From contig NZ_CP084472.1 in NCBI RefSeq assembly GCF_020405225.1, positions 2,852,001 to 2,916,000 on the forward strand: a stretch of 64,000 nt of DNA. The letters are read 5' to 3'. Position numbers and translations under genes: made by a program. Shown piece after piece: positions 1-64,000 of this stretch; positions within the stretch are counted from its first letter, which is position 1, and each line of letters starts with the position of its first letter. The stretch comes from Natrinema sp. DC36. GTDB lineage: Archaea; Halobacteriota; Halobacteria; Halobacteriales; Natrialbaceae. The notes under the pieces are model-generated. The model was not told where the DNA came from. It worked only from the letters and a program-made list of their open reading frames with translations, and ran no database searches.

Positions 1-168
1 GAGCTCGAGGACGCCCTGTCGACGCTCAAGGCGGACGACCTGATCGTCGTCGAATCGGGGTCGGAAACGGTGATCAAGCCCGCCGAGCGGGTAGTCCCCG
101 ACCAGAGCGCCGGCGAGGACGACGAGCAGTCGATCGGGGAGTGGCTGCGCGAGCGGCTGCCTTTTTGA
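1..168 (+). CDS. C-terminal end of an unrecognised haloarchaeal protein (possibly DUF5796 family)
   Basis: The window opens inside a reading frame that runs 55 codons to a TGA at 166-168. The visible end is acidic, contains VIKPAERVVPD and closes with IGEWLRERLPF. Codon use matches the neighbouring genes, so this looks like a real C-terminus. From memory it resembles the DUF5796 family, which often lies beside the YgfZ-like gene, but the fragment is too short to be sure and no function can be given. The next gene starts 39 bases downstream on the same strand, so the two could be co-transcribed. Confidence 0.6.
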   Translation, partial: ELEDALSTLKADDLIVVESGSETVIKPAERVVPDQSAGEDDEQSIGEWLRERLPF

Positions 169-207
169 ATCGAAACGCCTGAGAGGGTCAGTCCCCAGTG
201 AGTACGC

Positions 208-1299
208 ATGAGTATCATCGAGTCGATCCACGAGGATCACGGGGCGACGTTCGGCGAGCGCGCCGACCGACGGATCGTCGAACACTACGGGCGACCCGAG
301 CGAACCCATCGCGCGGTCCGCAACGGCGTCGGCCTACTCGAGTTCGCCTACGGCGTGGTCGTCGTCGAGGGCGGGGACCGCGTCGAGTACGTCGATAACG
401 TCGTGTCGAATCGCGTCCCCGCGGAAGACGGGCAGGGCTGTTACGCGCTCGTGCTCGATCCCCAGGGCGGGATCGACGTGGAACTGTACGTCTACAACGC
501 GGGCGAACGGCTGCTACTCTTCACGCAGCCCGAGGCCGCCGAACCGCTCGCCGAGGAGTGGGGCGAGAAGGTGTTCATTCAGGACGTCGACATTCGGGTC
601 GCGACGGACGACTATGCGGTCTTCGGGATCCACGGGCCACACGCCACCGAAAAGATCGCGAGCGTGCTCAACGGTGCCGGCTCGCCCGACGAACGCTACT
701 CCTTCGTCCGCGGGACGATGGGCGACGAGGGGGTCTCCGTCATCCGGACCGACGCGCTCACCGGCGAGGAGAGCTACGAAGTGATCTGCGCCGCAGACGA
801 CGCCGCAGCCGTCCACGACACGCTGCTCAATCAGGGGCTCAATGCCGCCCCCTTCGGCTATCGCACCTTCGAGAGCCTCGCGCTCGAGGCCGGCTCGCCG
901 CTCTTTCACACCGAACTCGAGGGGACGCTCCCGAACGTGCTCGGCCTGCGAAACGCGCTCGACTTCGAGAAGGGGTGTTACGTCGGGCAGGAGGTCGTCT
1001 CGCGCGTGGAGAACCGCGGCCAGCCGAGCCGACGGCTCGTCGGATTGACCTTGGCGGGCGAGGCCGTCCCCGAATCCGGCGCGGCAGTCTTCGCCGGCGA
1101 CGCGTCGGTCGGCGAGGTGACCCGCGCGGGCGAGAGCCCGATGCTCGGGGACGTCATCGCGCTCGCGATCGTCGACTACGGGCTCGAGGCAGACGAGCTG
1201 ACGGTTCGAGTCGGCGGCGAAGAAGTCGATGCGACCCTGACCAACCTGCCCTTCGTCGACGGCTCGGATCGGTCGGATCGGCTGCCCGAGTATCTGTAG
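208..1299 (+). CDS. ygfZ: Folate-binding YgfZ/GcvT-like aminomethyltransferase family protein
   Basis: This is a 363-residue protein of the GcvT/YgfZ superfamily. The diagnostic signature KGCYVGQEVVSR is intact near residue 250; in YgfZ proteins this Cys-containing K-G-C-Y-x-G-Q-E motif marks the folate-binding, Fe-S-cluster-maintenance branch, whereas true glycine-cleavage T proteins lack the Cys. The family binds tetrahydrofolate and supports assembly or repair of certain Fe-S enzymes. There are no glycine-cleavage genes (gcvH, gcvP) next to it, which supports the YgfZ rather than the GcvT role. The start at 208 (MSIIESIHEDHG) fits the family length; another frame opening at 198 is a shadow. 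Confidence 0.85.
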   Translation: MSIIESIHEDHGATFGERADRRIVEHYGRPERTHRAVRNGVGLLEFAYGVVVVEGGDRVEYVDNVVSNRVPAEDGQGCYALVLDPQGGIDVELYVYNAGERLLLFTQPEAAEPLAEEWGEKVFIQDVDIRVATDDYAVFGIHGPHATEKIASVLNGAGSPDERYSFVRGTMGDEGVSVIRTDALTGEESYEVICAADDAAAVHDTLLNQGLNAAPFGYRTFESLALEAGSPLFHTELEGTLPNVLGLRNALDFEKGCYVGQEVVSRVENRGQPSRRLVGLTLAGEAVPESGAAVFAGDASVGEVTRAGESPMLGDVIALAIVDYGLEADELTVRVGGEEVDATLTNLPFVDGSDRSDRLPEYL

Positions 1300-1364
1300 C
1301 TCGGTCGCGCTGCCGCGACTCGTTCAGTATTCGCTTCGAGGACGCCGCGACTGGTACCCCGAAA

Positions 1365-2180
1365 TCAGTGCCCCGGATCCTTGATCTGGGGTAACCCCGC
1401 CGTCACCAGTCGGCGAAGCAGGACGACGATCCCGTTCTCGAGGCCGCGGGCGAAGACGGCTTGCTCTTTCGTCTTGCCGCCGGGCGTGTTCGGATAGTAC
1501 GACCCGATCAGGAGCGTCTCGCGGTCGACGAGTAGTATGCGACTGATCGCGACTTCGTTATCGCTCGCGGAGCCGGTAAGCCAGTCGAGACCGGTTTCGA
1601 ACACGCGGGTCGTCGAGGTCTCGGCACCGAGCGTCTCGGTAATCGTTTCCGTCTGTCCGCCCAGGACGACCGAGATGTCGTTCTGTGCCGCCGTCTGCAA
1701 GCTCTCGAGGAGCGTCTCGGACAGAATGTCTTCGTCGACGACGAGGAACGCGATCTCGGACTCCGCCTCCCTGATCAGGTCGATCGTCCGTGATTCGATC
1801 GCGTCGTGGCCGGTCAGTGACCAGACCTCCTGAATGTGGTCGTTCTCTTCGATGTCTTTCACTTCCGTGTTCTCGAGATGCGTCTCGAGGGTCGCGATCC
1901 GATCCTCGTACTTCTGTCGCAGAGTCTGTGTCGCCTCTTCGATTCCGACGGCGCGGTACACCTGCGGACTCGTGTGTTGTACTTCGACCAGGCCCTGGGA
2001 CTCGAGGACGCGAATCGCATCGTACACTCTCGTCCGCGGGACCTCGGAGATCTCGTGAATGTCCTTCGCCGTCCCGTTCGGCAGTTTGTTCAACGCTATA
2101 AAACAGCGCGCTTCGTACTCCTGGAGCCCGAGGTCCTGTAACAGGCTAATCGCTTCTTGTGATGTGTCGTTTGTTGTCAT
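1365..2180 (-). CDS. TrmB-family winged-helix transcriptional regulator
   Basis: A 271-residue protein. Residues ~5-80 form a TrmB-type winged helix (LLQDLGLQEYEARCFIALN, then SEVPRTRVYDAIRVLESQGLVEV), the typical haloarchaeal sugar- or metabolism-responsive N-terminal domain. A predicted coiled-coil segment (residues ~90-115) follows, then a C-terminal domain resembling the phospholipase-D-like TrmB effector region. The ATG at 2180 (MTTNDTSQ) was chosen because the frame extension upstream to 2279 is Cys-rich and unlike a haloarchaeal N-terminus. The effector is unknown and no metabolic operon lies directly beside it, so its targets cannot be named. Confidence 0.85.
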   Translation of the reverse strand: MTTNDTSQEAISLLQDLGLQEYEARCFIALNKLPNGTAKDIHEISEVPRTRVYDAIRVLESQGLVEVQHTSPQVYRAVGIEEATQTLRQKYEDRIATLETHLENTEVKDIEENDHIQEVWSLTGHDAIESRTIDLIREAESEIAFLVVDEDILSETLLESLQTAAQNDISVVLGGQTETITETLGAETSTTRVFETGLDWLTGSASDNEVAISRILLVDRETLLIGSYYPNTPGGKTKEQAVFARGLENGIVVLLRRLVTAGLPQIKDPGH

Positions 2181-2570
2181 GGCCCAACCACGAATTCGGT
2201 GTTCCGAACATGCGGAGTAGAGCGCGCGGGTGCAAAAGCATTCGTGTCGAAATTCGGCGCCTCCTGTTATATTTCTCACAGACGAGCTCGAGAAATACAG
2301 ATTTCACTCGGATCATCACACAAGCTACTTAGCGGCACGGTCAATAGGGAGGAATGGCGAGTCCTGTTAGGCCCAACCACGCGGGACTCGCCGGTTCAAA
2401 CCGTCCGATAGCGGCCGCGAAACCGATTGGGTGTTCTGAGGCTTCTGTTTGTCCGAGCTGTTCAACTCGCTCGACGATCGATGCAGCGTCATCGAGCGCC
2501 GTCGGAACGGTGGTGAGAGCGGTCGCTGCCGGAAGTGAGATACCGATCGAGTTATTGGCAGGTGGACCGC
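2181..2570. other. Intergenic region with one strong hairpin, no convincing gene
   Basis: This 390-base gap lies between two minus-strand regulators. I see no reading frame with haloarchaeal codon bias. A perfect 9-bp inverted repeat (GGCGAGTCC at 2356-2364 with GGACTCGCC at 2384-2392) is followed by GGTTCAAACC. This recalls the variable and T-arm end of a tRNA, but the rest of a tRNA cannot be folded around it. The AT-rich part near 2265-2280 may carry the promoter of the TrmB-type gene. Confidence 0.5.
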
Positions 2571-2888
2571 TTATCGCGACTCGAACGCCACCACTGTCTG
2601 GTGATCGCTGAGTTGCTCCAGGATCGGGCGGACGTCCGAAAAGCGAGGTCCCGTTTCCACGGTGTCAGTGCCGGTATTCCAGTCGATGAGGTCGTAATCG
2701 TCTAATTTCGGGAGGTGAACGTGGGTGAGTTCGATGCCGGCCGCGGCCCGGCCAGCGCTCGCATCCGGAGACGCGTCGATAGCGACCGGTAACTCCCCGT
2801 GCCTGCTCTGATCGACGAGATCGAACAGTATCCGTCGTCGGTGTTCGTTCGCTAACGCGTCGAACAACTCATTAGTTGACTGTGACAT
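2571..2888 (-). CDS. ArsR-like winged-helix protein (DUF7344-type)
   Basis: A 105-residue protein with a single winged-helix domain. It opens with ELFDALANEHRRRILFDLV, the usual haloarchaeal helix for this group, and continues with a recognition segment ending THVHLPKLDDYDLIDWN, then an acidic wing and a short tail. Proteins of this type (DUF7344, from memory) are numerous in haloarchaea and are presumed DNA-binding regulators with unknown ligands. The frame begins with ATG directly after an AT-containing spacer. Nothing in its surroundings identifies a target. Confidence 0.75.
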   Translation of the reverse strand: MSQSTNELFDALANEHRRRILFDLVDQSRHGELPVAIDASPDASAGRAAAGIELTHVHLPKLDDYDLIDWNTGTDTVETGPRFSDVRPILEQLSDHQTVVAFESR

Positions 2889-3038
2889 ACCACGGGTTGT
2901 ACAGTCCCGTCTCCATCAATACGCAGCATTTTCACTCTGCAGTTCCGTGTTGATTAACTGAGTGAACGAGCGTACTCGACCGGGCCAGGCTCGTCTCCTC
3001 CTTGTCGAGTATCGACCGGCGCGCGTTCGGAGCTACTG

Positions 3039-3046
3039 TTATATAG
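3039..3046 (+). promoter_or_regulatory. TATA box for the E1-alpha gene
   Basis: The sequence TTATATAG is centred about 25 bases before the ATG at 3068. This is the archaeal TATA-to-start distance and implies a leaderless or nearly leaderless transcript. Confidence 0.6.
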
Positions 3047-3067
3047 GGGGAAACCAAGGAACAATCC

Positions 3068-4195
3068 ATGTCAGGAGACGTCCTCGAGCCTGCTCTCCTC
3101 GAGCGGGACCCGGACGATCGGATCCGAATCCTCGACGCCGACGGGACCGTCGTCGCTCCCGGACTAGAACCCGACCTCGAGCCGGAGACTCTGCGGTCGA
3201 TGTACCGGGACATGCGGTTTTCCCGGCGGTTCGACGAGCGGATGATCAGCCTCCAGCGGCAGGGTCGACTGGGGACGTACTCCTCGCTGGCCGGCCAGGA
3301 AGGGTCTCAGATCGGCTCGACGTACGCGCTGGCTGACGACGACCTGCTCTCCTTTCAGTACCGGGAACACGGCACGCTGGCCGCGCGAGGGCTCCCCTGG
3401 GAGTACCTGCTGTACTGGATGGGCCACGAGGACGGCAACGCCGCGCTGGCGGACATCGAGGTCTTTCCGCTGAACATCTCGATCGCCGGCCACCTTCCGC
3501 ACGCGGTGGGCTGGGCGTGGGCGGCGAAGCTGAACGGCGACGAGCGCGTGGGTGTCGTCCACTTCGGCGACGGGTCGACCTCCGAAGGCGACTTCCACGA
3601 GGCGATGAACTTCGCGGGCGTGTTCGACACGCCGACGGTCTTTTTCTGCAACAACAACCAGTGGGCCATTTCGGTCCCGCGCGAACGACAGACCGCGAGC
3701 GCGACGATCGCCCAAAAGGCCCGCGCCTACGGCTTCGCAGGCGTTCAGGTTGATGGCATGGACCCGCTCGCAACCTACGTCGTCACGGCCGCTGCGCGGA
3801 AGAACGCGCTCGAGGCCGACGGCGACCGGTTGCGACCGACGCTGATCGAGGCGGTGCAGTACCGCTACGGCGCGCACACGACGGCGGACGATCCCAGCGT
3901 CTACCGGGACGACGAGGAGGTCGAGCGCTGGCGCGAACGCGATCCGATCGACCGGTTCGAGGCGTACCTGCGGAACGACGGTGTCCTCGACGACGACCGA
4001 ATTGACGCGATCGAGACCGAGATCGAAGAGACGCTCGCGACGCTGGTCGAGCGCGCCGAAGGCGTCGACGGGGATCCCAGTGAGATGTTCGAGTACACGT
4101 ACGCGGAGCGGACCCCGCGACTCGAGGACCAACGAGACTACCTCGCCGACCTGCGGGAGCGCCACGGCGACGAGGCGTTACTCGAGGACGAGTAA
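3068..4195 (+). CDS. pdhA: Thiamine-diphosphate-dependent 2-oxoacid dehydrogenase E1 component, alpha subunit
   Basis: A 375-residue E1-alpha protein of the pyruvate/branched-chain 2-oxoacid dehydrogenase family. The thiamine-diphosphate motif is clear: HFGDGSTSEGDFHEAMNFA followed ~25 residues later by CNNNQWAIS (GDG ... NN spacing). The substrate-side motif AGQEGSQIGSTYAL and the H-rich ISIAGHLPHAVGWAWA region are also present. E1-alpha normally works as an alpha2beta2 heterotetramer with E1-beta, E2 and E3, but none of these genes lies next to it; the following gene encodes an unrelated membrane protein. It may use a beta subunit encoded elsewhere. Whether pyruvate or branched-chain oxoacids are the substrate cannot be told from sequence. 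A TATA box just upstream suggests its own promoter. Confidence 0.85.
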   Translation: MSGDVLEPALLERDPDDRIRILDADGTVVAPGLEPDLEPETLRSMYRDMRFSRRFDERMISLQRQGRLGTYSSLAGQEGSQIGSTYALADDDLLSFQYREHGTLAARGLPWEYLLYWMGHEDGNAALADIEVFPLNISIAGHLPHAVGWAWAAKLNGDERVGVVHFGDGSTSEGDFHEAMNFAGVFDTPTVFFCNNNQWAISVPRERQTASATIAQKARAYGFAGVQVDGMDPLATYVVTAAARKNALEADGDRLRPTLIEAVQYRYGAHTTADDPSVYRDDEEVERWRERDPIDRFEAYLRNDGVLDDDRIDAIETEIEETLATLVERAEGVDGDPSEMFEYTYAERTPRLEDQRDYLADLRERHGDEALLEDE

Positions 4196-4272
4196 GTCCC
4201 GTGACAGGCGTATAAAGCCGGTCGTTGGACAGGCGAACGACTATCCGATCATCGTGTCGAGGTGCAGTCGAT

Positions 4273-4776
4273 ATGCAACTCGAGCAGCCGTCCCGGGGTG
4301 CGACATCGACCTGGAGCGGCACGGTGCCGAGCGCGGTTGACGCGCGCGTGCTCGGATTGATCGTCGTGACGGCCGCGCTCGCGGCGTCGATAAACGTGCC
4401 CTACGGCGGCCTCCCGATGGCGGCCGCCGCGTTCGTCGTGCTCGCGAGCAGCGGTGTCGCGCTTCACCTGCTCGGCGAACGAAAGCTCCGCCGGATTACC
4501 GACGAACTCGTCGAAAAGTGGGTCGCAGCCGGCGGGCAGGTCGACGACGTGACCCGATCGTCGAACGGGATGCGGACGGAGTGGCGGGTCCACACCCCCG
4601 ACGGCGAGATCGTCATCGGCGGCATCGCACTCGTCCCGATCGCCCGGTTGGCAGTCGAGTGGCAGGGAATCGGCGACACGATGGCCGCCAGCGAGGCCGA
4701 AGCGGACATCGATCGCCTCGCCGAGAGCCTCTACCGAGAGATCTTCGAGATCGGGGACGCGACCCAGCAGACGTAA
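4273..4776 (+). CDS. Hypothetical two-helix membrane protein
   Basis: A 167-residue protein when started at the ATG at 4273 (MQLEQPSRGATSTW). Two hydrophobic helices (VLGLIVVTAALAASI and MAAAAFVVLASSGVAL) are joined by a short polar turn. A cytoplasm-facing domain follows, with NGMRTEWRVHTPDGEIVIGG near its centre and an acidic C-terminus. No enzyme motif is visible. The frame is open further upstream, but that region encodes no plausible N-terminus. It follows the E1-alpha gene by 77 bases on the same strand. Confidence 0.6.
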   Translation: MQLEQPSRGATSTWSGTVPSAVDARVLGLIVVTAALAASINVPYGGLPMAAAAFVVLASSGVALHLLGERKLRRITDELVEKWVAAGGQVDDVTRSSNGMRTEWRVHTPDGEIVIGGIALVPIARLAVEWQGIGDTMAASEAEADIDRLAESLYREIFEIGDATQQT

Positions 4777-4818
4777 CACCGCGCTCTCGACGTTTCCTCC
4801 CCGCGGGACCGGGGGTCT

Positions 4819-5337
4819 TCATTCGAACAGTTCCTCGTGGCGCTGGGCCAGGTTCGTGTAGTCACCCGAGGAAAACTCCTCGAGGATCTCCGCCGCGTCG
4901 ATCCCCGTCTCCGCGAGCGGCGTGATCTCCGCCGGAACGCCGCGGACGAACGACTCGGGCGGGATCGAGTAGCCGTCGGGAATGACGGTCCCCGCGGCGA
5001 CGATGCTCCCGCTGCCGATCGTGACGTCGGAGTTGAGCGTCGCGTTGAACCCGACCAGCGCCCGTTCCTCGACGGTCGTTTCGTTGAGCACGGCACCGTG
5101 TCCGACCATGACCTCGGCCTCGAGCCGTGACGCGTGAATCGTGGCGTTGTCGCCGACGTGCGTCTCCCGACCGATGTGGACGGGGCCGATGTCTCCTCGA
5201 AGGACGACGCCGGGCCAGACGCTCGCGTCCGCTTCGACTCGGACGTCGCCGACGAGGGTCGCCTCACTGCTCACCCGTGCCCCGTCGTCGATCGTCGGCC
5301 GCTCCCCTTCGAATTCGTAGCGTCTGCTGTCGACCAT
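4819..5337 (-). CDS. Gamma-carbonic-anhydrase-like hexapeptide-repeat protein with incomplete zinc site
   Basis: A 172-residue left-handed beta-helix protein. The R-G-D of the family is kept (LRGDIGPVHIG, residues 47-57), as are repeated hexapeptides such as IGRETHVGD and VTIGSGSIVAAG. In gamma-carbonic anhydrases three His bind zinc. Here His68 (ATIHAS) and His80 (MVGHGAVL) are in place, but the third position, five residues later, is Asn85. The catalytic Gln before the first His is also not evident. It may therefore be a non-hydrating member of the trimeric gamma-CA/acetyltransferase-like family. The ATG at 5337 gives the normal family length. Confidence 0.8.
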   Translation of the reverse strand: MVDSRRYEFEGERPTIDDGARVSSEATLVGDVRVEADASVWPGVVLRGDIGPVHIGRETHVGDNATIHASRLEAEVMVGHGAVLNETTVEERALVGFNATLNSDVTIGSGSIVAAGTVIPDGYSIPPESFVRGVPAEITPLAETGIDAAEILEEFSSGDYTNLAQRHEELFE

Positions 5338-5500
5338 GGGTGAACGAACCACGATCGGACGGATAATACCGCATCCCGCCGCTCGTGACAGTCTCCCTCG
5401 AGTCGAACTACACCTGAACGAAATCGAAGGGAGCGGTCGCGCAACTCGTGAAACCGACTGATACCATTCAGAACCATTCAGTGGTTTGCAAGGCCATCGC

Positions 5501-5507
5501 TTATACC
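5501..5507 (+). promoter_or_regulatory. TATA box for the phasin-like gene
   Basis: TTATACC lies 30 bases before the ATG at 5537, the expected archaeal position. A direct repeat of CATTCAGAACCATTCAG lies just upstream (5464-5480) and could be an activator site. This is inference only. Confidence 0.45.
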
Positions 5508-5536
5508 GTATCGAACCGGACGGCTAGTCGAAGACA

Positions 5537-6382
5537 ATGAGTCAATCAGAATCCCCCATCCGAGCGATGTTCGACGCGCAGCGAACCGCGGTCAAACAGA
5601 GCCAGCAGCTGTTCAAGCAGGGAATGGCCACGCAGCGAAACGTCGACACGATGGCCCTCACCGGGATCAAAGGCCAGAAGTCGCTTCAGCGCCAGCAACT
5701 CGAGCTCGCGCAGGCGGCGACCCACGGCTATCTCAGTGCAACGGCGGCGATGCTACCGAGCGACGACGCCCCCGAGGCCCACCGGACCATCGACGAGACC
5801 TTCGAGCAGCTGAAATCGACCCACGCGGAGTTCTACGACGCACTCGAGCGCGAACTCGAGCGAGACGTCGACTCCGCGAACGAGCTTTCCGAAGAGTTCG
5901 TCGACGCGCTCGACGAGCAGACCGACCAGTTCCTCGAAATCACGCGCTCCGTCGAGGACCAGACGGTCCAGAACGTCGACGAGTTTTCGGGACAGCTCCG
6001 CGAGCAACTCGAGCGGACCCAGGAGCTACAGGATCAACTCGAGGACCAGCTCGAGGAACAGACCGGCGGCGTCGAGGAACTCCTCGAGCAGCAGGCCGAC
6101 CAGATCGAGCAGTTCCAGCAGCAACTCGAAGCACAGACCGAGGCGGTCACCCAGCAGATTCCGGTTCAGGGGGGCGACGAGCCGCACACGAAGATCGAAA
6201 CCGATCCGGAGCACACCCTCGAGTCCGTCGAGGGAATCGACGCGGACGTCCGCGAACAGCTCTCGGAGGCCGGCATCGTGACGATCGACGACCTCACGCG
6301 CGCCAGTGCCGGGGCCGTCGCCGAGGCCGCCGATATCTCGGAGAGCCAGGCCGAGGAGTGGATCGAGCAGGCCGAGGCCTGA
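5537..6382 (+). CDS. Phasin-like coiled-coil protein with C-terminal helix-hairpin-helix domain
   Basis: A 281-residue, strongly acidic and Gln-rich protein. Residues ~5-100 form a phasin-like helical region (FDAQRTAVKQSQQLFKQGM). Residues ~100-200 are a continuous coiled coil with heptads such as LQDQLEDQLEEQ. Residues ~225-280 make a helix-hairpin-helix domain (SVEGIDADVREQLSEAGI, then ITIDDLTRAS-type turns and ISESQAEEWIEQA). Phasins coat polyhydroxyalkanoate granules, but there are no PHA synthase genes here. The same N-terminal motif recurs at the C-terminus of the protein at 25529-27376, so the two are paralogues within one window. Role otherwise unknown. Confidence 0.7.
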   Translation: MSQSESPIRAMFDAQRTAVKQSQQLFKQGMATQRNVDTMALTGIKGQKSLQRQQLELAQAATHGYLSATAAMLPSDDAPEAHRTIDETFEQLKSTHAEFYDALERELERDVDSANELSEEFVDALDEQTDQFLEITRSVEDQTVQNVDEFSGQLREQLERTQELQDQLEDQLEEQTGGVEELLEQQADQIEQFQQQLEAQTEAVTQQIPVQGGDEPHTKIETDPEHTLESVEGIDADVREQLSEAGIVTIDDLTRASAGAVAEAADISESQAEEWIEQAEA

Positions 6383-6447
6383 ACGCGGTTACAGGATCTA
6401 ACTGCGCCACACTGGCACTCGAGCGATCGTACTAGGTTCTCCGCGGT

Positions 6448-6717
6448 TCAGGACTGTATCTTGTCGACGATCTCGCGCGCCTGCTCCTTCGCTTTGTCCT
6501 CGCCGACGTGTTTCTCGATCAGGACGCTGGTGACCTCCCAGTCGTCCTCCCCGTCGACCTTCCCGGTCCGGACCTCGCTGCCCTCGGAGACCGATTCCGC
6601 CGGCTGCTCCGCCCAGTCGGGCGTTCGGATCTCGTCGTACCGATCCGGATCGCGAAACCGAACGTGAGTGTAGTCGTCTTCCGTCTCTACCGCGTTGATA
6701 TCAGGCGTATCGGTCAT
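6448..6717 (-). CDS. Small conserved-type hypothetical protein (89 aa)
   Basis: An 89-residue acidic protein starting at the ATG at 6717 (MTDTPDINAVETEDDYTHVRF). It has one compact domain (RDPDRYDEIRTPDWAEQP ... VRTGKVDGEDDWEVTSVLIEK) and a basic-acidic C-terminal helix (DKAKEQAREIVDKIQS). Codon bias is typical of real haloarchaeal genes. I do not recognise a function. The longer upstream extension overlaps the divergent phosphoesterase gene region and is unlikely. Confidence 0.65.
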   Translation of the reverse strand: MTDTPDINAVETEDDYTHVRFRDPDRYDEIRTPDWAEQPAESVSEGSEVRTGKVDGEDDWEVTSVLIEKHVGEDKAKEQAREIVDKIQS

Positions 6718-6870
6718 ATATGGCTCTCTAACGCCAGCGAGTATACAATCTAACCCTGAATGTGCCCGGACGCCGCAGTCAGGGTAGCGATACCTGAACA
6801 CGTGCCTCGAGGCCCCGCGAGCCGGCACCCAGCCACGAACACTATCCGAATCGGCCTCCTCTGTGTTTCC

Positions 6871-7515
6871 ATGCTCGTCCTCGGCGACGCCCACGCGTCC
6901 GACCCCGACCGGTGTGAGATCCTGCTCGAACTCTATCGAACCCTCGAGCCCGACCGGGTGCTCCAGCTCGGCGACCTCGAGCGATACGACCTGCCGGCGC
7001 CGACGTGGTTCATCGCGGGCAACAACGAGGACTTCGACGTGATCGACGCGCTACGGGCCGGCGAGCGCCCCGCGGAAACGAACAACGTGCACCTCCTCGC
7101 GAGCACGGCGGCGACGGTCGACGGCCTTCGCGTGGCCGGCCTCTCGGGCAACTTCGCTCCCACGAGGTACGACCTGCCGCGAGACGAACTCGTCGGCGAG
7201 CGCCGGCGGCACTTCACCCACGAGGACGTCGACCGAGCCGCCGAGCTCGAGGACATAGACATCTTCCTCACGCACGAAGCGCCCCACGGCCTGCTGTCCT
7301 ACGGGTACGACCCCGGCTGTACGCACGTCGACGACCTGCTCGAGGCGCTCTCGCCCGACCTCTGTCTGGTCGGCCACCACCACCGCCATCGCGAAGCCGA
7401 GATCGGGGGGATCAGAGTCGTGAGTCTCGCGCCCGCCTGGGAGCGATACTACACGCTCGATCCCGAGACGCTGGCGCTCGAGAGCCACGAGCACGACCTG
7501 TCGGGAGGCGACTGA
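6871..7515 (+). CDS. Calcineurin-like metallophosphoesterase
   Basis: A 214-residue metal-dependent phosphoesterase. The five family blocks are visible: GDAHAS (Asp6, His8), QLGDLE (Asp35), AGNNED (Asn51-Asn52), FLTHEAPHG, and GHHHRHR. This is the small YfcE/MJ0936-like type usually hydrolysing phosphodiesters with Mn or Ni. The start at 6871 places the first metal-binding Asp at residue 6, as is normal; the frame is open upstream but lacks family sequence. Substrate unknown. Confidence 0.85.
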   Translation: MLVLGDAHASDPDRCEILLELYRTLEPDRVLQLGDLERYDLPAPTWFIAGNNEDFDVIDALRAGERPAETNNVHLLASTAATVDGLRVAGLSGNFAPTRYDLPRDELVGERRRHFTHEDVDRAAELEDIDIFLTHEAPHGLLSYGYDPGCTHVDDLLEALSPDLCLVGHHHRHREAEIGGIRVVSLAPAWERYYTLDPETLALESHEHDLSGGD

Positions 7516-7560
7516 AACCGTGCGAAAAGAGAAGAACTGACGCCGACGGCGGCGACCGTC

Positions 7561-8916
7561 TCAGAACGTCTCGAGGTAGCGGTCGAGTTCCCAGTCGGAG
7601 ACGTCGACGAGGTAGTCCTCGAACTCCTGGCGCTTTGCCTCGACGAACTTCGGTCCGACGTGGTCGCCGAGCGCGTTGTAGATCGCTTCGTCTTCCTCGA
7701 GGGCGTCGACTGCCTCGCCGAGGTTCGCCGGCAGCGTCTCGATGCCGTACTCCTCGCGTTTCGCTTCGTCGAACTCGTAGATGTTCTCGCGAACCGGGTC
7801 GGGACAGTCGAGGTCATTCTCGATGCCGTCGAGTCCGGCGTGGATCATGACGGCGAGTGCGAGGTAGGCGTTACAGGACGGATCCGGCGAGCGCAGTTCG
7901 ACGCGCGAGGCCGCAGGCGTTCGCGCCGCCGGCTTGCGGATCAGTGACGAGCGGTTGCGATCGGACCAGGCGACGTAGACCGGCGCCTCGTAGCCCGGCA
8001 CCAGTCGCTTATAGCTGTTGACCGTCGGGTTCGCGATCGCCGTGATCGCCGGCGCGTGCTCGAGGATACCGGCGGTAAACGCGTGGGCCTCGTCGCTCAG
8101 GTTGAACTCGTCGTCGTCGTCGTGGAACGCGTTCTCGCCGTCCTCGGTGAACAGGGAGAGGTGCGTGTGCATCCCCGAGCCGTTGATTCGCGGGATCGGC
8201 TTGGGCATGAACGTCGCGTGGAGATCGTGCTGTGCGGCGATGGCGCGGACGACGGTGCGGAAGGTGCCGACGTTGTCGGCCGTCGTCAGGGCGTCGTCGT
8301 AGGTGAAGTTGATCTCGTGTTGGCCCTCGGCGACCTCGTGGTGGCTCGCCTCCACCTCGAAGCCCATGTTCTCGAGGCCGTAGATGATGTCGCGTCGAAC
8401 GTCGCTCGCGAGGTCTTTCGGCGCGAGGTCGAAGTAGCCGCCGGCATCGTTGGTTTTGGTCGTCGCGCGGCCCTCCTCGTCCTCCTCGAAGAGGAAGAAC
8501 TCCGGTTCGGGCGCGGCGTTGACGGTATAGCCCATCTCGTTGGCGCGGTCGAGCGCGTTCTTGAGGACGCGGCGCGGGTCGCCCTCGAAGGGCTCGCCCG
8601 TGGAGGTGTCGTAGACGTCACAGATCATTCGGGCGGCCGCGCTCTCCTCTTTCTGTCGCCACGGGAGAACCGCGAACGTGTCCGGATCGGGCTTGAGCCG
8701 CATGTCCGACTCCTGAATGCGAACGAAGCCTTCGATAGAGGAACCGTCGAAGTAGATCCCTTCGGCGAACGCCTTCTCGGCCTGTCGGGCCGGCACGGAG
8801 ACGTTCTTGACCGTTCCCAGAATGTCGGTAAACTGCAGTCGGAGGAAGTCGACGTCTTGCTCCTCGATCTCGTCCAGTACCGCCTGTTCGGCGTCAGTGA
8901 GGTTTCCGCTTGTCAT
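7561..8916 (-). CDS. glnA: Glutamine synthetase type I
   Basis: A 451-residue glutamine synthetase that condenses glutamate and ammonia with ATP hydrolysis, the main ammonium-assimilation step. Clear family blocks are [17 protein letters not shown], the metal- and ATP-binding region around [27 protein letters not shown], and the arginine-rich [10 protein letters not shown] segment. The length is typical for an archaeal GSI-alpha enzyme, and no adenylylation tyrosine loop of the beta type is evident. It is transcribed divergently from an Lrp/AsnC regulator across a 126-base spacer. That arrangement, seen in other haloarchaea, suggests control by nitrogen or amino-acid status. Confidence 0.97.
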
Positions 8917-9042
8917 TGTTCTCGTGGTCGTATCCTCGGAACCCGCTTATTAAAACACTACTGTTCTAAGCAAATCTTCGCTCTCTCCGTCCAAACTGTA
9001 TATTCGTAAAGTTCTAAAGGCCTCACTGAGTGGGTAGATGTG
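8917..9042. promoter_or_regulatory. Divergent glnA/lrp promoter region
   Basis: The spacer is markedly AT-richer than its surroundings. On the minus strand TTTTAATAAG (8947-8956) lies ~30 bases before the glnA ATG. On the plus strand TGTATATTCG near 8998-9007 lies ~40 bases before lrp. The middle segment is the likely binding zone for the Lrp-type regulator. Confidence 0.5.
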
Positions 9043-9507
9043 ATGACGTACGAAAATCTCGACGCAAAACTAGTGAATTCACTCCTCGGCGACGGCCGAG
9101 CGAGCCTGCGAAGCCTCGCCGAAGAACTCGACGTCTCGGTGACGACCGTCTCGAATCACCTCTCCACGCTGGAAGACGAGGGCGTCATTCAGGGCTACAC
9201 CCCCCGCGTCGATTACGACGCGGCCGGGTTCGACGTGACTGCCGTTATCCAGTTACAGGTCGAGGGGAACGCGCTGCCCGACGTCACGGAAACGCTGCGC
9301 GACCACCGCCAGATGACCAGCGTCTACGAGGTCACCGGCGATTACGACGTGATCGCCATCGGCAAGTTCGAAGACACCGACGGCATGAACGAGCAGATCA
9401 AACAGCTGCTGACCGATCCCGATATCAAGGCCTCGAACACCAGCGTCGTCCTCAACGCCGTGAGCGAGAACGAGCAGTTCGACCTCGAGGTCGACGAGGA
9501 CGAGTAA
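9043..9507 (+). CDS. lrp: Lrp/AsnC-family transcriptional regulator
   Basis: A 154-residue Lrp/AsnC protein. The N-terminal helix-turn-helix spans residues ~5-55 ([40 protein letters not shown]). The C-terminal RAM/AsnC ligand-binding domain spans ~65-150 ([31 protein letters not shown]). The acidic tail EVDEDE is typical of haloarchaea. Two starts are possible, GTG at 9040 and ATG at 9043; the ATG is given. Its divergent position next to glnA makes glnA a likely target. Confidence 0.92.
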
Positions 9508-9611
9508 TCGGACGACTCTTTTCGGATACTATGTATCGCGAGCAGTGGCGACACCGATCAGACCACCGGAACGAACGATAGTTATTCCCTCAATCGGATG
9601 TCGGCGAGCGA

Positions 9612-9840
9612 GGGGTTCGAAGAACCCGAGCGACGCCGTTCGCCGAGCGCGTAGCGCTCGGGCCGACGACTGATGTGAGGCCCCGAAGGGGCCGAAACGG
9701 AAGGAGGAGTGCTTTTATACTAAATTTTGCCGAGGGCGCGGCGAAGCCGCGCCCGCAGAGCAAAGTTTAGGTCTACCTCGCGGGTCACTTCGTTCCCCGC
9801 TCGGTTTCGGAGGTTCTCGGCCTGCGGCCTCCGAACCTCC
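9612..9840. repeat. Cluster of five consecutive hairpins between lrp and the thermosome gene
   Basis: Five inverted repeats follow one another: GGGTTC/GAACCC (9613-9627), CGAGCGC/GCGCTCG (9644-9660), GGCCCC/GGGGCC (9679-9693), GGGCGCGGC/GCCGCGCCC (9734-9754), and a compound stem GGAGGTTC/GAACCTCC (9809-9840) that ends next to the thermosome stop codon. The first four have three-base loops (GAA, GTA, GAA, GAA). The fourth is nested in a longer near-perfect pair, CTAAATTTTGC (9720-9730) with GCAAAGTTTAG (9760-9770). No gene is seen. It may be a dispersed element, a terminator array for both convergent genes, or a structured RNA. Confidence 0.7.
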
Positions 9841-9841
9841 C

Positions 9842-11512
9842 TCACATCATGCCGCCCATGCCACCGCCCATGCCGCCCATGCCGCCGGGGGCACCACCGG
9901 GGCCGCCGGCCTCGTCGTCGCCCTTGTCGGTCGACAGATCGCCGGCGGAGATGATGTCGTCGATTTTGAGCACGAGGTTGGCCGCTTCGGCGGCGGAGGT
10001 GACCGCCTGCTCCTTGGCGTGAGCCGGTTCGACGACGCCTGCCTCGAACGTGTCCTCGACGTCGCCCGAGAAGACGTTCAGGCCGGCCGTAATCTGGCCG
10101 TCATCGTGGGCCGCACGCAGGTCGACCAGCGTGTCGATCGAGTCGAGGCCCGCGTTGCCGGCGAGGACGCGCGGGACGAGCTCGAGCGAGTCGGCGAAGG
10201 CCTCGACGGCCAGCTGCTCGCGGCCGGAGACGGAGTCGGCGAAGTCGCGCAGACGCGAGGCGAGTTCGACCTCGATGGCACCGCCGCCCGCGAGGACGCG
10301 GCCGTCGGAGACGGTCTGTGCGACGACGTCGAGCGCGTCGTTGACGCCGCGCTCGAGTTCGTCGACGACGTGGTCGGTCGAGCCGCGAAGGAGGAGGGTG
10401 ACGCCGTGGGCGTCCTCGCCCTCGACGTAGAACAGTTCGTCCTCGTCGTCGCGGGTGACGTCACCGAAGCCGAGGTCCTCGGTGGTCGCGCTCTCGAGGT
10501 CGGAGACGATCGACGCGCCGACGACCTCCTGCAGGAATTCCAGATCGCTCTTCTTGGCGCGGCGCACTGCGAGGATGCCCTCTTTGGCGAGGTAGTGCTG
10601 GGCGAGGTCGTCGATGCCCTTCTGGCAGAAGACGACGTCCGCGCCGAGGTCGACGATGTGCTGGACCTTGTCTTTCAGCTGTTTCTCCTCGCGGTCGAGG
10701 AATTTCTGGAGCTGGTCGGGGTCGGTGACGGAGACCTCGGTGTCGACGTCGGTCTCTTCGACCTCGATGGCCTCGTTCAGCAGCAGGATGTCCGCGTCCG
10801 TCGCCTCGGTGGGCATGTTGTCGTGGACGGGATCCTTGTCGATGATGCCGCCCTCGAGTAGCTCGGACTCGCCGGCGCTGCGGCCGGTCTGGGTCTCGAT
10901 GTTGAGGAACTCGAGGTCGACGACGTTGTTGCCCTCGTTGTCCTCGACGGTGACCTGTCGGATGGCCTCGACGATCAGCTGGGCGAGGTGCTCCTTGTTG
11001 ACCTCGGTACCCTTGCCGGTCATCGAGGTCTCGGCGGTCTTCCGGAGGAGGTCCTCGTCCGACGTGTCGATGTCGGTCGCGATGTCGTCGATCTCCTCGC
11101 GGGCCTGCTCGCTGGCGAGGTGGAAGCCCTTGATGATCGCCGTCGGGTGGATGTCCTGCTCGAGAAGGTCCTCGGCATTCTTGAGGAGTTCGCCAGCGAT
11201 CGCGACGGCCGTCGTGGTGCCGTCGCCAGCCTCGTCCTCCTGGGTCTCGGCGACCTCGATGATCATCTCGGCCGTCGGGTTGTCGATGTCCATCTCCTTG
11301 AGGATGGTGACGCCGTCGTTGGTGATCGTCACCGATCCCATGGAGTCGACGAGCATCTTGTCCATTCCTTTCGGACCGAGCGTGGACTGGACGGCTTCAG
11401 CGACCGCACGGGCGGCGCTGATGTTGTAATCCTGCGCGTCCTTGTCCTTGACGCGCTGGGAGTCCTCGCTCATTACGATCATCGGCTGACCCTGCTGCAT
11501 TCGCTGACTCAT
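9842..11512 (-). CDS. thsA: Thermosome (group II chaperonin) subunit
   Basis: A 556-residue group II chaperonin subunit that assembles into the double-ring ATP-driven protein-folding machine of archaea. Landmarks are LGPKGMDKMLVDSMG, the nucleotide motif GDGTTTAVAIAGELL and the late RVLAGGGAIEVELASRLRDF segment. The C-terminus is a flexible Gly/Met tail (GGMGGMGGGMGGMM), as in other haloarchaeal subunits. The start at 11512 (MSQRMQQGQP) is preferred over a frame extension to 11557 because it sits just after a strong TATA box. Several paralogous subunits (CCT1-3) occur in haloarchaea, and I cannot assign the number. Confidence 0.95.
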   Translation of the reverse strand: MSQRMQQGQPMIVMSEDSQRVKDKDAQDYNISAARAVAEAVQSTLGPKGMDKMLVDSMGSVTITNDGVTILKEMDIDNPTAEMIIEVAETQEDEAGDGTTTAVAIAGELLKNAEDLLEQDIHPTAIIKGFHLASEQAREEIDDIATDIDTSDEDLLRKTAETSMTGKGTEVNKEHLAQLIVEAIRQVTVEDNEGNNVVDLEFLNIETQTGRSAGESELLEGGIIDKDPVHDNMPTEATDADILLLNEAIEVEETDVDTEVSVTDPDQLQKFLDREEKQLKDKVQHIVDLGADVVFCQKGIDDLAQHYLAKEGILAVRRAKKSDLEFLQEVVGASIVSDLESATTEDLGFGDVTRDDEDELFYVEGEDAHGVTLLLRGSTDHVVDELERGVNDALDVVAQTVSDGRVLAGGGAIEVELASRLRDFADSVSGREQLAVEAFADSLELVPRVLAGNAGLDSIDTLVDLRAAHDDGQITAGLNVFSGDVEDTFEAGVVEPAHAKEQAVTSAAEAANLVLKIDDIISAGDLSTDKGDDEAGGPGGAPGGMGGMGGGMGGMM

Positions 11513-11538
11513 AGTCGAGCGGATGATTGTTTGTGATT

Positions 11539-11547
11539 CTATATAAG
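11539..11547 (-). promoter_or_regulatory. TATA box for the thermosome gene
   Basis: Read on the minus strand, CTTATATAG lies about 27-35 bases before the ATG at 11512, giving a very short leader. This is a strong consensus box, as expected for an abundant heat-shock protein. Confidence 0.65.
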
Positions 11548-11557
11548 TCTTTTCCAA

Positions 11558-11917
11558 TCCTCGCGAGCGGTAACGTCGATCGGTTCGGTCAGTAAACGAG
11601 AAAAACCGAAGGAGTGCGGGACGATCCCCAGGGTTTACTTCGACGGTATCCGATCGTCAATCGTTCCCATTCGATCGGCGACGCGGCGTTTTTATATTGG
11701 GTGACGACCGGAACGACAGCAGCGGCACTCGCGAGTCCATCCCGGTCTCGAGGGGAGCGGATAATCGAAACCGGTCTCGAGATAGTCCCCGTAATACGCA
11801 CTTCAACGACTGAAACGGATTTCTGTACGGTGCCGCTCGAGCGAGATGATCCTGACTCGATTCCGAGTCAACACAACAGAAGGGTTATGCCGGTAGTCAC
11901 GTATTACCACTCGAGCA
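11558..11917. other. Intergenic region without a supported gene
   Basis: About 360 bases separate the divergent thermosome and TraB-like genes. Frames are open on both strands, but their translations are Arg/Ser-rich and show no family features. AT-rich TTTTTATATTGGG near 11689-11701 could be a promoter element; no start codon with good context follows it closely. Confidence 0.4.
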
Positions 11918-12670
11918 ATGGACGAGTCCCCGTCCGTTTCCGAATCGTTCGACGACCCCCGAATTACCCCCCAGTTCTGTCGCCGGATCGCCGACTCGAC
12001 CGGCGATCTGGTGCTGCTGGGCGTCGTCCACGACCATCCCGCGAGCATCGCGCGCGTCGAGCGTGTCCTCCACCGCCTCGAGCCGGAGACGCTCGCACTC
12101 GAGTTACCGCCCGTCGCAATGCCCCTGTATCGCATCTATGCCCGCAACGGTGACGCCGACGACCCGACGCCGCCGCGCTTTGGCGGCGAGATGAGCGCGG
12201 CGATCCGCGCCGCTCCCGACGCGGATCCCGTCGGCATCGACGCCCCCAACTGGTCGTTCTGCCGCCGACTGGTCGCGCGACTGGTCGCCGACCGCGTCTC
12301 GCCCGGAACGGCCCGGCGCGTCATCTCGAGCGTCGGCGGCGCGACCCGAGAGGCGCTCGCCTGTCGGGTGGCCGCGACGCTGACCCACGCGACGCCGATG
12401 ACGGTCGTCCCCGGTGACCGGGTCGAGTACGATGTCGATCCCGAGGACCCGCCAGACCGACAGGCCGCTCACGAGCGCTCGCACGTCGCCGGCGTTCAGG
12501 CGCTGCTGGGCAGCGTCGAGACGGAGGGCAGTGCGCTATCCTATCGTGACGACACGCGCGAAGGGTGTATGGTCGATCGCCTCGAGGCGATTCGATCGAA
12601 GCCGGGCGACGCCGTCGCCGTCGTCGGCGTCGATCACCTCGAGCGGCTCGCGGCGGAACTATCGGCGTGA
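11918..12670 (+). CDS. TraB/GumN-like protein
   Basis: A 250-residue protein with the early motif LLGVVHDHPASIARV and the strand LALELPPVAMPLYRI, the G-x-x-H and E-containing pattern of the TraB/GumN/ChaN-like superfamily. A late block AVVGVDHLERLAAELS matches the closing motif of that fold. Members are proposed metal-dependent hydrolases or binding proteins, and in haloarchaea most are uncharacterised. There are no transmembrane helices, unlike the larger TraB-domain membrane proteins. The ATG at 11918 follows an AT-containing stretch. Confidence 0.6.
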   Translation: MDESPSVSESFDDPRITPQFCRRIADSTGDLVLLGVVHDHPASIARVERVLHRLEPETLALELPPVAMPLYRIYARNGDADDPTPPRFGGEMSAAIRAAPDADPVGIDAPNWSFCRRLVARLVADRVSPGTARRVISSVGGATREALACRVAATLTHATPMTVVPGDRVEYDVDPEDPPDRQAAHERSHVAGVQALLGSVETEGSALSYRDDTREGCMVDRLEAIRSKPGDAVAVVGVDHLERLAAELSA

Positions 12671-12728
12671 GAGCGGTCGGGTTTTGCTGGAACGGATCGC
12701 GTGAAAATAGAGGGTTTCGACGGTCGTA

Positions 12729-13043
12729 TCAGCGGTGGGCGGGCGGTTCGATCAGAATCTCGCCGTCGCCGCGGACCCGGACGTGATGGCCGTTGACGAC
12801 GAACGAGAGCGTGCCGCCGGTTCGGGGCGTTCCGTTGTAGCGTGGTCGGAAAAGCGCGTCCAGAGCGTCGGGGTCGACGGTATCGTACAGCGAGACGCGG
12901 CTGTCGGTCACGTCGACGCCCAGACAGTCGGCCAGCGCGTGGATGACGGTCGTGCTCAGAGTCGCCGGGCCGTCGGGGTCGTGGGAGGCGCGATACAGGG
13001 AGGGAGCGCGGGACTGCGCGACGCGGGGAGCGTATCCTGTCAT
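12729..13043 (-). CDS. HalOD1 output-domain protein
   Basis: A 104-residue protein made almost entirely of one HalOD1 domain: LSTTVIHALADCLGVDV, YDTVDPDALDALFRP, and GGTLSFVVNGHHVRVRGDGEI. HalOD1 is a haloarchaeal stand-alone output domain of unknown biochemical activity, often found beside or fused to sensory proteins. The start at 13043 (MTGYAPRVA) was chosen over an extension to 13190 because the extension carries no domain sequence. Confidence 0.8.
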   Translation of the reverse strand: MTGYAPRVAQSRAPSLYRASHDPDGPATLSTTVIHALADCLGVDVTDSRVSLYDTVDPDALDALFRPRYNGTPRTGGTLSFVVNGHHVRVRGDGEILIEPPAHR

Positions 13044-13268
13044 TACTGTTCGTCCCCTCCACCTCTCCGTCTGAAGACCAAAAGCGTAATCGTTTGTTAC
13101 CGCAGGAACCAGGTCGATATAACGGCTCGTATCAGTTAGTGCTGGAGAATCTCGCAGCGGTCTGAGCGAACTGTGAATCGACTGTCGCACCGCTTTAGTC
13201 GGATCACCACTCGGATCTGGTCGTCGGTCGGACGGGCGATCCGATCGGTGAACGCCCGTGGGCGACGG

Positions 13269-13598
13269 TCACTGCCGAAGCCCCGAGATACAGTTCCAGC
13301 AGTACGTGAACGTCTGATCGGCCTCGTTGGGTGCACCACAGTGGGGGCACCGAATCGTCTCCCCCTCGATCTCGAGGTCGGAATCGGCGTACTCCGGATC
13401 GACGTCCCCGATATCGTCGGCCGCGCGCGAGTACCGATCGGGTCCCGGCGAGGAGCGGACGCTCGCGCGATTCGGGTCGGCGAAAGAGGGGGTGCGCTCG
13501 CCGTCGTCATCGTCACTTCGGGCGTAGATATAGTACAGTAACAGGTGGAGCAGGGCGAACAGCACGACGTAGCCGATGAGCCAACCCCAGAGCGCCAT
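13269..13598 (-). CDS. Membrane-anchored zinc-ribbon protein
   Basis: A 109-residue protein from the ATG at 13598. A single N-terminal helix (WGWLIGYVVLFALLHLLLYYIYA) anchors it. A ~50-residue disordered acidic linker follows, then a C-terminal zinc ribbon with two CxxC pairs (IRCPHCGAPNEADQTFTYCWNC). The design suggests a small membrane-tethered binding module; no partner is evident. A start at 13649 is possible but adds no hydrophobic or conserved sequence. I recall similar haloarchaeal proteins filed under DUF7577. Confidence 0.65.
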   Translation of the reverse strand: MALWGWLIGYVVLFALLHLLLYYIYARSDDDDGERTPSFADPNRASVRSSPGPDRYSRAADDIGDVDPEYADSDLEIEGETIRCPHCGAPNEADQTFTYCWNCISGLRQ

Positions 13599-13684
13599 CG
13601 GTATGTGATACGTTCTCGAGGCACTTGGATATTCCCCGAGTTCCGGCACGAAGAAAATCGTAGAAACGAGACGGACAGGGCCTA

Positions 13685-14572
13685 TTATAGGTCTCGACCG
13701 AACTCGTCGAAGACCGCGAAATCGTCGGGGAGGTCGTACTCGAGGTGGCGCTGTTCCTGCCGGTTGGTGCCGGCGTCGTCGACGGGCGTTGCGACGTCTT
13801 CCCAGCCGGGTTTGATCTTGACGCTCTGGGCGGGCATTCCGACGGCGATGTGGTGGGCGGGAATGTCGTACTGAACGACGCCGCGCGCGCCGACGATCGC
13901 GTTCTCGCCGACCTTGTTGCCCGCCTGAACCATCGAGTCGTATGTGAGCCGGACGTCGTCCTCGACGATCGTGTGGTAGTTGCGGACCTCGGTCTGGTCG
14001 ACGACGTCGTGATCGTGGCTGTAGATGTGGACTCCGTCGGAGATCGACACGCGGTCGCCGATCGTGAGTTCGCCTCGATCGTCGAGGTGAACGTCGTCGT
14101 GGACGACGGTGTTGTCGCCGATCGTGATGTTGTGACCGTAGGTGAACGAGATTCCCTTGAAGAAGCGACAGCCGTCCCCGCAGTCCGCGAAGAGGTGGTC
14201 GGCGAGCATCCGCCGGAATCGCAGCGCGAACTCGACGTTGTCCGCGATGGGAAGACTATCGAACTGCCGCCAGAGCCACTGGAGGTGCTTGGAACGGCGG
14301 AACTTCTCTTCGTCCTTCTCGGCGTAGTACTCGCTCTCGAGGGTCGTGTTACAGGGATCGTAGCTCTGCAGGCGGACGCGTTCGGCCGGGGAAACAGACT
14401 CGCCGGCCTGCCAGCTCTCGTAGGCTTCACGGTCGCCCGAGAGGTCGATCAGGACGTCTTCGACGACGGAACAGGTGTCCTCGTCGCTCGCAAGCCGTCG
14501 GTCGACCTCGTCGATGAACTCGCGCATCCCCGCTTCGGCCTCATCGGGGAGCGACACGTACCGCTTTGTCAT
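13685..14572 (-). CDS. Hexapeptide-repeat acyltransferase (maltose/galactoside O-acetyltransferase-like)
   Basis: A 295-residue protein. The N-terminal ~150 residues are helical and acidic (MTKRYVSLPDEAEAGMREFI...), and the C-terminal half is a left-handed beta-helix with many I-G-D repeats (NITIGDNTVVHDDV, LTIGDRVSISDGVHIYSHDHD). The last block ending HHIAVGMPAQSVKIKPGW is the closing coil of xenobiotic- or sugar-O-acetyltransferases. The His of SHDHD probably corresponds to the catalytic base. The N-terminal extension is longer than in bacterial LacA/Maa and may fix oligomer or substrate. Acceptor unknown. Confidence 0.75.
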   Translation of the reverse strand: MTKRYVSLPDEAEAGMREFIDEVDRRLASDEDTCSVVEDVLIDLSGDREAYESWQAGESVSPAERVRLQSYDPCNTTLESEYYAEKDEEKFRRSKHLQWLWRQFDSLPIADNVEFALRFRRMLADHLFADCGDGCRFFKGISFTYGHNITIGDNTVVHDDVHLDDRGELTIGDRVSISDGVHIYSHDHDVVDQTEVRNYHTIVEDDVRLTYDSMVQAGNKVGENAIVGARGVVQYDIPAHHIAVGMPAQSVKIKPGWEDVATPVDDAGTNRQEQRHLEYDLPDDFAVFDEFGRDL

Positions 14573-14648
14573 ACTTCGAGGTATTGCCCGCCGAGTTGAT
14601 AGTGGTTCGGTTGTCCGGCGGCGGTTGCCGGACCCACTGGCATACGGG

Positions 14649-14870
14649 TTACCTAGATTCCCTCTCGGATTGCCAGCGGGCCAGGAGCAATGCGGGGAGC
14701 GCGAGCGCCCCGACGAACAGGAGAGCGCCGACCACGATCGCACCGACCGTGACTCGGTCGCCCGGAAACTCGAACGCCTTCGCAGCGAGGAATCCCAGCG
14801 GAACGATGACGACGAGAACCGCCAGCAGGAGATGACTCGGCCGGAGGGTGCGGAAACGGCGGTCGTCCAT
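14649..14870 (-). CDS. Small two-helix membrane protein (73 aa)
   Basis: A 73-residue protein starting at 14870 (MDDRRFRTLRPSHLL). It has two transmembrane helices (LLLAVLVVIVPLGFLAAKAF and VGAIVVGALLFVGALALPALLLA) with basic ends. An alternative ATG lies at 14876. No function is recognisable. It sits 76 bases upstream of the acyltransferase gene on the same strand and could be co-transcribed with it. Confidence 0.6.
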   Translation of the reverse strand: MDDRRFRTLRPSHLLLAVLVVIVPLGFLAAKAFEFPGDRVTVGAIVVGALLFVGALALPALLLARWQSERESR

Positions 14871-15059
14871 ACGCATACGTGTCAGCCGAGTACGCAAGAG
14901 CGGTTCGACTCGCAGGGACGGGGTCGACTCGGACACGGCGGTCAACACGCGGGCCCACAGTTCGCAGTTCGACCCGCGGGGCGGTCAGGCCCGAACGGAT
15001 TCGGGCGGCATCTCGAGCGTTCCGTTCACCCTAAGTTCCCCCGCTTCGAAGGAACGGGT

Positions 15060-16169
15060 ATGCAACACAGCGAACTGGGCGACTCCGGCGTCGAGGTTAG
15101 CGAGGTGGGCTTCGGCGCGTGGGTCGTCGGGACCGACTGGTGGGGCGATCGCTCGGAAGACGACGCCATCGAGATGGTCCGGTACGCCGTCGAGCAGGGA
15201 ATCACGTACTTCGACACGGGCGACGTCTACGGCCACGGCCGGAGCGAGGAATTACTCGGCGAGGCCCTCTCGGACGTTCGCGACGAGGTCACGATCGCCA
15301 CCAAAGTCGGCTACGATTTCTACGACAACCCGCAGGCCGGCCACGGCGAACTCCCCAAAGAGATGGATCCGGAGTACCTGCGCGAGGCCGTCCACAAGAG
15401 CCTCGAGCGCCTCGAAATCGACTCGGTCGACGTGCTCCAGCTCCACAACGCCGACGTCGACGAGATCACGCCGGACGTCCTCGAGTTGCTCGATGAACTC
15501 GAGGAGGACGGGCTGATCGACGCCACCGGCCTCGCGCTCGGTCCCTCGATCGGCTGGCTCGCGGAAGGCGACCTCGCGATCGAGGAGGAGTTCGACTCAG
15601 TCCAGTTGGTCTGGAATATGCTCGAGCAGGAGGTGGGAAACCACTTCCTCGAGACGATCGAACGCACGGGCTCGTCGACCAGCCTCATCCCCCGCGTCCC
15701 CCACTCCTCGGGGATCCTCAACGAGCAGGTCACGCCCGACACCGAACTCGGCGAGGGCGACCACCGCGGGTTCCGACCCGAGGAGTGGTACGAGACCGGC
15801 TGGGAGAAACTCGAGGCGCTGCGCTTTTTGGAGCGTGACGGCGTCTCCGCGAGCGAAGCGAGCGGACGGCAGGGGGCGACCGGCGGGAGCGACCGTGAGC
15901 GGACGATGGGACAGGCCTCGATCGCGTGGCTCCTGAGCCACGATTCCGTCGCGACCGTCACGCCGACGTTCCGGACGAAGGCGGACATCGACGAGTGGGC
16001 GGCCGCCAGCGACGTGCCGAAACTCTCCGACGAGGAGATGACTCGCGTGGCGGAGCTGTACGAAAACGACTTCGAGATCGATCGCGACGACGGGATGGAT
16101 TCGCTGCGCTCGTCGGTCGACGGCGAAGACATCGAGTCTGCCGGCCTGGACAAACTCGCGGCCGACTGA
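15060..16169 (+). CDS. Aldo/keto reductase
   Basis: A 369-residue NAD(P)H-dependent oxidoreductase with a TIM-barrel fold. The catalytic tetrad is identifiable: Asp52 and Tyr57 (FDTGDVYGHGRSEE), Lys82 (ATKVGYD) and His129 (LQLHNAD). Near residue 265 there is an insert (GVSASEASGRQGATGGS) encoded by a GCGAGCGAAGCGAGCGG motif. Such a motif looks like a small repetitive insertion in an exposed loop. The start at 15060 gives the family N-terminus MQHSELGDSGVEVSEVGFG. Substrate unknown. Confidence 0.88.
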   Translation: MQHSELGDSGVEVSEVGFGAWVVGTDWWGDRSEDDAIEMVRYAVEQGITYFDTGDVYGHGRSEELLGEALSDVRDEVTIATKVGYDFYDNPQAGHGELPKEMDPEYLREAVHKSLERLEIDSVDVLQLHNADVDEITPDVLELLDELEEDGLIDATGLALGPSIGWLAEGDLAIEEEFDSVQLVWNMLEQEVGNHFLETIERTGSSTSLIPRVPHSSGILNEQVTPDTELGEGDHRGFRPEEWYETGWEKLEALRFLERDGVSASEASGRQGATGGSDRERTMGQASIAWLLSHDSVATVTPTFRTKADIDEWAAASDVPKLSDEEMTRVAELYENDFEIDRDDGMDSLRSSVDGEDIESAGLDKLAAD

Positions 16170-16216
16170 TCGGGCCGATCCCCGGTTCGAGCAGCATCGA
16201 CGGCCGACCGATTCGC

Positions 16217-16492
16217 TTATTCCGACTCGGATTGGGGGTCCGTGAGTCTAAATTCGAACTCCAGTTTCCCGTCGGTCTTGACGGTCACGCCGCCGAGCTC
16301 GTCCGACAGCTGCTCTCGCGCTCGAGAACTCGGTTCGACGGTGACGGAGACGCTGTTGGTGTTCGCGTTGTACGTGATGTTCCCGACGGCGACGTCGAAC
16401 GCGAAGAACTCCGGAACGTCCTCTCTGAGCTGCGTTTGCACGTCGTCGACGTCCGACCGAACGTCGGCCATCTCTTCGTTTAACGTGCTCAT
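16217..16492 (-). CDS. Small hypothetical protein (91 aa)
   Basis: A 91-residue acidic protein: an N-terminal amphipathic helix (STLNEEMADVRSDVDDVQTQL) and a beta-rich domain (FFAFDVAVGNITYNANTNSVSVTVEPSS ... TVKTDGKLEFEFRL). The frame has ATG codons at 16492 and 16498. Codon bias supports a real gene, but I do not recognise the family. It converges with the aldo/keto reductase gene. Confidence 0.55.
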   Translation of the reverse strand: MSTLNEEMADVRSDVDDVQTQLREDVPEFFAFDVAVGNITYNANTNSVSVTVEPSSRAREQLSDELGGVTVKTDGKLEFEFRLTDPQSESE

Positions 16493-16700
16493 CCTCATTG
16501 GTAGTTGATAGCATGGCTTAACGGTTCCCCCTGAACTGTCCGGACCACTGCCGAGGCCTCGAGCGCGTCGAGGCGTTCGACCGGAATCACGCCGCAGGAT
16601 CGGCGAACTGTGGATCTGGCGACCCTGATGCTGCTCGTGAACCGGCAGATCGCGTTTTCGTCACGGATCTCTCGGAAGGACGGGCAGACGCTTGCAGCGA

Positions 16701-17477
16701 TCAGTCGAACTGCGAGGCGACCCACTCGTCCCACGTCACCGTTCCGACGGTCCGATCCGGGCAGATCGCCCCACCGGCTCGAAAAGCGGCGGCTGTCTTC
16801 CCGGGAATCGGGAGGCGAACGATCGGTCGGCGAAGCCCCCTCGCGTCACGGTAGGTCCGCGCGAGGTCGCCGACGGTTCGTACCTCGGGACCGCCGACAT
16901 CGGGCACCCGACCGGCTGCGTCGAGCGTTGCGTGGTCGACGATCACGTCCGCTGCCTCACCCACGTCGATCGGCTGGAGCCGAATCCCCGTCGGCAGCGG
17001 CCAGATCGGGAGTCTCGACACGGTCTCGAGTAAGTCGCCGACGAACTCGTGGAACATCGTTATCCGGAGGATCGTCGACGGGACCTCGCTCGCGTCGACG
17101 GCCCGCTCGGCCGCCAGCTTGTGCTCGTAGTACGAGTACGGGATTTCGTCGATGCCGACGATGGAGACGTACACGACGTTCGAAACGCCGGCGTCGGCGG
17201 CCGCCTCGAGCAGTCGTTCGGTGCCGCGGACGTCGACGGCCTCGCTGTCGCCGCGGGGCGCGCTGGCCGCGTGGACGATCACGTCGATGTCCGCGACGGC
17301 CTCGCGGATTCCCGTTCCGTCAGCCAGATCCATCGCGACCCACTCCGTTCCGTCCTCGTCGGAGGTCGGCGGCGATCGACTCGCCGCTCGGACCACGTGT
17401 CCCGCATCGATCAGTCGAGTGGACAGCGCCGTCCCCAGCGTCCCGGTGGCCCCCGTGAGGAGCGTCCGACAGGTCAT
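16701..17477 (-). CDS. NAD(P)-binding atypical SDR (NmrA/NDUFA9-like)
   Basis: A 258-residue Rossmann-fold protein. The N-terminal dinucleotide motif is TGATGTLG (residues 8-15), characteristic of extended or atypical SDRs. IDVIVHAASAPRGD and VYVSIVGIDEIPYSYYEHKLAAE follow, where Tyr-Tyr-x-x-Lys keeps the Y-x-x-x-K pattern. It resembles NDUFA9/NmrA-type proteins that use or sense NAD(P)H. No neighbouring pathway gene identifies the substrate. Confidence 0.8.
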   Translation of the reverse strand: MTCRTLLTGATGTLGTALSTRLIDAGHVVRAASRSPPTSDEDGTEWVAMDLADGTGIREAVADIDVIVHAASAPRGDSEAVDVRGTERLLEAAADAGVSNVVYVSIVGIDEIPYSYYEHKLAAERAVDASEVPSTILRITMFHEFVGDLLETVSRLPIWPLPTGIRLQPIDVGEAADVIVDHATLDAAGRVPDVGGPEVRTVGDLARTYRDARGLRRPIVRLPIPGKTAAAFRAGGAICPDRTVGTVTWDEWVASQFD

Positions 17478-17624
17478 ACCGTCGTATATTCAGTCGGCAA
17501 AACTAAAGGTACCGCGCCGGATTCGTCTGCAAGATTGCGGCAACGAGGACGGCAGCAAGTCCGTGAGACGCGTTCGGGTGTATCGAAGCGGGCAACCTCG
17601 AAGCTGAAATTTACCCGATGAATA

Positions 17625-17786
17625 GTGTTCTCGTTCCTCCTCCCCGATTACCGCCAGCGCAAAGCGATCGACGCCGGTAGCGATCTCGGCGATTCCGAGA
17701 TGCCGCACAAGACCGGCCACGAAGCGGTCGCGGCGGAAAACAACTCTGTCTCCCAGTACGATCGCCGAACGCCGCCGGAAGGTTGA
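17625..17786 (+). pseudogene. Possible coding fragment in the SDR/zinc-ribbon spacer
   Basis: A 53-codon frame opens with GTG and ends TGA. It reads FSFLLPDYRQRKAIDAGSD at its start and SVSQYDRRTPPEG at its end, with protein-like composition (acidic, few Arg runs) unlike most shadow frames nearby. An in-frame stop lies two codons before the GTG, so it could be the 3' part of a decayed gene. I do not recognise it. The rest of 17478-17927 shows nothing I can support except an AT-rich promoter-like stretch near 17845-17870. Confidence 0.25.
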
Positions 17787-17927
17787 ACTCGCCCGTCTGC
17801 GATCGGTGCTGGACGACTGATCGATACCGACCATCGGCGTCTCGCTTATATAATCCCCTCTATATCTGGGTGAGTCCGATAACTCGACCGAAAACAACAG
17901 CCCAGGTGGAGAACACCGACTATACAC

Positions 17928-18062
17928 ATGAAACCGTACGAATTCACCTGTCCGGACTGTCATCGAGAGATTCCAGTCACTGACTCGATGCGCGAGGCGG
18001 CGCTGACGAACGGCTGTCCCATCTGTGGACGGTCAGTGGCCGAACGCAACTTCGCGAACTGA
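17928..18062 (+). CDS. Tiny zinc-ribbon protein (44 aa)
   Basis: A 44-residue protein with two CxxC pairs: YEFTCPDCHRE and NGCPICGRSV. It ends ERNFAN followed by TGA. The four cysteines and their spacing predict one bound zinc. This looks like one of the many haloarchaeal one-domain zinc-finger microproteins (DUF7560-like, from memory). It has its own upstream AT-rich region (TATACACATG at the start). Confidence 0.75.
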   Translation: MKPYEFTCPDCHREIPVTDSMREAALTNGCPICGRSVAERNFAN

Positions 18063-18270
18063 TCGCACCGTGACCGGCAGCGGTACGCGCGAATCGAACG
18101 CTACGGCTCGAGCGGAGCGGTGTGCAGTTTTCCCGACCGTCGCTGTTCTGTCCGTCCTCATCCACGAAGTACGGACCGAGCGCGCCCGAACCGAACAGAC
18201 AATCCCCTTAATGTCATTTAACACCCCCTATGATAGGTTTTTACGTCGGAACGGTGTGACACATTGTATC

Positions 18271-18729
18271 ATGACCGACGTCACGTACGTCCAGAAGGCG
18301 TGCGCGTACATCACTCGCGCAACGGGCGAGTTACTGGTATTCGAGGGACCGGGACACGACGGCCTGCAGATCCCGAAAGGAACGCTCGAGTCGGGCGAAT
18401 CACCGCGAGAGGCGCTGTTCAGGGAGGTCCTCGAGGAGAGCGGGCTCGGAACGCTGAGCGGGACCCAACATCTGACGACCGACGTCTGGACCCGCCGCGA
18501 GGAGCCGCCGAAGCGCTACGTGCGCCACTTCTTCCACGCGACGGTGCACGAACCCCGCGATCGGTGGACTCACACCGTCACCGACGGCGGGGAGGAACAC
18601 GGGGCCGAGTTCGAGTTTCGCTGGGTCCGGCCGCCGACCGGGCGGGAGTTCGCGCTCGACCTCGACGAGTACGTCGGCCTGCTCCCCACCACCGCCGGTT
18701 CGGACCCGGTCGCGAGCGCGTCGGATTGA
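18271..18729 (+). CDS. NUDIX hydrolase
   Basis: A 152-residue NUDIX-family pyrophosphohydrolase. The complete Nudix box lies at residues 37-59: G-x5-E-x7-R-E-x2-E-E-x-G as GTLESGESPREAL + FREVLEESGL. Such enzymes cleave X-linked nucleoside diphosphates with Mg. The ATG at 18271 (MTDVTYVQKACAYIT) starts directly on the first strand of the fold, so the upstream open frame to 18025 is not needed. An AT-containing stretch upstream (18222-18262) can hold the promoter. Substrate not predictable. Confidence 0.88.
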   Translation: MTDVTYVQKACAYITRATGELLVFEGPGHDGLQIPKGTLESGESPREALFREVLEESGLGTLSGTQHLTTDVWTRREEPPKRYVRHFFHATVHEPRDRWTHTVTDGGEEHGAEFEFRWVRPPTGREFALDLDEYVGLLPTTAGSDPVASASD

Positions 18730-18793
18730 GCGAGTGACTACTTCCGTTGCTCGAGTGTGCGGCCCCTACTGAGGTCGGCATCTGACTCGAGTC

Positions 18794-18877
18794 ATACGGT
18801 CTGCTGTAAGTCATTTCCGGCGCGACCGCAGGCCGGATCGCGGTCGCGCCAGTAAATCGTTACAGCAAACCGTATCA
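18794..18877. repeat. Palindromic repeat element A, copy 1, overlapping the pirin stop codon
   Basis: An ~82-bp element with terminal inverted repeats ATACGGTCTGCTGTAA (18794-18809) and TTACAGCAAACCGTAT (18860-18875). An inner perfect 11-bp palindrome is GGCGCGACCGC with GCGGTCGCGCC around a 10-base loop. On the minus strand the last element base is part of the TGA stop of the pirin gene (TGATACGG). Two more copies are at 34919-35002 and 39627-39707. No coding capacity; MITE-like or a mobile terminator. Confidence 0.85.
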
Positions 18878-19600
18878 GGCCACGATCGGCCCGCGCTGGT
18901 GGATCTGCTCGTCGTGCGGTCGGCCGGCGACGGCGACGACGCGACAGCCGTCGTCCGACGATAGCGTCACGGCATCGTCGCCCGCGGCGACGGTGCAGAC
19001 GCGCCCAGTCTCGAGTGATGCGTTGTCGACCGCACCCGACCCCGAGAGGACGAAACAGAAGCCGACCCAGTCGCTGGGGCGGTCCCACGACCACGACGCG
19101 TTCTCCGCGAGCGTCACGTCTCGGTACGTCATCGGGGTCTCGAACTCGAGCGGCGAGCCCTCGCCGACGACGGTCGTGACGGTGGCACCGCCCGACTCCG
19201 CGGTCGGCAACTGTTCGGCCGTCGCGTCCGCGTACGACGGCTCGATCTCCTTGCGCTCTCGAGGAAGATTGAGCCACAGTTGAAGGCCGGTACAGGGGCC
19301 GTCCGCCGGGAACTCCGAGTGTTCGATGCCCCGCCCCGCGGAGATCCGCATGGCCTCGCCCGCTCGAGCCGTCCCCGCGTTACCGAGCGAGTCGTCGTGG
19401 GCCATCCCGCCCTCGAGCATGTAGGTGCAGATCTCGAACCCGGCGTGGCGGTGGCTGGGGAACCCCTGGTCGGCCCCGATGTGGAATCGCTCGAAGAGCA
19501 CGAACGGATCCAGATGCGAGTGCGTTCGCGTGGGAAACGCACGAGTCGCGCGCATCCCGCCGGCGTGGGTCACGTCCGCGGCGTCGTGGAGAGATACCAT
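18875..19600 (-). CDS. Pirin family protein
   Basis: A 241-residue bicupin of the pirin family. The four metal ligands are recognisable in the N-terminal cupin: His50 and His52 (PSHRHAGFE), His94 and Glu96 (GIEHSEF). The family hallmark GGMAHDDSLGNAG is present. Pirins bind Fe and some act as quercetin dioxygenases or redox-sensing cofactors; haloarchaeal roles are not established. The C-terminal cupin ends DEQIHQRGPIVA immediately before a stop codon that lies inside the end of palindromic element A. Confidence 0.9.
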   Translation of the reverse strand: MVSLHDAADVTHAGGMRATRAFPTRTHSHLDPFVLFERFHIGADQGFPSHRHAGFEICTYMLEGGMAHDDSLGNAGTARAGEAMRISAGRGIEHSEFPADGPCTGLQLWLNLPRERKEIEPSYADATAEQLPTAESGGATVTTVVGEGSPLEFETPMTYRDVTLAENASWSWDRPSDWVGFCFVLSGSGAVDNASLETGRVCTVAAGDDAVTLSSDDGCRVVAVAGRPHDEQIHQRGPIVA

Positions 19601-19675
19601 CGATATACGTCGATCACGGACTTGAGAGAGAAGAGGAGACGGGTTCCGACCGCGCGTACGAGACAGGAAATTGAT

Positions 19676-19960
19676 GTCTCACGCCACCCCTGTCAACCGG
19701 CGTGCGGTGGCGCACGCTGGACCGGGGTGAGACGTGCGAGGTCCGAACGGAGTGAGGACCTCGAGAAGCGAACGGGGAGCAAAGCGACCCGTGAGCCACT
19801 GGTGAACCGCGGGCCGAAATCGTGCGAGGTCTTCGCGAACGGAGCGAGCAAAGGCTCGGAAGACGTGTATGCGTCTTCCGTTGGATGAGTGAGTGACCGG
19901 CGGGAGCGAACGAATCGACTGGGGAGGGCGCGGCGATTCCCTGTTGCCACGATAGCAGGA
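19676..19960. repeat. Dispersed repeat family B, copy 1 (~285 bp)
   Basis: This copy starts GTCTCACGCCA, shares a CGGTGGCGC..CGCTGG block near its left end and a conserved right end (CGAATCGACTGGGGAGGGCG, then GCGATTCCCTGTTGCCAC). The same ends appear at 28481-28622 and 41887-42116 with different middles. The middle is rich in GAACGGAGTGAG-type words. The minus strand gives a spurious-looking frame (MATGN.RALPSRF...) in every copy. It fills most of the 437-base gap between pirin and FAU-1, and no gene is supported there. Confidence 0.75.
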
Positions 19961-20037
19961 GGCTTCTTTCAGCTACGTCTCGATATAATTGGCTGCTCCG
20001 TTCACTCTCCATCGATCACGCCCGGCTGAACGCGCAA

Positions 20038-21483
20038 TTACTTCGAGAGCGCGCGCTCGACGGCTTCCGCAACCTCCATCGCCTTCTCGGCCAGTTCGTC
20101 GGAGACGAATCCGTCGGAAACGGCGCCCTCGAGTTCGTCGGCGTCCACGATCTCGACCGTCCCGTCGCCCTGTCGGATCACGTCGACGTAGAGGTCGACG
20201 TACCGAACGGTGTCCGGAAACAGTTCGACGGGCGTACAGACGTTGACGTAGGTCCCCTTCGACGTGCCGTCGGCGGTCGTGTACGTCGTCGGATACCACC
20301 ACCGGCCTTCGCGGAACTTCGTCACGGCGACGTCGCCCGACTCCTTGGAGACGCCGAGCGCGTCGTAGCTCCCGCCGCCGCGCATGGAGCGCTCGAGGGT
20401 CACCTTCCCCTCGGGATCCCAGTCGGTCACCTCGCCGCGACCCAGCGAGATGAGTCGGCCGTCGGGTTTGCCGTGGCCGATCTCGAGGCGGTCGCCCGTC
20501 GTCGGACCGAACTGCCGAGCGACCGCGGCGAAGGGAAACTCGCCCGTGGCGTCAGCGCCGCCGTCACCGGTTCCGGTCGACTCGCAGACGGCCTCCGCGA
20601 AGTCGACCGCCGCGCTCGCGGCCCGATCGGCCGCCTTCGTCCGGTGGTGGCCCGGCATCGTGGTCTCCACCCGACGCCGCACGCCGTCCAGCGTGAACCG
20701 GGACTCGCGACCGAACCAGCACCACTCGGTCCGGCGGGGCGCGGCCAGCAGTCCCGGCTCGCCGGGTTCGTCGGGTGCGTCGGCCAGCGCGGTCTCGAGC
20801 GCCCGGGCCCGATCCGCGGCGTCCTCGAGCGCGGTTCCCATCGCCTCGAGGTCGGCGTCGGCGGCCGCGTGTTGCCACCGGACGCCCCATCCCTCGGGTA
20901 CCTCGACCGAAAGGAGGTCGGTCATGCCGACCAGTTCCTCCGCTCGCTCGCCGCGAAGCGCCGCCGAGACGCCGGTTCGGTCCCGTGAAAGCGTACAGAG
21001 CCCGCCCTGAACCTCGAGCGTCGGCCGCACGAGCGGCCGGTCGTCGTCCCACGGCGGCGCGGGCTCGTGGACCTGTACCCGATACCGGTTTCCGGCGTCG
21101 ACGTAGCCGTCGGCGTCGTCGTAGTTCAGAAAACCGCGCCGACCGTCGCCGAGGTCGACGACCGCGCCGCTGCCGCCGCCCGCCTCGATCACTTCCGCGT
21201 CGAAGACCGCACCGCGGGACGCGTCGTCCGCCCAGCGGAACGTATCGATCGCGAGGGACTCGAGCTCGCCCGCGACCGGCTCGACCGCGTCCGGCGCGCC
21301 CGAAATCTCGACGCCCTGTCGATCCCGGGTCGTCTCGATCGAGACGTCGGCCGGCGCGGCGTCGAACGATCGTTCGAATCGCTCCCGAATCGGTTCGGAG
21401 GCCTGAACGACCTCGCGGCCGGTCTCGCTCAGCAACCGAGTGATCGCCGTCGTGTAGATGCCGCGGACTCGAGCCGTCGTCAT
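20038..21483 (-). CDS. fau-1: Probable ribonuclease FAU-1 (RNase E/G-like, DUF402)
   Basis: A 481-residue protein of the FAU-1 family, AU-rich-RNA-binding ribonuclease-like proteins first described from Pyrococcus. The N-terminal half contains an S1-like insertion (VVDLGDGRRGFLNYDDADGYV) within an RNase E/G-type region. The C-terminal ~170 residues form a DUF402 domain (GKVTLERSMRGGGSYDALG, YPTTYTTADGTSKGTYVNVCTPVELFPDTVRYVDLYVDVI). The family processes 5S rRNA precursors and AU-rich RNA. The start MTTARVRGIYTTAITRLL at 21483 is the family N-terminus. The frame continues much further upstream but overlaps the next gene. Confidence 0.88.
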   Translation of the reverse strand: MTTARVRGIYTTAITRLLSETGREVVQASEPIRERFERSFDAAPADVSIETTRDRQGVEISGAPDAVEPVAGELESLAIDTFRWADDASRGAVFDAEVIEAGGGSGAVVDLGDGRRGFLNYDDADGYVDAGNRYRVQVHEPAPPWDDDRPLVRPTLEVQGGLCTLSRDRTGVSAALRGERAEELVGMTDLLSVEVPEGWGVRWQHAAADADLEAMGTALEDAADRARALETALADAPDEPGEPGLLAAPRRTEWCWFGRESRFTLDGVRRRVETTMPGHHRTKAADRAASAAVDFAEAVCESTGTGDGGADATGEFPFAAVARQFGPTTGDRLEIGHGKPDGRLISLGRGEVTDWDPEGKVTLERSMRGGGSYDALGVSKESGDVAVTKFREGRWWYPTTYTTADGTSKGTYVNVCTPVELFPDTVRYVDLYVDVIRQGDGTVEIVDADELEGAVSDGFVSDELAEKAMEVAEAVERALSK

Positions 21484-21607
21484 CGCGCTCCCTCCGCGAC
21501 CGCTCGCCGCGCCGCCGTCGACGGCCGCCGTCGCTCGTCGATCCCTCGTCGCGGCTCTCGTCGCAACGCTCGCTCGAGCGATCCGAACCCTACATCGCAC
21601 ACGAACA

Positions 21608-21985
21608 TCATCGGAGCGTGTCGCGGTCGGCTGCGAACCGCACCCGATCGTCGATCGTCGGCCCGAGTGAGAGTTCGACGTGTCCGTCTCCCAGAATCCG
21701 GCCGTCCTCGACGGAGACGCCCCACGTCTCGAATCGGAGCCAACCGCGCATCTCGTCGGCGTGGGTGGGGATGTCGGCGTAGTCGACGTCGTGTTCGGGG
21801 TAGTCCGAACTCGAGTGCGCCATATCCATGTCGGAGTAGACGGTGTCGTGCTCGTCGAAGAACGCCTCGAGCGTCGCCGCGTCCTCTGCGACGGCGTCGA
21901 CGACCGCCGCCGAGGCGGCCCGGAGCTCGTCGGTCTCGAGGCCGACGTCGCGAAGCGCACGCTGAGTTCGCTGGTCGAAGTGCAT
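21608..21985 (-). CDS. Conserved-type hypothetical protein (125 aa)
   Basis: A 125-residue acidic protein starting at 21985 (MHFDQRTQRALRDVGLETDEL). An N-terminal helical region (AASAAVVDAVAEDAATLEAFFDEHD) is followed by a metal-ligand-rich stretch (SDMDMAHSSSDYPEHDVDYADIPTHADEMRGWLRF) and a beta-rich end. It lies 124 bases upstream of FAU-1 on the same strand, a pairing that hints at a shared transcript. From memory this resembles DUF7532; function unknown. Confidence 0.65.
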   Translation of the reverse strand: MHFDQRTQRALRDVGLETDELRAASAAVVDAVAEDAATLEAFFDEHDTVYSDMDMAHSSSDYPEHDVDYADIPTHADEMRGWLRFETWGVSVEDGRILGDGHVELSLGPTIDDRVRFAADRDTLR

Positions 21986-22160
21986 ACGCGCCGGTTGGGC
22001 CGGAAGGCCTTTGATAATTCCGAGTCCGTGCTGGCGGTCTCGAGCTCGTAGCGAATGTCGAACGAACCGCACCGCTGCTCCGGACGCCGTCGCGGCGTTT
22101 CGATCGACCGAAACCGAAGTAGGCAAAGCATACTTAGCGACGGCCGTCGAGTTGTGGACA

Positions 22161-23642
22161 ATGAGTCAGGAGGCCGAGTACGACCCGCAGGACGAATCAC
22201 TGACGGGAAGTGCTGCCCGCTCCGAACCGCTGAGCGTCGAACGCGGCCTGGACGCCCTCCGCTCGAGTCCGGAGTTTCGTGGCCCAGTCGAACCGCTCGA
22301 CGGCGTGGAAGCGAACGAACACATCGCGCTGTTCTACGAGTCCCGTGACGAGCAGGTCGAAGCGATGGTCCCGTTCGTCCGGCAGGGGGTAGAGCGGGAC
22401 GAGCGAGTCATGTACGTCATCGAGGAGCGCACCGAGGACGACGTCCTCGCGGCGTTGCGCGACGGCGGCGTCGACGTCGACGCCGCGACCGATTCCGGTG
22501 CGCTCACCTTCCATTCGGTCGACGAGACCTACCGCCGGAACGGCGCGTTCGATCCCGACGAGATGATCGAGTTCTACCGACAGACGATCGAGGAGGCGAC
22601 GGCGGAGTATCCGGCACTTCGAATCACCGCGGACACGCACTGGATCCTCGACGAGAAGACGACGATCGAGGACTTCATGGCCTACGAGAGCCGGGTCAAC
22701 GACCTCTTTCGGGACGAGGACTGTATCGCGCTCTGTCAGTACGATCGCGAGGCGATCCCCCCCGAGGTTCTCACGGATGTCGTCCGGACCCACCCTCACC
22801 TCATCTACGACGGAACGCTCTGCCACAACTTCTACTACACACCACCACAGGAGTACTTCGGACCCGACGAGCCGGCTCGCGACATCGACCGGATGTTGCG
22901 AACGCTCGTCGATAGAACCGAAGCGAAGGCGGAGCTCAGTACTACCATCGACGAACTCGAGGAGTCGAACGAGCGGCTCAAGCGGTTCGCGTACATCGCA
23001 TCGCACGATCTCCAAGAGCCCCTGCGGATGGTCTCGAGTTTCCTGCAGCTACTCGAGGACCGACATGGGGACGACCTCGACGAGGAGGCCCGTGAGTACA
23101 TCGACTTCGCCGTCGGCGGCTCCGATCGCATGCGCGAGATGGTCGACGGGCTGCTCAGCTACTCGCGAATCGATATGAACGACGCCGAGTTTCGACCGGT
23201 CGACTGTACCACCGTCCTCGAGGCCGTCATCTCCGATCTCCGGCTACAGATCGAGGAGCGCGACGCCGCGATCGTTGCGGACGAGCTCCCGACGGTCGTC
23301 GGTGACGACACCCAGCTCGAACAGCTGTTTCACAACCTGATCGCGAACGCGATCAAGTACACCGACGACGCGCCGCCGCAAATCGAGATCGAGGCACAAC
23401 GGCAGGGCGACCGCTGCGTGTTCTCGGTCGCGGACGACGGGATCGGGATCGAGCCGGCGCACACGGATCAGATCTTCGAGATTTTCAACCGACTTCACTC
23501 GAACGAGGAGTATCAGGGAACGGGAATCGGGCTCGCACTGTGCCGAAAAATCGTCGACCACCACGGCGGCGATATCTGGGTCGACTCCGAACCGGGTGAC
23601 GGAACGACGTTTTACTTCACACTTCCCAGGGCCAAGCGGTGA
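22161..23642 (+). CDS. MEDS-domain sensor histidine kinase
   Basis: A 493-residue soluble kinase. Residues ~45-215 are a MEDS (DcmR-type) sensory domain: EHIALFYESRDEQVEAMVPFVRQGV, VMYVIEER, MIEFYRQTIEEA. A short coiled coil (AELSTTIDELEESNERLKRF) leads to the HisKA region with the phosphorylated His in FAYIASHDLQEPLRM. The HATPase domain has LIANAIKYTDDAP, VADDGIGIEP and GTGIGLALCRKIVDHHGG. There are no membrane helices, so it senses a cytoplasmic cue. It is followed 48 bases later by a single-domain response regulator, its likely partner. Confidence 0.92.
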   Translation: MSQEAEYDPQDESLTGSAARSEPLSVERGLDALRSSPEFRGPVEPLDGVEANEHIALFYESRDEQVEAMVPFVRQGVERDERVMYVIEERTEDDVLAALRDGGVDVDAATDSGALTFHSVDETYRRNGAFDPDEMIEFYRQTIEEATAEYPALRITADTHWILDEKTTIEDFMAYESRVNDLFRDEDCIALCQYDREAIPPEVLTDVVRTHPHLIYDGTLCHNFYYTPPQEYFGPDEPARDIDRMLRTLVDRTEAKAELSTTIDELEESNERLKRFAYIASHDLQEPLRMVSSFLQLLEDRHGDDLDEEAREYIDFAVGGSDRMREMVDGLLSYSRIDMNDAEFRPVDCTTVLEAVISDLRLQIEERDAAIVADELPTVVGDDTQLEQLFHNLIANAIKYTDDAPPQIEIEAQRQGDRCVFSVADDGIGIEPAHTDQIFEIFNRLHSNEEYQGTGIGLALCRKIVDHHGGDIWVDSEPGDGTTFYFTLPRAKR

Positions 23643-23690
23643 CACCTCCGGCGGAGGACCCATGGTGACACGTGCGTCGGAGCGCAGGCG

Positions 23691-24164
23691 ATGAGCCCCG
23701 ATCACCGCGTTGATCCGCCGGCGGTTCTGGTAATCGAGAACAACCCCGGTGACGTTCATTTGATGCGTGAGGGGCTCGAGAAAAGCGGCGTTGACGGCAC
23801 CATCACTGTTATTACCGATGGGGAGACAGCGCTCGACTACGTTAGCCAGTGTGAGGCGTCCGACTCGGAGGCGGTTCCCGACCTCGTGTTTCTCGATCTG
23901 AACCTCCCGAAGGCGAACGGAAGAACGATCCTCGAGGCGATCAACCGCGAGCCGCAGCTTCGGTCCGTTCCGGTGATCGTTTGCTCGAGTTCGAAGTCCC
24001 CGGACGATATCCGCGAAACGGCCGAATTAGGGGTGGACGGCTATCACATCAAACCGGTCGATCCGAACGAATACATCTCGCTCGTTCGAACGATCGTGGA
24101 GTCCGTGTCCGACTCCGGTCAGGCCCCGCCGGGAGAGTATTCCACAATCGGCCCGGTCGAATAG
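23691..24164 (+). CDS. Single-domain response regulator (Rcp1-like)
   Basis: A 157-residue receiver-domain protein with no output domain. The phospho-acceptor is Asp69 in LVFLDLNLPKANG; the conserved Lys lies in GYHIKPVD and the Thr/Ser switch in VIVCSSSKSPDDI. The acidic pocket reads VIENNPGD rather than the usual EDNPGD, so one Asp is replaced by Asn. The C-terminal ~25 residues are a flexible tail. The gene lies directly downstream of the MEDS histidine kinase and is probably its phosphorelay partner, passing the signal to another protein. Confidence 0.9.
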   Translation: MSPDHRVDPPAVLVIENNPGDVHLMREGLEKSGVDGTITVITDGETALDYVSQCEASDSEAVPDLVFLDLNLPKANGRTILEAINREPQLRSVPVIVCSSSKSPDDIRETAELGVDGYHIKPVDPNEYISLVRTIVESVSDSGQAPPGEYSTIGPVE

Positions 24165-24170
24165 GTTCCA

Positions 24171-24257
24171 CTGGTCGATTGCCACTGGCCGTCGCTGTTC
24201 TGGTCAATTGCCGCTGGCCGTCACCGCTCTGGTCGATTGCCGCTGGCCGTCACCGCC
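24171..24257 (+). repeat. Three tandem copies of a 29-bp repeat
   Basis: Three contiguous units (24171-24199, 24200-24228, 24229-24257) share CTGGTCRATTGCCRCTGGCC followed by GTCRCYGYY. They differ at a few positions, and a partial word follows. They lie in the spacer between the response regulator and the PrsW gene. There are no spacers between units, so this is not a CRISPR. Function unknown. Confidence 0.8.
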
Positions 24258-24386
24258 CGTCCGATCGCACAACCGCTCGCCCGGACAGACAACCGTCCCC
24301 GATCGGTGTGAAAATCGGCTCAGTGGCTCCGAGAGACCGTCGCCGGTTGCCGAACCTATACCGGGCAGGCGATCATACGGCCACCC

Positions 24387-25400
24387 ATGGAACGTAGGCG
24401 CGACCCAGTCGAACGGGGCGAGGAGCGGACCGGTGACGGGTCGGTCGACCTCTACGACGTCTCGACGTGGGAGCCGCGATCGATCGTCGACCTGGTGGCG
24501 TACACGCTCTACAACGCCATGAGCTACGGATTCCGTGCGCTCGTCTTGCTGATCGCGATCGCGATCACCCTCGTCTTGCTCGTCTCGCCGGCCGCGATCG
24601 TCCTCGAGGATCCGTTCGTCGCCCTCTTCTTCGGGCTCTCGGTAGTCCCCGCGGGGTTGCTCGCGGCGTACATCTGGCACGCGGACATCACGACGAGCGA
24701 ACCGCTCTGGTTGCTCGTCGTGACCTTCCTGCTCGCGGTCCTGTTCGCGACGTTCGCGGCGCTCGTCAACTCGTACAGTCGGGCGCTGCTCGGGATCAGC
24801 GGGGTTCTCTTTTTCTACCTGATCGTCGGCCCGATCGAGGAGACGGTGAAGCTACTCGCCGTTCAGGTGTTCGCCTACCGGAACGACAGTTTCAACGCCG
24901 TCATCGACGGCGCGGTGTACGGCGCCGTCGCCGGGTTGGGATTCGCCGCCATCGAAAACGCGCTCTACATCAGCCGCGTCATCGGCGAGGCGAACCCCGA
25001 GACCAACATCCTCGTCACCGCCAGCGGGATCGCGACGGTCCGTGCGCTGGCCGGACCGGGGCACGTCATTTACTCGGCGATCGCGGGCTACTACCTCGGA
25101 CTGGCGAAGTTCAACCGCGACTACGCCGGTCCGATCGTCCTCAAAGGGTTGCTCGTCGCTGCGTTCGTCCACGGGACCTACAACGTCACAGTCGGGATCG
25201 TTCCGGGGATCCTCACCGACTTCCTCCCCATCGGCTACGGAATCGCGTTCGTCGGCTACGTGATCTGTTACGACCTCGCGATCGGCTACTACCTCTATCG
25301 CAAGATCGATCGCTACCGCCGGACCTATCAGTCCGTCACGAGCGATATCGATGGCGACTCGCGGCCGGAACTGACCGAGTTCGAGCCGCCCCAGCGCTGA
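24387..25400 (+). CDS. PrsW-family intramembrane metalloprotease
   Basis: A 337-residue polytopic membrane protein of the PrsW/CPBP-related family. The glutamate pair is in VGPIEETVKLLA (Glu151-Glu152). Further conserved residues are Glu190 in AAIENALYISR, His226 in AGPGHVIYSAIAGYY, and His262 in VHGTYN; these fit the metal-binding set of PrsW. About eight to nine hydrophobic helices follow a ~35-residue cytoplasmic N-terminus. Bacterial PrsW cleaves anti-sigma factors; archaeal substrates are not known. The ATG at 24387 follows an ATACGG-type AT stretch. Confidence 0.88.
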   Translation: MERRRDPVERGEERTGDGSVDLYDVSTWEPRSIVDLVAYTLYNAMSYGFRALVLLIAIAITLVLLVSPAAIVLEDPFVALFFGLSVVPAGLLAAYIWHADITTSEPLWLLVVTFLLAVLFATFAALVNSYSRALLGISGVLFFYLIVGPIEETVKLLAVQVFAYRNDSFNAVIDGAVYGAVAGLGFAAIENALYISRVIGEANPETNILVTASGIATVRALAGPGHVIYSAIAGYYLGLAKFNRDYAGPIVLKGLLVAAFVHGTYNVTVGIVPGILTDFLPIGYGIAFVGYVICYDLAIGYYLYRKIDRYRRTYQSVTSDIDGDSRPELTEFEPPQR

Positions 25401-25528
25401 CCGAAGTCCGGTAACGGTCCGTCCGAAAACGGCGATTCCAGAACGCAGCAGACGGGTACGAGACAATCTCCGACGCGCTGGCGGGTGCAGGCAGCAGGAA
25501 CTTTTCTCGAGCAACGCAGCCCCAAGTC

Positions 25529-27376
25529 ATGGGCGAGACGTTTACGAACGACGATATCGAGAAGACCGTCGAGAACGCCAGCGGCGAGGTGATCGGGACC
25601 GTCACGGCGGTCGAGGGGGACACCGCCCGCGTCGAGCCCCGTGCCGGAATCGTCGGCTCGATCAGGGCCAGGCTCGGCTGGAGCCGAGGCGGCGGGGATA
25701 CCGTCGTGATTCACGAAACCGCGATCGACGAGATCTCGAGCGGGACGATCCGACTCGAGGCCGAGACGGAAACGGCAAGCGTGCCGACGGGGATCGACGA
25801 CATCGGGTCGACGGATTCCGATACCACGGAATCGACGGAGCCCGACGGCACGGAGTCGGAACGTGACACGCACGTCGACGAACCGGGCCAGCCCGCCAGT
25901 ATCGATGAAGCGGACGACACCGGTCCGGGAGCGGAACGCGAGCCCGACACCGCGGCGGAACGAGATCGCGGCGACGAACTCGGCGAGGTGACGAGACGCG
26001 ATACCGCCGGCGGGACGGACGAAGCCCCCGACACGACCGAGTCGAGCGCCGACGGCCCGGACACGGACGAGGCAGAAGTACAGGACTCGATCGGGAGGAG
26101 TGGTGAAACCGACCCGCAGGAAACCGACGACCGAACGGACGGGGTCGAAACGCAGCCCTCGCCCGACGCGATGAGCGGGACCGAATCGGCGGAGTCACCC
26201 GGCGCGATGGACAGGGGCGGCGTCCGGGACGTGCCGATGGGCGACACTGCAGAGATATCCGAAGACAGCACTCCCGAGACCGCAGAGACGAGTGAAGCTG
26301 AATCCACTGAGGAATCGGCGGCCAAAGCCGAAACCGAAACCGAAACCGAAACCGAAACCGAAACCGAAACCGAAACCGAAACCGAAACCGAAACCGAAAC
26401 CGAAACCGAAACCGAGGAGACGGATCCGATCGACGAACTGGAGACCGGCGTCGATCTCGAATCAACCGTCGACACAACGGAATCCGACGAGTCCGAGGTG
26501 GATTCGGGAACGGACACAATCGCAGAGACCGACGACATCGCCGACGAGATAGCGCTCGGCACCGATCTCGAGTCGGCGACGGAGACGGTCGAAACCGGTG
26601 ATCGCGAGACCACTGGCGAAACGAGCGAGACCGAAGCGATGGATCTGTCCGACGAACTCGACCGCGGGGTCGAGATCGATCCCGGGGTCGATCTCGAGGC
26701 AGCGGTGGAACCGGATCGGCGGTCGGAACCCGAGATCGAGCCAGACGCGGTCGCCGGCCCGGAGACTGACGCCGAATCGGGAGCCGAGGCGGCGGCCCGC
26801 GAAATCGTTCCGGAAGGCACTGCGGTGACGGGACGGGAAACCACCGAGGCGACGAACGAGCGGCCAACCGCCGAATTCGCAGAAGACGGTACCGACCGCG
26901 GTCGGGAACGGGGGCGCTCGAATTCGCCACTGACCGCCGTGCTCGCCGCACAGCGAACGGCGATGGCCCAGAGTCAGGCGATGTTCCAGCAGAGTCTCGC
27001 CGCTCAGCAACGTGCCGCTCGAGGCGCTGCCGAGTTCTCGCTGCTCGTCCAGCGACAGGGGCTCGAGGCGATGCGAACGGCCACTCGAAATTACGTCGCC
27101 GTAGTCACGGCGCTACTGGAGGCGGGAACCAGTGTGTCCCGCGAGCAGCGTCGGGTGCTCGACGAGGCGGTTACCGAACTCGAGGACACCCATACGCAGC
27201 TGGAAGACGAGGAACTCACCGACGGGCTCGCGGCACACCTCGAGCAGCTCCGCGCGCTGCAGTCCCGGTTCGACGACCGAGCCGAAGCGGGAAGCGAACA
27301 GGCCGCGCTCCTCCTCGGCCGACAGATCGAACTGCTCGAGGAGTGCCAGCGACGACTGGATGTAGCGGACGAATAG
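25529..27376 (+). CDS. Large acidic low-complexity protein with C-terminal phasin-like domain
   Basis: A 615-residue, extremely acidic protein. Residues ~1-90 form a small globular region with a beta segment (GEVIGTVTAVEGDTARVEPR). Residues ~95-465 are disordered Asp/Glu/Ser/Thr sequence, including an uninterrupted (Glu-Thr)14 run from a hexanucleotide repeat and repeated phrases like DELDRGVEIDPGVDLE. Residues ~465-615 match the start of the protein at 5537-6382 (AAQRTAMAQSQAMFQQS versus DAQRTAVKQSQQLFKQG) and continue as coiled coil. It looks like a surface-coating or scaffold protein carried on a phasin-like module. The target surface is unknown. Confidence 0.7.
   Translation: MGETFTNDDIEKTVENASGEVIGTVTAVEGDTARVEPRAGIVGSIRARLGWSRGGGDTVVIHETAIDEISSGTIRLEAETETASVPTGIDDIGSTDSDTTESTEPDGTESERDTHVDEPGQPASIDEADDTGPGAEREPDTAAERDRGDELGEVTRRDTAGGTDEAPDTTESSADGPDTDEAEVQDSIGRSGETDPQETDDRTDGVETQPSPDAMSGTESAESPGAMDRGGVRDVPMGDTAEISEDSTPETAETSEAESTEESAAKAETETETETETETETETETETETETETETEETDPIDELETGVDLESTVDTTESDESEVDSGTDTIAETDDIADEIALGTDLESATETVETGDRETTGETSETEAMDLSDELDRGVEIDPGVDLEAAVEPDRRSEPEIEPDAVAGPETDAESGAEAAAREIVPEGTAVTGRETTEATNERPTAEFAEDGTDRGRERGRSNSPLTAVLAAQRTAMAQSQAMFQQSLAAQQRAARGAAEFSLLVQRQGLEAMRTATRNYVAVVTALLEAGTSVSREQRRVLDEAVTELEDTHTQLEDEELTDGLAAHLEQLRALQSRFDDRAEAGSEQAALLLGRQIELLEECQRRLDVADE
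26330..26413 (+). repeat. (GAAACC)14 hexanucleotide tract inside the acidic protein gene
   Basis: Fourteen perfect GAAACC units encode (Glu-Thr)14. Because the unit is two codons, gain or loss of units changes protein length without breaking the frame. Perfect identity of all units suggests recent slippage. Confidence 0.95.
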
Positions 27377-27385
27377 ACGGCCCAG

Positions 27386-27991
27386 TTACTCGAATCGGGC
27401 CTCGAGCAGCCGTTCGACGTACTTCGCGAGCACGTCGACCTCGAGGTGGACCGGGTCGCCGGGCTCCTTGTCCGAGAGCGTCGTCAGTTCGTAGGTTGTG
27501 GGGATGATCGCGACCGTTACCCGTCCGTTCTCGGTATCGAGGTCGGCGACGGTCAGACTGATGCCGTCGAGCGTGATCGATCCCTTCCCGACGACGTAGC
27601 GGTCGTACCCCTCGGGGAGGTCGAACTCGAAGAACCAGTCCTCGTCGACGGACTCGACGCCGGTGACGGTCGCGACCGCGTCGACGTGGCCCTGCACGAC
27701 GTGACCGTCGAACCGGCCGTCTGCCGGCATCGCCCGCTCGAGGTTGACCGCGTCGCCCTCGGCCAACTCGCCCAGATAGGTCCGCTCGACGGTCTCGGTC
27801 GCGAGAAAGACCTCGAACCACTCGCGCTCCGCGAACCGTTCGACCGTGAGACACGCGCCGCTGACGCTGATACTCTGGCCGTGCTCGAGTCCCGTCGCGA
27901 CCTCGTCGGCCCCGATCCGGAGCCGGAGGCCGTCGTCCGTTCGCTCTCGAGCGACGATCTCGCCGGTCTCCTCGACGATCCCCGTGAACAT
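27386..27991 (-). CDS. ribE: Riboflavin synthase, bacterial alpha-subunit type
   Basis: A 201-residue riboflavin synthase converting two 6,7-dimethyl-8-ribityllumazines into riboflavin. Both lumazine-binding halves are visible: MFTGIVEETGEI and SVSGACLTVERF in the first, HVVQGHVDAVATVTG and GSITLDGISLTV in the second. The ATG at 27991 gives the invariant MFTGIVE start. The bacterial trimeric type is present instead of the lumazine-synthase-like archaeal RibC of methanogens. The gene converges with the phasin-like gene at 27376. Confidence 0.95.
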   Translation of the reverse strand: MFTGIVEETGEIVARERTDDGLRLRIGADEVATGLEHGQSISVSGACLTVERFAEREWFEVFLATETVERTYLGELAEGDAVNLERAMPADGRFDGHVVQGHVDAVATVTGVESVDEDWFFEFDLPEGYDRYVVGKGSITLDGISLTVADLDTENGRVTVAIIPTTYELTTLSDKEPGDPVHLEVDVLAKYVERLLEARFE

Positions 27992-28112
27992 ACTCGCAAC
28001 TGGCGGGCGACGGGAGAAAGCCGTTCCGGGTCCAGTCGTCCGCTCGAAGTCTGCCACGATCGGGCGCGACTCGTCGCCGCGCTTTTACCGGTTGCCGCGC
28101 TATCTCGGTGTA

Positions 28113-28367
28113 ATGGCCGGTATCATCGATACGATCAAACTCGCGGGCACCCTCGTCTTCGCCATTCCCGCCGCGCTCGCCGGACTCGACTTCCTGCTCA
28201 TTCGCGACGATCCGGGCATCGGCCTGACCCTCATCGGCCTCGCGATCGGGCTCGTGGTCATCCAGCACTGGCTGACGATGCCGACCGACGTTCCCGAACT
28301 CGTGGCTAACCGGGTCGTCGGCACGGTCGCGAAAGAACCCGAATCCGATCCGGACGACGACCGGTAA
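28113..28367 (+). CDS. Small two-helix membrane protein (84 aa)
   Basis: An 84-residue protein starting at 28113 (MAGIIDTIKLAGTLVFAIPAALAGLDFLL). Two hydrophobic helices are separated by IRDDPG, and a polar acidic C-terminus ends ESDPDDDR. It starts divergently from riboflavin synthase with 121 bases between. I recall similar haloarchaeal proteins as DUF7533; function unknown. Confidence 0.7.
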   Translation: MAGIIDTIKLAGTLVFAIPAALAGLDFLLIRDDPGIGLTLIGLAIGLVVIQHWLTMPTDVPELVANRVVGTVAKEPESDPDDDR

Positions 28368-28480
28368 CGTAATCGATCACCTATTTCTGCGGTCCGCTCG
28401 TGCCGGCGCGGATCGAGAGCCAGCGGACAATAGAGAGGCGAGTGATGACTATCGAGGCGAGGAAACGCGTGGTACTTCGG

Positions 28481-28622
28481 ACCGACCGGACCACGTGCGG
28501 TGGCGCGCGCTGGGCCGCGGTGAATGCCAATGAACCGCGGCTCGAAGCTGCGCGAGGGATGAGTGAGGGAACGGAGTGACCGAGCGAATCGGCTGGGGAG
28601 GGCGTGGCTATTCCCTGCTGCC
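28481..28622. repeat. Dispersed repeat family B, copy 2 (shortened)
   Basis: The left block ACGTGCGGTGGCGCGCGCTG and the right block CGAATCGGCTGGGGAGGGCG plus TGGCTATTCCCTGCTGCCA match copies 1 and 3. The GTCTCAC start is missing and the middle is much shorter. The surrounding 28368-29037 holds no supported gene. Besides this copy it contains a relic of a coding fragment near 28711-28800 and a 10-bp hairpin (GTCGCGGGCT at 28884-28893 with AGCCCGCGAC at 28901-28910). Confidence 0.7.
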
Positions 28623-28710
28623 AGTGAATCAGGGTGCTCGTCGTTTGAAGTGATTCGCCCACGCACCCGTATATCGCCTCGAGTCGCGATATCAAAATCC
28701 CACAACGAGC

Positions 28711-28800
28711 GTGTCATAGAATCCATCTCATAATATCTCACAGCCCGGATCGTTTCCTCGCTCGTAGTTGGTGATGGCAACGACGAGTCGTAGACAGAGC
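28711..28800 (+). pseudogene. Decayed copy of the small coding fragment found at 29903-30103
   Basis: In plus-strand translation this stretch reads VIESIS-stop-YLTARIVSSLVVGDGNDES-stop. It aligns with VIELFSHRDDRASRIVSAF and VVCDSDDEAKTQ from the minus strand at 30103-29990. Nucleotide identity is clear in blocks such as CGTAGTT, GTGAT and ACGACGAG. Two stops show it is dead. The two copies face each other around the membrane-protein gene at 29038-29937. Confidence 0.5.
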
Positions 28801-29037
28801 GCAACACCACGAACTAGAAGCAGAGGCAGAGCGGCGGTGGAAGATCGAGACGAACGTATCGGCGTCCCGACGCGTACGCTCCGGTCGCGGGCTGACAGCC
28901 AGCCCGCGACCTTGGGCCGGCGAGTCGTCAGCAACGGCAGTCGTCAGAAACCGCTTCAACTCCCTCCTTCACGCTGAGGTCAGCACTCATTTCTCAGCGC
29001 ACGTAAATACTTAATACCATCCAGATCAATAGCAGAC

Positions 29038-29937
29038 ATGAAACATATTACCGAAAACTCGGCAGTTTCACCGGATCGATTGGGTCCTCGATTCGGCGTG
29101 CTCGTCGGCAGCTACGTAGCCGCGCTGATTGCGCCGACGCTTACTCTCTTCATTGTGGAGTATGTCGGCTTGCGCAGCAAAGTGCTTGCATTCGCCGTTC
29201 TAGGAACGATCGGTATTACTATCGGTTCCGGGACGGCATTCCTAACAACCGACAACGGACAAATAGCCTCTTGGCTGAACTCAGGTTGGGTAGCCTGGCT
29301 CTTCCCGCTTCTCGGACTCGTTCCAATGACGGCTTACCATTTTAGTGTCCTCGAGGTGGTCGCTTTCTATCTCATCGACCCGGCTTCCATCCCCGTGTCA
29401 AGTCTCGTCGGTGCGACTGGGTTCCTACTCGGGATTATCGCAGCTGTGGCAGGTGAGATTGCCATACTCACGGCTCGTAATCGGGTTGCGTCTTCCGCTA
29501 TCGCATCCGAGAACGTCCTGATAGAATGGACTTCCAGGTGGCCGCGGGCTCACAGAATAAAAGTGCAGATATTCACCATGGTCACTGGATTGGTCCCAGT
29601 TGGACTACTTTCATTTTGGCTTCCTCCACATCTGACTGTGTTAACTGCTCTCGTTGTCGTCGTCACAGTATCTAGTACAACAAACACAGTGCTGTCTGAT
29701 AGAGCCTATAAGCTTACTCCGGCTGGGTTAGAGCTTCGTCGGAGTGGAGGTGGAAAACTTGTCACCTGGCGCCAATTTATACCAAAGTCACAGATCAAAT
29801 ACGTTACAGTATCGGAGAACGATGTAATATTACATCGATCAGGTCTTTTACCGAGTATTCGATTCGATCGAAACGATCTCCGGTTTGATGACGAAGAAAT
29901 CATCAATAATCTCGAAGAATACCTTGATAGACGATAA
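29038..29937 (+). CDS. Membrane protein with C-terminal PH-like domain, AT-richer than neighbours
   Basis: A 299-residue protein. About six hydrophobic helices occupy residues ~20-215 (GVLVGSYVAALIAPTLTLFI, WVAWLFPLLGLVPM, LVGATGFLLGIIAAVAGEIAIL, PHLTVLTALVVVVTV). A C-terminal beta-rich domain follows (YKLTPAGLELRRSGGGKLVTWRQF, DVILHRSGLLPSIRF), resembling bacterial PH/YdbS-like modules. Codon use includes many A/T-ending codons unlike its neighbours. Together with flanking relics in inverted orientation this suggests acquisition by transfer. Function unknown. Confidence 0.7.
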   Translation: MKHITENSAVSPDRLGPRFGVLVGSYVAALIAPTLTLFIVEYVGLRSKVLAFAVLGTIGITIGSGTAFLTTDNGQIASWLNSGWVAWLFPLLGLVPMTAYHFSVLEVVAFYLIDPASIPVSSLVGATGFLLGIIAAVAGEIAILTARNRVASSAIASENVLIEWTSRWPRAHRIKVQIFTMVTGLVPVGLLSFWLPPHLTVLTALVVVVTVSSTTNTVLSDRAYKLTPAGLELRRSGGGKLVTWRQFIPKSQIKYVTVSENDVILHRSGLLPSIRFDRNDLRFDDEEIINNLEEYLDRR

Positions 29938-30103
29938 TAAGGTGACACAGATTCGTTCCATAGCGTGATAACCCTGCCTCACGGAGCGTCTTCTTGCCCT
30001 GTGTTTTCGCCTCGTCGTCGCTATCACAAACTACGAACGCGGAGACAATCCGGGAAGCACGATCATCACGATGTGAGAAGAGTTCTATGACATCCTCCCA
30101 CAA
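29903..30103 (-). pseudogene. Small unrecognised coding fragment, paired with a dead inverted copy
   Basis: A 66-codon frame (TTG start) reads EDVIELFSHRDDRASRIVSAF, then CDSDDEAKTQGKKTLREAG, then degenerates and overlaps the end of the opposite-strand membrane-protein gene by 35 bases. The first ~40 residues are protein-like and match a stop-containing copy at 28711-28800. It starts four bases after the stop of the M24-like gene on the same strand. It could be a truncated gene or a still-translated microprotein; I do not recognise the family. Confidence 0.35.
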
Positions 30104-30106
30104 CAG

Positions 30107-31291
30107 TTACTCGAGCAACGCGGTCGGCTCGAGCGACTGCGACGGAGACGCGAGCCAGTCGGGTCGCTCGCCCTCGTCGTTGATCGCCAGCACGTCGGCG
30201 ATCCGAAGCCAGTCGTCGTCGTCGACGCGTGCGGCCACGTCGAGCCGGACCACGGTTCCGGATCCGACGTCCTCGTCGCCGTCGATCGGCCGCTCGCGGG
30301 GCTCGAGCCCGACGCCCGAAACTCGCGTCTCGATCGCGTCGCCGTCGCCGAACCCGAACGATCGCACCTCCGCCTCGAGGTCGGCTTCGACGGCGGTGAC
30401 GGACTCCGGACCGGCGGTCAGCATCGACCGTGCCGAGCGAAACGACTGGGTGACGCCGACGTGAACCCGCCGCTCCCGGCCGCCGTCGCCGTCGACGACC
30501 AGCGTCCGAACCAGCCCGCCGTAGTAGCCGGCCGGCCCGCGCGGTGCGGTCTCGAGGACGATCGGCTCGCCGGGCCGGAGCGCCTCCGCGTCGGTTTCAG
30601 CGCTCGAGTCAGGATTGACTGCGGTGGTACCGACCGGAAACGCACCCGCACCGACGACGGCCTCGTCGATGGCGATTCGCAGTCGATCGGGCGTCAAAAA
30701 CTCGGGCTCGGACCCTGCATCGGCGCTCGCAGCGGTCGCGAGTCGACCGTCGACCACCGTCGCGTCGGCCAGCACCGACGCCGCTCGCCGAATGCCGGCG
30801 CTCGCCGCCCGCTGGGCGGTCGCGATCCGTTCGCGCTCGCCGGCCGTCTTCATCGCTCGCGCCCGCTCGAGCGCGTCGGTCGACGCCAGTTCGAACCCCC
30901 GTCCCTCGAGGTAGAGCGCGGCGTCGTGCGGAACTCGCGGCGGCGCGAGAACCGCGCCCTCGAGGCCGCGCTCGGCGAGCGTCGCGGCGAGGCGCTCGGC
31001 GGGATGACCGCCGGCCCCGTCGGCCGCCGAGCGGACGAGCCACTCGCGCTCGACGCCGTCGTACGCGACTGCGGTGACGCCGCCCGCCGGCGTCGGACGG
31101 GTGTACTGAATCCCCGGATCGCGGTCGGTCCCGGCGTGAACGAACGCGGTCGCGTCGTACTGCTCGAGCGCGTCGGAGAGAGCGGTTGCTGCGTGGTCAC
31201 GTCGCTCGCGGGCGAGGTCGACGGTCGCTCTCGAAGCGGCGGGGTCGGCTGATCGGTCGCGCTCGAGGCTGCGTTCGTTCCCGCCGGTCAC
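30107..31291 (-). CDS. M24 (creatinase/aminopeptidase-fold) protein lacking all metal ligands
   Basis: A 394-residue protein with an N-terminal creatinase-like domain (residues ~25-145) and a C-terminal pita-bread fold (~150-375). Active M24 peptidases bind two metals through Asp, Asp, His, Glu and Glu. By motif position these are Glu247 (IVLETAPRGPAGYY), Gly259 (YYGGLVRT, where YYGD is usual), Ser325 (VSGVGLE, where HGVGLE is usual), Asp351 (VVRLDVAARV) and Ala365 (LRIADVLAI, where the Glu of R-x-E-D is usual). All five are therefore changed, and a peptidase reaction is unlikely. Its start overlaps the helicase stop by four bases, so the two are co-translated. A binding or regulatory role linked to the helicase is inference. 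Confidence 0.8.
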   Translation of the reverse strand: MTGGNERSLERDRSADPAASRATVDLARERRDHAATALSDALEQYDATAFVHAGTDRDPGIQYTRPTPAGGVTAVAYDGVEREWLVRSAADGAGGHPAERLAATLAERGLEGAVLAPPRVPHDAALYLEGRGFELASTDALERARAMKTAGERERIATAQRAASAGIRRAASVLADATVVDGRLATAASADAGSEPEFLTPDRLRIAIDEAVVGAGAFPVGTTAVNPDSSAETDAEALRPGEPIVLETAPRGPAGYYGGLVRTLVVDGDGGRERRVHVGVTQSFRSARSMLTAGPESVTAVEADLEAEVRSFGFGDGDAIETRVSGVGLEPRERPIDGDEDVGSGTVVRLDVAARVDDDDWLRIADVLAINDEGERPDWLASPSQSLEPTALLE

Positions 31292-33165
31292 GGCGCTTCG
31301 GCTTCGGCCTCGAGTTCGTCGGCGTCCGGTTCGTCCATCGGCTCCTGGGCCAGTTCGATCAGTTCCTCGAGGGTCGAATCGGTCAGCTGATTCGTGAGCA
31401 GGACATCGATCGGCAGCGTGGGCGCGCCGTCGACGAGGTTCTCGAGGAGGACGAGCCGCTCGCGGGCTCGAGACATGCCGACGTAGAAGACGCGGCGTTC
31501 GTTGTCGGTCAGAACGGGAACGGGTGAGGAGGTCTTGGTGAACTCCTCGCAGCCGGGGATATCGGTGGGATCGTCGACCGTGGCGACCATCTGCTCGACG
31601 ACCTTCTCGGTGAGGTCGGTGCCGACGAAGACGTGGTCGGCTTCGCGACCCTTCGCGGAGTGGATCGTGCCGACGCGGACGCGGTCGGTGTCCATCCCCT
31701 GGTACTCGCCGATCGCGAAGTAGGATCGGACGCTCTTCTTCTGGAAGTTGGTGACCTTCCGGAGCATGTCCGAGGCGGAGGCCGGACCGGGCATGAAGGG
31801 CGCGTGGTCCTCGACGACCTCGGCGGGGATCATGAGTTCCTCCAGGTCCTCGATGCCGGCCGCTTCCTGACGCTCGTCGATCTCGTCGAAGAGGGCGTCG
31901 CGTTCGTTGGTACCGAAGGCCGAATCCTGCAGCATGTCCGCGAGTCGGCGGGCCTGCAGCCCGGTGACATCGTCACCGGCGTCGATCGCTTCGACCGCGT
32001 AGACGTACTGCGTGAGTCGGTCGGTCCACATCCGCTGGTCGGTCAACGAGGTGAAGGGGACGCCCTCGGTGATGAACTCGTCGATGAACTGGAACATCTG
32101 GTAGCGCGCCCGGAACAGCACCATGATGGTGCCGTCGCCCTCGACGAGCGCCCGGCGGACCATCCGAACCACGTCGAGCATCGACGCGTTCGTTTTCGCC
32201 TCCACGGCTCCACCTTCCGTCCGCGGCTTGAGGTCCTTGTCCTGACGCTGATCGATGTGGCGGATCTCCTTGTTGACCGCGTTGAGGACGTTCGACGGCA
32301 GTCGATAGGAGTTCGGCAGGATGACGTCCTCGTCGACCTCCTCCTCGAGCAGGAGTGCGGGGTCTGCTCCCTGCCAGGAGTAGACGACCTGATCGTCGTC
32401 GCCGGCGATCAGGACCTGCTTCATGTGGGGTTTCCACTCCTGATAGACATCGTACTGCAGCGTGGTGATGTCCTGAAACTCGTCGATCACCAGGTAGTCG
32501 ACGCTGGGCAGCAGCGAGCGTTGCTCGACTCGCTCGAGCATGTCCGCGAAGCCGATCTTCCCTTCGTCGCCCTTGTAGGTGCGCCAGGCGCGAATCGCTT
32601 CGGGGATGTCGATCCGGTCGTCGTCGCTGGGCCAGGTCGGGGTGTACTTGTTGCCCTCCTGGGCGTTGTCGTCGATCTCGGGCGGGAGTCGAACCTCCTC
32701 GTCGTCCCACTGGAAGGGGACGTCGTGCCAGTCCGAGACATCGCGGCTGGTCCGCTGGAGCCACTGGCTCGTCGCGATGATCTTGTTCCCGATCGTCGTC
32801 GACCGGGCGGTCCGGCGGCCGGCGCCCGAGTACTCGTCTTCGTAATCGATGCCGTACTGGTCGCAGAAGTCCTCCTTGTCGGATTCGCCGATGACGTCGG
32901 CTCGGGAGAGATCGAGCAGTTCGTAGGCCTTCGCGTGCATCGTACAGACGTTGCCCTGCAGGGCGCGCGGGCTCTCGTCGAGGCGGTCGGCGAGGCGTTC
33001 TCGAATCTCCTGCGCCGCCGCTCGCGTATACGAGACGACGAGAATGTCCCGGAAGGTGACACCGTCCTGCTCGAGGATATCTTCGACGCGGTCGAGAAGG
33101 GCGGTCGTCTTCCCGCTTCCCGGACCGCCGAACAGGCGGGTAACCGTCGTGTCCGTCGTGGTCAT
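31288..33165 (-). CDS. UvrD/Rep-type superfamily 1 DNA helicase
   Basis: A 625-residue SF1A helicase. The motifs in order are: I LFGGPGSGKTTALLDRV; Ia VSYTRAAAQEIRERL; II DYLVIDEFQDIT; III IAGDDDQVVYSWQGADP; IV-like IMVLFRARYQM; V TIHSAKGREADHVFVGTDL; VI VFYVGMSRARERLVLL. It is somewhat shorter than bacterial UvrD. Such ATP-dependent 3'-5' helicases act in repair and in removing stalled complexes. The ATG at 33165 is used rather than a TTG at 33174. The gene overlaps the downstream M24-like gene (ATGA). A TATAAG-like element lies just upstream (33190-33195, minus direction CTTATAG). Confidence 0.92.
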   Translation of the reverse strand: MTTTDTTVTRLFGGPGSGKTTALLDRVEDILEQDGVTFRDILVVSYTRAAAQEIRERLADRLDESPRALQGNVCTMHAKAYELLDLSRADVIGESDKEDFCDQYGIDYEDEYSGAGRRTARSTTIGNKIIATSQWLQRTSRDVSDWHDVPFQWDDEEVRLPPEIDDNAQEGNKYTPTWPSDDDRIDIPEAIRAWRTYKGDEGKIGFADMLERVEQRSLLPSVDYLVIDEFQDITTLQYDVYQEWKPHMKQVLIAGDDDQVVYSWQGADPALLLEEEVDEDVILPNSYRLPSNVLNAVNKEIRHIDQRQDKDLKPRTEGGAVEAKTNASMLDVVRMVRRALVEGDGTIMVLFRARYQMFQFIDEFITEGVPFTSLTDQRMWTDRLTQYVYAVEAIDAGDDVTGLQARRLADMLQDSAFGTNERDALFDEIDERQEAAGIEDLEELMIPAEVVEDHAPFMPGPASASDMLRKVTNFQKKSVRSYFAIGEYQGMDTDRVRVGTIHSAKGREADHVFVGTDLTEKVVEQMVATVDDPTDIPGCEEFTKTSSPVPVLTDNERRVFYVGMSRARERLVLLENLVDGAPTLPIDVLLTNQLTDSTLEELIELAQEPMDEPDADELEAEAEAP

Positions 33166-33228
33166 TGTAGCCAAACAGGAGCGCGATACCTATAAGTGAC
33201 GTGGGTTTTCTTCGACAGAAACGAGCGG

Positions 33229-33387
33229 TTATGGATCGCGCGGCGAGCGGGCGTCTCGGACGTTAGCACCGTCGCGGATCTTGTCCTGACAGTCCGGACA
33301 GACGCGCGGATCGTCGACGCCTCGCGGGGTGAACACCCGGGCGTATCGTTCGGTGACGAACGCGCCGCAGTTCTGACATTCCGGCAT
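33229..33387 (-). CDS. Tiny zinc-finger protein (52 aa)
   Basis: A 52-residue protein with two CxxC knuckles, PECQNCGAFV and VCPDCQDKI, linked by an aromatic-containing turn (ERYARVFTPRGVDDP) and ending RDARSPRDP. It is a typical haloarchaeal one-zinc microprotein (DUF7563-like, from memory). It lies just upstream of the helicase gene on the same strand, 63 bases apart, and could share its transcript. Nucleic-acid or protein binding is likely but unproven. Confidence 0.75.
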   Translation of the reverse strand: MPECQNCGAFVTERYARVFTPRGVDDPRVCPDCQDKIRDGANVRDARSPRDP

Positions 33388-33595
33388 AGTTCTTCTCACT
33401 ACGAGATGACCGGTAACAGGTTATAATTGTGTCGAATCTCGTGTGATAAAAACGGAGGGGCGTGGACGGGGATCGCAGGGGGTTCGAAGCGTCAACGACC
33501 GGGACGAGTTGCGACGATACCGTAACTCGGCCCCGTCGGTGTGCGATGGATCGAAGAACGTGTACGACGGTACTGACTCCCGACAGTGCGGGCCC

Positions 33596-33781
33596 TTACG
33601 TCGCAGGTTCCCAGCCGCAAACGGTACAGGAACTGGCGGACGTATCGTGGAGACCGCCACACTCCGGACACTGCTTCTTGTTATACTCTTGGTCCCACCC
33701 TACTTGTTCGACCGAGTGACCGCGATCGGACAGGAATTGATCGATGACGTCGTCACCGGCATCACTGGGTGAGGTTGCCAT
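33596..33781 (-). CDS. Small zinc-finger protein, HVO_0416-like (61 aa)
   Basis: A 61-residue protein. An acidic N-terminal helix (SPSDAGDDVIDQFLSDRGHSV) is followed by W-D-x-E-Y-N-K-K-Q and a zinc ribbon, CPECGGLHDTSASSCTVCGW. It matches the HVO_0416 zinc-finger family as I remember it. The ATG at 33781 is preceded on the minus strand by an AT-rich stretch (TTTAATAGCATGG) suitable for a promoter. The large open frame running through it to 35452 is an artefact of high G+C. Confidence 0.75.
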   Translation of the reverse strand: MATSPSDAGDDVIDQFLSDRGHSVEQVGWDQEYNKKQCPECGGLHDTSASSCTVCGWEPAT

Positions 33782-34057
33782 AGGTGTGTGAATGCACACC
33801 ATGCTATTAAATCGTTGGGTCGGTGAAGATCCTGCCACCTCCGCGAGACCACGCGTCGTCGCTGCGACGACGGAAGTAGCAGCCTCCCAGACGACGGAAT
33901 CAGCCGCCCGCCAGCGCCGACGGATGAGACGGTCTAGCGTACCGATGTCCCGGCAGAATCGTCGGGCGGTCGCGATTGCTCCGGAACTGACTAACAACAG
34001 TCCGTCCGAGAGCATTCGACCCGCGCCCTTTTCTCGCTCTCGGCCGAACGGTATCGT

Positions 34058-34921
34058 ATGAGCGACCTGCGCCTCGACGCGACCCAGCTCGATCGCTACT
34101 CGAGACACGTCATCATGGACGAGATCGGTCCCGAGGGCCAACAGCGGCTGCTCGAGGGGAGCGTCCTGATCGTCGGCGCCGGCGGACTCGGCTCGCCGGC
34201 AATTCAGTATCTCGCCGCGGCCGGCGTCGGTCGGCTGGGAATCGTCGACGACGACGTCGTCGAGCGCTCGAACCTGCAACGACAGATCGTCCACGGCGAC
34301 GCCGACGTCGGTCGGCCGAAGGTCGAGAGCGCCGCCGACTACGTCGACCAACTGAACCCCGATATCGACGTCGAGACCCACGAAACTCGCGTTACCGCGG
34401 CGACCGTCGAGTCCCTGGTCGCCGAGTACGACATCGTCCTCGACGCCAGCGACAATTTCGCGACCCGCTACCTGCTCAACGACCACTGCGTCCTCACCGA
34501 GACGCCGCTGTTTCACGGCGCGATCTACCGGTTCGAGGGGCAGATCACGTCCTTCACCAACGACCGCAGCGGTGACGGCCGCGGCGATACGGACGGAGAC
34601 GAGACGTCGCCGCCGTGTTACCGCTGTGTCTTCCCCGAAGCGCCCGAACCCGGGACCGTTCCGGACTGCGCGACCACGGGCGTCCTCGGCGTCCTCCCCG
34701 GCACCGTCGGCTGTATCCAGGCCACCGAGGTCGTCAAATACCTGCTCGAGAAGGGCGACCTGCTCGAGGGGCGCCTCCTGCTGTACGACGCGATGGACAT
34801 GACCTTCGAGGAGGTCCCAGTTCAGCCGAACCCGGCGTGTCCGGTCTGCGGGGACGACCCCGAAATCGAATCGGTCTCGGACGTGGCCTACGAGGGCACC
34901 TGCGAGATTTCGGCCGACTGA
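34058..34921 (+). CDS. ubaA: UbaA, E1-like SAMP-activating enzyme (HesA/MoeB/ThiF family)
   Basis: A 287-residue E1-like adenylyltransferase that activates the ubiquitin-like SAMP proteins for sampylation and for sulfur transfer to molybdopterin and thiolated tRNA in haloarchaea. The ATP-binding motif is GAGGLGSP (residues 40-47), with DDDVVERSNLQRQIVH following. The zinc Cys pairs are CYRC (187-190) and CPVC (261-264). The catalytic Cys is expected at 204 in PDCATTGVLGVLPG. A short acidic insert (residues ~170-183) lies before the first Cys pair. Its stop codon abuts palindromic element A, copy 2. Confidence 0.92.
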   Translation: MSDLRLDATQLDRYSRHVIMDEIGPEGQQRLLEGSVLIVGAGGLGSPAIQYLAAAGVGRLGIVDDDVVERSNLQRQIVHGDADVGRPKVESAADYVDQLNPDIDVETHETRVTAATVESLVAEYDIVLDASDNFATRYLLNDHCVLTETPLFHGAIYRFEGQITSFTNDRSGDGRGDTDGDETSPPCYRCVFPEAPEPGTVPDCATTGVLGVLPGTVGCIQATEVVKYLLEKGDLLEGRLLLYDAMDMTFEEVPVQPNPACPVCGDDPEIESVSDVAYEGTCEISAD

Positions 34922-35002
34922 GACGGTCTGCTGTAACGATGTACCGGCGCGACCGCAGGCCGGATCGCAGTCGCGCCGGAAATGACTGACAGCAGTCCGT
35001 AT
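34919..35002. repeat. Palindromic repeat element A, copy 2, adjoining the ubaA stop codon
   Basis: The end GACGGTCTGCTGTAA (34922-34936) directly follows the ubaA TGA (34919-34921). The other end is TGACAGCAGTCCGTAT (34987-35002). The inner palindrome GGCGCGACCGC/GCAGTCGCGCC has one mismatch and is nearly identical to copy 1. Confidence 0.85.
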
Positions 35003-35058
35003 GAGCGTCTCGAGACCCGATCGGAGTGAGGGGCTCGGAAAGCGAGCGGTGACGACAG

Positions 35059-35985
35059 TTACGGCGTGCCGACGTGGCGGCGTCTGCCGTTCAAATAGAC
35101 GATTGCCGAGAGCCAGAGCGCGACGATGAATCCGTAGACGCCGTCCCCCGACGGGTTCGCCGACTCCAGAACCGTCGCTAGCAGAGAGACGAGCGCGTAG
35201 ATACCCAGCGGCGCGCCGACGTACGCCCAGTAGTTGGGCGTCCAGTCCTGCTCCATTTTCCGGACGCACCCCGCTTCTCGGAGGGTGACCGCGTCCTCGA
35301 AGAGCGCGACGGCGGCGACGACGGAGAACGGGACCAGCACGAACAGCGCCAGCACTGAAAGGGCGAAGCCGGCACCGCCCTCGGGCTGAACGCCGAACAC
35401 GTAGAGCAGTACCGCTGGAGCAAAGAAGATGTACGCGGCGACCCACCGCCACCAGCCGGAAATATCGCCGTCCGAGTTCGCGGTCACTCGCGAACGGGCC
35501 CTGTCTCGAGCGCGATCGACCCGGGTGGCCAGCCAGTCACCGACGTAGGCACCGATCGCCCCCGACAGGGCGAACAGGCCGACGACGATCGGGATCGCGA
35601 CCGGGAGCAGGACGACGGCGATCACGGTCCGCCACCCGGACAGGGACCACGCGAGATCGAGCATGTGGGCTATCACCCGGAGTACCGCTGGGACGGAGCC
35701 GACCACGCCGGCGACGGCCCCGGCCCGGTGGCTCGCGGCCGGTCGCTTACCGTAGCGATAGCCCTCGATCGGGCCGACATCGTCGTTCTCCGCCGATCGG
35801 TCGCCGTAGTGGAGGCCGGCCAGCAGCCCGGCGGCGAGCACGGCGGTCCCCGAAACCGAGGACGGCGCGGACTCCCACGAGAGGGCGACGGTGAACGGGA
35901 TCGAGGCGAGTCCGAGGAGGACCGCCGCTCGAAACCACTCGGCGGTCAGGTCCGCGAGGGTGTTTCGAATCGGGGACATTGTCAT
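35059..35985 (-). CDS. Multi-spanning membrane protein of unknown function
   Basis: A 308-residue protein with about eight hydrophobic segments: two near the N-terminus (FRAAVLLGLASIPFTVAL, SGTAVLAAGLLAGLHYGDRS), a central pair (VIAVVLLPVAIPIVVGLFAL...) and four in the C-terminal half. Between the second and third lies GPIEGYRYGKRPAASHRAGAV, a positively charged loop. The N-terminal part recalls small DUF5518-like proteins. ATG codons at 35985 and 35979 are both possible. No transporter signature is seen. Confidence 0.65.
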   Translation of the reverse strand: MTMSPIRNTLADLTAEWFRAAVLLGLASIPFTVALSWESAPSSVSGTAVLAAGLLAGLHYGDRSAENDDVGPIEGYRYGKRPAASHRAGAVAGVVGSVPAVLRVIAHMLDLAWSLSGWRTVIAVVLLPVAIPIVVGLFALSGAIGAYVGDWLATRVDRARDRARSRVTANSDGDISGWWRWVAAYIFFAPAVLLYVFGVQPEGGAGFALSVLALFVLVPFSVVAAVALFEDAVTLREAGCVRKMEQDWTPNYWAYVGAPLGIYALVSLLATVLESANPSGDGVYGFIVALWLSAIVYLNGRRRHVGTP

Positions 35986-36123
35986 TTGTTTACTGTCACT
36001 ATCCGCTCGATAGTGAAAGTGTTCCTGATCCGAATCGCCGTCGATTGGGCGACCGGGCGCACGCCCGGCGGAGGATCCCGAACTCGAGCGCCCACTGAAC
36101 TCGAGCGTACCCGGAGATCGCGT

Positions 36124-37116
36124 TCAACGGCTCACAGCGAAGCGACCGACGCTCGAGCGGGCCACGGCCGTCAGTTCCAGCGCGCCGGCGAGCGCGAGAC
36201 AGGAGACGAACGCGGTCGTCCCCAGCTTACCGCCCGCACCGGCGAGGGCGGGAGCGACCGCGAGGTAGACGAGTCCACAGACGAGGCCGGCACCCGCGAC
36301 CTGCCCCGTGGTTTCCAGCCGTTCGGCGCTCGACATTCCGACGAACGAGGCACAGAAGGCGACCGCGGCCAGCGTCGGCCCCAGTTCCGGAAGGATCCGT
36401 GGGAACCCGACACCGGCGACGACCCCGACCGCGGCGGAAGCGACCACCGAACTCGTCTCGCCGCGAGTGCGGAGCAGGACGGTCGCGACCGCAGCGACGA
36501 CGGCGACGGCACCGATCACGGGGGCGAGTCGCCACTCGAGCGAGCTCCCGGCGGCGTAATCGACGTCCGTCAGGAACACCGCCGAGAGACAGCCGAAGAG
36601 CGCGATCGTACCGTATTTGCCGCCGAAGCCGCCGAACGATTCGGCCGTCGCGACGAACGCGAGCCCGGCGAGGAGTCCCGCCAGCGCGACCCCCTCGAGC
36701 GAGGGGAACACCGCCGGCGAGGCCATCCCGACGAACGACCCGCAGTAGGCCGCGCCGTCGATCCGCGGGAGCCCGAGGCCGACGATCAGTCCGACGAGCG
36801 CGGACGCGAGAACCGGGCCGAGATCGGCGTGGACGCTCAGCCCGTAGGTGAGCACCGCCGCGGCCGGGACCGCGAGCGCGTCGACGGCATCCGTGCGATC
36901 GAATCCGGTCGCATCGAACTCCCAGCCGGCCGTCTCGACCGTCCAGAGGCGGTGGCACTCCATCGCGGCGACGACGGTTCCCGCGAGAACGACCCCGAGC
37001 TGGACGCTCAACAGTCCGGTTGAAGGGTCGGTCGGCGCACGAACGGCACCGACGAACAACGCGGCGGGTGTCACGACCAGCGCGAGGTATCCAGCGATCT
37101 GAGCCGGCCCGTACAC
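36124..37116 (-). CDS. Membrane protein with an internal duplication
   Basis: A protein of ~330 residues with about ten hydrophobic segments. Two ~75-residue stretches are clearly related: AAYCGSFVGMASP ... GGFGGKYGTIALFGCL and VAFCASFVGMSSA ... AGAGGKLGTTAFVSCL, so the gene arose by internal duplication. Paired G-x-F-V-G-M and G-G-K-x-G-T motifs suggest two symmetric half-sites. A GTG at 37116 is preferred as the start, but the frame is open to 37185. I do not recognise the family. Confidence 0.6.
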   Translation of the reverse strand: MYGPAQIAGYLALVVTPAALFVGAVRAPTDPSTGLLSVQLGVVLAGTVVAAMECHRLWTVETAGWEFDATGFDRTDAVDALAVPAAAVLTYGLSVHADLGPVLASALVGLIVGLGLPRIDGAAYCGSFVGMASPAVFPSLEGVALAGLLAGLAFVATAESFGGFGGKYGTIALFGCLSAVFLTDVDYAAGSSLEWRLAPVIGAVAVVAAVATVLLRTRGETSSVVASAAVGVVAGVGFPRILPELGPTLAAVAFCASFVGMSSAERLETTGQVAGAGLVCGLVYLAVAPALAGAGGKLGTTAFVSCLALAGALELTAVARSSVGRFAVSR

Positions 37117-37246
37117 ACCCCGACTCGTCCGAGGGGAACCGAGAGTATTTCGATTCGAAATCGGGAGCCGGCAGCGACTCGACACCAGTTCGCCGTCGCG
37201 GAAGTACGAGAGTCAGATGGCGTGCCAGGCTGCGGTGGCGACCGCC

Positions 37247-38032
37247 TCAGCTCCGCAACAGGCCGCCGTCGATCGGGATTTCGGTCCCGTTGACGAAGCT
37301 CGCGTGCGGGCTCGAGAGGAAGGCGACGACGTCGCCGAGTTCGCGGGGCTCGCCGAGGCGATCCATCGGAATGTCGCTCGCCAGTTCGGTCAGCCCCGCC
37401 TCGTAGTCCTCGTAGGTGCCGCGCTCGATGCCGGACTCGACGAGTTCCTCGATCCGGGCCGTCTCGATCGTCCCCGGCAGGACCGCGTTGGCCCGAACGT
37501 CGGGCGCGAACTCCCGCGATATCGTCTTGACGAGGCCGATCACGCCCCGTCGGACCGAGTTCGAGAGCAGGAGACCGTCCGCGACCTCCCGGACCGTTCG
37601 CGAGGTGATGCAGGTGATCGTTCCGTACTCGGACTCGAGGAGGTGCTCGTGGCACTCCTCGATCGTCCAGACGACGCTCATCACCAGCAGGTCGTAGGCC
37701 TGATACCAGTCCTGTTCGTCGGTCTCGAGGAAGGTCGTACTCGGCGGGCCGCCCGAGGAGGTGACGAGGTGATCGAGCCCCCCGAACGCGTCCACCGTCT
37801 CGCGGACGAGCCGGGAGACGTCGTCGGGGTCCGTGAGGTCGGCCCGGACGGCGAGCACGTCGCCAGCCGCCGTCGATTCGAGTTCATCGCGGGCGTCCTC
37901 GAGTCGATCGGCGTCCCGGCCACAGATCGCGACGTTCGCGCCCTCCTCGGCGAGCGCCTGCGCGCTCGCGAAGCCGAGGCCGCTCGAGGCGGCAGTCACC
38001 AGCGCCGAGTTGCCGTCGAGTTCGAAGTCCAT
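37247..38032 (-). CDS. SDR-family oxidoreductase with non-canonical active site
   Basis: A 261-residue short-chain dehydrogenase/reductase. The nucleotide motif is TAASSGLGFASAQAL and the strand motif DHLVTSSGGPPS. The C-terminal AVLPGTIETARI and SFVNGTEIPIDGGLL are typical. At the catalytic position the usual Tyr-x-x-x-Lys is replaced by Asn-x-x-x-Arg (LLLSNSVRRGVIGL). This is a feature of a subgroup annotated as 3-oxoacyl-ACP-reductase-like. The enzyme may be inactive in classical hydride transfer or use a different mechanism. The start MDFELDGNSALVTAA at 38032 is the family N-terminus. Confidence 0.85.
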   Translation of the reverse strand: MDFELDGNSALVTAASSGLGFASAQALAEEGANVAICGRDADRLEDARDELESTAAGDVLAVRADLTDPDDVSRLVRETVDAFGGLDHLVTSSGGPPSTTFLETDEQDWYQAYDLLVMSVVWTIEECHEHLLESEYGTITCITSRTVREVADGLLLSNSVRRGVIGLVKTISREFAPDVRANAVLPGTIETARIEELVESGIERGTYEDYEAGLTELASDIPMDRLGEPRELGDVVAFLSSPHASFVNGTEIPIDGGLLRS

Positions 38033-38224
38033 ACTCGTGGCGACGACCGGGGCGTACAAATCTCTCGGGGAGCCGGCAGGCGACCGATACGCGAGGACCT
38101 GTATCGGATGCCGGCCGATCGGCACGGGTGACGGAGCGATCACTGCGGGTGACGGCGATCACTGCAATCGGGACGCGCACACTACACCCGCGAGCGTCCG
38201 CCGAAAGCGAGCGGCTACTCGCGA

Positions 38225-38599
38225 CTACGAGAGGTGGGCGGTGACGTCGGTCGAGGAGACCATCCCGATGTAGTCGTCGTCGACGACCGGGAGGTGTTTG
38301 ATACCGTACGTGGTCATCATCGCGGCGATTTCCTCCATGTAGAGATCCGGGGCGGCAGTCTCGACGTCGGTCGTCATCACGTCGCCGACCTGCAACTCCG
38401 AGATGTCCCGGCCCTCAGCAACGGCGTCGAGGACATCTGTACTGCTGATAATCGCCCGCGGCGAGGTCCGAACGACCAGTGCACTGATGTCCTTTCCGCG
38501 CATCCGCCGTGCCGCTTCCATTACCGTTGCATCCTTCGAAATCGTCTCTAGGGGCGTTGACATCACATCTTCGACGGTGACTCTGTCGTCGGCACTCAT
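38225..38599 (-). CDS. Two-CBS-domain protein
   Basis: A 124-residue protein composed of a pair of CBS domains. The first spans ~8-62 (VEDVMSTPLETISKDATVMEAARRM, SALVVRTSPRAIISSTDVLDAV) and the second ~68-124 (VGDVMTTDVETAAPDLYMEEIAAMM, HLPVVDDDYIGMVSSTDVTAHL). Such Bateman modules bind adenine nucleotides and report energy state to partners. The ATG at 38599 is preferred over 38617. Confidence 0.9.
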   Translation of the reverse strand: MSADDRVTVEDVMSTPLETISKDATVMEAARRMRGKDISALVVRTSPRAIISSTDVLDAVAEGRDISELQVGDVMTTDVETAAPDLYMEEIAAMMTTYGIKHLPVVDDDYIGMVSSTDVTAHLS

Positions 38600-38749
38600 A
38601 TCCGTAAGCACGGACACGGGAGGTATGACGTTTTCCGTCGAGTCGGCAGATCGCGACTCGACGAACGGTATCCTCCCGGTGAGCGGTTCCGAGGAACCGA
38701 AGAGTCAACAGGAGATAGAAGACGGTGGAGCCCCTCGAGGACGACACAG

Positions 38750-39595
38750 TTGAAGCGATACCCATCCATCCCGCGCGTCGAGAATGCGCCCCGCGAGCTC
38801 TTCGATGACGGGCATCTCTGGCTCCTCGAGAAAGTCGACGGAGCGTTTTTTCGGTTTCAGTTACAGCGGTCGGGACTCGTCCGCTTCGGCGATCGAAACC
38901 GGTGGTATTCGGATCCGGGCGCGATTCCCGACCCGTACCACCACGCGGTCCGCCACGTTCGGGAGCGTCTCGACCGGGACGCGCTTCGACGCGCCGTCGA
39001 CGACGTCGAGTCGATCGTCTTCTTCGGCGAGGCGATGCACCGGCACGCGATCGAGTACGAGTGGGACCGCACCCCGTCTGTCCTCGGGTTCGATATCTGG
39101 GCTGACGAGAACGGCGCGTTTTACCCGCCCGATACCGCCGAACGGATCTTCGAGCGGATCGGGCTTCGGCCCGTGAACGCCTTCGAACGTGAGCGACACA
39201 CTCGAGATTTCGACCCCGAATCGTACACCGTCCCGCAGTCGAACTGGTACGACGGGCCCGCTGAAGGCGTTATCATTCGGAACAAACGGGGACAGCGGGC
39301 GAAGCTACTCCATCCCGCGCATCGAGACGGCGAGGAAACGACTCCGGTCGACGCGTCCGCTCCGGAGCTGGCCGCGACGTACGCGACGCGCCAACGGATG
39401 GAGAAAATCGCGAGGCGACTCGAGGACCGCGAACGACCCGTGACCGTCGAGGCCGTCCACGAGCGCGTCCTCGAGGACATCGTTCGCGACGCGCACAACC
39501 GGCTCTATCGCGGGAGCGGAACCGTCGAGATGGACCAGTTTCGATCGGAGGTCGGGCGGTTAGTTCGACAGTTTCTCGAAAAGCGCTTCGAGTAG
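38750..39595 (+). CDS. RNA ligase family nucleotidyltransferase (Rnl2-like)
   Basis: A 281-residue member of the covalent nucleotidyltransferase superfamily. The motifs in order are: I LLEKVDG, with the AMP-accepting Lys28; III VFFGEAM (residues ~90-96); IIIa VLGFDIW (111-117); IV EGVIIRNK (172-179); V RAKLLHP (Lys185). A C-terminal helical extension (~200-281) is basic and Glu-rich. The enzyme likely seals RNA nicks or repairs tRNA/rRNA ends with ATP. No tRNA-splicing or RtcB-operon genes adjoin it. The start is a TTG giving MKRYPSIPRVENAP; no ATG or GTG is available nearby in frame. Confidence 0.8.
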   Translation: MKRYPSIPRVENAPRELFDDGHLWLLEKVDGAFFRFQLQRSGLVRFGDRNRWYSDPGAIPDPYHHAVRHVRERLDRDALRRAVDDVESIVFFGEAMHRHAIEYEWDRTPSVLGFDIWADENGAFYPPDTAERIFERIGLRPVNAFERERHTRDFDPESYTVPQSNWYDGPAEGVIIRNKRGQRAKLLHPAHRDGEETTPVDASAPELAATYATRQRMEKIARRLEDRERPVTVEAVHERVLEDIVRDAHNRLYRGSGTVEMDQFRSEVGRLVRQFLEKRFE

Positions 39596-39626
39596 TCGCA
39601 CAGTTCGCAGCGACGAAAGACGGTTC

Positions 39627-39707
39627 ATACGGTCTGTTGTAAGATGTACCGGAGCAACCGTAGGACGGGTCGCGGTTTCCGGAACTGACTGACAGCAGTC
39701 CGTATCA
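39627..39707. repeat. Palindromic repeat element A, copy 3, overlapping the Tfx-family stop codon
   Basis: The ends are ATACGGTCTGTTGTAA (39627-39642) and TGACAGCAGTCCGTAT (39690-39705). On the minus strand the last base joins CA to make the TGA stop of the Tfx-type gene. The inner stem (GGAGCAACCG / CGCGGTTTCC) has decayed compared with copies 1 and 2. Confidence 0.85.
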
Positions 39708-40163
39708 CTCGTGGTGGCGAACGCGGACCATTCCCTCCGAGGTCACCCCGACGATCAGCGGCGTCGATATCTGCCGACCGGTGACGGCCGACCCCGCGGC
39801 ATCCCCGACGACTTTCATCAGATCCGGCGCGGTGTGATCGACCTTGACGCCGGCCTCGTCGCAGGCGTCGTACACCATCTGGGGCACGTCGTAGAGGTCG
39901 GTCCCGGCGGGGACGCGAACGCGGACCGGCGCGCGAAGCGCCTCCGCGAAGGCGACGGTCTCGCGGGCCTTCGACACGTTCTCCCGGGCGCTGGACTCGA
40001 TCGAGGAGACGTTCGCCCGCGAGGTCCCCAGCGACTCGGCGATATCGGCCTGCGAGACGCCGCGTTCGCGCAACGCGAGCACCTGTGCCTGCCGGTAGGT
40101 CAGGACGCTGGTCTCCGGATCGAACCCGATCTCCTCGAGGAGTTCCTCGACGTCGTCGATCAC
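39705..40163 (-). CDS. Tfx family DNA-binding protein
   Basis: A 152-residue protein of the archaeal Tfx family. The N-terminal helix-turn-helix is at residues ~20-65 (LTYRQAQVLALRERGVSQADIAESLGTSRANVSSIE). The C-terminal domain (VRVRVPAGTDLYDVPQMVYDACDEAGVKV ... TPLIVGVTSEGMVRVRHHE) is the family's effector region. The founding member binds the promoter of a molybdenum-formylmethanofuran dehydrogenase operon in Methanothermobacter; the haloarchaeal targets are unknown. The stop codon lies inside repeat element A. Confidence 0.88.
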   Translation of the reverse strand: MIDDVEELLEEIGFDPETSVLTYRQAQVLALRERGVSQADIAESLGTSRANVSSIESSARENVSKARETVAFAEALRAPVRVRVPAGTDLYDVPQMVYDACDEAGVKVDHTAPDLMKVVGDAAGSAVTGRQISTPLIVGVTSEGMVRVRHHE

Positions 40164-40398
40164 GACGACTGCCCTCCCCCGAATCCGCAGGCTCGCGTGT
40201 GCATAGTACTATACTATAGCTTTCGGCGGGATCAAAGCTTCCCCGGTCTCGACACTGGGCTGGCACGGTTTCGGCACCGGACTGTGGGGTTTCGACACTG
40301 AATTGCCACGATTTCGGTACTGGACCGCCACCGTCTCAGTCTGCGGCCGAGATCGATCGGCACTCGGAAGAGGACGGAGCGAATCCCGACGCCGGTCG

Positions 40399-40755
40399 TT
40401 AGTCGGCCGATTGGCCGGGTGCGGTGTACTCGTTTTCGGTCGCCGTCTCGGTCCCGGAGCGACGCGCCTGCCGGAGCAGCGAGCGGACGAATCGACCGAC
40501 GTTCGCGGGACCGTCGTGCGGTCCCGGCGAGCGGTAGGAAACGATCAGCGACCACATTACCGCGACGCCGAGCGAGCCGACCGCAGAGAAGCGCATTCCC
40601 ATCGTCGCGTACGTGACGGCGTAGACCGCGCCGATCGTCATCGACGGAACGCTCGAGGCGAGCGGGATGTTCGCGGTCACGTCGCGCACCGTCGGTGCGA
40701 GGAAGACGATCGAGAGGACGCTGCCGGCCAGGAAGATCAGGTCTTGCCACATCAT
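40399..40755 (-). CDS. Small membrane protein (118 aa)
   Basis: A 118-residue protein with three hydrophobic helices (LIFLAGSVLSIVFLAP, SMTIGAVYAVTYATMGMRF, AVGSLGVAVMWSLIV) and a soluble acidic/basic C-terminus (GRFVRSLLRQARRSGTETATEN). Two consecutive ATGs (40755, 40752) start it, preceded on the minus strand by AT-rich sequence. No function can be assigned. Confidence 0.7.
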   Translation of the reverse strand: MMWQDLIFLAGSVLSIVFLAPTVRDVTANIPLASSVPSMTIGAVYAVTYATMGMRFSAVGSLGVAVMWSLIVSYRSPGPHDGPANVGRFVRSLLRQARRSGTETATENEYTAPGQSAD

Positions 40756-40820
40756 ACACGCCCTAACTCAGTTATGAGTAAATACTTCTCGGTATCGAAT
40801 CCGGCTCGTCGTGTTGGCCG

Positions 40821-40831
40821 AACCGTATATA
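40821..40831 (+). promoter_or_regulatory. TATA box for the MoxR gene
   Basis: AACCGTATATA lies ~27-33 bases before the ATG at 40856. The position implies a leaderless mRNA. Confidence 0.5.
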
Positions 40832-40855
40832 GTGGTCGGGAGACAGACGGCGAGC

Positions 40856-41809
40856 ATGAACGTTTCCGCGGCCGCCGAGACCTCTCAGGACGTCCTCTCG
40901 GAGATTCAGACCGCAGTCATCGGCGACCAGCAGCGCTTCGAGACGATTCTCACGGCCATCGTCGGAGGGGGCCACGTCCTCCTCGAGGACGTGCCCGGGA
41001 CCGGGAAAACTCTGACGGCGCGGACCCTCGCGACGGCGCTCGACCTCGAGTTCAAGCGGATTCAGTTTACGCCCGATCTGCTGCCGGCCGACATCACCGG
41101 CACCCACATCTACGACGAGCAGGCCGGCGAGTTCGAGTTCGAGGAGGGGCCGATCTTCGCGAACGTGGTGCTGGCCGACGAAATCAACCGCGCGCCGCCC
41201 AAGACCCAGGCCGCCCTGCTGGAAGCGATGGGCGAGAAACAGGTCTCGATCGGCGGCGAGACGCGCGAGCTTCCGGACCCGTTCTTCGTCATCGCGACGC
41301 AAAATCCCGTCGAGCAGGAGGGGACCTTCCCGCTGCCGGAGGCACAGGTCGACCGCTTCATGGTCAAGACGACGATCGGGTACCCCGACCGCGACGGCGA
41401 ACTCGAACTCCTCGAGCGACGGGCGAACCGAAAGACCCGGACGCCCGACGTCGGCAGCGTCGTCGACCGCGACGCGGTACTCGATCTCCAGACCGTTCCC
41501 GAATCGGTCGGCGTCGACCCCGAGATCCGGGCGTACCTCGTCGACGTCTGCCGGGCGACTCGCGAGGACGAGCGCGTCGAAGTCGGTATCTCACCGCGCG
41601 GCCTCCAGCGACTATTCGAGGCGAGTCGCGCTCGAGCGACGATCGCGAGCCGCGATTACGTCGCTCCGGAGGACGTCCACGCGGTCGTCCACCCCGTACT
41701 GGACCACCGCATCGTCCTGACGACGGAGGCGGACGTCCGCGACGTCGACCCCCGTTCGATCGTCGAGGGCGCGCTGAACAGCGTGCCGGTTCCCTCGATG
41801 AGAGACTGA
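40856..41809 (+). CDS. MoxR-family AAA+ ATPase
   Basis: A 317-residue AAA+ ATPase of the MoxR type. Walker A is LLEDVPGTGKTLTAR, Walker B NVVLADEINRAPPKTQAALLEAM, sensor 1 FFVIATQNPVEQEG, and arginine finger/sensor 2 PLPEAQVDRFMVK. The C-terminal lid has VEVGISPRGLQRLFEASRA and ends with ALNSVPVPSMRD. MoxR proteins act as chaperones for metal or cofactor insertion and complex assembly, typically with DUF58 and VWA proteins. The DUF58 operon lies 3.2 kb downstream on the opposite strand (43302-48577), so partnership is likely although they are not co-transcribed. Confidence 0.92.
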   Translation: MNVSAAAETSQDVLSEIQTAVIGDQQRFETILTAIVGGGHVLLEDVPGTGKTLTARTLATALDLEFKRIQFTPDLLPADITGTHIYDEQAGEFEFEEGPIFANVVLADEINRAPPKTQAALLEAMGEKQVSIGGETRELPDPFFVIATQNPVEQEGTFPLPEAQVDRFMVKTTIGYPDRDGELELLERRANRKTRTPDVGSVVDRDAVLDLQTVPESVGVDPEIRAYLVDVCRATREDERVEVGISPRGLQRLFEASRARATIASRDYVAPEDVHAVVHPVLDHRIVLTTEADVRDVDPRSIVEGALNSVPVPSMRD

Positions 41810-41886
41810 GCGGCACCGACGACACCCTTCGCGACCGCCACATCTCCGCTCGTATGACCGTCGAGTGTTCAATACAAGGGAGCCAC

Positions 41887-42116
41887 GTCTCACACCAGAC
41901 CAGTCAGCCGGCATGTGGTGGCGCGCGCTGGGCCGCGGCGAATTGCGAGGCCTGAACGGAGTGAAGGCCTCGATACTGTGAGCGGTGACCGGAGGGAACC
42001 GCGAACGGATTGAGAGCCGCGGCCTGAAGCCGTGCGAGGGATGAGCGAACGAACGGAGTGAGTGAGCGAATCGGCTGGGGAGGGCGTGGCTATTCCCTGT
42101 TGCCACGGTAGCAGGA
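41887..42116. repeat. Dispersed repeat family B, copy 3 (~230 bp)
   Basis: This copy has both full ends: GTCTCACACCAGACCAGTCA with the GGTGGCGCGCGCTGGGCCGC block on the left, and CGAATCGGCTGGGGAGGGCG with TATTCCCTGTTGCCAC and GTAGCAGGA on the right. Words such as GAACGGAGTGA recur in the middle. No coding region is supported in 41810-42211. Confidence 0.8.
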
Positions 42117-42211
42117 CACTTTGTACATCGAACTCACTACCGAACGCTCTACTCAGTAAGCACATCGAGCTAGTGATGAGGCGAAAAGGATCGACCAAAA
42201 ACGGCGACGGC

Positions 42212-43204
42212 TCAGTACTCGAGGGGCCAGCGCTCCGCCTCGAGCCCCGCGAGCTCGTCCGAAACGCCGTCGGCGAGCCGGTACTCGTTCCCCTCGCGGA
42301 CGACGGATCCCTCGCGCTCTAAGTGCTCGAGGTGGGCGTAAGACTCTCCGGGGCCGTGGAGGATGTGGATGCTATCGAGTTCGCCGAACAGCTCTGCACT
42401 AACGGTCCACGTATCACAGGGCCCCGTTCGGTCGAGGGCGTCGAGCACCCGCCAGGAGCGCTCCTCGTGGTGATCGATGATGTACTGCGCCCGCCCGGTG
42501 GGGTCGTCGATCGGATCGCGGTGGCCCGGCCACGCGCGGTCGTAGTCGGCCTCGACCATTCCTCGCAGCGCACGGAGGTACTTTTCGAGCGGCCGGTCGA
42601 CGCGGACGTCCGCGCCGCCGACGTTCGGCGTATATACCGGCAGGAGCGTATCGCCGGAGAAGACCACCCGCCACCCGTCGATCTCCGCCTCGAACATGCT
42701 GAGGCCGGCCGCGTGGCCGGGCGTGTGAACGACCTCGAGTTCGGTCCCGTCGACGGAGAACGTCTCGCCGCCCTCGAAGGTGGTGACGGTCGGCGTCTCG
42801 ACGGTCGTCTCGTCGTGGACCATCCGCTCGAGGAGGATCTCCTGTTTGGCCTCGGGCATCCCCCACTCCTCGAAGTAACGCTTCTGGCGGTCGTACATCG
42901 CGTCCCAAGCGTCCTCGTCGCCCTCGATGAGCGCCGCGTCGGCGGCGTGTGCGTACACCTCGGCACCGCTTTCGGCCTGAATCTCGCCGGCCAGTCCGCA
43001 ATGGTCGTGGTGCCAGTGCGTGAGAAAAATTCGGTCGACGTCGCCGAGTTCGAGTCCCCGATCGGCGAACGCCGCCTCGAGTTGCTCCCGAGTCGTCGGC
43101 ATCCAGTCGCCGGTATCGATCAGCACCGTTTCGGCTCCGTTCGCGAAGAGATAAGCGTTGTTGTCACCCTCGAACGCCGAGTTCGACAGCGAGATGCGTT
43201 CCAT
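42212..43204 (-). CDS. MBL-fold metallo-hydrolase
   Basis: A 330-residue metallo-beta-lactamase-fold hydrolase. The metal motif is LTHWHHDHCGL (HxHxDH). Further ligands are in VHTPGHAAGLS, FSGDTLLP and WPGHRDPI. A C-terminal winged-helix-like extension (ERSWRVLDALDRTGPCDTWTVSAEL ... HLEHLEREGSVVRE) resembles that of human LACTB2-like and CPSF-unrelated MBL hydrolases. It probably hydrolyses a thioester or similar small substrate. The ATG at 43204 (MERISLSNSAFEGDNNAYL) matches the family start. Confidence 0.9.
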   Translation of the reverse strand: MERISLSNSAFEGDNNAYLFANGAETVLIDTGDWMPTTREQLEAAFADRGLELGDVDRIFLTHWHHDHCGLAGEIQAESGAEVYAHAADAALIEGDEDAWDAMYDRQKRYFEEWGMPEAKQEILLERMVHDETTVETPTVTTFEGGETFSVDGTELEVVHTPGHAAGLSMFEAEIDGWRVVFSGDTLLPVYTPNVGGADVRVDRPLEKYLRALRGMVEADYDRAWPGHRDPIDDPTGRAQYIIDHHEERSWRVLDALDRTGPCDTWTVSAELFGELDSIHILHGPGESYAHLEHLEREGSVVREGNEYRLADGVSDELAGLEAERWPLEY

Positions 43205-43301
43205 GCACCCACATCTCACGCGAACCGAGAAAACGTTGTCTGAAGCGGAACGGTACGGGTCGATGAGCGGTACCGCCACTGGAATCGGTGAGCCACGGTC
43301 C

Positions 43302-45029
43302 CTAGCCGCGAAGTGACCACGTCACGAGGACGACCGCGAACAGCCCCGCCCCCACGGCGACGGCCGCGAGGGCGGGGTCGGTGATCGACACGTCTGTCAC
43401 GCCCCACCGGGAGAGGGCGACGGTCCCGCCGGCGACGATGCCACCCGACAGCACCGTCCCGCCGACGTGGACGAGTTCCGCCCGCATCGTCGCCGCATCG
43501 CGGCCGAGTTCCGTCCTGATTCCGTCCGCGTACTCGCCGATGTCCCACAGGACGAACGCCGCCGCGGCCGTCCAGATCGCCGGCTCGAGCCGGCCGACGA
43601 TCGCGAGGCCGATCGCCAGCGCGAACACCGAACCCGCGGCGAGCGCGGCGGCGATCCCCCGCCGGGGAAGCAAGCGGAGCACTCGCAACATCGTCACGGT
43701 CCACAGCAGCGAGGAGAGCGAGCCCAACGCGAGGATCAACACGATCGCCACCAGCACGAAGGCGGGAACCGAAGTCAGGAATTCGAGCACCGACGGCGGT
43801 GCCACCCCGCCGAGGCCCGTCGTCAGCGTCGTCCGGATCTCGGCCTCGAGCGCCGACCCGGCGAGCGCCCGTGCGAGCACGAGCGCGACGAGCGCGCCGC
43901 CGACGATCGGCGCGATCAGCCGGGCGATCACGACGGCGGGGCCGCGACCGGCCGCGCGACGGGCCCGCTCGAGGACGAGGAGCGAGAGCGCGATTCCCGT
44001 GAGGGCGAACAGTGCAACGCGGAGGTCGGCGGTCGTGACGAGCGTCGCGACGGCGTCGCCGACCGGTGCCGGTAGCTCCGTCCGCAGGTCGGCCGGCGTC
44101 ACCGTCGGCCCCTCGAGCCGATCGACGGCGAGCGGTGCACCGACGGCCGCGATCACCAGCGCGAGCGTCCCCCGAATCGAGAGCGAACACCCCCGGCGAA
44201 CGGCGTCGACGGCCGTCGCGAGCGCGTCGCGTCGATCCGGCGGGACGAACCGCTCGAGGGGCACCGCAGCGAGCGCGCGACTAGAGAGGAACGCGGCGAC
44301 GAGCACCAGGCCGGCGAACGACACCACCGTCCACGGCGCCGGCGAGGTGACGAGAGCGGCCCAGAGCTGGCCGACCGTGTCCGTCACGGCCGCCGCGGCG
44401 CGAGCGCGGAGGTCGGCCCGCGGAACGATCGGCGCGGCGGCGACGGCGGCGACCCCGATCGCGGCGAGGGTCGTCCCCGTCGAACCGCGCCGAACGCCGC
44501 CGCGTCCGAACCGCTCCCACGAGACCAGCCCCGCGGCGAACGCGGCGACGACGAGCGACCAGACCGCAGCGCCGGCGGTCAGCCCGACGCCGGACGAGGT
44601 CAGGGCGAGCGCGCCGGCGAGGAGGGCCGGCGACGAGACCAGAACGGCGGTCGGGACCGCGAGGATCCCGCCGATTCCCCGGACGAGCGGTCGCCGGCTC
44701 GCCAGCAGTGCGGTCGTCACCGCCGCCGCCAGTCCGGCACCGACCGCGAGCGCCGCCAGCTCGAGGCCGACCAGCGTCGTTCCGACCGCGATACAGACGG
44801 TCAGCGTACAGCAGAGCATCGCCACGTCGCTCGCCGTCGGTCGGCGCAGCGCCCGTCGAAGGCCGCTGATCCCCGACTCGAGGGTCTCTCTCCCGGTCTC
44901 GAGCGCAAGCGAACGCCTCGAGTTCGATCCCGTCGCCGTTCCCGCCGATCCCGCTGCGTTCGAGTCGCGCGCATCTGGACCGCCGCGATCGCTCCCGACG
45001 GCCGAGCCGGTGATCGCGTCGCCCGTCAC
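43302..45029 (-). CDS. Large polytopic membrane protein, last gene of the DUF58 operon
   Basis: A 575-residue, Ala/Leu/Val-rich protein with roughly 14 hydrophobic segments after an ~80-residue soluble N-terminus. It is likely the DUF7519 family (from memory), usually found beside DUF58 genes in haloarchaea. It starts with GTG at 45029, overlapping the DUF58 stop as GTGA. Neighbourhood implies a membrane platform for the MoxR-DUF58 system; no transporter or enzyme motif is seen. Confidence 0.7.
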   Translation of the reverse strand: MTGDAITGSAVGSDRGGPDARDSNAAGSAGTATGSNSRRSLALETGRETLESGISGLRRALRRPTASDVAMLCCTLTVCIAVGTTLVGLELAALAVGAGLAAAVTTALLASRRPLVRGIGGILAVPTAVLVSSPALLAGALALTSSGVGLTAGAAVWSLVVAAFAAGLVSWERFGRGGVRRGSTGTTLAAIGVAAVAAAPIVPRADLRARAAAAVTDTVGQLWAALVTSPAPWTVVSFAGLVLVAAFLSSRALAAVPLERFVPPDRRDALATAVDAVRRGCSLSIRGTLALVIAAVGAPLAVDRLEGPTVTPADLRTELPAPVGDAVATLVTTADLRVALFALTGIALSLLVLERARRAAGRGPAVVIARLIAPIVGGALVALVLARALAGSALEAEIRTTLTTGLGGVAPPSVLEFLTSVPAFVLVAIVLILALGSLSSLLWTVTMLRVLRLLPRRGIAAALAAGSVFALAIGLAIVGRLEPAIWTAAAAFVLWDIGEYADGIRTELGRDAATMRAELVHVGGTVLSGGIVAGGTVALSRWGVTDVSITDPALAAVAVGAGLFAVVLVTWSLRG

Positions 45030-46471
45030 GGCGATCCACCTCCGGATCGGCCGGAGCCGACGCGGAACGCCCGCGCCAGATCGACCGAGAGCGGGTCCTC
45101 GAGCTGCCAGTCGACGACGGTCGCCCCGAGCCCGCGGAGCGCGTCGACCCGGTTGGCCCGCTGCAGGCCGGCGATCCGCATGCCGGTCGTGACCGTCGAC
45201 GTCACGCCGGTCGTCACGTCGGGCGAGACGACCGTCACCGCTCGCCCGCGAGTCCGCAGCGTCTCGACGAGATCGACCGCCCCCTCGTCGGACAGCGGCG
45301 TACAGAAGACGACCTGCGCGCGCTGGGGCAGCCGTCGCTCGAGATCGACCGCGAGCGAACTGCCGTCGGATCGGGAATCCGTCATTCCCTCCCCGCCGTC
45401 CGCGATCGGCCGATCGGTCGCCGCTCCCGAGGGCGAGGCCGCCCCCGATGCCGACTGCGTCTCCGCGTCCTCGAGCGCGTCCTCGACGCGGCTTCGGGTG
45501 TCGGAACCGCCGCCGGGCTCGATCCACGTGTCACCGGAGAGCGTCGCCAGTCCGGTTCGGTTGCCGTTCTCGAGCGAGGCGACGACGCCGCGGGAGGCGG
45601 CGTAGAGCGTCAGGTCAAACGAATCCGGCCCGCCGCCGGGGGCGTCGCGATGCACCGACGCGCGGTCGTCGATCACGAACACGATCGTCACCGCCCGCTC
45701 CTCGCGGTATTCGACGGTCGCGAGATCGCCCGTCCGGGCGAAGCGGTGCCAGTCGATCCGGTTCATCGGATCGCCGCGGCGGTACTCCCGGGTCGAGAAG
45801 AACTCGACGCCGCTCCCGCCGTCGTCGGTCGGCGTCTGGCCGACGTACTGGATCGTCCGATCCTGAAACGGGAACGAGTCGAGCAGCGTCTCGCAGGTGA
45901 ACCCGGTCTCGCCGGCGGGTTCGACCTCGTCGGTCGTCACCACCGTCGCCGACAGCGACCGACAGCGGACCGTCGGCGTTCCGAACTCGTACTCCCCGCG
46001 CGGCGGCGTGAGTTCGTACTCGTGGGTGACGGTCTCACCGGGCCGAACGGCCGTCGCAAACGCGGGCGAGCCGCTCGTTACCGGCACGTCCGCGGGCGGG
46101 TTATCGACGACGCGAACGTCCGACGCGACCCGGTCGCTCTCGTTCGTCACCGACAGCGTCACCGTCACCGACCGACCCGGTCGCACGCGGGCGTCATCGA
46201 GCGCCCGCTCGAGGCGCAGGCCGGCATCGGAACCGCCGCCGCTCTCGGCACCCGCTTGGGCGTCATCGGGAGCGTCGGCGTCGGCAACCGCTTCGTCCTC
46301 GCCACCGTCGAGATCCGGAACCGAACTCACCTCTCCGACGAGGGCGAATCCGAGCGCCACGACGCCGAGGAAGAGCAGGGACGGGAGTCCGAGCACGACC
46401 GCGAGCAGCGCGGTTACCAGCGTGACGACGAGCGCGCCGTGCCAGCGCGCTTGGCGGATCGCGTCCGTCAC
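45026..46471 (-). CDS. DUF58 domain protein (MoxR partner)
   Basis: A 481-residue protein. Two N-terminal helices (WHGALVVTLVTALLAVVLGL and LLFLGVVALGFALVGEV) anchor it. A CARDB-like beta region follows (RPGRSVTVTLSVTNESDRVASDV, GEYEFGTPTVRCRSL), then the DUF58 signature FFSTREYRRGDPMNRIDWHRF. A VWA-like C-terminal half contains VFVIDDRASVHRDAP. DUF58 proteins work with MoxR ATPases in envelope or complex assembly. Start and stop both overlap neighbours as GTGA, indicating translational coupling. Confidence 0.88.
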   Translation of the reverse strand: MTDAIRQARWHGALVVTLVTALLAVVLGLPSLLFLGVVALGFALVGEVSSVPDLDGGEDEAVADADAPDDAQAGAESGGGSDAGLRLERALDDARVRPGRSVTVTLSVTNESDRVASDVRVVDNPPADVPVTSGSPAFATAVRPGETVTHEYELTPPRGEYEFGTPTVRCRSLSATVVTTDEVEPAGETGFTCETLLDSFPFQDRTIQYVGQTPTDDGGSGVEFFSTREYRRGDPMNRIDWHRFARTGDLATVEYREERAVTIVFVIDDRASVHRDAPGGGPDSFDLTLYAASRGVVASLENGNRTGLATLSGDTWIEPGGGSDTRSRVEDALEDAETQSASGAASPSGAATDRPIADGGEGMTDSRSDGSSLAVDLERRLPQRAQVVFCTPLSDEGAVDLVETLRTRGRAVTVVSPDVTTGVTSTVTTGMRIAGLQRANRVDALRGLGATVVDWQLEDPLSVDLARAFRVGSGRSGGGSP

Positions 46472-47196
46472 GCTGTGCCCTCCGTGTCGGCCGTCTCCGT
46501 CCGCTCGGTCGCCGACGTCGCCGCCGGTGCCGCGATCGACGGCGTCGACTGCACCCGATCGATCTCGTCGATCGCGTGCTCGAGGCTCCGGACGACCGGA
46601 TCGGCCGCGCTGACGAGATCGAACAGCCAGAGCCACAGCGGCGTCGACGGGCCGTCCGGGCCCCCGAGGAAGGCGGCCGCGCGGGGGTCGTCGGTCCACG
46701 AACCGGCCTCGATCGCGGCCATCGCGTCGTCTTCGGTCAGCCCGGCCCGGTTCGCGTAGGCGGTCGCGGCGATGGGGCGCAGCGATTCGACGAGCCGTCG
46801 GCGGGCGTCCTCGCGCGTCGACCGCGACTCGTCGTCGTAGGCCGTGGCCAGCTCGAGCCACCGATCGAACGATTCGCCGACGATCCGCTGGCGCGTGGCC
46901 CGATCGTCGAACCGAGACGGATCGAGACCCGAACCGGCCGTCGGTTCGACCAGCGGCGACGTCGCCGAGGGCCGGAGTCGACCGGCGATCCCCAGCGTCG
47001 GTGCGAACACCACGAGCACGAGCGCCATCGCCAGCACGACGTGCGCGGGATCGAGCGCCGAGAGCACCGCCTCGAGTTCGGGGACCCGCTCGAGCAACAG
47101 CGCCGGCTGAACGACCACCGTGGCACCGACGGCGAGCAACACCGTCGCGAGGACGGTGACGATCGCGAGCCCGGTCGTCGACGGCGATCTACTCAT
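46468..47196 (-). CDS. Small membrane protein in the DUF58 operon
   Basis: A 242-residue protein. Two N-terminal helices (TTGLAIVTVLATVLLAVGATVVV and VVLAMALVLVVFAPTLGIA) are followed by a helical soluble domain (RIVGESFDRWLELATAYDDESRSTREDARRRLVESLRPIA). A stretch after LTEDDAMAAIEAGSWTDDPRAAAFLG is common in this operon type (DUF7269-like, from memory). It starts at an ATG eight bases inside the end of the upstream DUF4129-like gene and its stop is fused to the DUF58 GTG. Probable partner of DUF58. Confidence 0.72.
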   Translation of the reverse strand: MSRSPSTTGLAIVTVLATVLLAVGATVVVQPALLLERVPELEAVLSALDPAHVVLAMALVLVVFAPTLGIAGRLRPSATSPLVEPTAGSGLDPSRFDDRATRQRIVGESFDRWLELATAYDDESRSTREDARRRLVESLRPIAATAYANRAGLTEDDAMAAIEAGSWTDDPRAAAFLGGPDGPSTPLWLWLFDLVSAADPVVRSLEHAIDEIDRVQSTPSIAAPAATSATERTETADTEGTA

Positions 47197-48577
47197 CGGG
47201 GTCACCCGACGAGTCGCTCCCGCCATCATCGGTTTCGTCGGCCGATTCCATCGCGTCGCGGAGCCGATCGTGTGCGGTCGTCGTCCGCTCGAGGTAGGCG
47301 TTCGGATCGCGGTCGCCGTACTCCACGTCGCGGAACGAGTCGGTGATCGTCTCGACCGGTTCCCCGGGTGCCCCGGCGTCGGTCGCGCTCCGGGCGACGT
47401 CTCCAGGGGTCGCGGTCGCGACGCGGGTTCGATACATCGGCGACGCGTCGATGACACTCTCGAACGCCCGCCGAATGCGTTCGCGAGCACTGGTCTGTGT
47501 GTCGACGGCCGCGTCGGTATCGGTCGCCCCTTCAGCACCACCGAACAGCGACGTCGACACCGACGAGCCGACCTCCCGGGCGCGCGTCCGCGCCGAGCGG
47601 ATCGCGTCCGTAATCGCCGCGAGAACGAGCCCCGGCAGGTCCGCGATCGAACGAAGGCCGCCCAGCGCGGCCAGCGCCCGCTCGAGGGCCTGTGAACAGG
47701 CGACGACGCCCGCCAGCGCGAGCGAAACGAGCCGTCCCGGGATCGAAAGCAGCGTGCCGATCGGATCCTCGCGCGTGTAGAACACGTAGCCGACGATCAG
47801 CGCGGCGATCGCCACGAGGCCGGCCGTCACTGCGCGGTCGGAGACGGAGTCCGTCAGCGACGAGTCGTCGCCGCCGTCCGAGTCGTCCGAGCCACTCCCG
47901 TCGTCCGCTTCGCTCTCGTCAGCACCGGCGTCGGATCCGTCCTCGCCTCGCGCGGCGGACGTCTGTCCGTCGGTCCCGCCGGCTTCTCCCTCGGTGGTCG
48001 ATTGACCGCCGTCCGTCCCCCCGCTGCTCGAGCCGGTTTCACCGCCTCCGTCGGTCGAATCCGTCCCGCTCGAGTCGTCAGTCGAATCGGTTCCATCCGA
48101 GCCGTCAGTCGATCCCGTCTCGCCTGAACTATTAGTCGAGCCGGTTTCACCCGAACCGTCCGTCGATCCCGTCTCGCCGGACGTTCCGTCCGACTGCATC
48201 CCGCCGTCATCGCCCCCCTCGAGAGCGTCCATCGAGGCGTCGTCGACATCGGGACGAGGCTGGGTCCCCGCGGAGCCATCCAGCAGATTGCTGAGTAGAC
48301 CGCCGAGGAGCGGAGTGTCCGCGAGACTGGCTATGAGACCGGAATCCAGTCCCGACATCCCGCTCGAGCCGGACGCAGCGCTGCCGGCAGCGGCCGCCGA
48401 TGACGCGGTCGTTTCACCGGACGCCTGCCCGTCGGCCGCACCCTCGAAAATGCCGCTCGCCGGCGAGTCCGACGCGAGGGTGGGCAACGCCCCCGCTGCC
48501 AGAACCAGTCCACCGATCGCACAGACGAGCGCGATAACCGAGAGTAACTGACGGCTACCGCGAGATCCACTCCCCAT
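47189..48577 (-). CDS. DUF4129-like membrane protein with long acidic linker, first gene of the DUF58 operon
   Basis: A 462-residue protein. An N-terminal hydrophobic segment (LLSVIALVCAIGGLVLAAGAL) is followed by ~210 residues of Ser/Gly/Thr/Asp low-complexity repeats (GETGSTDGSGETGSTNSSG and variants). Two membrane segments come next (VTAGLVAIAALIVGYVFY, RLVSLALAGVVACSQAL). The C-terminal domain has RERIRRAFESVIDASPM, then PVETITDSFRDVEYGDRDP, the pattern of DUF4129 seen in transglutaminase/DUF58 clusters. The exported linker is probably glycosylated and spans the outside of the membrane. It begins the overlapping operon running to 43302. Confidence 0.75.
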   Translation of the reverse strand: MGSGSRGSRQLLSVIALVCAIGGLVLAAGALPTLASDSPASGIFEGAADGQASGETTASSAAAAGSAASGSSGMSGLDSGLIASLADTPLLGGLLSNLLDGSAGTQPRPDVDDASMDALEGGDDGGMQSDGTSGETGSTDGSGETGSTNSSGETGSTDGSDGTDSTDDSSGTDSTDGGGETGSSSGGTDGGQSTTEGEAGGTDGQTSAARGEDGSDAGADESEADDGSGSDDSDGGDDSSLTDSVSDRAVTAGLVAIAALIVGYVFYTREDPIGTLLSIPGRLVSLALAGVVACSQALERALAALGGLRSIADLPGLVLAAITDAIRSARTRAREVGSSVSTSLFGGAEGATDTDAAVDTQTSARERIRRAFESVIDASPMYRTRVATATPGDVARSATDAGAPGEPVETITDSFRDVEYGDRDPNAYLERTTTAHDRLRDAMESADETDDGGSDSSGDPDE

Positions 48578-48701
48578 CGATTACCGTACAGTAAACAGAA
48601 TCGATATTTACATCTTGTTGCCATCGGACCGAGCATCGCCCGAACGGCCGTCCGAACTCCGTGAGAATTCACCGCGCCGACTGTCCACTCGAGGCGGTGT
48701 G

Positions 48702-49220
48702 TTAGGAGCCCCAGAAGTTATCGCGGCTACCGAGTCGCTCGCGCTGCGGGCCGCCGTCAGCGTCGTCCGCACCGGTTTCGGCGTCGGTCGCAGCATCGTC
48801 TTCCGTGTCCGCGCCCTCGTCTCCGTCTGCGTCTGCGTCTGCATCCGCGTCTGCGTCCGCCGCTTCAGCGTCGTCGTCGTCGGGATCCATCGGCAGGATC
48901 TCCAGCTCCTCCGCTCGTGCGTGATTGCTGTGTACCCGCGTAATCTCGACTCGAGCGCGGGCTTCCGGTAAGATACCGTCGACCATGACGATGAATCCGT
49001 CGTCGGTTCGGCCGACGCCGGCGCCGCTTTCGTGCATGTCGACGACGTCGATGACGACTTCCTCGCCCGACTTGACCGGCTGGGTCTTGAGATCGTCGAT
49101 CGGCTGATTGTAGTGGTTGCACCACTCCTTGCCACCCCGGTCACCGTAGTGTTGACATCCCATTCCCGAGATCCGTTCGGAGAATTCCGGGCAGTCATCG
49201 GCGAGTGGACAGTCTGCCAT
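48702..49220 (-). CDS. TRAM-domain protein with N-terminal Cys cluster and acidic tail
   Basis: A 172-residue protein. Its N-terminus has several cysteines (ADCPLADDCPEF, GMGCQHYGDRGGKEWCNHY) that may bind zinc or a cluster. Residues ~50-115 are a TRAM RNA-binding domain (KSGEEVVIDVVDMHESGAGVG, GFIVMVDGILPEARARVEI). The tail is a long Asp/Ala repeat (DADADADADADG) encoded by near-perfect GTCTGC-type hexamers. TRAM proteins bind tRNA or act as RNA chaperones in archaea. The ATG at 49220 (MADCPLADD) is preferred. Confidence 0.85.
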   Translation of the reverse strand: MADCPLADDCPEFSERISGMGCQHYGDRGGKEWCNHYNQPIDDLKTQPVKSGEEVVIDVVDMHESGAGVGRTDDGFIVMVDGILPEARARVEITRVHSNHARAEELEILPMDPDDDDAEAADADADADADADGDEGADTEDDAATDAETGADDADGGPQRERLGSRDNFWGS

Positions 49221-49426
49221 GATCGGCACTACCAGTGGTGGCGTTAAACCGTTTCCGTCTTCCGGATCGCGGACGAGAGAGGTCGAAACGCTGGTAGATC
49301 TCCGTTGGAGAATCGACTGCAGATATAACGTATCGTGAATGAGAGTTGAAAAATGGTAACTGAACGGCTTCTGGGTGACGGGCGGTTTCGAAAAGGTTTA
49401 CGGTATGGACGTTGCAGTGATTGATG

Positions 49427-50218
49427 ATGAAAATTCTCGTTACGGTCAAAGAGGTAGCGACCGTCGAAGACGAGTTCGAAATCGAGGGAACCGAAATCGC
49501 GGACCAGTACCTCGGTGCCGATCTCAATGAGTGGGACGACTACGCGATCGAAGAGGCCGTCCAGCTCCAGGAAGACGGCATCGCCGACGAGGTCGTCACC
49601 GTCACCATCGGTCCGGAGGACTGCGAACAGACCATCCGACAGGCCCTCGCGAAGGGCGCCGACCGCGCCGTCCGCGTCTGGGACGACTCCCTCGAGGGAG
49701 TTGACCTGCTCGACGTCAACGCCAAGACGGAGATCCTCAGCGCCGTCATCGAGGAGGAAGATCCCGACCTCGTGCTGACCGGCGTTCAGGCCGGCGACGA
49801 CAGCTTCGCCGCGACCGGCGTTTCGGTGGCCGAGAACCTCGGTTTCCAGTGGGGAGCCGTCGTCAACCACCTCGAGCACGATCTCGACGACGGCGTCGCC
49901 TCCGTGCGACGCGAACTCGAGGGCGGCGTCGAGGAGCTCACCGATCTCGAGCTGCCGGCCGTTTTGACGATCCAGACGGGGATCAACGAGCCTCGCTACG
50001 CCAGTCTTCGGGGCATCCGGCAGGCACAGCGGAAAGAACTCGACGTCAAGGCCCTGGCCGACATCGGCGTCGACGAGAGCACTATCGAATCCGAACTCAC
50101 CATGACGGCCATGTACGAGCCCGAAAGCGAGAGCGACGCGACGTTCTGGGAGGGCAGCGCAGAGGAGACGGCCTCGGAGCTGGGTGAACTCCTCCGCGAC
50201 AAGGGGGTGGCACAATGA
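49427..50218 (+). CDS. etfB: Electron transfer flavoprotein beta subunit
   Basis: A 263-residue ETF beta subunit (FixA-like). Family blocks are MKILVTVKEVATV, the AMP/FAD-binding QAGDDSFAATGVSVAENLG, and the late signature LPAVLTIQTGINEPRYASLRGIRQAQRK. With EtfA it carries electrons from acyl-CoA dehydrogenases or related enzymes to the membrane quinone pool. The ATG at 49427 is used; 49424 adds one Met. Its stop overlaps the etfA start (ATGA), so the two are translationally coupled. A TTTACGG element ~27 bases upstream suggests a leaderless mRNA. Confidence 0.95.
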   Translation: MKILVTVKEVATVEDEFEIEGTEIADQYLGADLNEWDDYAIEEAVQLQEDGIADEVVTVTIGPEDCEQTIRQALAKGADRAVRVWDDSLEGVDLLDVNAKTEILSAVIEEEDPDLVLTGVQAGDDSFAATGVSVAENLGFQWGAVVNHLEHDLDDGVASVRRELEGGVEELTDLELPAVLTIQTGINEPRYASLRGIRQAQRKELDVKALADIGVDESTIESELTMTAMYEPESESDATFWEGSAEETASELGELLRDKGVAQ

Positions 50219-51168
50219 CGGACGTTCTCGCGATCACGGATCACCGCCGCGGCGACCTGCGCGACGTCAGCTACGAGATCATCACCGCCGGGCGCGAACT
50301 CGCCGACGAAACCGGCGGCGACCTTCACCTCGCGGTCATCAGCGGCACCGTCGACGACTTCGCCGACAAGCTCAACCGTGACGGCGTCGACACCATCCAC
50401 ACCGTCTCCCACGGCGAGGAGTTCAACCACGACGTCTACACGCAGGCGATCACGCAGCTCTACGACGAACTCGCCCCGCAGTACGTCCTGACGCCCAACA
50501 GCGTCAACGGGCTCGATTACGCGCCCGCCGTCGCGAACCAGCTCGATCTCCCCGTCGTCACCGACACGATCGACCTCGAGACGGACGGCGAGACGCTGAT
50601 CGCGACCCGCGAGATGTACGGCGGGAAGGTCGAGACGACCAACGAACTCGAGGGCGACGCGGTCGTCACGATCCGAAGTGCCGAATGGCCCCAGGCCGAA
50701 GGCACCGGCGACGCGTCGATCGAGGCCTTCGACGCCGACATCGACGAGGACGCAATCGGCTCGACCGTCAGCGGCTTCGAAGAGGTCGGCGGCGGCGACG
50801 TCGACATCAGCGAGGCCGAACTCCTCGTCTCGATCGGCCGCGGCATCGAGGAGGAGGAGAACCTCGATCTGATCCGCGATCTGGCGGACGCACTCGGTGC
50901 GACGCTGTCTTCCTCGCGACCGATCGTCGACAACGGCTGGTTGCCCAAGAACCGCCAGGTCGGCCAGTCCGGGAAGGTCGTCACGCCCGACGTCTACATC
51001 GCCATCGGTATCTCCGGCGCAGTCCAGCACGTCGCCGGCATGAAGGGCTCCGATACGATCGTCGCGATCAACACGGACCCCAACGCGCCGATCATGGACA
51101 TCGCCGACTACGCGATCGTCGACGACCTCTTCGACGTCGTGCCGGAACTCATCGAAGAGTTCCAGTAA
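50215..51168 (+). CDS. etfA: Electron transfer flavoprotein alpha subunit
   Basis: A 317-residue ETF alpha subunit (FixB-like). The C-terminal FAD-binding domain is complete: [76 protein letters not shown]. It forms the heterodimer with EtfB. The last 34 bases of coding sequence before FQ are repeated 136 bases downstream, together with a terminator-like tract. No fixC/fixX genes follow; the next gene is a prenyl synthase. Confidence 0.95.
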
Positions 51169-51400
51169 TCGTACCGCGAACGCAGTGAGCGGCCTTTTTT
51201 GGTCGAGATTTTTTGCACGAGGGTGAGTGAAACGAACCCGAGTGGAAAAAGGTCGGACTGGCCGCTTCGACGTCGTGCCGGAACTCATCGAAGAGTTCGA
51301 GGGCTAAGCAGTTGTACCCCGAGCGTCATGGACGCTCGCGGGCTTTTTTGGTCCAGATTTTTTGCGTGAGTGGTCGCGAACAGCGTGAGCGACCCGAACG
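51129..51400 (+). repeat. Tandem duplication of the etfA 3' end with its terminator
   Basis: A 34-base identical stretch ending ATCGAAGAGTTC occurs at 51129-51162 (inside etfA) and again at 51265-51298, where the frame ends GAGGGCTAA. Each copy is followed by a terminator-like run (GGCCTTTTTTGGTCGAGATT at 51191-51210; GGCTTTTTTGGTCCAGATTT near 51341-51360) and then TTTTGC and a GAGTG..GAAAAAGG word. The second copy also has a stem GAGCGTC-atg-GACGCTC (51331-51347). This fills the 304-base gap to the prenyl synthase. Confidence 0.85.
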
Positions 51401-51472
51401 GAAAAAAGGTGGGTGGAGACGGATCGTTCTGGATCCGTTAGCTACTTTTCCACCGCATCCTAAGCCCGGGTG

Positions 51473-52315
51473 ATGGAACTGCTGGAGCGCCGACGGGCGC
51501 TGATCGAGACGCGTCTCATCGAGGTGGTCGAGGGGGTCGAACCCGAGACGCTCTCCGAGGAAATTCGCCACGTCGCGCTCTCCGGGGGAAAGCGCGTCCG
51601 ACCGGTGGTGACGTTGCTGGCCTGCGAAACCGTCGGCGGACGGGCCGAGGACGCCGTGGAGTTCGGCGTCGGGATCGAACTCGTCCACACGGCATCGCTG
51701 GTCGTCGACGACATCATCGACCGCTCCGAACTGCGGCGTGGGACGACCAGCGCCTGGGCCGAGTTCGGTCACGGCCCGGCGATCATCACGAGCGACGGGC
51801 TACTGGGCGAGGCGTTCGCGCTCTTTTCCGCCGATCCGGACGCGACCCGGGTCGTCGCCGACGCCATGGTCGAACTCGGCGTCGGCGAGGCGACCGAACT
51901 GTCGGCCGAACCCGCGAACGAGGACGAGTACATGACCCTCGCTCGGCGCAAGACCGGCGCGCTGTTTCGAGCCGCGGCGGAACTCGGCGCGATCGCCGCC
52001 GATTCCGACCCCGTTACCGTCGACGCGCTCGGCGAGTACGCCGAACGGGTCGGCGTCGCCTTCCAGATCAGGGACGACGTGTTAGACGCCGTCGCCGATC
52101 CAGAGGCGCTGGGCAAACCGACCGGCCACGACGCCGCCCTCGAGCGGCCGTCGGTCGTCCAGGTGACTAAGCTCACGCCCGAGGAGGCGAACGATCGCGC
52201 GCGTAGCGAAGCTGATCGGGCGATCGACGCCCTGGATCGGGTCGAAATCACCGATCCCGACGCGCGAGAATACCTGGTCGAACTGGCCGAGTTCGTCGTC
52301 GACCGCGAGCGATAA
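51473..52315 (+). CDS. Polyprenyl synthetase family protein
   Basis: A 280-residue trans-isoprenyl diphosphate synthase homologue. The entry motif is LSGGKRVRPVVTLLACE, and the first aspartate motif LVVDDIIDRSELRRG has the complete DDxxD. The second region is FQIRDDVLDAVADPEALGKPTGHD. The protein is shorter than GGPP synthases (about 330-350 residues) at the N-terminus, so product length is uncertain. The family supplies C20/C25 chains for archaeal lipids, quinones or carotenoids. GTG at 51470 or ATG at 51473 can start it. It lies downstream of etfA but behind two terminators. Confidence 0.88.
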   Translation: MELLERRRALIETRLIEVVEGVEPETLSEEIRHVALSGGKRVRPVVTLLACETVGGRAEDAVEFGVGIELVHTASLVVDDIIDRSELRRGTTSAWAEFGHGPAIITSDGLLGEAFALFSADPDATRVVADAMVELGVGEATELSAEPANEDEYMTLARRKTGALFRAAAELGAIAADSDPVTVDALGEYAERVGVAFQIRDDVLDAVADPEALGKPTGHDAALERPSVVQVTKLTPEEANDRARSEADRAIDALDRVEITDPDAREYLVELAEFVVDRER

Positions 52316-52399
52316 CCGCTCCGAAAAAGCCGGTGATATCTCCCGAGCGGCTGGAGTCGTGGTGACGTTTGAGGACTGTAGCGATCGCCAACGCACGTG

Positions 52400-52641
52400 A
52401 TGCCAGACGGACAACTCTTCAAGACCGAAGAGCGACGATCCCGGGACGCTATCTCGCAAACGCTCACCGCTGTCTCCGACCAGTTCGAGGACGGATCGAT
52501 CGATCTGGAGAGCGAGACACGGAGCCGGACGGTTACCGTCCCCAGCGAACCGACGTTCGAGGTCGAATCGAGCGAACGACCGACTCCGAAACCGACGAGA
52601 AGCGCTTCGAACTCGAGTTCGAACTCTCGTGGACCGAGTGA
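52400..52641 (+). pseudogene. Amphi-Trp domain protein gene broken by a frameshift
   Basis: From the ATG at 52400 the frame gives MPDGQLFKTEERRSRDAISQ ... RTVTVPSEPTFEVE, the first ~55 residues of an amphi-Trp domain protein. The natural end RTTDSETDEKRFELEFELSWTE plus TGA (52639-52641) lies in a different frame, consistent with one missing base near 52565-52580. In the original frame translation runs on into the opposite gene. The C-terminal W of the SWTE motif is intact, so the decay is recent or it is a sequencing error. It converges with the DUF373 gene, three bases from its end. Confidence 0.7.
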
Positions 52642-52644
52642 CGA

Positions 52645-53760
52645 TCAGACCCGCTCGGCCCCTCGCGTCCCCTCCTCTCGATCCGAGTCGGAAAACCGCG
52701 ATTCCGCCACGGCGAACGTGAGCGTGCTCACGATTCCCAGTAGCGTCCCCGCCGTCAGCGCCGCCGCGAGGTAGGCGATTTCGACGTCGTCGAGGAAGAA
52801 CGCGCTCACCGCGTGGAGAACGATCGCGATCGAGAGCACGTAAAACGGCGCGTTGAGGTATCGCCACTCGAGCGATCCCGCGATATACTCGTCGGTGATC
52901 TGACCGAGGCTGGTGGTCAGCCCCGCGGCGGCGAACCAGTGGATCGAGCCGTAGACGAGCGCGGCGAGCATAACAGGGACTCCGAGGTCGCCGGACGTCG
53001 ATCGACGGACCGACTCGAGCGAGTCCATCCCGCTGACGCCCCCGAGAACGAACAACGCGGCGGCGACGACGTACGCGAGAAGGGTCGTTCGTCCGGCGTA
53101 CAGCGAGCGTCGGGCGCGTTCGACGGTCGCGTCCAGCCGGTCACCAAGGCCGAGCCCGCGCGAGATGAGATAGAGCCCGAGCAGCGCCGATGTCGTTCCC
53201 AGCACGAACCCCGGCAGATTCAGGAAGGTCCCGATCAGCGCGAGCGGATAGATCAACAGTAGTATTCCCAGCGGAATGAGCACCGTTCCGCGCGTTTCGG
53301 GGTCGTTCAGCACTTGCTTGATCGTGTAGTACATCGACTCGAGGTTCTGCGCCTGTCGAACGACGACTCGCCGAACGCCGTCGATAGGAACCCGCGAGCG
53401 AATGATCGGGATAACGGACTCGTCCTGAGCCCCGTCGGTGACGACGAGCGCGGTGACGTCCTCGCCGGTCGAGAGGCTTGCGAGGACGGTGTCGACCTCG
53501 TCGCCGACCTCGCGGTTGGCGCTGACGTCGCCCTGGTCGTTCCCGGTGACGACGGCGACCTCGACGCTCTCGTCGCGCTCGGTGAGGTCGTCGTAGACGT
53601 GCAACCCCTGAAAGATGACGTTGACGTCCGAGTCCTCCGGGTCGGCGGTCGCGAGGGCGACGGCCGCTTCCTCGACGGGCTCGCGACCGATAACCGGCGT
53701 CGAGAAACCGGTCTTGCGGCCGAGATCGTCGTCGAGGTCGACACAGAGGACCAGCAGCAT
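52645..53760 (-). CDS. DUF373 family membrane protein
   Basis: A 371-residue protein. The N-terminal ~140 residues are a soluble DUF373 domain starting MLLVLCVDLDDDLGRKTGFSTPVIGREPV, with TALVVTDGAQDESVIPII and VRRVVVRQAQNLESMYYTI. About seven membrane helices follow (LIPLGILLLIYPLALIG, VLGTTSALLGLYLI, AYVVAAALFVLGGVSG, and others). The conserved Asp-rich start suggests a metal- or nucleotide-binding site. The family is widespread in archaea and uncharacterised. Confidence 0.85.
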   Translation of the reverse strand: MLLVLCVDLDDDLGRKTGFSTPVIGREPVEEAAVALATADPEDSDVNVIFQGLHVYDDLTERDESVEVAVVTGNDQGDVSANREVGDEVDTVLASLSTGEDVTALVVTDGAQDESVIPIIRSRVPIDGVRRVVVRQAQNLESMYYTIKQVLNDPETRGTVLIPLGILLLIYPLALIGTFLNLPGFVLGTTSALLGLYLISRGLGLGDRLDATVERARRSLYAGRTTLLAYVVAAALFVLGGVSGMDSLESVRRSTSGDLGVPVMLAALVYGSIHWFAAAGLTTSLGQITDEYIAGSLEWRYLNAPFYVLSIAIVLHAVSAFFLDDVEIAYLAAALTAGTLLGIVSTLTFAVAESRFSDSDREEGTRGAERV

Positions 53761-53982
53761 CGGGTTGTGGTTGCACGCCGCGGTATTTCCGTCTTCTGGG
53801 ACGGAGAACAGATCAGACGGGCGACGGATTCGACGATGAGGGGATCCGGTCCACGAAAGACGATTCGAACCGTCCCGCGTGGAGAGTCAGTCGATCGCCC
53901 AGCGTGATCGCCGTGAACGAACAGCGGTCAGGTTGAATAGCAGCCGAGCGAACAGGAGCCGAGGCGAATAGTGGCCGCCGAC

Positions 53983-55962
53983 TCAACCGGTACTGTCGGT
54001 CTCGGTCTCGTCGACCGCAGGGCCGCCGTCAGCATCGGCAGTAGCAGTTCTGACGCCATCGATCTCGAAACGTGCACCGCCGGACGACCCGTCTCGAGCC
54101 GTGATCGACCAGTCGTGGGCCGTCACGATCCCATCGACGATCGCCAGTCCGAGTCCGGTTCCGTCCGCCGCGGTCGTATACCCGAACTCGAACAGCGACT
54201 CGCGATCGGGTGGCAGTCCCGGTCCCGTATCCTCGACGTAGAACCCGTTCGGACGCGTGTCGTCGCCGGTAGCGTAATCGTCCGCCTCGAGCGAGCCGAC
54301 AGTGACGACGACGGGTTCGGTCTCGTCGTCGTCGCCGTCCGTATCGTGTTCTCCGGTGTCGTCAGCACGGGAACCGCGTCGATCGCCTGTCGAGCTATGC
54401 TCGACGGCATTTCGAAACAGGTTCTCGAGTAGCGTTCGAATCCTCGCCTCGTCACCGTAGATCTCGATATCCGTGTCGATCTCGAGGCGGGCGTCGCCGG
54501 TATCGACGGTCGACCACGCTTCCCGAGTCGCCGGCGCGAGCGGGAACCACTCCTGCTCGCCGATCGTCTTCCCCTGGCGGGCCAGTTCGAGCAGTCCGTC
54601 GACGAGTTCCTCCATCCGCGACAGCGACCACCGGATTTTGTCGACGTGTTGGCCGTCGGTCCGCTCCTCGAGCAGTTCGAGGTGACCCTGGGCGACGTTC
54701 AGCGGATTGCGCAGGTCGTGGCTCACGAGGCTGGTGAACTCCTCCAGCCGGTCGTTCTGTCGCTCGAGTTCGCGCCGGTAGTGACGCCGACGGGTGATGT
54801 CGCGGATGGCGTGGATCGTCCCGGCGAACTCCCCGTCCTCGAGCGGGAGCAACTTGGTGTGGGCGTCGTGAACGAGCACCGCGCCGTCGGTCGAGCGAAA
54901 CCGAATCTGATACTTCGCTCGGTCGCAGTCGCTCGCCGAGGAGAGGAGGTTCCGTACCTCCTCGGCGTACTTTGTCGTCACCTGCTCGTCGTAGTAGCCA
55001 CGGTCGACGAGTTCCGAAAACGACATTCCGAGTAGCTCCGCCTTGTCCTCGGCGAACGCGTCGGCGAACTCGTCGTTACACCAGGCGATCGACCCGTCCG
55101 CGTCGAGAATGAAGAGGGCAGTCGGTGCGAGCTCGATAATTCGTTCGTACTGCGCGAGTTCGCGTTCGCGTTGTTTCCGCGACGTTACGTCGCGGATGAC
55201 CGCCGTCGAGCCGGCAAACTCGCCGGTGTCGTCGGTGATGACGGACACGTTGGCCTCGTAGACGCGCTGCTCGTCGGTGTGGGTCTCGAGAGTGCATTCG
55301 AAGCAGTCCGACTCTCCGCCGCCGGAATACAGGTGGCGAACCGTCTTGACACCGCGCTCGAACGAGTCTCTACTGATGAACGTCGAAATGTGGCCGCCCA
55401 CGACGCGGTCGTGGTCGACGTCGAGGAGATCGCAAAACGCGGCGTTTGCGATAGTCACGCATCCCACGTCGTCGAGGACGTACATCGCATCGGAGGCCGT
55501 CTCGACGAGCACGCGGTACTGCTCGAGTTCGCGTTCGCTCTCGCGTCGCGCTCGGTCGGCGCGACGTTTCTCGACGGCGTTTTCGATTCGGTTCGCCAGC
55601 ACGGTGTACTGGTCGCTGGTCCCCTTCTGGAGGTAGTCGGTGACGCCCGCCGAGATCGCTTCGCTCGCGATCGTTTCGGACCCCTTTCCGGTAAACAGAA
55701 TGAACGGCATCGTCGGATCGCGCTCCCGTACCGCGACGAGCAACTCGAGCCCGTCCATGTCGGGCATGTCGTAGTCGCTGACGACGCAGTCGACATCGCG
55801 ATCGGGCTCCGCGGCACTCTCGTCGAAGACGGCCAGCCCGTCACGGCCGCTTCGCGCGGTTCTCACGTCGATGTCGTCGTTGCGACGCTCGAGAACGGTG
55901 GCGGTTAGCTCGCGGATGTCTGGGTCGTCGTCGACACAGAGAACGTGGATCCCGCCAGTCAT
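53983..55962 (-). CDS. Hybrid sensor histidine kinase (REC-PAS-PAS-HisKA-HATPase)
   Basis: A 659-residue soluble kinase. An N-terminal receiver domain (residues ~5-125) has the phospho-Asp at 63 (VVSDYDMPDMDG) and Lys in DYLQKGTSD. Two PAS domains follow (about 140-260 and 270-390), each ending in an I-R-D-x-T motif (STAVIRDVTSRK, IHAIRDITRRR). The HisKA phospho-His is in FTSLVSHDLRNPLNV, and the HATPase has LLENLFRNAVEHSS, YVEDTGPGLPPD and GTGLGLAIVDGIVTAHDW. The receiver-first order is a common haloarchaeal design in which an upstream kinase controls the protein. The partner is unknown. Confidence 0.93.
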   Translation of the reverse strand: MTGGIHVLCVDDDPDIRELTATVLERRNDDIDVRTARSGRDGLAVFDESAAEPDRDVDCVVSDYDMPDMDGLELLVAVRERDPTMPFILFTGKGSETIASEAISAGVTDYLQKGTSDQYTVLANRIENAVEKRRADRARRESERELEQYRVLVETASDAMYVLDDVGCVTIANAAFCDLLDVDHDRVVGGHISTFISRDSFERGVKTVRHLYSGGGESDCFECTLETHTDEQRVYEANVSVITDDTGEFAGSTAVIRDVTSRKQRERELAQYERIIELAPTALFILDADGSIAWCNDEFADAFAEDKAELLGMSFSELVDRGYYDEQVTTKYAEEVRNLLSSASDCDRAKYQIRFRSTDGAVLVHDAHTKLLPLEDGEFAGTIHAIRDITRRRHYRRELERQNDRLEEFTSLVSHDLRNPLNVAQGHLELLEERTDGQHVDKIRWSLSRMEELVDGLLELARQGKTIGEQEWFPLAPATREAWSTVDTGDARLEIDTDIEIYGDEARIRTLLENLFRNAVEHSSTGDRRGSRADDTGEHDTDGDDDETEPVVVTVGSLEADDYATGDDTRPNGFYVEDTGPGLPPDRESLFEFGYTTAADGTGLGLAIVDGIVTAHDWSITARDGSSGGARFEIDGVRTATADADGGPAVDETETDSTG

Positions 55963-56112
55963 CAGATACCCATCATTAGGGACGATACGTATAATAGTGT
56001 ATGGCCGATCGCATCGGTGCTACCGCACCGCACCCACGATATGGATCAACGGGGCACAGCGACGCTGCGGATTCGCACTGCTTTTGAGGCTCGGGCGGGT
56101 ACGTTCCCTCGA

Positions 56113-57108
56113 ATGATCTCGAAGGGCTGTGAGCAGTGCGCGAAAGGCGGCAAGATGGTGCTGTTCGTCTACGGTTACTGCGACCAGCGCGACTGCTTTT
56201 ACTGCCCGCTCGGCGAGAACCGCAAGAACGTCACCGACGTCTACGCCAACGAGCGACTCGTCGAGAGCGACGAGGACGTCCTCACCGAGGCCCACCGGAT
56301 GGACGCGCTGGGCACGTCGATCACCGGCGGCGAGCCCCAGGAAGCCCTCGACCGGACCTGTCACTACCTCGAGCTACTCAAAGACGAGTTCGGCGAGGAC
56401 CACCACACGCACCTCTACACCGGCATCACCGGCGGCCGCGAGAACATGCGCCGCCTCTCGGAAGCCGGTCTCGACGAGATTCGCTTCCACCCGCCCTACG
56501 AACAGTGGGGCGACCTCCACGGCACCGAGTGGGAGGACATCCTCTACATCGCCCGCGAGGAGGGACTGACCCCTGCCTTCGAAATTCCCGGGATCCGCGC
56601 CGAGGAGGAGTTCCTCGAGTTGATCGACGAGGGAGCCGCCGAGTTCTGTAACGTCAACGAGTTCGAGATGAGCGACGGCAACTACCGCCGGATGCAAGAG
56701 CAGGGCTTCGAACTCAAAGAGGATCACATGAGCGCCGTCGACGGTTCCCGCGAGGAGATCCTCGAGACCATGGGCGACCACGAGAAGGTCTACTTCTGTA
56801 CCTCCGTCTTCAAAGACGCGGCCCAGCACCGCCGGCGGCTCAAACGCATGGCCCGCAACGTCCGCCGCGAGTTCGACGACGTCACCGACGACGGAACGCT
56901 CGTCTACGGCAAGGCCTACACCGACCCCGAGCGCCTCGAGACACTCGGCGTCCCCGAGGAGTTCTATACCGTCAAAACGAACCACGTCGAGGTCGCCTGG
57001 TGGCTCTTGGAAGAGATGATCGAGGAAGGAGACCTCGAGGAGGGTGAAATCGTCGAGCAGTATCCGACCTACGATGGGCAGGTCGTCGAGCGGACGCCGC
57101 TCGCGTAG
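56113..57108 (+). CDS. Radical SAM protein with CxxxxCxxC cluster motif
   Basis: A 331-residue radical-SAM-fold protein. The cluster motif is GYCDQRDCFYCPL: Cys23, Cys28 and Cys31 give C-x4-C-x2-C rather than the canonical C-x3-C-x2-C. An N-terminal CEQC pair (Cys6, Cys9) precedes it. ITGGEPQEAL is the usual SAM-binding GGEP motif, and IRFHPPYEQWGD, FEIPGIRAEEEFLEL and EFCNVNEFEMSD follow the barrel strands. It belongs to an archaeal group I remember as COG2108. Reaction unknown. The start at 56113 follows ACGTTCCCTCGA; an open extension to 55945 has no family sequence. Confidence 0.82.
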   Translation: MISKGCEQCAKGGKMVLFVYGYCDQRDCFYCPLGENRKNVTDVYANERLVESDEDVLTEAHRMDALGTSITGGEPQEALDRTCHYLELLKDEFGEDHHTHLYTGITGGRENMRRLSEAGLDEIRFHPPYEQWGDLHGTEWEDILYIAREEGLTPAFEIPGIRAEEEFLELIDEGAAEFCNVNEFEMSDGNYRRMQEQGFELKEDHMSAVDGSREEILETMGDHEKVYFCTSVFKDAAQHRRRLKRMARNVRREFDDVTDDGTLVYGKAYTDPERLETLGVPEEFYTVKTNHVEVAWWLLEEMIEEGDLEEGEIVEQYPTYDGQVVERTPLA

Positions 57109-57425
57109 GGATCGCAGTCCGAAGCGAGTTATTGCTCGAGAAAGCGTGCCGCGGGCCGACGGACCTCCTGCGGACCGCTCGCGCGGCCAGTCGATCGATG
57201 CGGTGTGAACGCGTCACGTGAACCGGCGTCCGTGAGCGAGAGTGCAAAAGGGTTCTACTCCGCAGCTATTTTCGTCGAAAGCGATCACGAGCGAACAGGC
57301 TCACGCCGTTTGTGCACAGCCTAAGGATCGTTCCGCAGCGTACAACGCACGAAAACGGCGGTTACGGACCCGTTCTCTCTCGTCTTCCGTCGAATGGGTC
57401 GCTGTCGCTTATCGGGGTTGTAATA

Positions 57426-58232
57426 ATGGCAACCGACCGGGTACGACGGGGTACGATGCAATTCCGAACCGTCGCTGTTATCGCGGTCGCACTGCTCGTC
57501 GCGCTCTCCGGGTGTAGCGGCCTCGGGGGGTCACAAGCGGATGAGCCGTCGAGCGAAGATGATACGGAGTCGCTAAACGAGAGCGAAACGGGAGCGAACG
57601 GATCCGACGACACCGCCGATTCTGATGGGTCCGAAGGAGACGCGAACGACGGAGACGCCGACGGCGGAGACGACACTGCGAGCGCGGAGTGGAACCCGCC
57701 GGAGGAACCGAACCGACCGATGGAAAACAAACGCGGAGATCGGATCAAATCGATGACGTTCGTCGACAAAGAGCCCGCAGCGAGCGGTGACGGCTACTCG
57801 AACTTCAACCTCGAGGTCGTCGCCAACACGAGCATGGAGAACGTCGATCCGCCGGAACACGGTGACGTAGAGGGCGAGCCGTACTTCTTCGTCAAGATCA
57901 ACGAAGACAAGCAGAAGCTGATCGAACGCACCGGAGAGGTCCGCATGGAAGAAAACGGCACGTTCCACATCGATGTTCGTCCCGCTGGGATCGAAGAGTT
58001 CGGGGCCGGTCCGCTGACCGTCGAGGTCTACCTGATGGACGAGGACAAGGACTGGGACGATATCTACGCCTCCGTGGGCAAGAACATCGAGTACAATCCG
58101 GAGACGGAGACCGACAACTCGACTACTGACGCCGAGTCTGACAATACCACAGATTCGGAGACGGAGACCAACGACTCGGCTACTGACAACGAGTCCGATG
58201 AGTCCACCGATTCGGAGACAACCGAAAACTGA
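57426..58232 (+). CDS. Lipoprotein with acidic linker and C-terminal Thr/Ser-Asp repeats
   Basis: A 268-residue exported protein. The signal peptide VAVIAVALLVALSGCSGL carries a lipobox (LSGC, Cys30), so it is probably lipid-anchored on the outside. An acidic linker (residues ~35-95), a globular domain (EWNPPEEPNRPMENKRGDRIK ... PLTVEVYLMDEDKDWDDIY), and a C-terminal tail with two near-copies of a ~19-residue unit (DNSTTDAESDNTTDSETET / NDSATDNESDESTDSETTE) follow. The many N-x-S/T sites suggest N-glycosylation. Function unknown; it lies next to the S-layer gene. An ATG at 57456 is an alternative start. Confidence 0.78.
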   Translation: MATDRVRRGTMQFRTVAVIAVALLVALSGCSGLGGSQADEPSSEDDTESLNESETGANGSDDTADSDGSEGDANDGDADGGDDTASAEWNPPEEPNRPMENKRGDRIKSMTFVDKEPAASGDGYSNFNLEVVANTSMENVDPPEHGDVEGEPYFFVKINEDKQKLIERTGEVRMEENGTFHIDVRPAGIEEFGAGPLTVEVYLMDEDKDWDDIYASVGKNIEYNPETETDNSTTDAESDNTTDSETETNDSATDNESDESTDSETTEN

Positions 58233-58908
58233 CCGCTAAATAGACAACACAGTGGTTCGAGCGACTTTCGGGGACGTGTTTCGCACGCGCAACATGGACG
58301 ATCCGATAGCGGACGTCTGACATTGCTATAGCCTCGTCCGGTGGAGGCTGTTCCCTCGGTCCGCCGGGCATTCAGCAGTTTCTCGAAAGACTAATTGAAT
58401 TCGAGTGACAGCTATCCGATGTCTGTAATTCAATGATCCCGAAGATAACGTGGAATCTCCTGACTCCTGAGTCTTGCTGATGTCGCCAGTTTAAGCACCA
58501 ACAAACGGACCGAAGAAGAATAAGATCGGTCCCTACCTGTGATCTTTCCCCGGCATGTTCGGAACCCACACATCACAGAATTTGTGACAATAGGCGAGCT
58601 GCCTATCACCCGCATTGGATATCTCTATCTATCCTACTTATATACGACGGAACTATCCCACCCATCCATAATTATATGTTATAGGAGTATTTCCTCTCGA
58701 AAGATATAGTAAGAGAGTATTATATAGATGTCACTGAGGGTGATTGTTAACAAGAAAGCTTATTACACGACATTGGAAAGACAGTAGATACCCCTACCCG
58801 GAGGCCGAGTAATTGGCAGCGCAGACCGCCGCCGGGGCGGTTTGTATGCTGTGCTCGCCCCCGGTGAATAGTGCGTTAACTAACCGAAACACGATAATAA
58901 CACAATAA
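58233..58908 (+). promoter_or_regulatory. AT-rich S-layer upstream region with probable long structured leader
   Basis: These 676 bases have no supported gene and are far AT-richer than the rest of the window. Several TATA-like boxes occur: CTTATATAC near 58638-58646 and ATTATATAG at 58718-58726. If the latter is used, the mRNA leader is about 155 bases long. A stem CAGACCGCC (58822-58830) with GGCGGTTTG (58836-58844), one G-T wobble, lies in that leader. Long leaders are known for haloarchaeal S-layer genes. Frames on the minus strand here have no protein features. Confidence 0.5.
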
Positions 58909-61332
58909 ATGACAAGCGAAACGACATACCGCGACAAGGGCCGTGCAGTGGTCCTGGCCGCGCTTATGGTCCTTTCTGTTGTCGCCATGTCCGCAGCGTT
59001 TGCGGGCGGTGCGGCAGCGGCAAACAATCCGGAAGCAGATGGAGTATCGTATGACCTTGACGGCGGTGACGAAGTAACTGATCTAGGCCCGGTCTGGATC
59101 GGACAGGAAGTCACACTTCAGGACGACAACCTGAGCGGATACGCAGGTTTCGAAATCCGCGCAGGCGGTGAACCTGAGGACTCGTCTTCCAGTGATGCTG
59201 TCGCAAGCGGTTCGATCGAAGACGGTGACACCATCAGCTTCGATTCGAGTGACTACGACAGTGGATTCTACCACGTTAACCTGATCGGTGGTCCAGGCGA
59301 TAATGCAAGTGACTGGGACGAGCACGTGTTCCGCGTTGCCTCAGAGGACTTCAGTGCCAGCTTCAGCAGTGACACAGTCCCTGACAGCAGTCAGGTAGAT
59401 GTCACACTCGAGACCGCACGTGAAGATCAGTGGGTGAACGTATCTGCTGATGGCGTCAGCTCGGATGAGCTTAATAATCTGTTCGACGATAGCCACGCCA
59501 ACATTGAAGAGGTCCGATCCGCCTCGGATGCAGACGTTGTCTCACTCAACCTCACGGGCGTTAGTGACGAACTCACTTTCGAGGCTAACGTCTCGAACGC
59601 CGAACTCGACGCCGGAGAGTACGAATTTGAATTCGATGTCACCGACTCGAGTGCTTCGGATACGGTAACTCTCCAAGTGACTGATGGACAGGTTGAGTAC
59701 GACTTCGTTGATGTCAGCTCGGCCGAAGAAGGTGGTATCGCAGAAATTACGATCAGCACTGGACAGAGCAGTACTGCCGCTGTCGTCCTCGATAGCGACG
59801 ACACTTCCTTCGCAACGAGTGCTGTCGTGAGTGGTGTCGAAGGTGACGAGGTCACCCTCGAATACAACACCCACAATGTCTCTAACGCATGGAGCGTGGC
59901 TGGTGAGACTGATGCGACTGTCACCGGGAACCATACGAATGAAACACTCGAGAATGCACCGCTCCCAGCGTACACCTGGGATCTGACCCTCGGTGACCAA
60001 CTGGACGGTGCCTACAGTATCTCCACCGAACACGACCGTGGCCGCCTCGTCATCAGCGAACGTGGTGAAATTAGTGGTGTAACCACTGCAACTGCACCGG
60101 CTGACGCTGATCTTAGCGACTACGAGAGTTACAACGAATCGACCATTACCGAGACCAACACCGTCGCTGAAGATGACGGCATCATCGTAACCGTTGAAGA
60201 CTTCGGCGCAGAGGGTGCTGTCGAAGCACTCGGTGATTCTCTTGCTACGGAGGAAGGGATCACGATCGAAGCCGAAGAGCAGCAGACTGGCCCGATCGAC
60301 GAGGGCGATACCCTGAATCACAGTCAGCTTGGTGCTGAACTGATCAACACTGGAGATCTGGAGAACTACAATGGCGATCTGATCTTCACGCTTGATGAGA
60401 GTGCGCTCACGGCTGGCCAGACCTACGACTTCACGGTCACGATCAACGCGTCCGAAAACTCCTACATGGATGACGACGCTGACGATGTTACCGAGGAGTT
60501 CGAACTCGAAGTTGTCGACCGCGAAATCAACTGGGACGACATCAGCTCGCTCTCAGCTACTGAGGACGCGACCGCAACCGGTACGACCACGGTCGCACCC
60601 GGTACGGAATTCAGCGCCGAAGCCGACTCGGACGATGATGAGGGTGGCTTCGTTCAGCTGAGTGACGCAGTTGTCACCGCTGGCGAGGACGGTAACAACG
60701 AATTCGCCGCTGAATTCGACCTTAGCCAAGAAACCACTGGTGTCCTGTTCGACCTTACGGCCACAGACACCCAGAGTGACGCTGAAGCAGTCCTCAAGGA
60801 TGTCGAACTGGTCGCTGCTTCCCAGCCTGACATCTCCGTTGAGGGTGACGCACCCTCTGAGGTTCAGGTTGGTGAAGACGCCACGCTCGACGTGACCGTT
60901 ACCAACGACGGCGACGCCGCAGGCACTGTCGACTTCCACATCGACATCGATGGCGAGACCGTCACGAGCGAGGAAATCGAAGTCGAAGCCGGCGGCACGT
61001 ACGACGCCAGCTACGACTTCAACACCAGCTCCGCAGGCGACATCAGCTGGGAGACCCACGCTGGCGACGACGCCAGTGACTCCGGTACGCTGACTGTCAA
61101 CGACTCGGACGACTCGGACGACTCGGACGACTCGGACGACTCGGACGACTCCGACGACTCGGACGACTCTGACGACTCGGACGACTCCGACGACTCGGAC
61201 GACTCCGACGACTCCGACGACTCCGGCTCCGATGGAGACGACAGTGACGATGGTACGCCCGGCTTCGGTGTCGGCGTCGCTCTCGTCGCACTCCTCGGCG
61301 CGGCCATGCTGGCCCTCCGACGTCAGAACTAA
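58909..61332 (+). CDS. csg: S-layer glycoprotein with PGF-CTERM sorting signal
   Basis: An 807-residue major cell-surface glycoprotein. It opens with a twin-positive N-terminus and a signal helix (AVVLAALMVLSVVAMSAAFAGGAAAA), followed by DGVSYDLDGGDEVTDLGPVWIGQEVTL, the usual haloarchaeal S-layer start. The body is a series of Ig/CARDB-like beta domains (the last near EVQVGEDATLDVTVTNDGDAAG). A (Asp-Asp-Ser)n spacer follows, then the PGF-CTERM tail TPGFGVGVALVALLGAAMLALRR, which archaeosortase A would cleave to attach a lipid. Codons are more A/T-ending than in neighbours. Expression is probably driven from the AT-rich leader upstream. Confidence 0.93.
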   Translation: MTSETTYRDKGRAVVLAALMVLSVVAMSAAFAGGAAAANNPEADGVSYDLDGGDEVTDLGPVWIGQEVTLQDDNLSGYAGFEIRAGGEPEDSSSSDAVASGSIEDGDTISFDSSDYDSGFYHVNLIGGPGDNASDWDEHVFRVASEDFSASFSSDTVPDSSQVDVTLETAREDQWVNVSADGVSSDELNNLFDDSHANIEEVRSASDADVVSLNLTGVSDELTFEANVSNAELDAGEYEFEFDVTDSSASDTVTLQVTDGQVEYDFVDVSSAEEGGIAEITISTGQSSTAAVVLDSDDTSFATSAVVSGVEGDEVTLEYNTHNVSNAWSVAGETDATVTGNHTNETLENAPLPAYTWDLTLGDQLDGAYSISTEHDRGRLVISERGEISGVTTATAPADADLSDYESYNESTITETNTVAEDDGIIVTVEDFGAEGAVEALGDSLATEEGITIEAEEQQTGPIDEGDTLNHSQLGAELINTGDLENYNGDLIFTLDESALTAGQTYDFTVTINASENSYMDDDADDVTEEFELEVVDREINWDDISSLSATEDATATGTTTVAPGTEFSAEADSDDDEGGFVQLSDAVVTAGEDGNNEFAAEFDLSQETTGVLFDLTATDTQSDAEAVLKDVELVAASQPDISVEGDAPSEVQVGEDATLDVTVTNDGDAAGTVDFHIDIDGETVTSEEIEVEAGGTYDASYDFNTSSAGDISWETHAGDDASDSGTLTVNDSDDSDDSDDSDDSDDSDDSDDSDDSDDSDDSDDSDDSDDSGSDGDDSDDGTPGFGVGVALVALLGAAMLALRRQN

Positions 61333-61344
61333 GCTGTCAAACTA

Positions 61345-61381
61345 CCGGCTTCCGCCGGCCCTAATTTCCGCGGTTTCTTTT
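61345..61381 (+). terminator. Terminator of the S-layer gene
   Basis: A 5-bp stem CCGGC (61345-61349) / GCCGG (61354-61358) begins 12 bases after the S-layer stop. It is followed by CTAATTTCC and a T-rich run TTTCTTTTAT (61374 onward), suiting archaeal termination. Confidence 0.5.
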
Positions 61382-61470
61382 ATCGGACGTTACATCCACC
61401 AGCGACAGCACCCGATACCGACAGCGGAGTCGGAGTACATACGTTCGCAAAACTCCAAGCCCGTTCTATC

Positions 61471-62156
61471 GTGACCTCGCTCTATGACCAGCTTGCCGAG
61501 TGCCCTCAAACGAAAATCAACGTTGGAGGGTTGACCTACGACGAACGAGCAGATCTCCGCCAGATCAAAGTCACACAGTCGACTGATCTGACGAACAAAG
61601 GCGGTTCAGGCCGATTTGCGACAGTCTACTACCTCGAGGGCGATGAGCGCCAAGCAGCGGACGTGTTCGTCAAAACGAACCGATCACAACTCGAGGGGAT
61701 CGATTTCTCGAAGAAAAATGTCATCCAGCGTGGCGTCGAACGCGAGGTATATGACTGGATCCTGCACACACACACACACATACATATACACTCGGAAAAC
61801 GTGAGCTGGAGAAATACGACTCAGTGTTTCAAGAGGTACGACCAAACGAGAACGTGACGTGGGTGATCAGTCGAGAACACTTCGACGCCCATCCGATGCG
61901 TCGGTACTCAGTCGGCGAAACACCTTCCGTACGCATCGATAGGACGTCGCTAGGAAAGCTATACGATGGCTTCGGTGAGGTGATCACGACGACTGATCTC
62001 GAAGAATATGATACCGTGGAAGGAGATGTTCGCTACGTCCTCGAGTATTACCGTGTTGCCGATGGGTTCGCATGTGATCCGGTTTCACATGGTGGAGAGA
62101 TGGCGATCAAAAAAAACATGATCACTGACTCTTCTCCTGTAGTAGGAGGACAGTAA
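61471..62156 (+). pseudogene. Unrecognised gene split by a frameshift at a (CA)8 tract (possible phase-variable gene)
   Basis: The first frame (GTG at 61471) gives MTSLYDQLAECPQTKINVGG ... GVEREVYDWILHTHTHIHIHS and ends at 61857 in an unlikely tail. The second frame, offset by two, enters just after the repeat as GKRELEKYDSVFQEVRPNENV and runs WVISREHFDAHPM ... AIKKNMITDSSPVVGGQ to 62156. Loss of one CA (2 bases) or gain of two would join them into one protein of ~227 residues. GGSGRFATVYYLEG with FVKTN resembles a kinase glycine loop, but that is weak. Without the repeat shift the product is truncated. It lies directly after the S-layer gene. Confidence 0.6.
61763..61791 (+). repeat. Alternating pyrimidine-purine dinucleotide tract
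   Basis: TG followed by (CA)8 (61765-61780) and TACATATACAC makes 29 bases of strict pyrimidine-purine alternation. This is rare in a G+C-rich genome. It is prone to slippage and, in supercoiled DNA, to Z-form. Confidence 0.95.
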
Positions 62157-62559
62157 CAGAAACCGCGTGCAGTATGGAAACGCCGGCCAAAGCCCAGCGT
62201 TTGAGACCCAGCCCTTGGCAGGAGATCTGTTGCTCACGGGTGGGTGCGAAACCGGGTGTAACAATATATGACTTCACGTCAGGACATGATTTGATCTCGG
62301 AGTTCGATCCTGAGGAGGTTTGGCTATGATCATTGGTCGGAAGCCCCCGGTTGCGAGCGTTACGACGCACCCCGGACGCTCGATGACCATAATCTGTGCG
62401 CCCTGCGCGCAAGTTCTTGGCCGACAAAATCTCCAGGCACCGTCGCGGGCGTCTGCGACCGTCAGGTCAACGTGATCTCGAGCGCCACCGAAAACTCGCT
62501 CGCGAAGCCGAGATGATTGCTAGCCCTGAGGGAGAAAAGGCGTGATGACAGTCGTCAAG
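62157..62559. other. Region without a supported gene; possible coding relics
   Basis: About 400 bases between the broken gene and the membrane regulator. A plus-strand frame beginning ATG at 62174 ends TIYDFTSGHDLISEFDPEEVWL with a TGA overlapping a second ATG (62327). The end looks protein-like but the start does not. No family is recognised and no terminal repeats are seen. It may be debris of a former gene. Confidence 0.35.
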
Positions 62560-63921
62560 TCAGTTAGTCCCGGTCGGATCGACACCAGGCAGCGTGATGA
62601 GGTTCTCACGGCCGATACGAAGCTTCTCGATCTCGTCGTCGTCGTCCATCTTCGAGAGCAACTGCGACACCTTGGCGTTCGACCAGCCGGTCTCCGAGAC
62701 GATGGTGGCCTGCTTCATCCGGCCGCCGTTTTGATCGATCAGGCGTAGGACGCGTTCCTCGTCGCTCAACAGCTCTGGATCAATCGCATTGTCGTGCGTT
62801 TCTTTAAATGTGAGACTGGTCCCAGCACCTGACTCGGGCGTCTGATCGTCGACCGTGGATGACGATCCGGATTGGGCGATCGCCGCAGGGCCACCGTCCA
62901 CGCCACGTGTCGCGTCTCGAGAATTACTCTGGTCGCTTTTGCGGCTGTCGGATTGTTCGGCACGTCCGAATAATGCGGTGATCGAGAACGAGGAGATTCG
63001 GTCCTGTGTGATCGGATCGTAACCGTATTTGCGCGCAATTAGATAGCCGCCGGCACCGAAGATAAGTACGAGAAACGCGACAATCACCCACCCTGCAGTC
63101 GACAGCAACGGAGGACCAGATCCGCTGGGACTGTCAGGTCCATCGGGATCACTACTGGCACCCTGGAGGATCGTAATCTCGAGACCGTCTTGGTCGAACT
63201 GATGGGGACCATCCCAGATGAGCGCACCATTTTCCGTGCTCGTTGGTGTATCGACGAATCCGTAGTTCTCCGGCGGTTTGATGACAAGTCGCTGTCCATC
63301 GCTCAATATCGGTAAGAGGGAACGGTCAGGTGACCAGAGAGCATCACCGACATGAAGGCGATCACCGTCGACCACCGCAAAGTTCGTCCAGACGAACGAG
63401 TAGGAGATAACTCCAATCCGCACATCGTCACCGTTCGAGGGTTGTGACTCTACATCGGTCTCAGGACGTATAATCCGAGGGTCGTCCCAATTCACAGTCT
63501 CGATCGACATCTCGCGACCGGTCGATTCGGCTGCGAGATTTGCGAACTCCTGAAATGTATGTGAATTATATAGGTCAACTTGATCACCCGAAACGACTGT
63601 ATTGGCGTATTCATTGAAAATTTCTGCTTCGGTATCGTTCCGTATGAGAAATCGACTCTCAATCGTCCACACTGCGTTCCCGTCATCAGCAATTTGGATC
63701 CGAATTTTCTGCCAGGGATCAGGCCGTTCCGGTGGTTCAACAGTCTCTTGAGACGAGATGGAACGTGACTGTTCGACGGCTGGGGAGAGGGAGGGCGATG
63801 CTGACGAGGACCGTTCGACAGTCGTCGGTGTGGTAGCCGACGGTGTCGCGGCCACTGCCCCCAAGCTCGACGTAGCGAGGAGGACTGCGAGGGTAATTAC
63901 GGTGGCAGTGGTAATCCGCAT
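62560..63921 (-). CDS. Exported membrane protein with cytoplasmic winged-helix domain
   Basis: A 453-residue protein. It has a signal peptide (TTATVITLAVLLATSSLGAVAATP) and an extracellular beta-rich domain (residues ~65-270; RIQIADDGNAVWTIESRF ... PENYGFVDTPTSTENGALIWDG), the DUF7345-like type. One membrane helix follows (AGWVIVAFLVLIFGAGGYLIA), then a ~90-residue linker. The C-terminal winged helix is LLSDEERVLRLIDQNGGRMKQATIVSETGWSNAKVSQLLSKM, DUF7343-like. The layout suggests an outside sensor with an inside DNA-binding output. Its place beside the S-layer region hints at surface sensing. The ATG at 63921 is preferred. Confidence 0.82.
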   Translation of the reverse strand: MRITTATVITLAVLLATSSLGAVAATPSATTPTTVERSSSASPSLSPAVEQSRSISSQETVEPPERPDPWQKIRIQIADDGNAVWTIESRFLIRNDTEAEIFNEYANTVVSGDQVDLYNSHTFQEFANLAAESTGREMSIETVNWDDPRIIRPETDVESQPSNGDDVRIGVISYSFVWTNFAVVDGDRLHVGDALWSPDRSLLPILSDGQRLVIKPPENYGFVDTPTSTENGALIWDGPHQFDQDGLEITILQGASSDPDGPDSPSGSGPPLLSTAGWVIVAFLVLIFGAGGYLIARKYGYDPITQDRISSFSITALFGRAEQSDSRKSDQSNSRDATRGVDGGPAAIAQSGSSSTVDDQTPESGAGTSLTFKETHDNAIDPELLSDEERVLRLIDQNGGRMKQATIVSETGWSNAKVSQLLSKMDDDDEIEKLRIGRENLITLPGVDPTGTN

Positions 63922-64000
63922 GCGTACCAACGGGTGGTTTCCGGGGGGAAAAAACCCTTTCCATCGAAAAATGTATTGTTACCGACCACAGGAGACCATC

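Follow-up and report, generated by a model that had tools for sequence, protein, structure and literature searches.

A dispersed palindromic element with a covarying stem behind haloarchaeal genes: a candidate two-way transcription terminator or insulator

Five hairpins are packed into the gap between two convergent genes of Natrinema sp. DC36, an Lrp/AsnC-family regulator gene on the left (9040–9507, + strand; open reading frame with Pfam domains AsnC_trans_reg and HTH_24) and a thermosome gene whose 3’ end faces the gap (TCP-1/cpn60 chaperonin; 9842–11557, − strand; open reading frame, Pfam), raising the question of what kind of element occupies this junction and what it might do there. Positions are those of the window, i.e. 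the whole 64,000-nt stretch that was analysed. A preliminary description of this DNA held that such regularity is more than a terminator needs and proposed a composite repeat or a structured RNA. To our knowledge, what ends transcripts in archaea where convergent genes are tightly packed is little understood apart from T stretches and a cleavage factor, and a class-wide element with up to some 28 matches per genome would offer a sharp, testable set of sites for its study. Among the named-genome matches listed, the nearest relatives of the thermosome gene belong to Natrinema (95–96%).

Inspection of the sequence together with a stem search recovered all five hairpins, with GAA or GTA triloops in four, as the preliminary description had it. 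The left module (window copy 9600–9667, + strand) has an outer stem GTCGGC/GCCGAC around hairpin 1 (9613–9627; arms 9613–9618/9622–9627, loop GAA) plus hairpin 2 (9643–9661; a perfect 8-bp stem, 9643–9650/9654–9661, loop GTA), and is followed by the conserved linker GGGCCGACGACTGA (9660–9673, + strand), exact sites of which lie mostly beside cores. Hairpin 3 (9679–9693, + strand; arms 9679–9684/9688–9693, loop GAA) is a variable GC hairpin in the interval from linker to core. The core element, described by our covariance model R1 (9692–9771, + strand), reads on the + strand as a purine-rich tract (9692–9716) ending in GGAGTGCTTTT, an A/T-armed stem, a conserved internal loop and a GC upper stem. 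Its hairpin 4, rightly singled out before as a hairpin nested in a long AT-rich arm pair, has A/T arms at 9720–9730/9760–9770, with TTTT at 9725–9728, beneath a perfect 9-bp upper stem (9734–9742/9746–9754) closed by a GAA loop. An extra hairpin module (9772–9841, − strand) sits between core and thermosome stop codon (9842–9844, − strand); its hairpin 5 (9809–9816/9833–9840, inner stem 9819–9822/9826–9829, loop TGC, from the minimum-energy fold) has its last base at 9840, 1 nt short of the stop codon, and so does end at the thermosome stop as proposed. As RNA, a stretch of 251 nt folds at −135.5 kcal/mol on the + strand (z −5.95) and −127.2 kcal/mol on the − strand (z −5.20), and none of 200 shuffles was equally stable on either strand. 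Rfam gave no match to the element up to E 1 in window 9400–10000, where the sole weak match (narK, E 0.38, below the gathering score) falls inside the thermosome gene, and at the gathering score only SRP and tRNA were matched in 20 loci, with the element unmatched. A known RNA family was rejected, since the element is without an Rfam match at threshold.

The structure of the core, A/T arms beneath a GC stem, is strongly conserved as a pairing scheme. It comprises 20 pairs, with 96.8% of cells paired and 10 pairs altered on both sides, and 0 of 500 shuffles did as well for both; slid versions of the scheme were only 28–48% paired. Lack of conservation, which together with a lack of transcripts would have spoken against the earlier proposal, was looked for, and conservation was found instead. 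The TTTT of the 5’ arm is kept in 163 of the 166 distinct model-found copies, the AAAA of the 3’ arm, which reads TTTT in the sense direction of the abutting gene, in 158 of 166, and a further TTTT lies within 12 nt ahead of the arm in 159 of 166, while in 47 aligned cores both TTTT tracts are invariant and the adjacent arm bases vary with compensation; conservation of the T tracts is somewhat overstated by these counts because the copies are top-scoring ones, the 47 cores were picked by a pattern containing them (mismatches allowed) and R1 was built from pattern-found copies. A T run on the non-template strand downstream of the gene, as in archaeal T-stretch terminators, is present, in runs of four only. 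The internal loop was also considered as a kink-turn, a reading rejected because the copies do not preserve the G-A pair that it requires, core position 68 being A or C.

The core is also widely dispersed. R1 found at least 28 matches in the genome itself at E values up to 0.001 (150 of 3572 candidates scored), and the arm pair singled out in the preliminary description is the diagnostic core. BLAST with the gap sequence gave at least 22 places, the query among them; since this figure rests on 40 of 76 candidates scored, the covariance model was chosen for counting. With at most 16 candidates scored per genome, R1 matched in at least 169 of 292 sampled genomes of the class Halobacteria, from 52 of 77 genera, and gave no match in 123. 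Fourteen genomes, chosen from those already with matches, had 2 to 25 matches each at E up to 1e-6. A draw of 392 genomes from the phylum gave 47 with a match, every one of them from the same order, the share of the 392 that lies outside that order not being given. Within the genus, the repeat part of the gap matches many places beyond the orthologous gap; the 29 of 29 genus genomes matched by the whole query are not counted as repeat hits, as that query contained the ends of both genes. Titles and abstract beginnings among the literature matches listed for haloarchaeal palindromic repeats, PATEs, terminators, REPs and structured RNAs held no description of the element, which is apparently undescribed so far.

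Linker and core belong together. The linker GGGCCGACGACNGA has 25 sites without mismatch in the genome, and 24 of the 25 have a same-strand core to their right at a distance of at most 160 nt; the only exact site without a nearby core is L302 (G000:C1:547766). The element is a dispersed family with a covarying stem and a linked linker and core. To the left of the linker stands a hairpin of the CCGCGAGCGA...GAGCGAGCGG type, or the module seen in the window, or variants; many other copies carry the CCGCGAGCGA-type hairpin in place of the window's left module. The core measures about 80 nt, and the element with linker and hairpins 130–180 nt. An alignment of 74 rows (73 loci and the window, present twice) shows shared modules among the rows listed. 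At the thermosome-family stop codons of L041, L050 and L061 a module similar to hairpin 5 starts, followed in L061 by a core. Hairpin 5 is a separate module. The build is composite, a bipartite dispersed part, linker plus core, being joined by additional hairpin modules. Of the two earlier proposals, the composite repeat has thus stood up to genome search, conservation and covariation, and the structured RNA is borne out by half. A small two-hairpin module of the type GCGCGGCGC..GCGCCGCGAA...CGAACGG..CCGTGAGC, with variants, is inserted at differing positions within element copies (L160, L165, L170, L095, L102 and others). Other haloarchaeal genera have a distinct stem of similar kind, CCCACTTTTTGC...GCAAAAACTTGGG or a variant of it, at the thermosome-family stop codon in L004 and L022 and about 130 nt behind it in L015; this is perhaps a diverged relative.

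Where the element stands relative to genes was read from 86 copies at the 82 best-scoring loci, hence not a random draw, with genes called by a home-made codon-usage caller and not taken from annotation; 34 of 120 model matches had been excluded, and apart from two separate weak matches in L230 these were lower-scoring hits to a palindrome already matched on its other strand. Of the 86 copies, 57 have an end −4 to +6 nt away from a called stop codon, always the same end and in the same orientation, where random placement in the same gaps predicts 3.0 (over the 72 copies with such a gene). None of the 86 has a called start codon within −4 to +6 nt, nor does a stop codon lie within that distance of any left end. 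A gene on the opposite strand lies at the right end of 72 of 86 copies, i.e. the element is behind that gene and its + strand is antisense to it; 45 of these 72 junctions are convergent, 26 are tandem in that orientation and one is without a called left gene. Convergent junctions account for 45 of the 80 copies with both neighbours called, versus 12 of 44 junctions in the window. Junctions of 80 nt or more elsewhere in these loci and in the window are convergent in 9 of 95 cases, a figure that is biased low, as two adjacent junctions cannot both be convergent. A further set of copies, from five genomes and overlapping the first in part, has 47 of 66 within the same distance of a stop codon; the stretches fetched for it cover part of the matches. 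Some convergent gaps (L203, L220, L234 and further pairs) hold two opposite-facing elements, one behind each gene. The element also follows SRP RNA, 5 nt behind it in L165 of the DC36 genome (RNA end 1495, element start 1501) and 9 nt behind it in L194 (RNA end 1491, element start 1501). In L193, L195 and L208, where it lies between a gene and the start of the next, the right flank is conserved and, from its reading frame, would be the start of a ribosomal S8e-like gene. Away from stop codons are 29 of the 86 copies, the window's own and an amplified subfamily among them. In L236 (1325–1500), a second copy of the 3’ end of the neighbouring tRNA-Lys (gene 1325–1399) adjoins the element, resembling an attachment-site duplication.

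The genes that carry the element in this genome, identified by Pfam, include thermosome, ribosomal L10e, DP2 of DNA polymerase D, eIF1A and a TFIIS-like factor, furthermore a purF-like amidotransferase, an EngB-like GTPase, a TbsP-like regulator, an AsnC-like protein and a diphosphomevalonate decarboxylase-like protein, and finally acyl-CoA dehydrogenase, TrkH, DUF502, HD-domain and FAD proteins and one protein without a Pfam match. Many of these genes are shared. Taking genes at most 25 nt from an element (at most 75 nt for the 17 of the own genome, G000, and for three of G019), BLASTP matched 9 of 11 stop-abutting genes of G268, from another genus of the same family, to one of the 17 carriers in G000, against a chance expectation that we estimate at below 0.1 for about 4,000 genes. 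Within the genus, 9 of 12 genes of G019 match such carriers; outside the family the figures are 2 of 18 (G115), 1 of 8 (G120) and 0 of 5 (G045).

While the position is kept, the sequence is not. Out of 30 lrp-thermosome loci of the genus, eight were without an lrp match, and of the 22 gaps one (G003) was wrongly anchored and dropped. A core is present in 17 of the 21 usable gaps, one of them with an insert in the upper stem; in one further gap it is split by an insertion, in one it is truncated, and two are without it. The arm types at this one site include CTAAATTTT, CGAAATTTT, CGAATTTTT and CCAGGTTTT. Between G000 and G021 the aligned gene ends are 95.7% (lrp, 207 nt) and 97.5% (thermosome, 355 nt) identical, and the gaps measure 334 versus 196 nt and differ in their modules. 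The repeat stays at its genes, but its sequence changes more quickly than the genes beside it; copies are kept at many of the same genes, and sequence is probably exchanged between them. The hairpin 5 module occurs in 5 of the 21 gaps. The window copy stands 71 nt from the stop codon because this extra module intervenes, a distance that looks like the outcome of a later insertion.

How, then, might an element so placed act? We consider it a haloarchaeal 3’-boundary element, most likely a two-way transcription terminator or insulator, and give this reading about even chances. The A/T arms carry TTTT on both strands, on the − strand as the complement of AAAA, and the + strand has an additional TTTT ahead of the core. 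Transcripts of the abutting gene would end just past its stop codon, and those coming from the other side, from a convergent neighbour or in antisense, would end before entering the gene. We favor this reading because of the one-sided stop-codon spacing, the SRP RNA adjacency, the shared genes and the T tracts on both strands. A terminator, which the preliminary description implied to be excluded, is the role we regard as likeliest. The T runs of four are short, 29 of 86 copies are off stop codons, 123 of the 292 class genomes are without a match and gene sharing drops in other families, all of which counts against a terminator. For Haloferax, one study (PMC7237163) gives termination values of 95% with T5C and 59% with one hairpin. 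The Haloferax terminators described there (T stretch, AGATC, hairpin) resemble our element in having T runs and a hairpin behind genes, but the element has a specific conserved sequence and structure, is found at a minority of genes and carries its T runs inside stem arms and on both strands. A more particular version appears unlikely to us. In this version, the element would represent a dedicated class of one-sided insulators. A structured RNA of the + strand would stop antisense or convergent transcripts precisely where the stop codon or the SRP RNA end lies, at the same genes across genera, and the element would be multiplied and homogenised through copying from site to site, with no transposase of its own.

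Equally doubtful in our view is a mobile palindromic repeat of the REP or PATE kind that spreads but is tolerated behind genes alone; its place would then be a matter of tolerance rather than function. Such mobility would fit the 28 matches in the genome, the hairpin modules nested in one another and the amplified subfamily. The latter, with CAACATTTT arms, comprises five copies in the genome (L166, L167, L168, L169 and L171, at about 1430–1590 in each; 88.6–97.6% identical over 147–214 bp), one of them on contig C2 and none at stop codons, and is an amplification. A sixth copy (L183:1529–1582) is 84–86% identical and has its between-arms hairpin inverted as a block (98–100% opposite-strand match over 54 bp). 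A target duplication was rejected for this subfamily, as by eye it is inconsistent across copies. Read as a multi-copy sRNA with the element at its end, the L166 group shows right flanks alike in some copies only and by eye no consistent promoter. In the lrp-thermosome gap of L101 (G015), the core is split by an insertion of more than 1 kb that resembles an insertion sequence, which would likewise suit mobile DNA. Haloquadratum, according to PMC3119063, is rich in transposase-free palindromic repeats, PATEs and SMRs, which like our element are short and nest in each other. PATEs are described there as having palindromes near both ends and as related to IS605-type transposons; going by this description the element is set apart by its conservation at gene 3’ ends and by the lack of a Y1 gene in its own genome, where Y1 transposase (PF01797) gave 0 matches at E 0.001 in a search whose control was positive in 5 of 14 known genomes. 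A parent IS200-type transposase was rejected, none having been found in this genome. With bacterial REPs and BIMEs, as portrayed in PMC3733652 and PMC12306157, the element shares dispersed palindromes, compensatory stem changes between subfamilies, composite arrays and an extragenic position behind genes, mainly at convergent and tandem junctions (here 72 of 86 copies) and often at most 20 nt from the stop codon. Unlike these, it is bipartite with an 80-nt core and a fixed orientation to the abutting gene, and has at most tens of matches per genome, across Halobacteria, with no Y1/RAYT transposase found in its own genome. As to a terminal tag, no GTAG was seen by eye in the aligned cores, and on the minus strand the linker has a CGTC at a distance of three bases from the stem of the left hairpin. 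The CGTC REP families, which reportedly are also without a dedicated transposase, are described with another stem, loop and tail. The main text of PMC12306157 has no words starting with ‘halo’ or ‘natrinema’, nor has PMC3733652 any starting with ‘halo’ or ‘natr’. A neutral mobile repeat does not readily explain the single orientation, the −4 to +6 nt spacing of 57 of 86 copies or the 9 of 11 genes common to another genus, and the missing Y1 transposase speaks against it as well.

Quite improbable is a 3’-UTR element in the mRNA of the abutting gene that sets stability or translation, an idea that draws on housekeeping carriers such as L10e, eIF1A, TFIIS-like factor, DP2 and thermosome, and on a spacing, like that of some E. 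coli REPs, within the class of up to 15 nt from a stop codon that PMC12306157 cites as stalling ribosomes. SRP RNA genes, which have no stop codon, carry the element too, so that a purely translational role is insufficient and termination is favored over a translation-coupled one. The strand asymmetry also counts against a 3’-UTR function. Wobble pairs read on the + strand of the element, antisense to the gene, are 25 G-T versus 6 A-C (166 distinct but related and thus non-independent copies), and so fit the strand opposite to the mRNA. A redundancy filter left 149 of the 162 elements, and RNA folding is better on the + strand in 147 of these versus 50 of 98 control gaps; after correction by shuffling, with z-scores on 70 of the 162, the bias is modest (z −3.68 versus −3.05; 48 of 70 copies), and since the shuffles trace it mostly to base composition, we take the folding asymmetry as weak support.

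A role at the DNA level, with a cruciform or a hairpin in one strand taking up supercoiling between convergent genes or serving as the binding site of a chromosome protein, is very unlikely despite the convergent bias, the dominance of GNA triloops or their complements and, by our reading, tandem G-A mismatches on one strand of the left hairpin, for topology needs neither a fixed orientation nor close spacing to one gene. GNA triloops form very stable DNA minihairpins, and the apical loops, being mostly 3-nt GNA or TNC loops and not tetraloops, give a hint of constraint on the DNA. Counting triloop hairpins whose stem is perfect and 6 bp or longer, GNA/TNC loops make up 9 of 58 in the whole window (four of the nine being hairpins 1–4) and 201 of 256 in 162 pattern-found elements. 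Where the fetched loci (L080 on) are intergenic and free of the element the figure is 58 of 86, against 45 of 418 for called coding DNA; loops of this kind are common in haloarchaeal intergenic hairpins generally. GNA stands to TNC as 128:26 in hairpins left of the core (stems of at least 5 bp, among the 16 loop types listed) and as 56:50 at the core apex.

Follow-up and report, generated by a model that had tools for sequence, protein, structure and literature searches.

Insertion sequences of the IS1031 subgroup of the IS5 family generate TNA target duplications (ISfinder). The same 3-bp TNA duplication flanks the palindromic element described here, which occurs at stop codons in the window, the whole 64-kb stretch of Natrinema sp. 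DC36 DNA that we analysed. Prokaryotic MITEs have been reviewed (PMC10969869), and those of Haloquadratum have been described (PMC3119063). Like the element, they are short and gene-free, carry terminal inverted repeats, duplicate their target, are present in many mostly intergenic copies and are moved in trans. The element is also multicopy, dispersed and recently mobile, as seen from the 67 copies in its own genome and from identical copies in two other genomes (G023 and G075). Unlike MITEs, it has yielded no partner insertion sequence in our searches, consists almost wholly of one palindrome, and lies exactly at a stop codon in more than half of its copies.

The SMRs of Haloquadratum walsbyi are 80-110 bp long, have inverted terminal repeats unrelated to the known transposons there, and have no known mover; they show a strong target preference (reportedly for IS605-type elements), are reported to make no target duplication and are absent from one large plasmid (PMC3119063). 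The element resembles them in size, inverted ends, the lack of a known mover, strong target preference and absence from one large plasmid, but it duplicates 3 bp and prefers GACTSAGTC and gene ends, a distinction drawn from the published description of the SMRs (HqIRS40-43 and HqIRS55). REP elements are abundant extragenic palindromes, about 11% of the predicted E. coli REPs lying within 15 nt of a stop codon (PMC12306157, RepRanger). The element is likewise an abundant extragenic palindrome with some copies near stop codons, but it stands at distance zero, duplicates its target, lacks a GTAG/CGTC tag and is found in several copy-rich genomes without Y1. By two of these criteria, Y1 absence and target duplication, it is not a REP/RAYT element. 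A class of haloarchaeal 3'-end palindromes was not found described in the literature within our search, outside which most subscription journals lie.

Copies in the window and structure of the element

The sequence-only reading of this DNA reported three palindromes at stop codons, and our analysis confirms the observation: the three intact copies abut the stops of pirin, ubaA and tfx exactly, at distance zero (Table 1). Its count of three out of three needs correction to three of four, as there is also a decayed copy in the window, which lies 51 bp upstream of ubaA. The 15-base element end has 6 matches in the window with at most 3 mismatches, compared to 0.55 expected in shuffled sequences, and the window copies fold more stably than shuffled sequence, with z from -3.1 to -9.8.

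Table 1. Positions of element copies, duplicated targets, adjoining genes and related features (window positions unless a contig or locus is given; G000, Natrinema sp. DC36)
Feature	Position	Strand	Remark
Element copy 1, 80 nt	18795..18874	-	strand is the one with the A arm first
Distal copy of duplicated triplet TCA, element copy 1	18792..18794		
Gene-side copy of duplicated target, TGA stop of the pirin gene	18875..18877	-	TCA on + strand
Pirin-like gene adjoining element copy 1	18875..19600	-	Pfam Pirin and Pirin_C
Decayed fourth element copy	33928..34006	+	47.6 bits; flanks TGA/CGA; not at a called stop
ubaA-like E1/ThiF-family gene adjoining element copy 2	34058..34921	+	Pfam ThiF
Gene-side copy of duplicated target, TGA stop of ubaA	34919..34921	+	
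Element copy 2, 80 nt	34922..35001	+	empty site in G028
Distal copy of duplicated triplet TGA, element copy 2	35002..35004		
Distal copy of duplicated triplet TCA, element copy 3	39625..39627		
Element copy 3, 77 nt	39628..39704	+	empty sites in G021 and G028
Gene-side copy of duplicated target, TGA stop of tfx	39705..39707	-	TCA on + strand
Tfx-family DNA-binding protein gene adjoining element copy 3	39705..40163	-	Pfam TFX_C
Sister palindromes	G000:C1:814874-814947 (L122); L130 12827-12992; L150 3729-3808; L127 14314-14393		
Stacked insertions	G000:C1:2350577-2350739; G075 loci L360, L370, L380, L391		

The element runs from TACGG to CCGTA and is built of two arms of about 26 nt, with TACGG... 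terminal inverted repeats and a GC-rich inner stem. It contains no gene and hence no transposase gene, and nearly all good copies are 77-81 nt long, well within the size limit of 500 bp used for MITEs. The outer arms, 13-15 nt, are paired in 92% of cells, the inner stem shows compensatory changes, and a conserved T:T mismatch lies near the tip of the palindrome. Two orthologous copies, L035 in DC36 (G000:C1:2478950-2479029) and L206 in G021, differ in that the loop is inverted and one arm is replaced, so that one of the two is a perfect palindrome; the difference looks like hairpin-templated correction. Because palindrome-templated correction can yield paired changes, the compensatory changes do not prove that the element acts as RNA. 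Rfam gave no match above threshold, the best one over copy 1 scoring 26.5 bits against a gathering score of 97, and the only phage matches are chance-like ones of 34 bases to one Caulobacter phage.

Two other repeats are present in the window. The sequence directly after copy 2 (35005-35053, beginning GCGTCTCGAGACCCGATCGGAGTGAGGGG) is a separate repeat with matches of 75-81% identity elsewhere in the genome and in relatives, and a 102-nt direct repeat unrelated to the element has three copies, 69-85% identical, at 19858-19959, 28532-28633 and 42014-42115.

The stop triplet is a duplicated target

Copies were detected with a covariance model, and a set of 263 drawn from the own genome, the genus, the family and the class was used for the analysis of flanks and stop codons. 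The triplets on the left and right are identical and in direct orientation in 203 of the 263 copies, and all of these are TNA (113 TGA, 87 TCA and 3 TTA); a fourth TTA/TTA site was found in G023. Copies of the same internal orientation are flanked by either TCA/TCA or TGA/TGA, so the triplet is not part of the element, and the repeats are direct, not inverted as they would be between two convergent stop codons. The earlier reading had placed the terminal TGA inside the element and had suggested that the element might carry its own stop; instead, the stop triplet lies outside as one of the two flanking direct repeats, and it belongs to the target, which is duplicated on insertion. In the commonest departures from identical flanks, T(G/C)A is kept on one side and the other side is altered (e.g. 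TGA...CGA or TCG...TCA), a one-sided decay that is as expected if constraint acts on the gene-side triplet alone.

Empty sites in relatives, a comparison the same reading had proposed, contain the triplet once. When the flanks of copy 3 are joined, they align with G021 (438 bases, 93% identity) and with G028 (87%), both without the element, and the single triplet is TTA in G021, where it is itself a TAA stop, and TCA in G028. The site of copy 2 is occupied in G021 and empty in G028, again with one triplet. At ubaA, most of 80 haloarchaeal loci lack the element, but the same stop is independently occupied in Natribaculum breve (L171) and in a Halococcaceae MAG (L198). Unrelated sites carry identical copies, three of them in G023 and seven in G075. 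Taken together, direct duplication of 3 bp, empty sites and identical copies at unrelated loci show transposition and support the earlier suggestion that the element inserts at TGA-containing targets. We also observed stacked insertions (Table 1), in which a newer copy stands at the same stop ahead of an older one, giving two elements in a row at a gene end.

The strong folding and the location at stops would also fit an ancestral terminator or 3'-UTR RNA that is immobile and inherited vertically with its genes. The empty sites and the identical copies at unrelated genes refute this explanation, and the direct target duplications and the range of 0 to at least 149 copies among relatives within one family of archaea speak against it too, as does the choice of stops: the element uses TGA 151 times, TAA only twice and TAG never, compared to 815, 270 and 355 in the background. 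We regard it as almost certainly wrong.

Copy number and replicons

The 67 copies of the DC36 genome all lie on the 4.1 Mb contig C1. No full copy is found on contigs C2-C7 of this genome (0.99 Mb; p = 5e-7 under uniform placement), and a lone half-arm is present on C2. Plasmids of other species do carry copies, at 49 places in 20 records. In congeners the number varies from none to about 75 or more, in a count that takes both strands of one copy, the relative G075 has at least 149, and matches occur in 89 of 242 genomes across the class. There are also sister palindromes with a similar inner layout (Table 1), whose ends are TACTGT... or TAGTAG... and whose flanks fit a 2-bp TA duplication and not TNA.

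Target preference and position at stop codons

A coding stop is abutted by 153 of the 263 copies (58%), and the remaining 42% lie elsewhere; as genes were called by a codon-usage script that misses some short ones, this share is a lower estimate. It is 49/67 in the own genome, 55/93 in the genus, 17/33 among distant loci and 9/30 in G075, while in the background stops make up 12.7% of non-coding TGAs and TGA stops taken together. The test of stop distances across genomes proposed by the sequence-only reading therefore gives an intermediate result: 58% at stops is far above chance, and 42% of the copies do not follow the rule.

Intact sites away from called stops have a common dyad-symmetric consensus, GACTSAGTC. 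Weight matrices trained on these non-stop sites only, a set that may include missed short genes and so make its motif look more stop-like, predict 42% of sites at stops with six positions (bootstrap 35-46%) and 55% with thirteen (41-60%); the share seen for intact sites is 60%, slightly above the motif-based 42-55%. No TGA gene end is more common in the background than the left half-site, GAC|TGA (Asp-stop; 150/815), and GAC before the stop is enriched at element sites (62/153 vs 150/815, p = 1.5e-8). Copies also occur upstream of genes and inside them: insertion L223 splits a metallo-hydrolase-like frame into two halves, and L395 has a strong coding signal on both sides. Since insertions inside genes occur, a stop codon is no requirement for the mover; gene ends are good targets, and harmless ones, as the duplication keeps a stop next to the gene. 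Most of the stop bias thus probably comes from target preference and survival, the latter a step that we infer, and not from stop recognition.

Age was considered as another cause. Recent copies are at stops in 9 of 30 cases in G075, compared to 49 of 67 for all copies of the own genome (p = 1e-4), and in 8 of 12 cases in G244. Age by itself therefore does not account for the stop bias, as the recent copies of G244 are mostly at stops.

Of the copies at stops, 98 have the A arm gene-proximal and 53 the B arm, while the split at non-stop TGA sites is 31:46. With orthologues removed, the ratios are 90:50 at stops and 27:37 elsewhere (Fisher p = 0.004), a post hoc observation. From a symmetric target no orientation bias at stops would be predicted; the bias could come from 3'-end selection or transcription-linked insertion. 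Insertion might be coupled to gene ends, through transcription termination or the translation stop, or the hairpin might be retained for a 3'-UTR role in mRNA stability, termination or slowing of the last codons. This orientation bias, confined to stops, argues for such a coupling or role, as do the small excess of intact sites at stops over the motif prediction and the strong folding with its compensatory changes. However, 42% of the copies lie away from called stops, some of them within genes, the motif accounts for most of the enrichment, palindrome correction of the kind seen between L035 and L206 can also produce paired changes, in a small sample the orthologous copies do not clearly exceed their flanks in conservation, and an Rfam family is absent. 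On balance, we consider gene-end coupling or a 3'-UTR role improbable as the main explanation, and target choice with survival remains our preferred account. The data can be explained without the terminator or conserved RNA structure that the sequence-only reading suggested.

Candidates for the mover

Within the limits of our search, the own genome, G023 and G075 yielded no autonomous copy, that is, none whose arms enclose a gene. Isolated element ends in the own genome led to no transposase, every element end in G023 is paired, and the two unlisted ends in G075 are one truncated and one diverged copy. No transposase-bearing element sharing its ends was found in these three genomes; the mover may lie elsewhere, and hence we call the element MITE-like.

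PF13586 transposases, our proxy for the IS427-like group related to IS1031, are absent from all 29 genomes of the genus. Every copy-rich genome tested has DDE_Tnp_1 genes. The ones examined in G075 are parts of insertion sequences whose ends are unlike those of the element, and they were rejected as the mover. The 3-bp duplication and the symmetric target point to a trans-acting DDE transposase from another element as the likely mover.

A Y1 (HUH) transposase could instead move the element single-stranded, as a REP-like or IS200/IS605-derived palindrome in which the repeated TGA would be target and right cleavage site. The conserved T:T mismatch near the tip, the high copy number and the gene-end location are in keeping with such an origin, but the triplets co-vary, with TTA on both sides at the three copies and the further G023 site, Y1_Tnp has no match in the copy-rich genomes G000, G011, G012 and G244, which rejects Y1 as their mover, and the ends lack the GTAG/CGTC tags that define REP superfamilies (PMC3733652). 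We hold this origin to be very unlikely.

Discussion

The element is very probably a non-autonomous, MITE-like palindrome that duplicates TNA and abuts stop codons mainly as a by-product of its GACTSAGTC target choice and of survival. We propose that it is moved in trans by the transposase of another element, likely of the DDE type. It inserts into the dyad-symmetric GACTSAGTC with a 3-bp duplication of T(G/C)A. The left half of this target coincides with a common haloarchaeal gene end, the Asp codon GAC followed by a TGA stop, and the duplication preserves a complete stop beside the gene, which stays intact. Insertions at gene ends are thus both favoured and harmless, and most intragenic ones would be lost. 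Against this account stand the orientation bias at stops, the lack of an autonomous element or mover in our searches, and the differing stop shares of recent copies in G075 and G244.

A bolder proposal, which we offer as speculation and consider doubtful, is a stop-preserving mobile palindrome with a mover whose target fits the Asp-stop gene ends of an acidic proteome, with the 90:50 orientation arising from transcription-linked insertion or 3'-end selection. The element would then be a mini-transposon adapted to occupy gene termini safely, reshaping 3' UTRs by the hundred, and its mover might be a stand-alone transposase encoded by the host.

For annotation, such palindromes should not be called terminators or 3'-UTR RNAs without a test. 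With copy numbers that range from 0 to at least 149 among genomes, this orphan element allows its mover to be sought by genome comparison. It illustrates that target choice alone can put a transposon at stop codons harmlessly, and it explains a widespread class of 3'-end palindromes across the haloarchaea.
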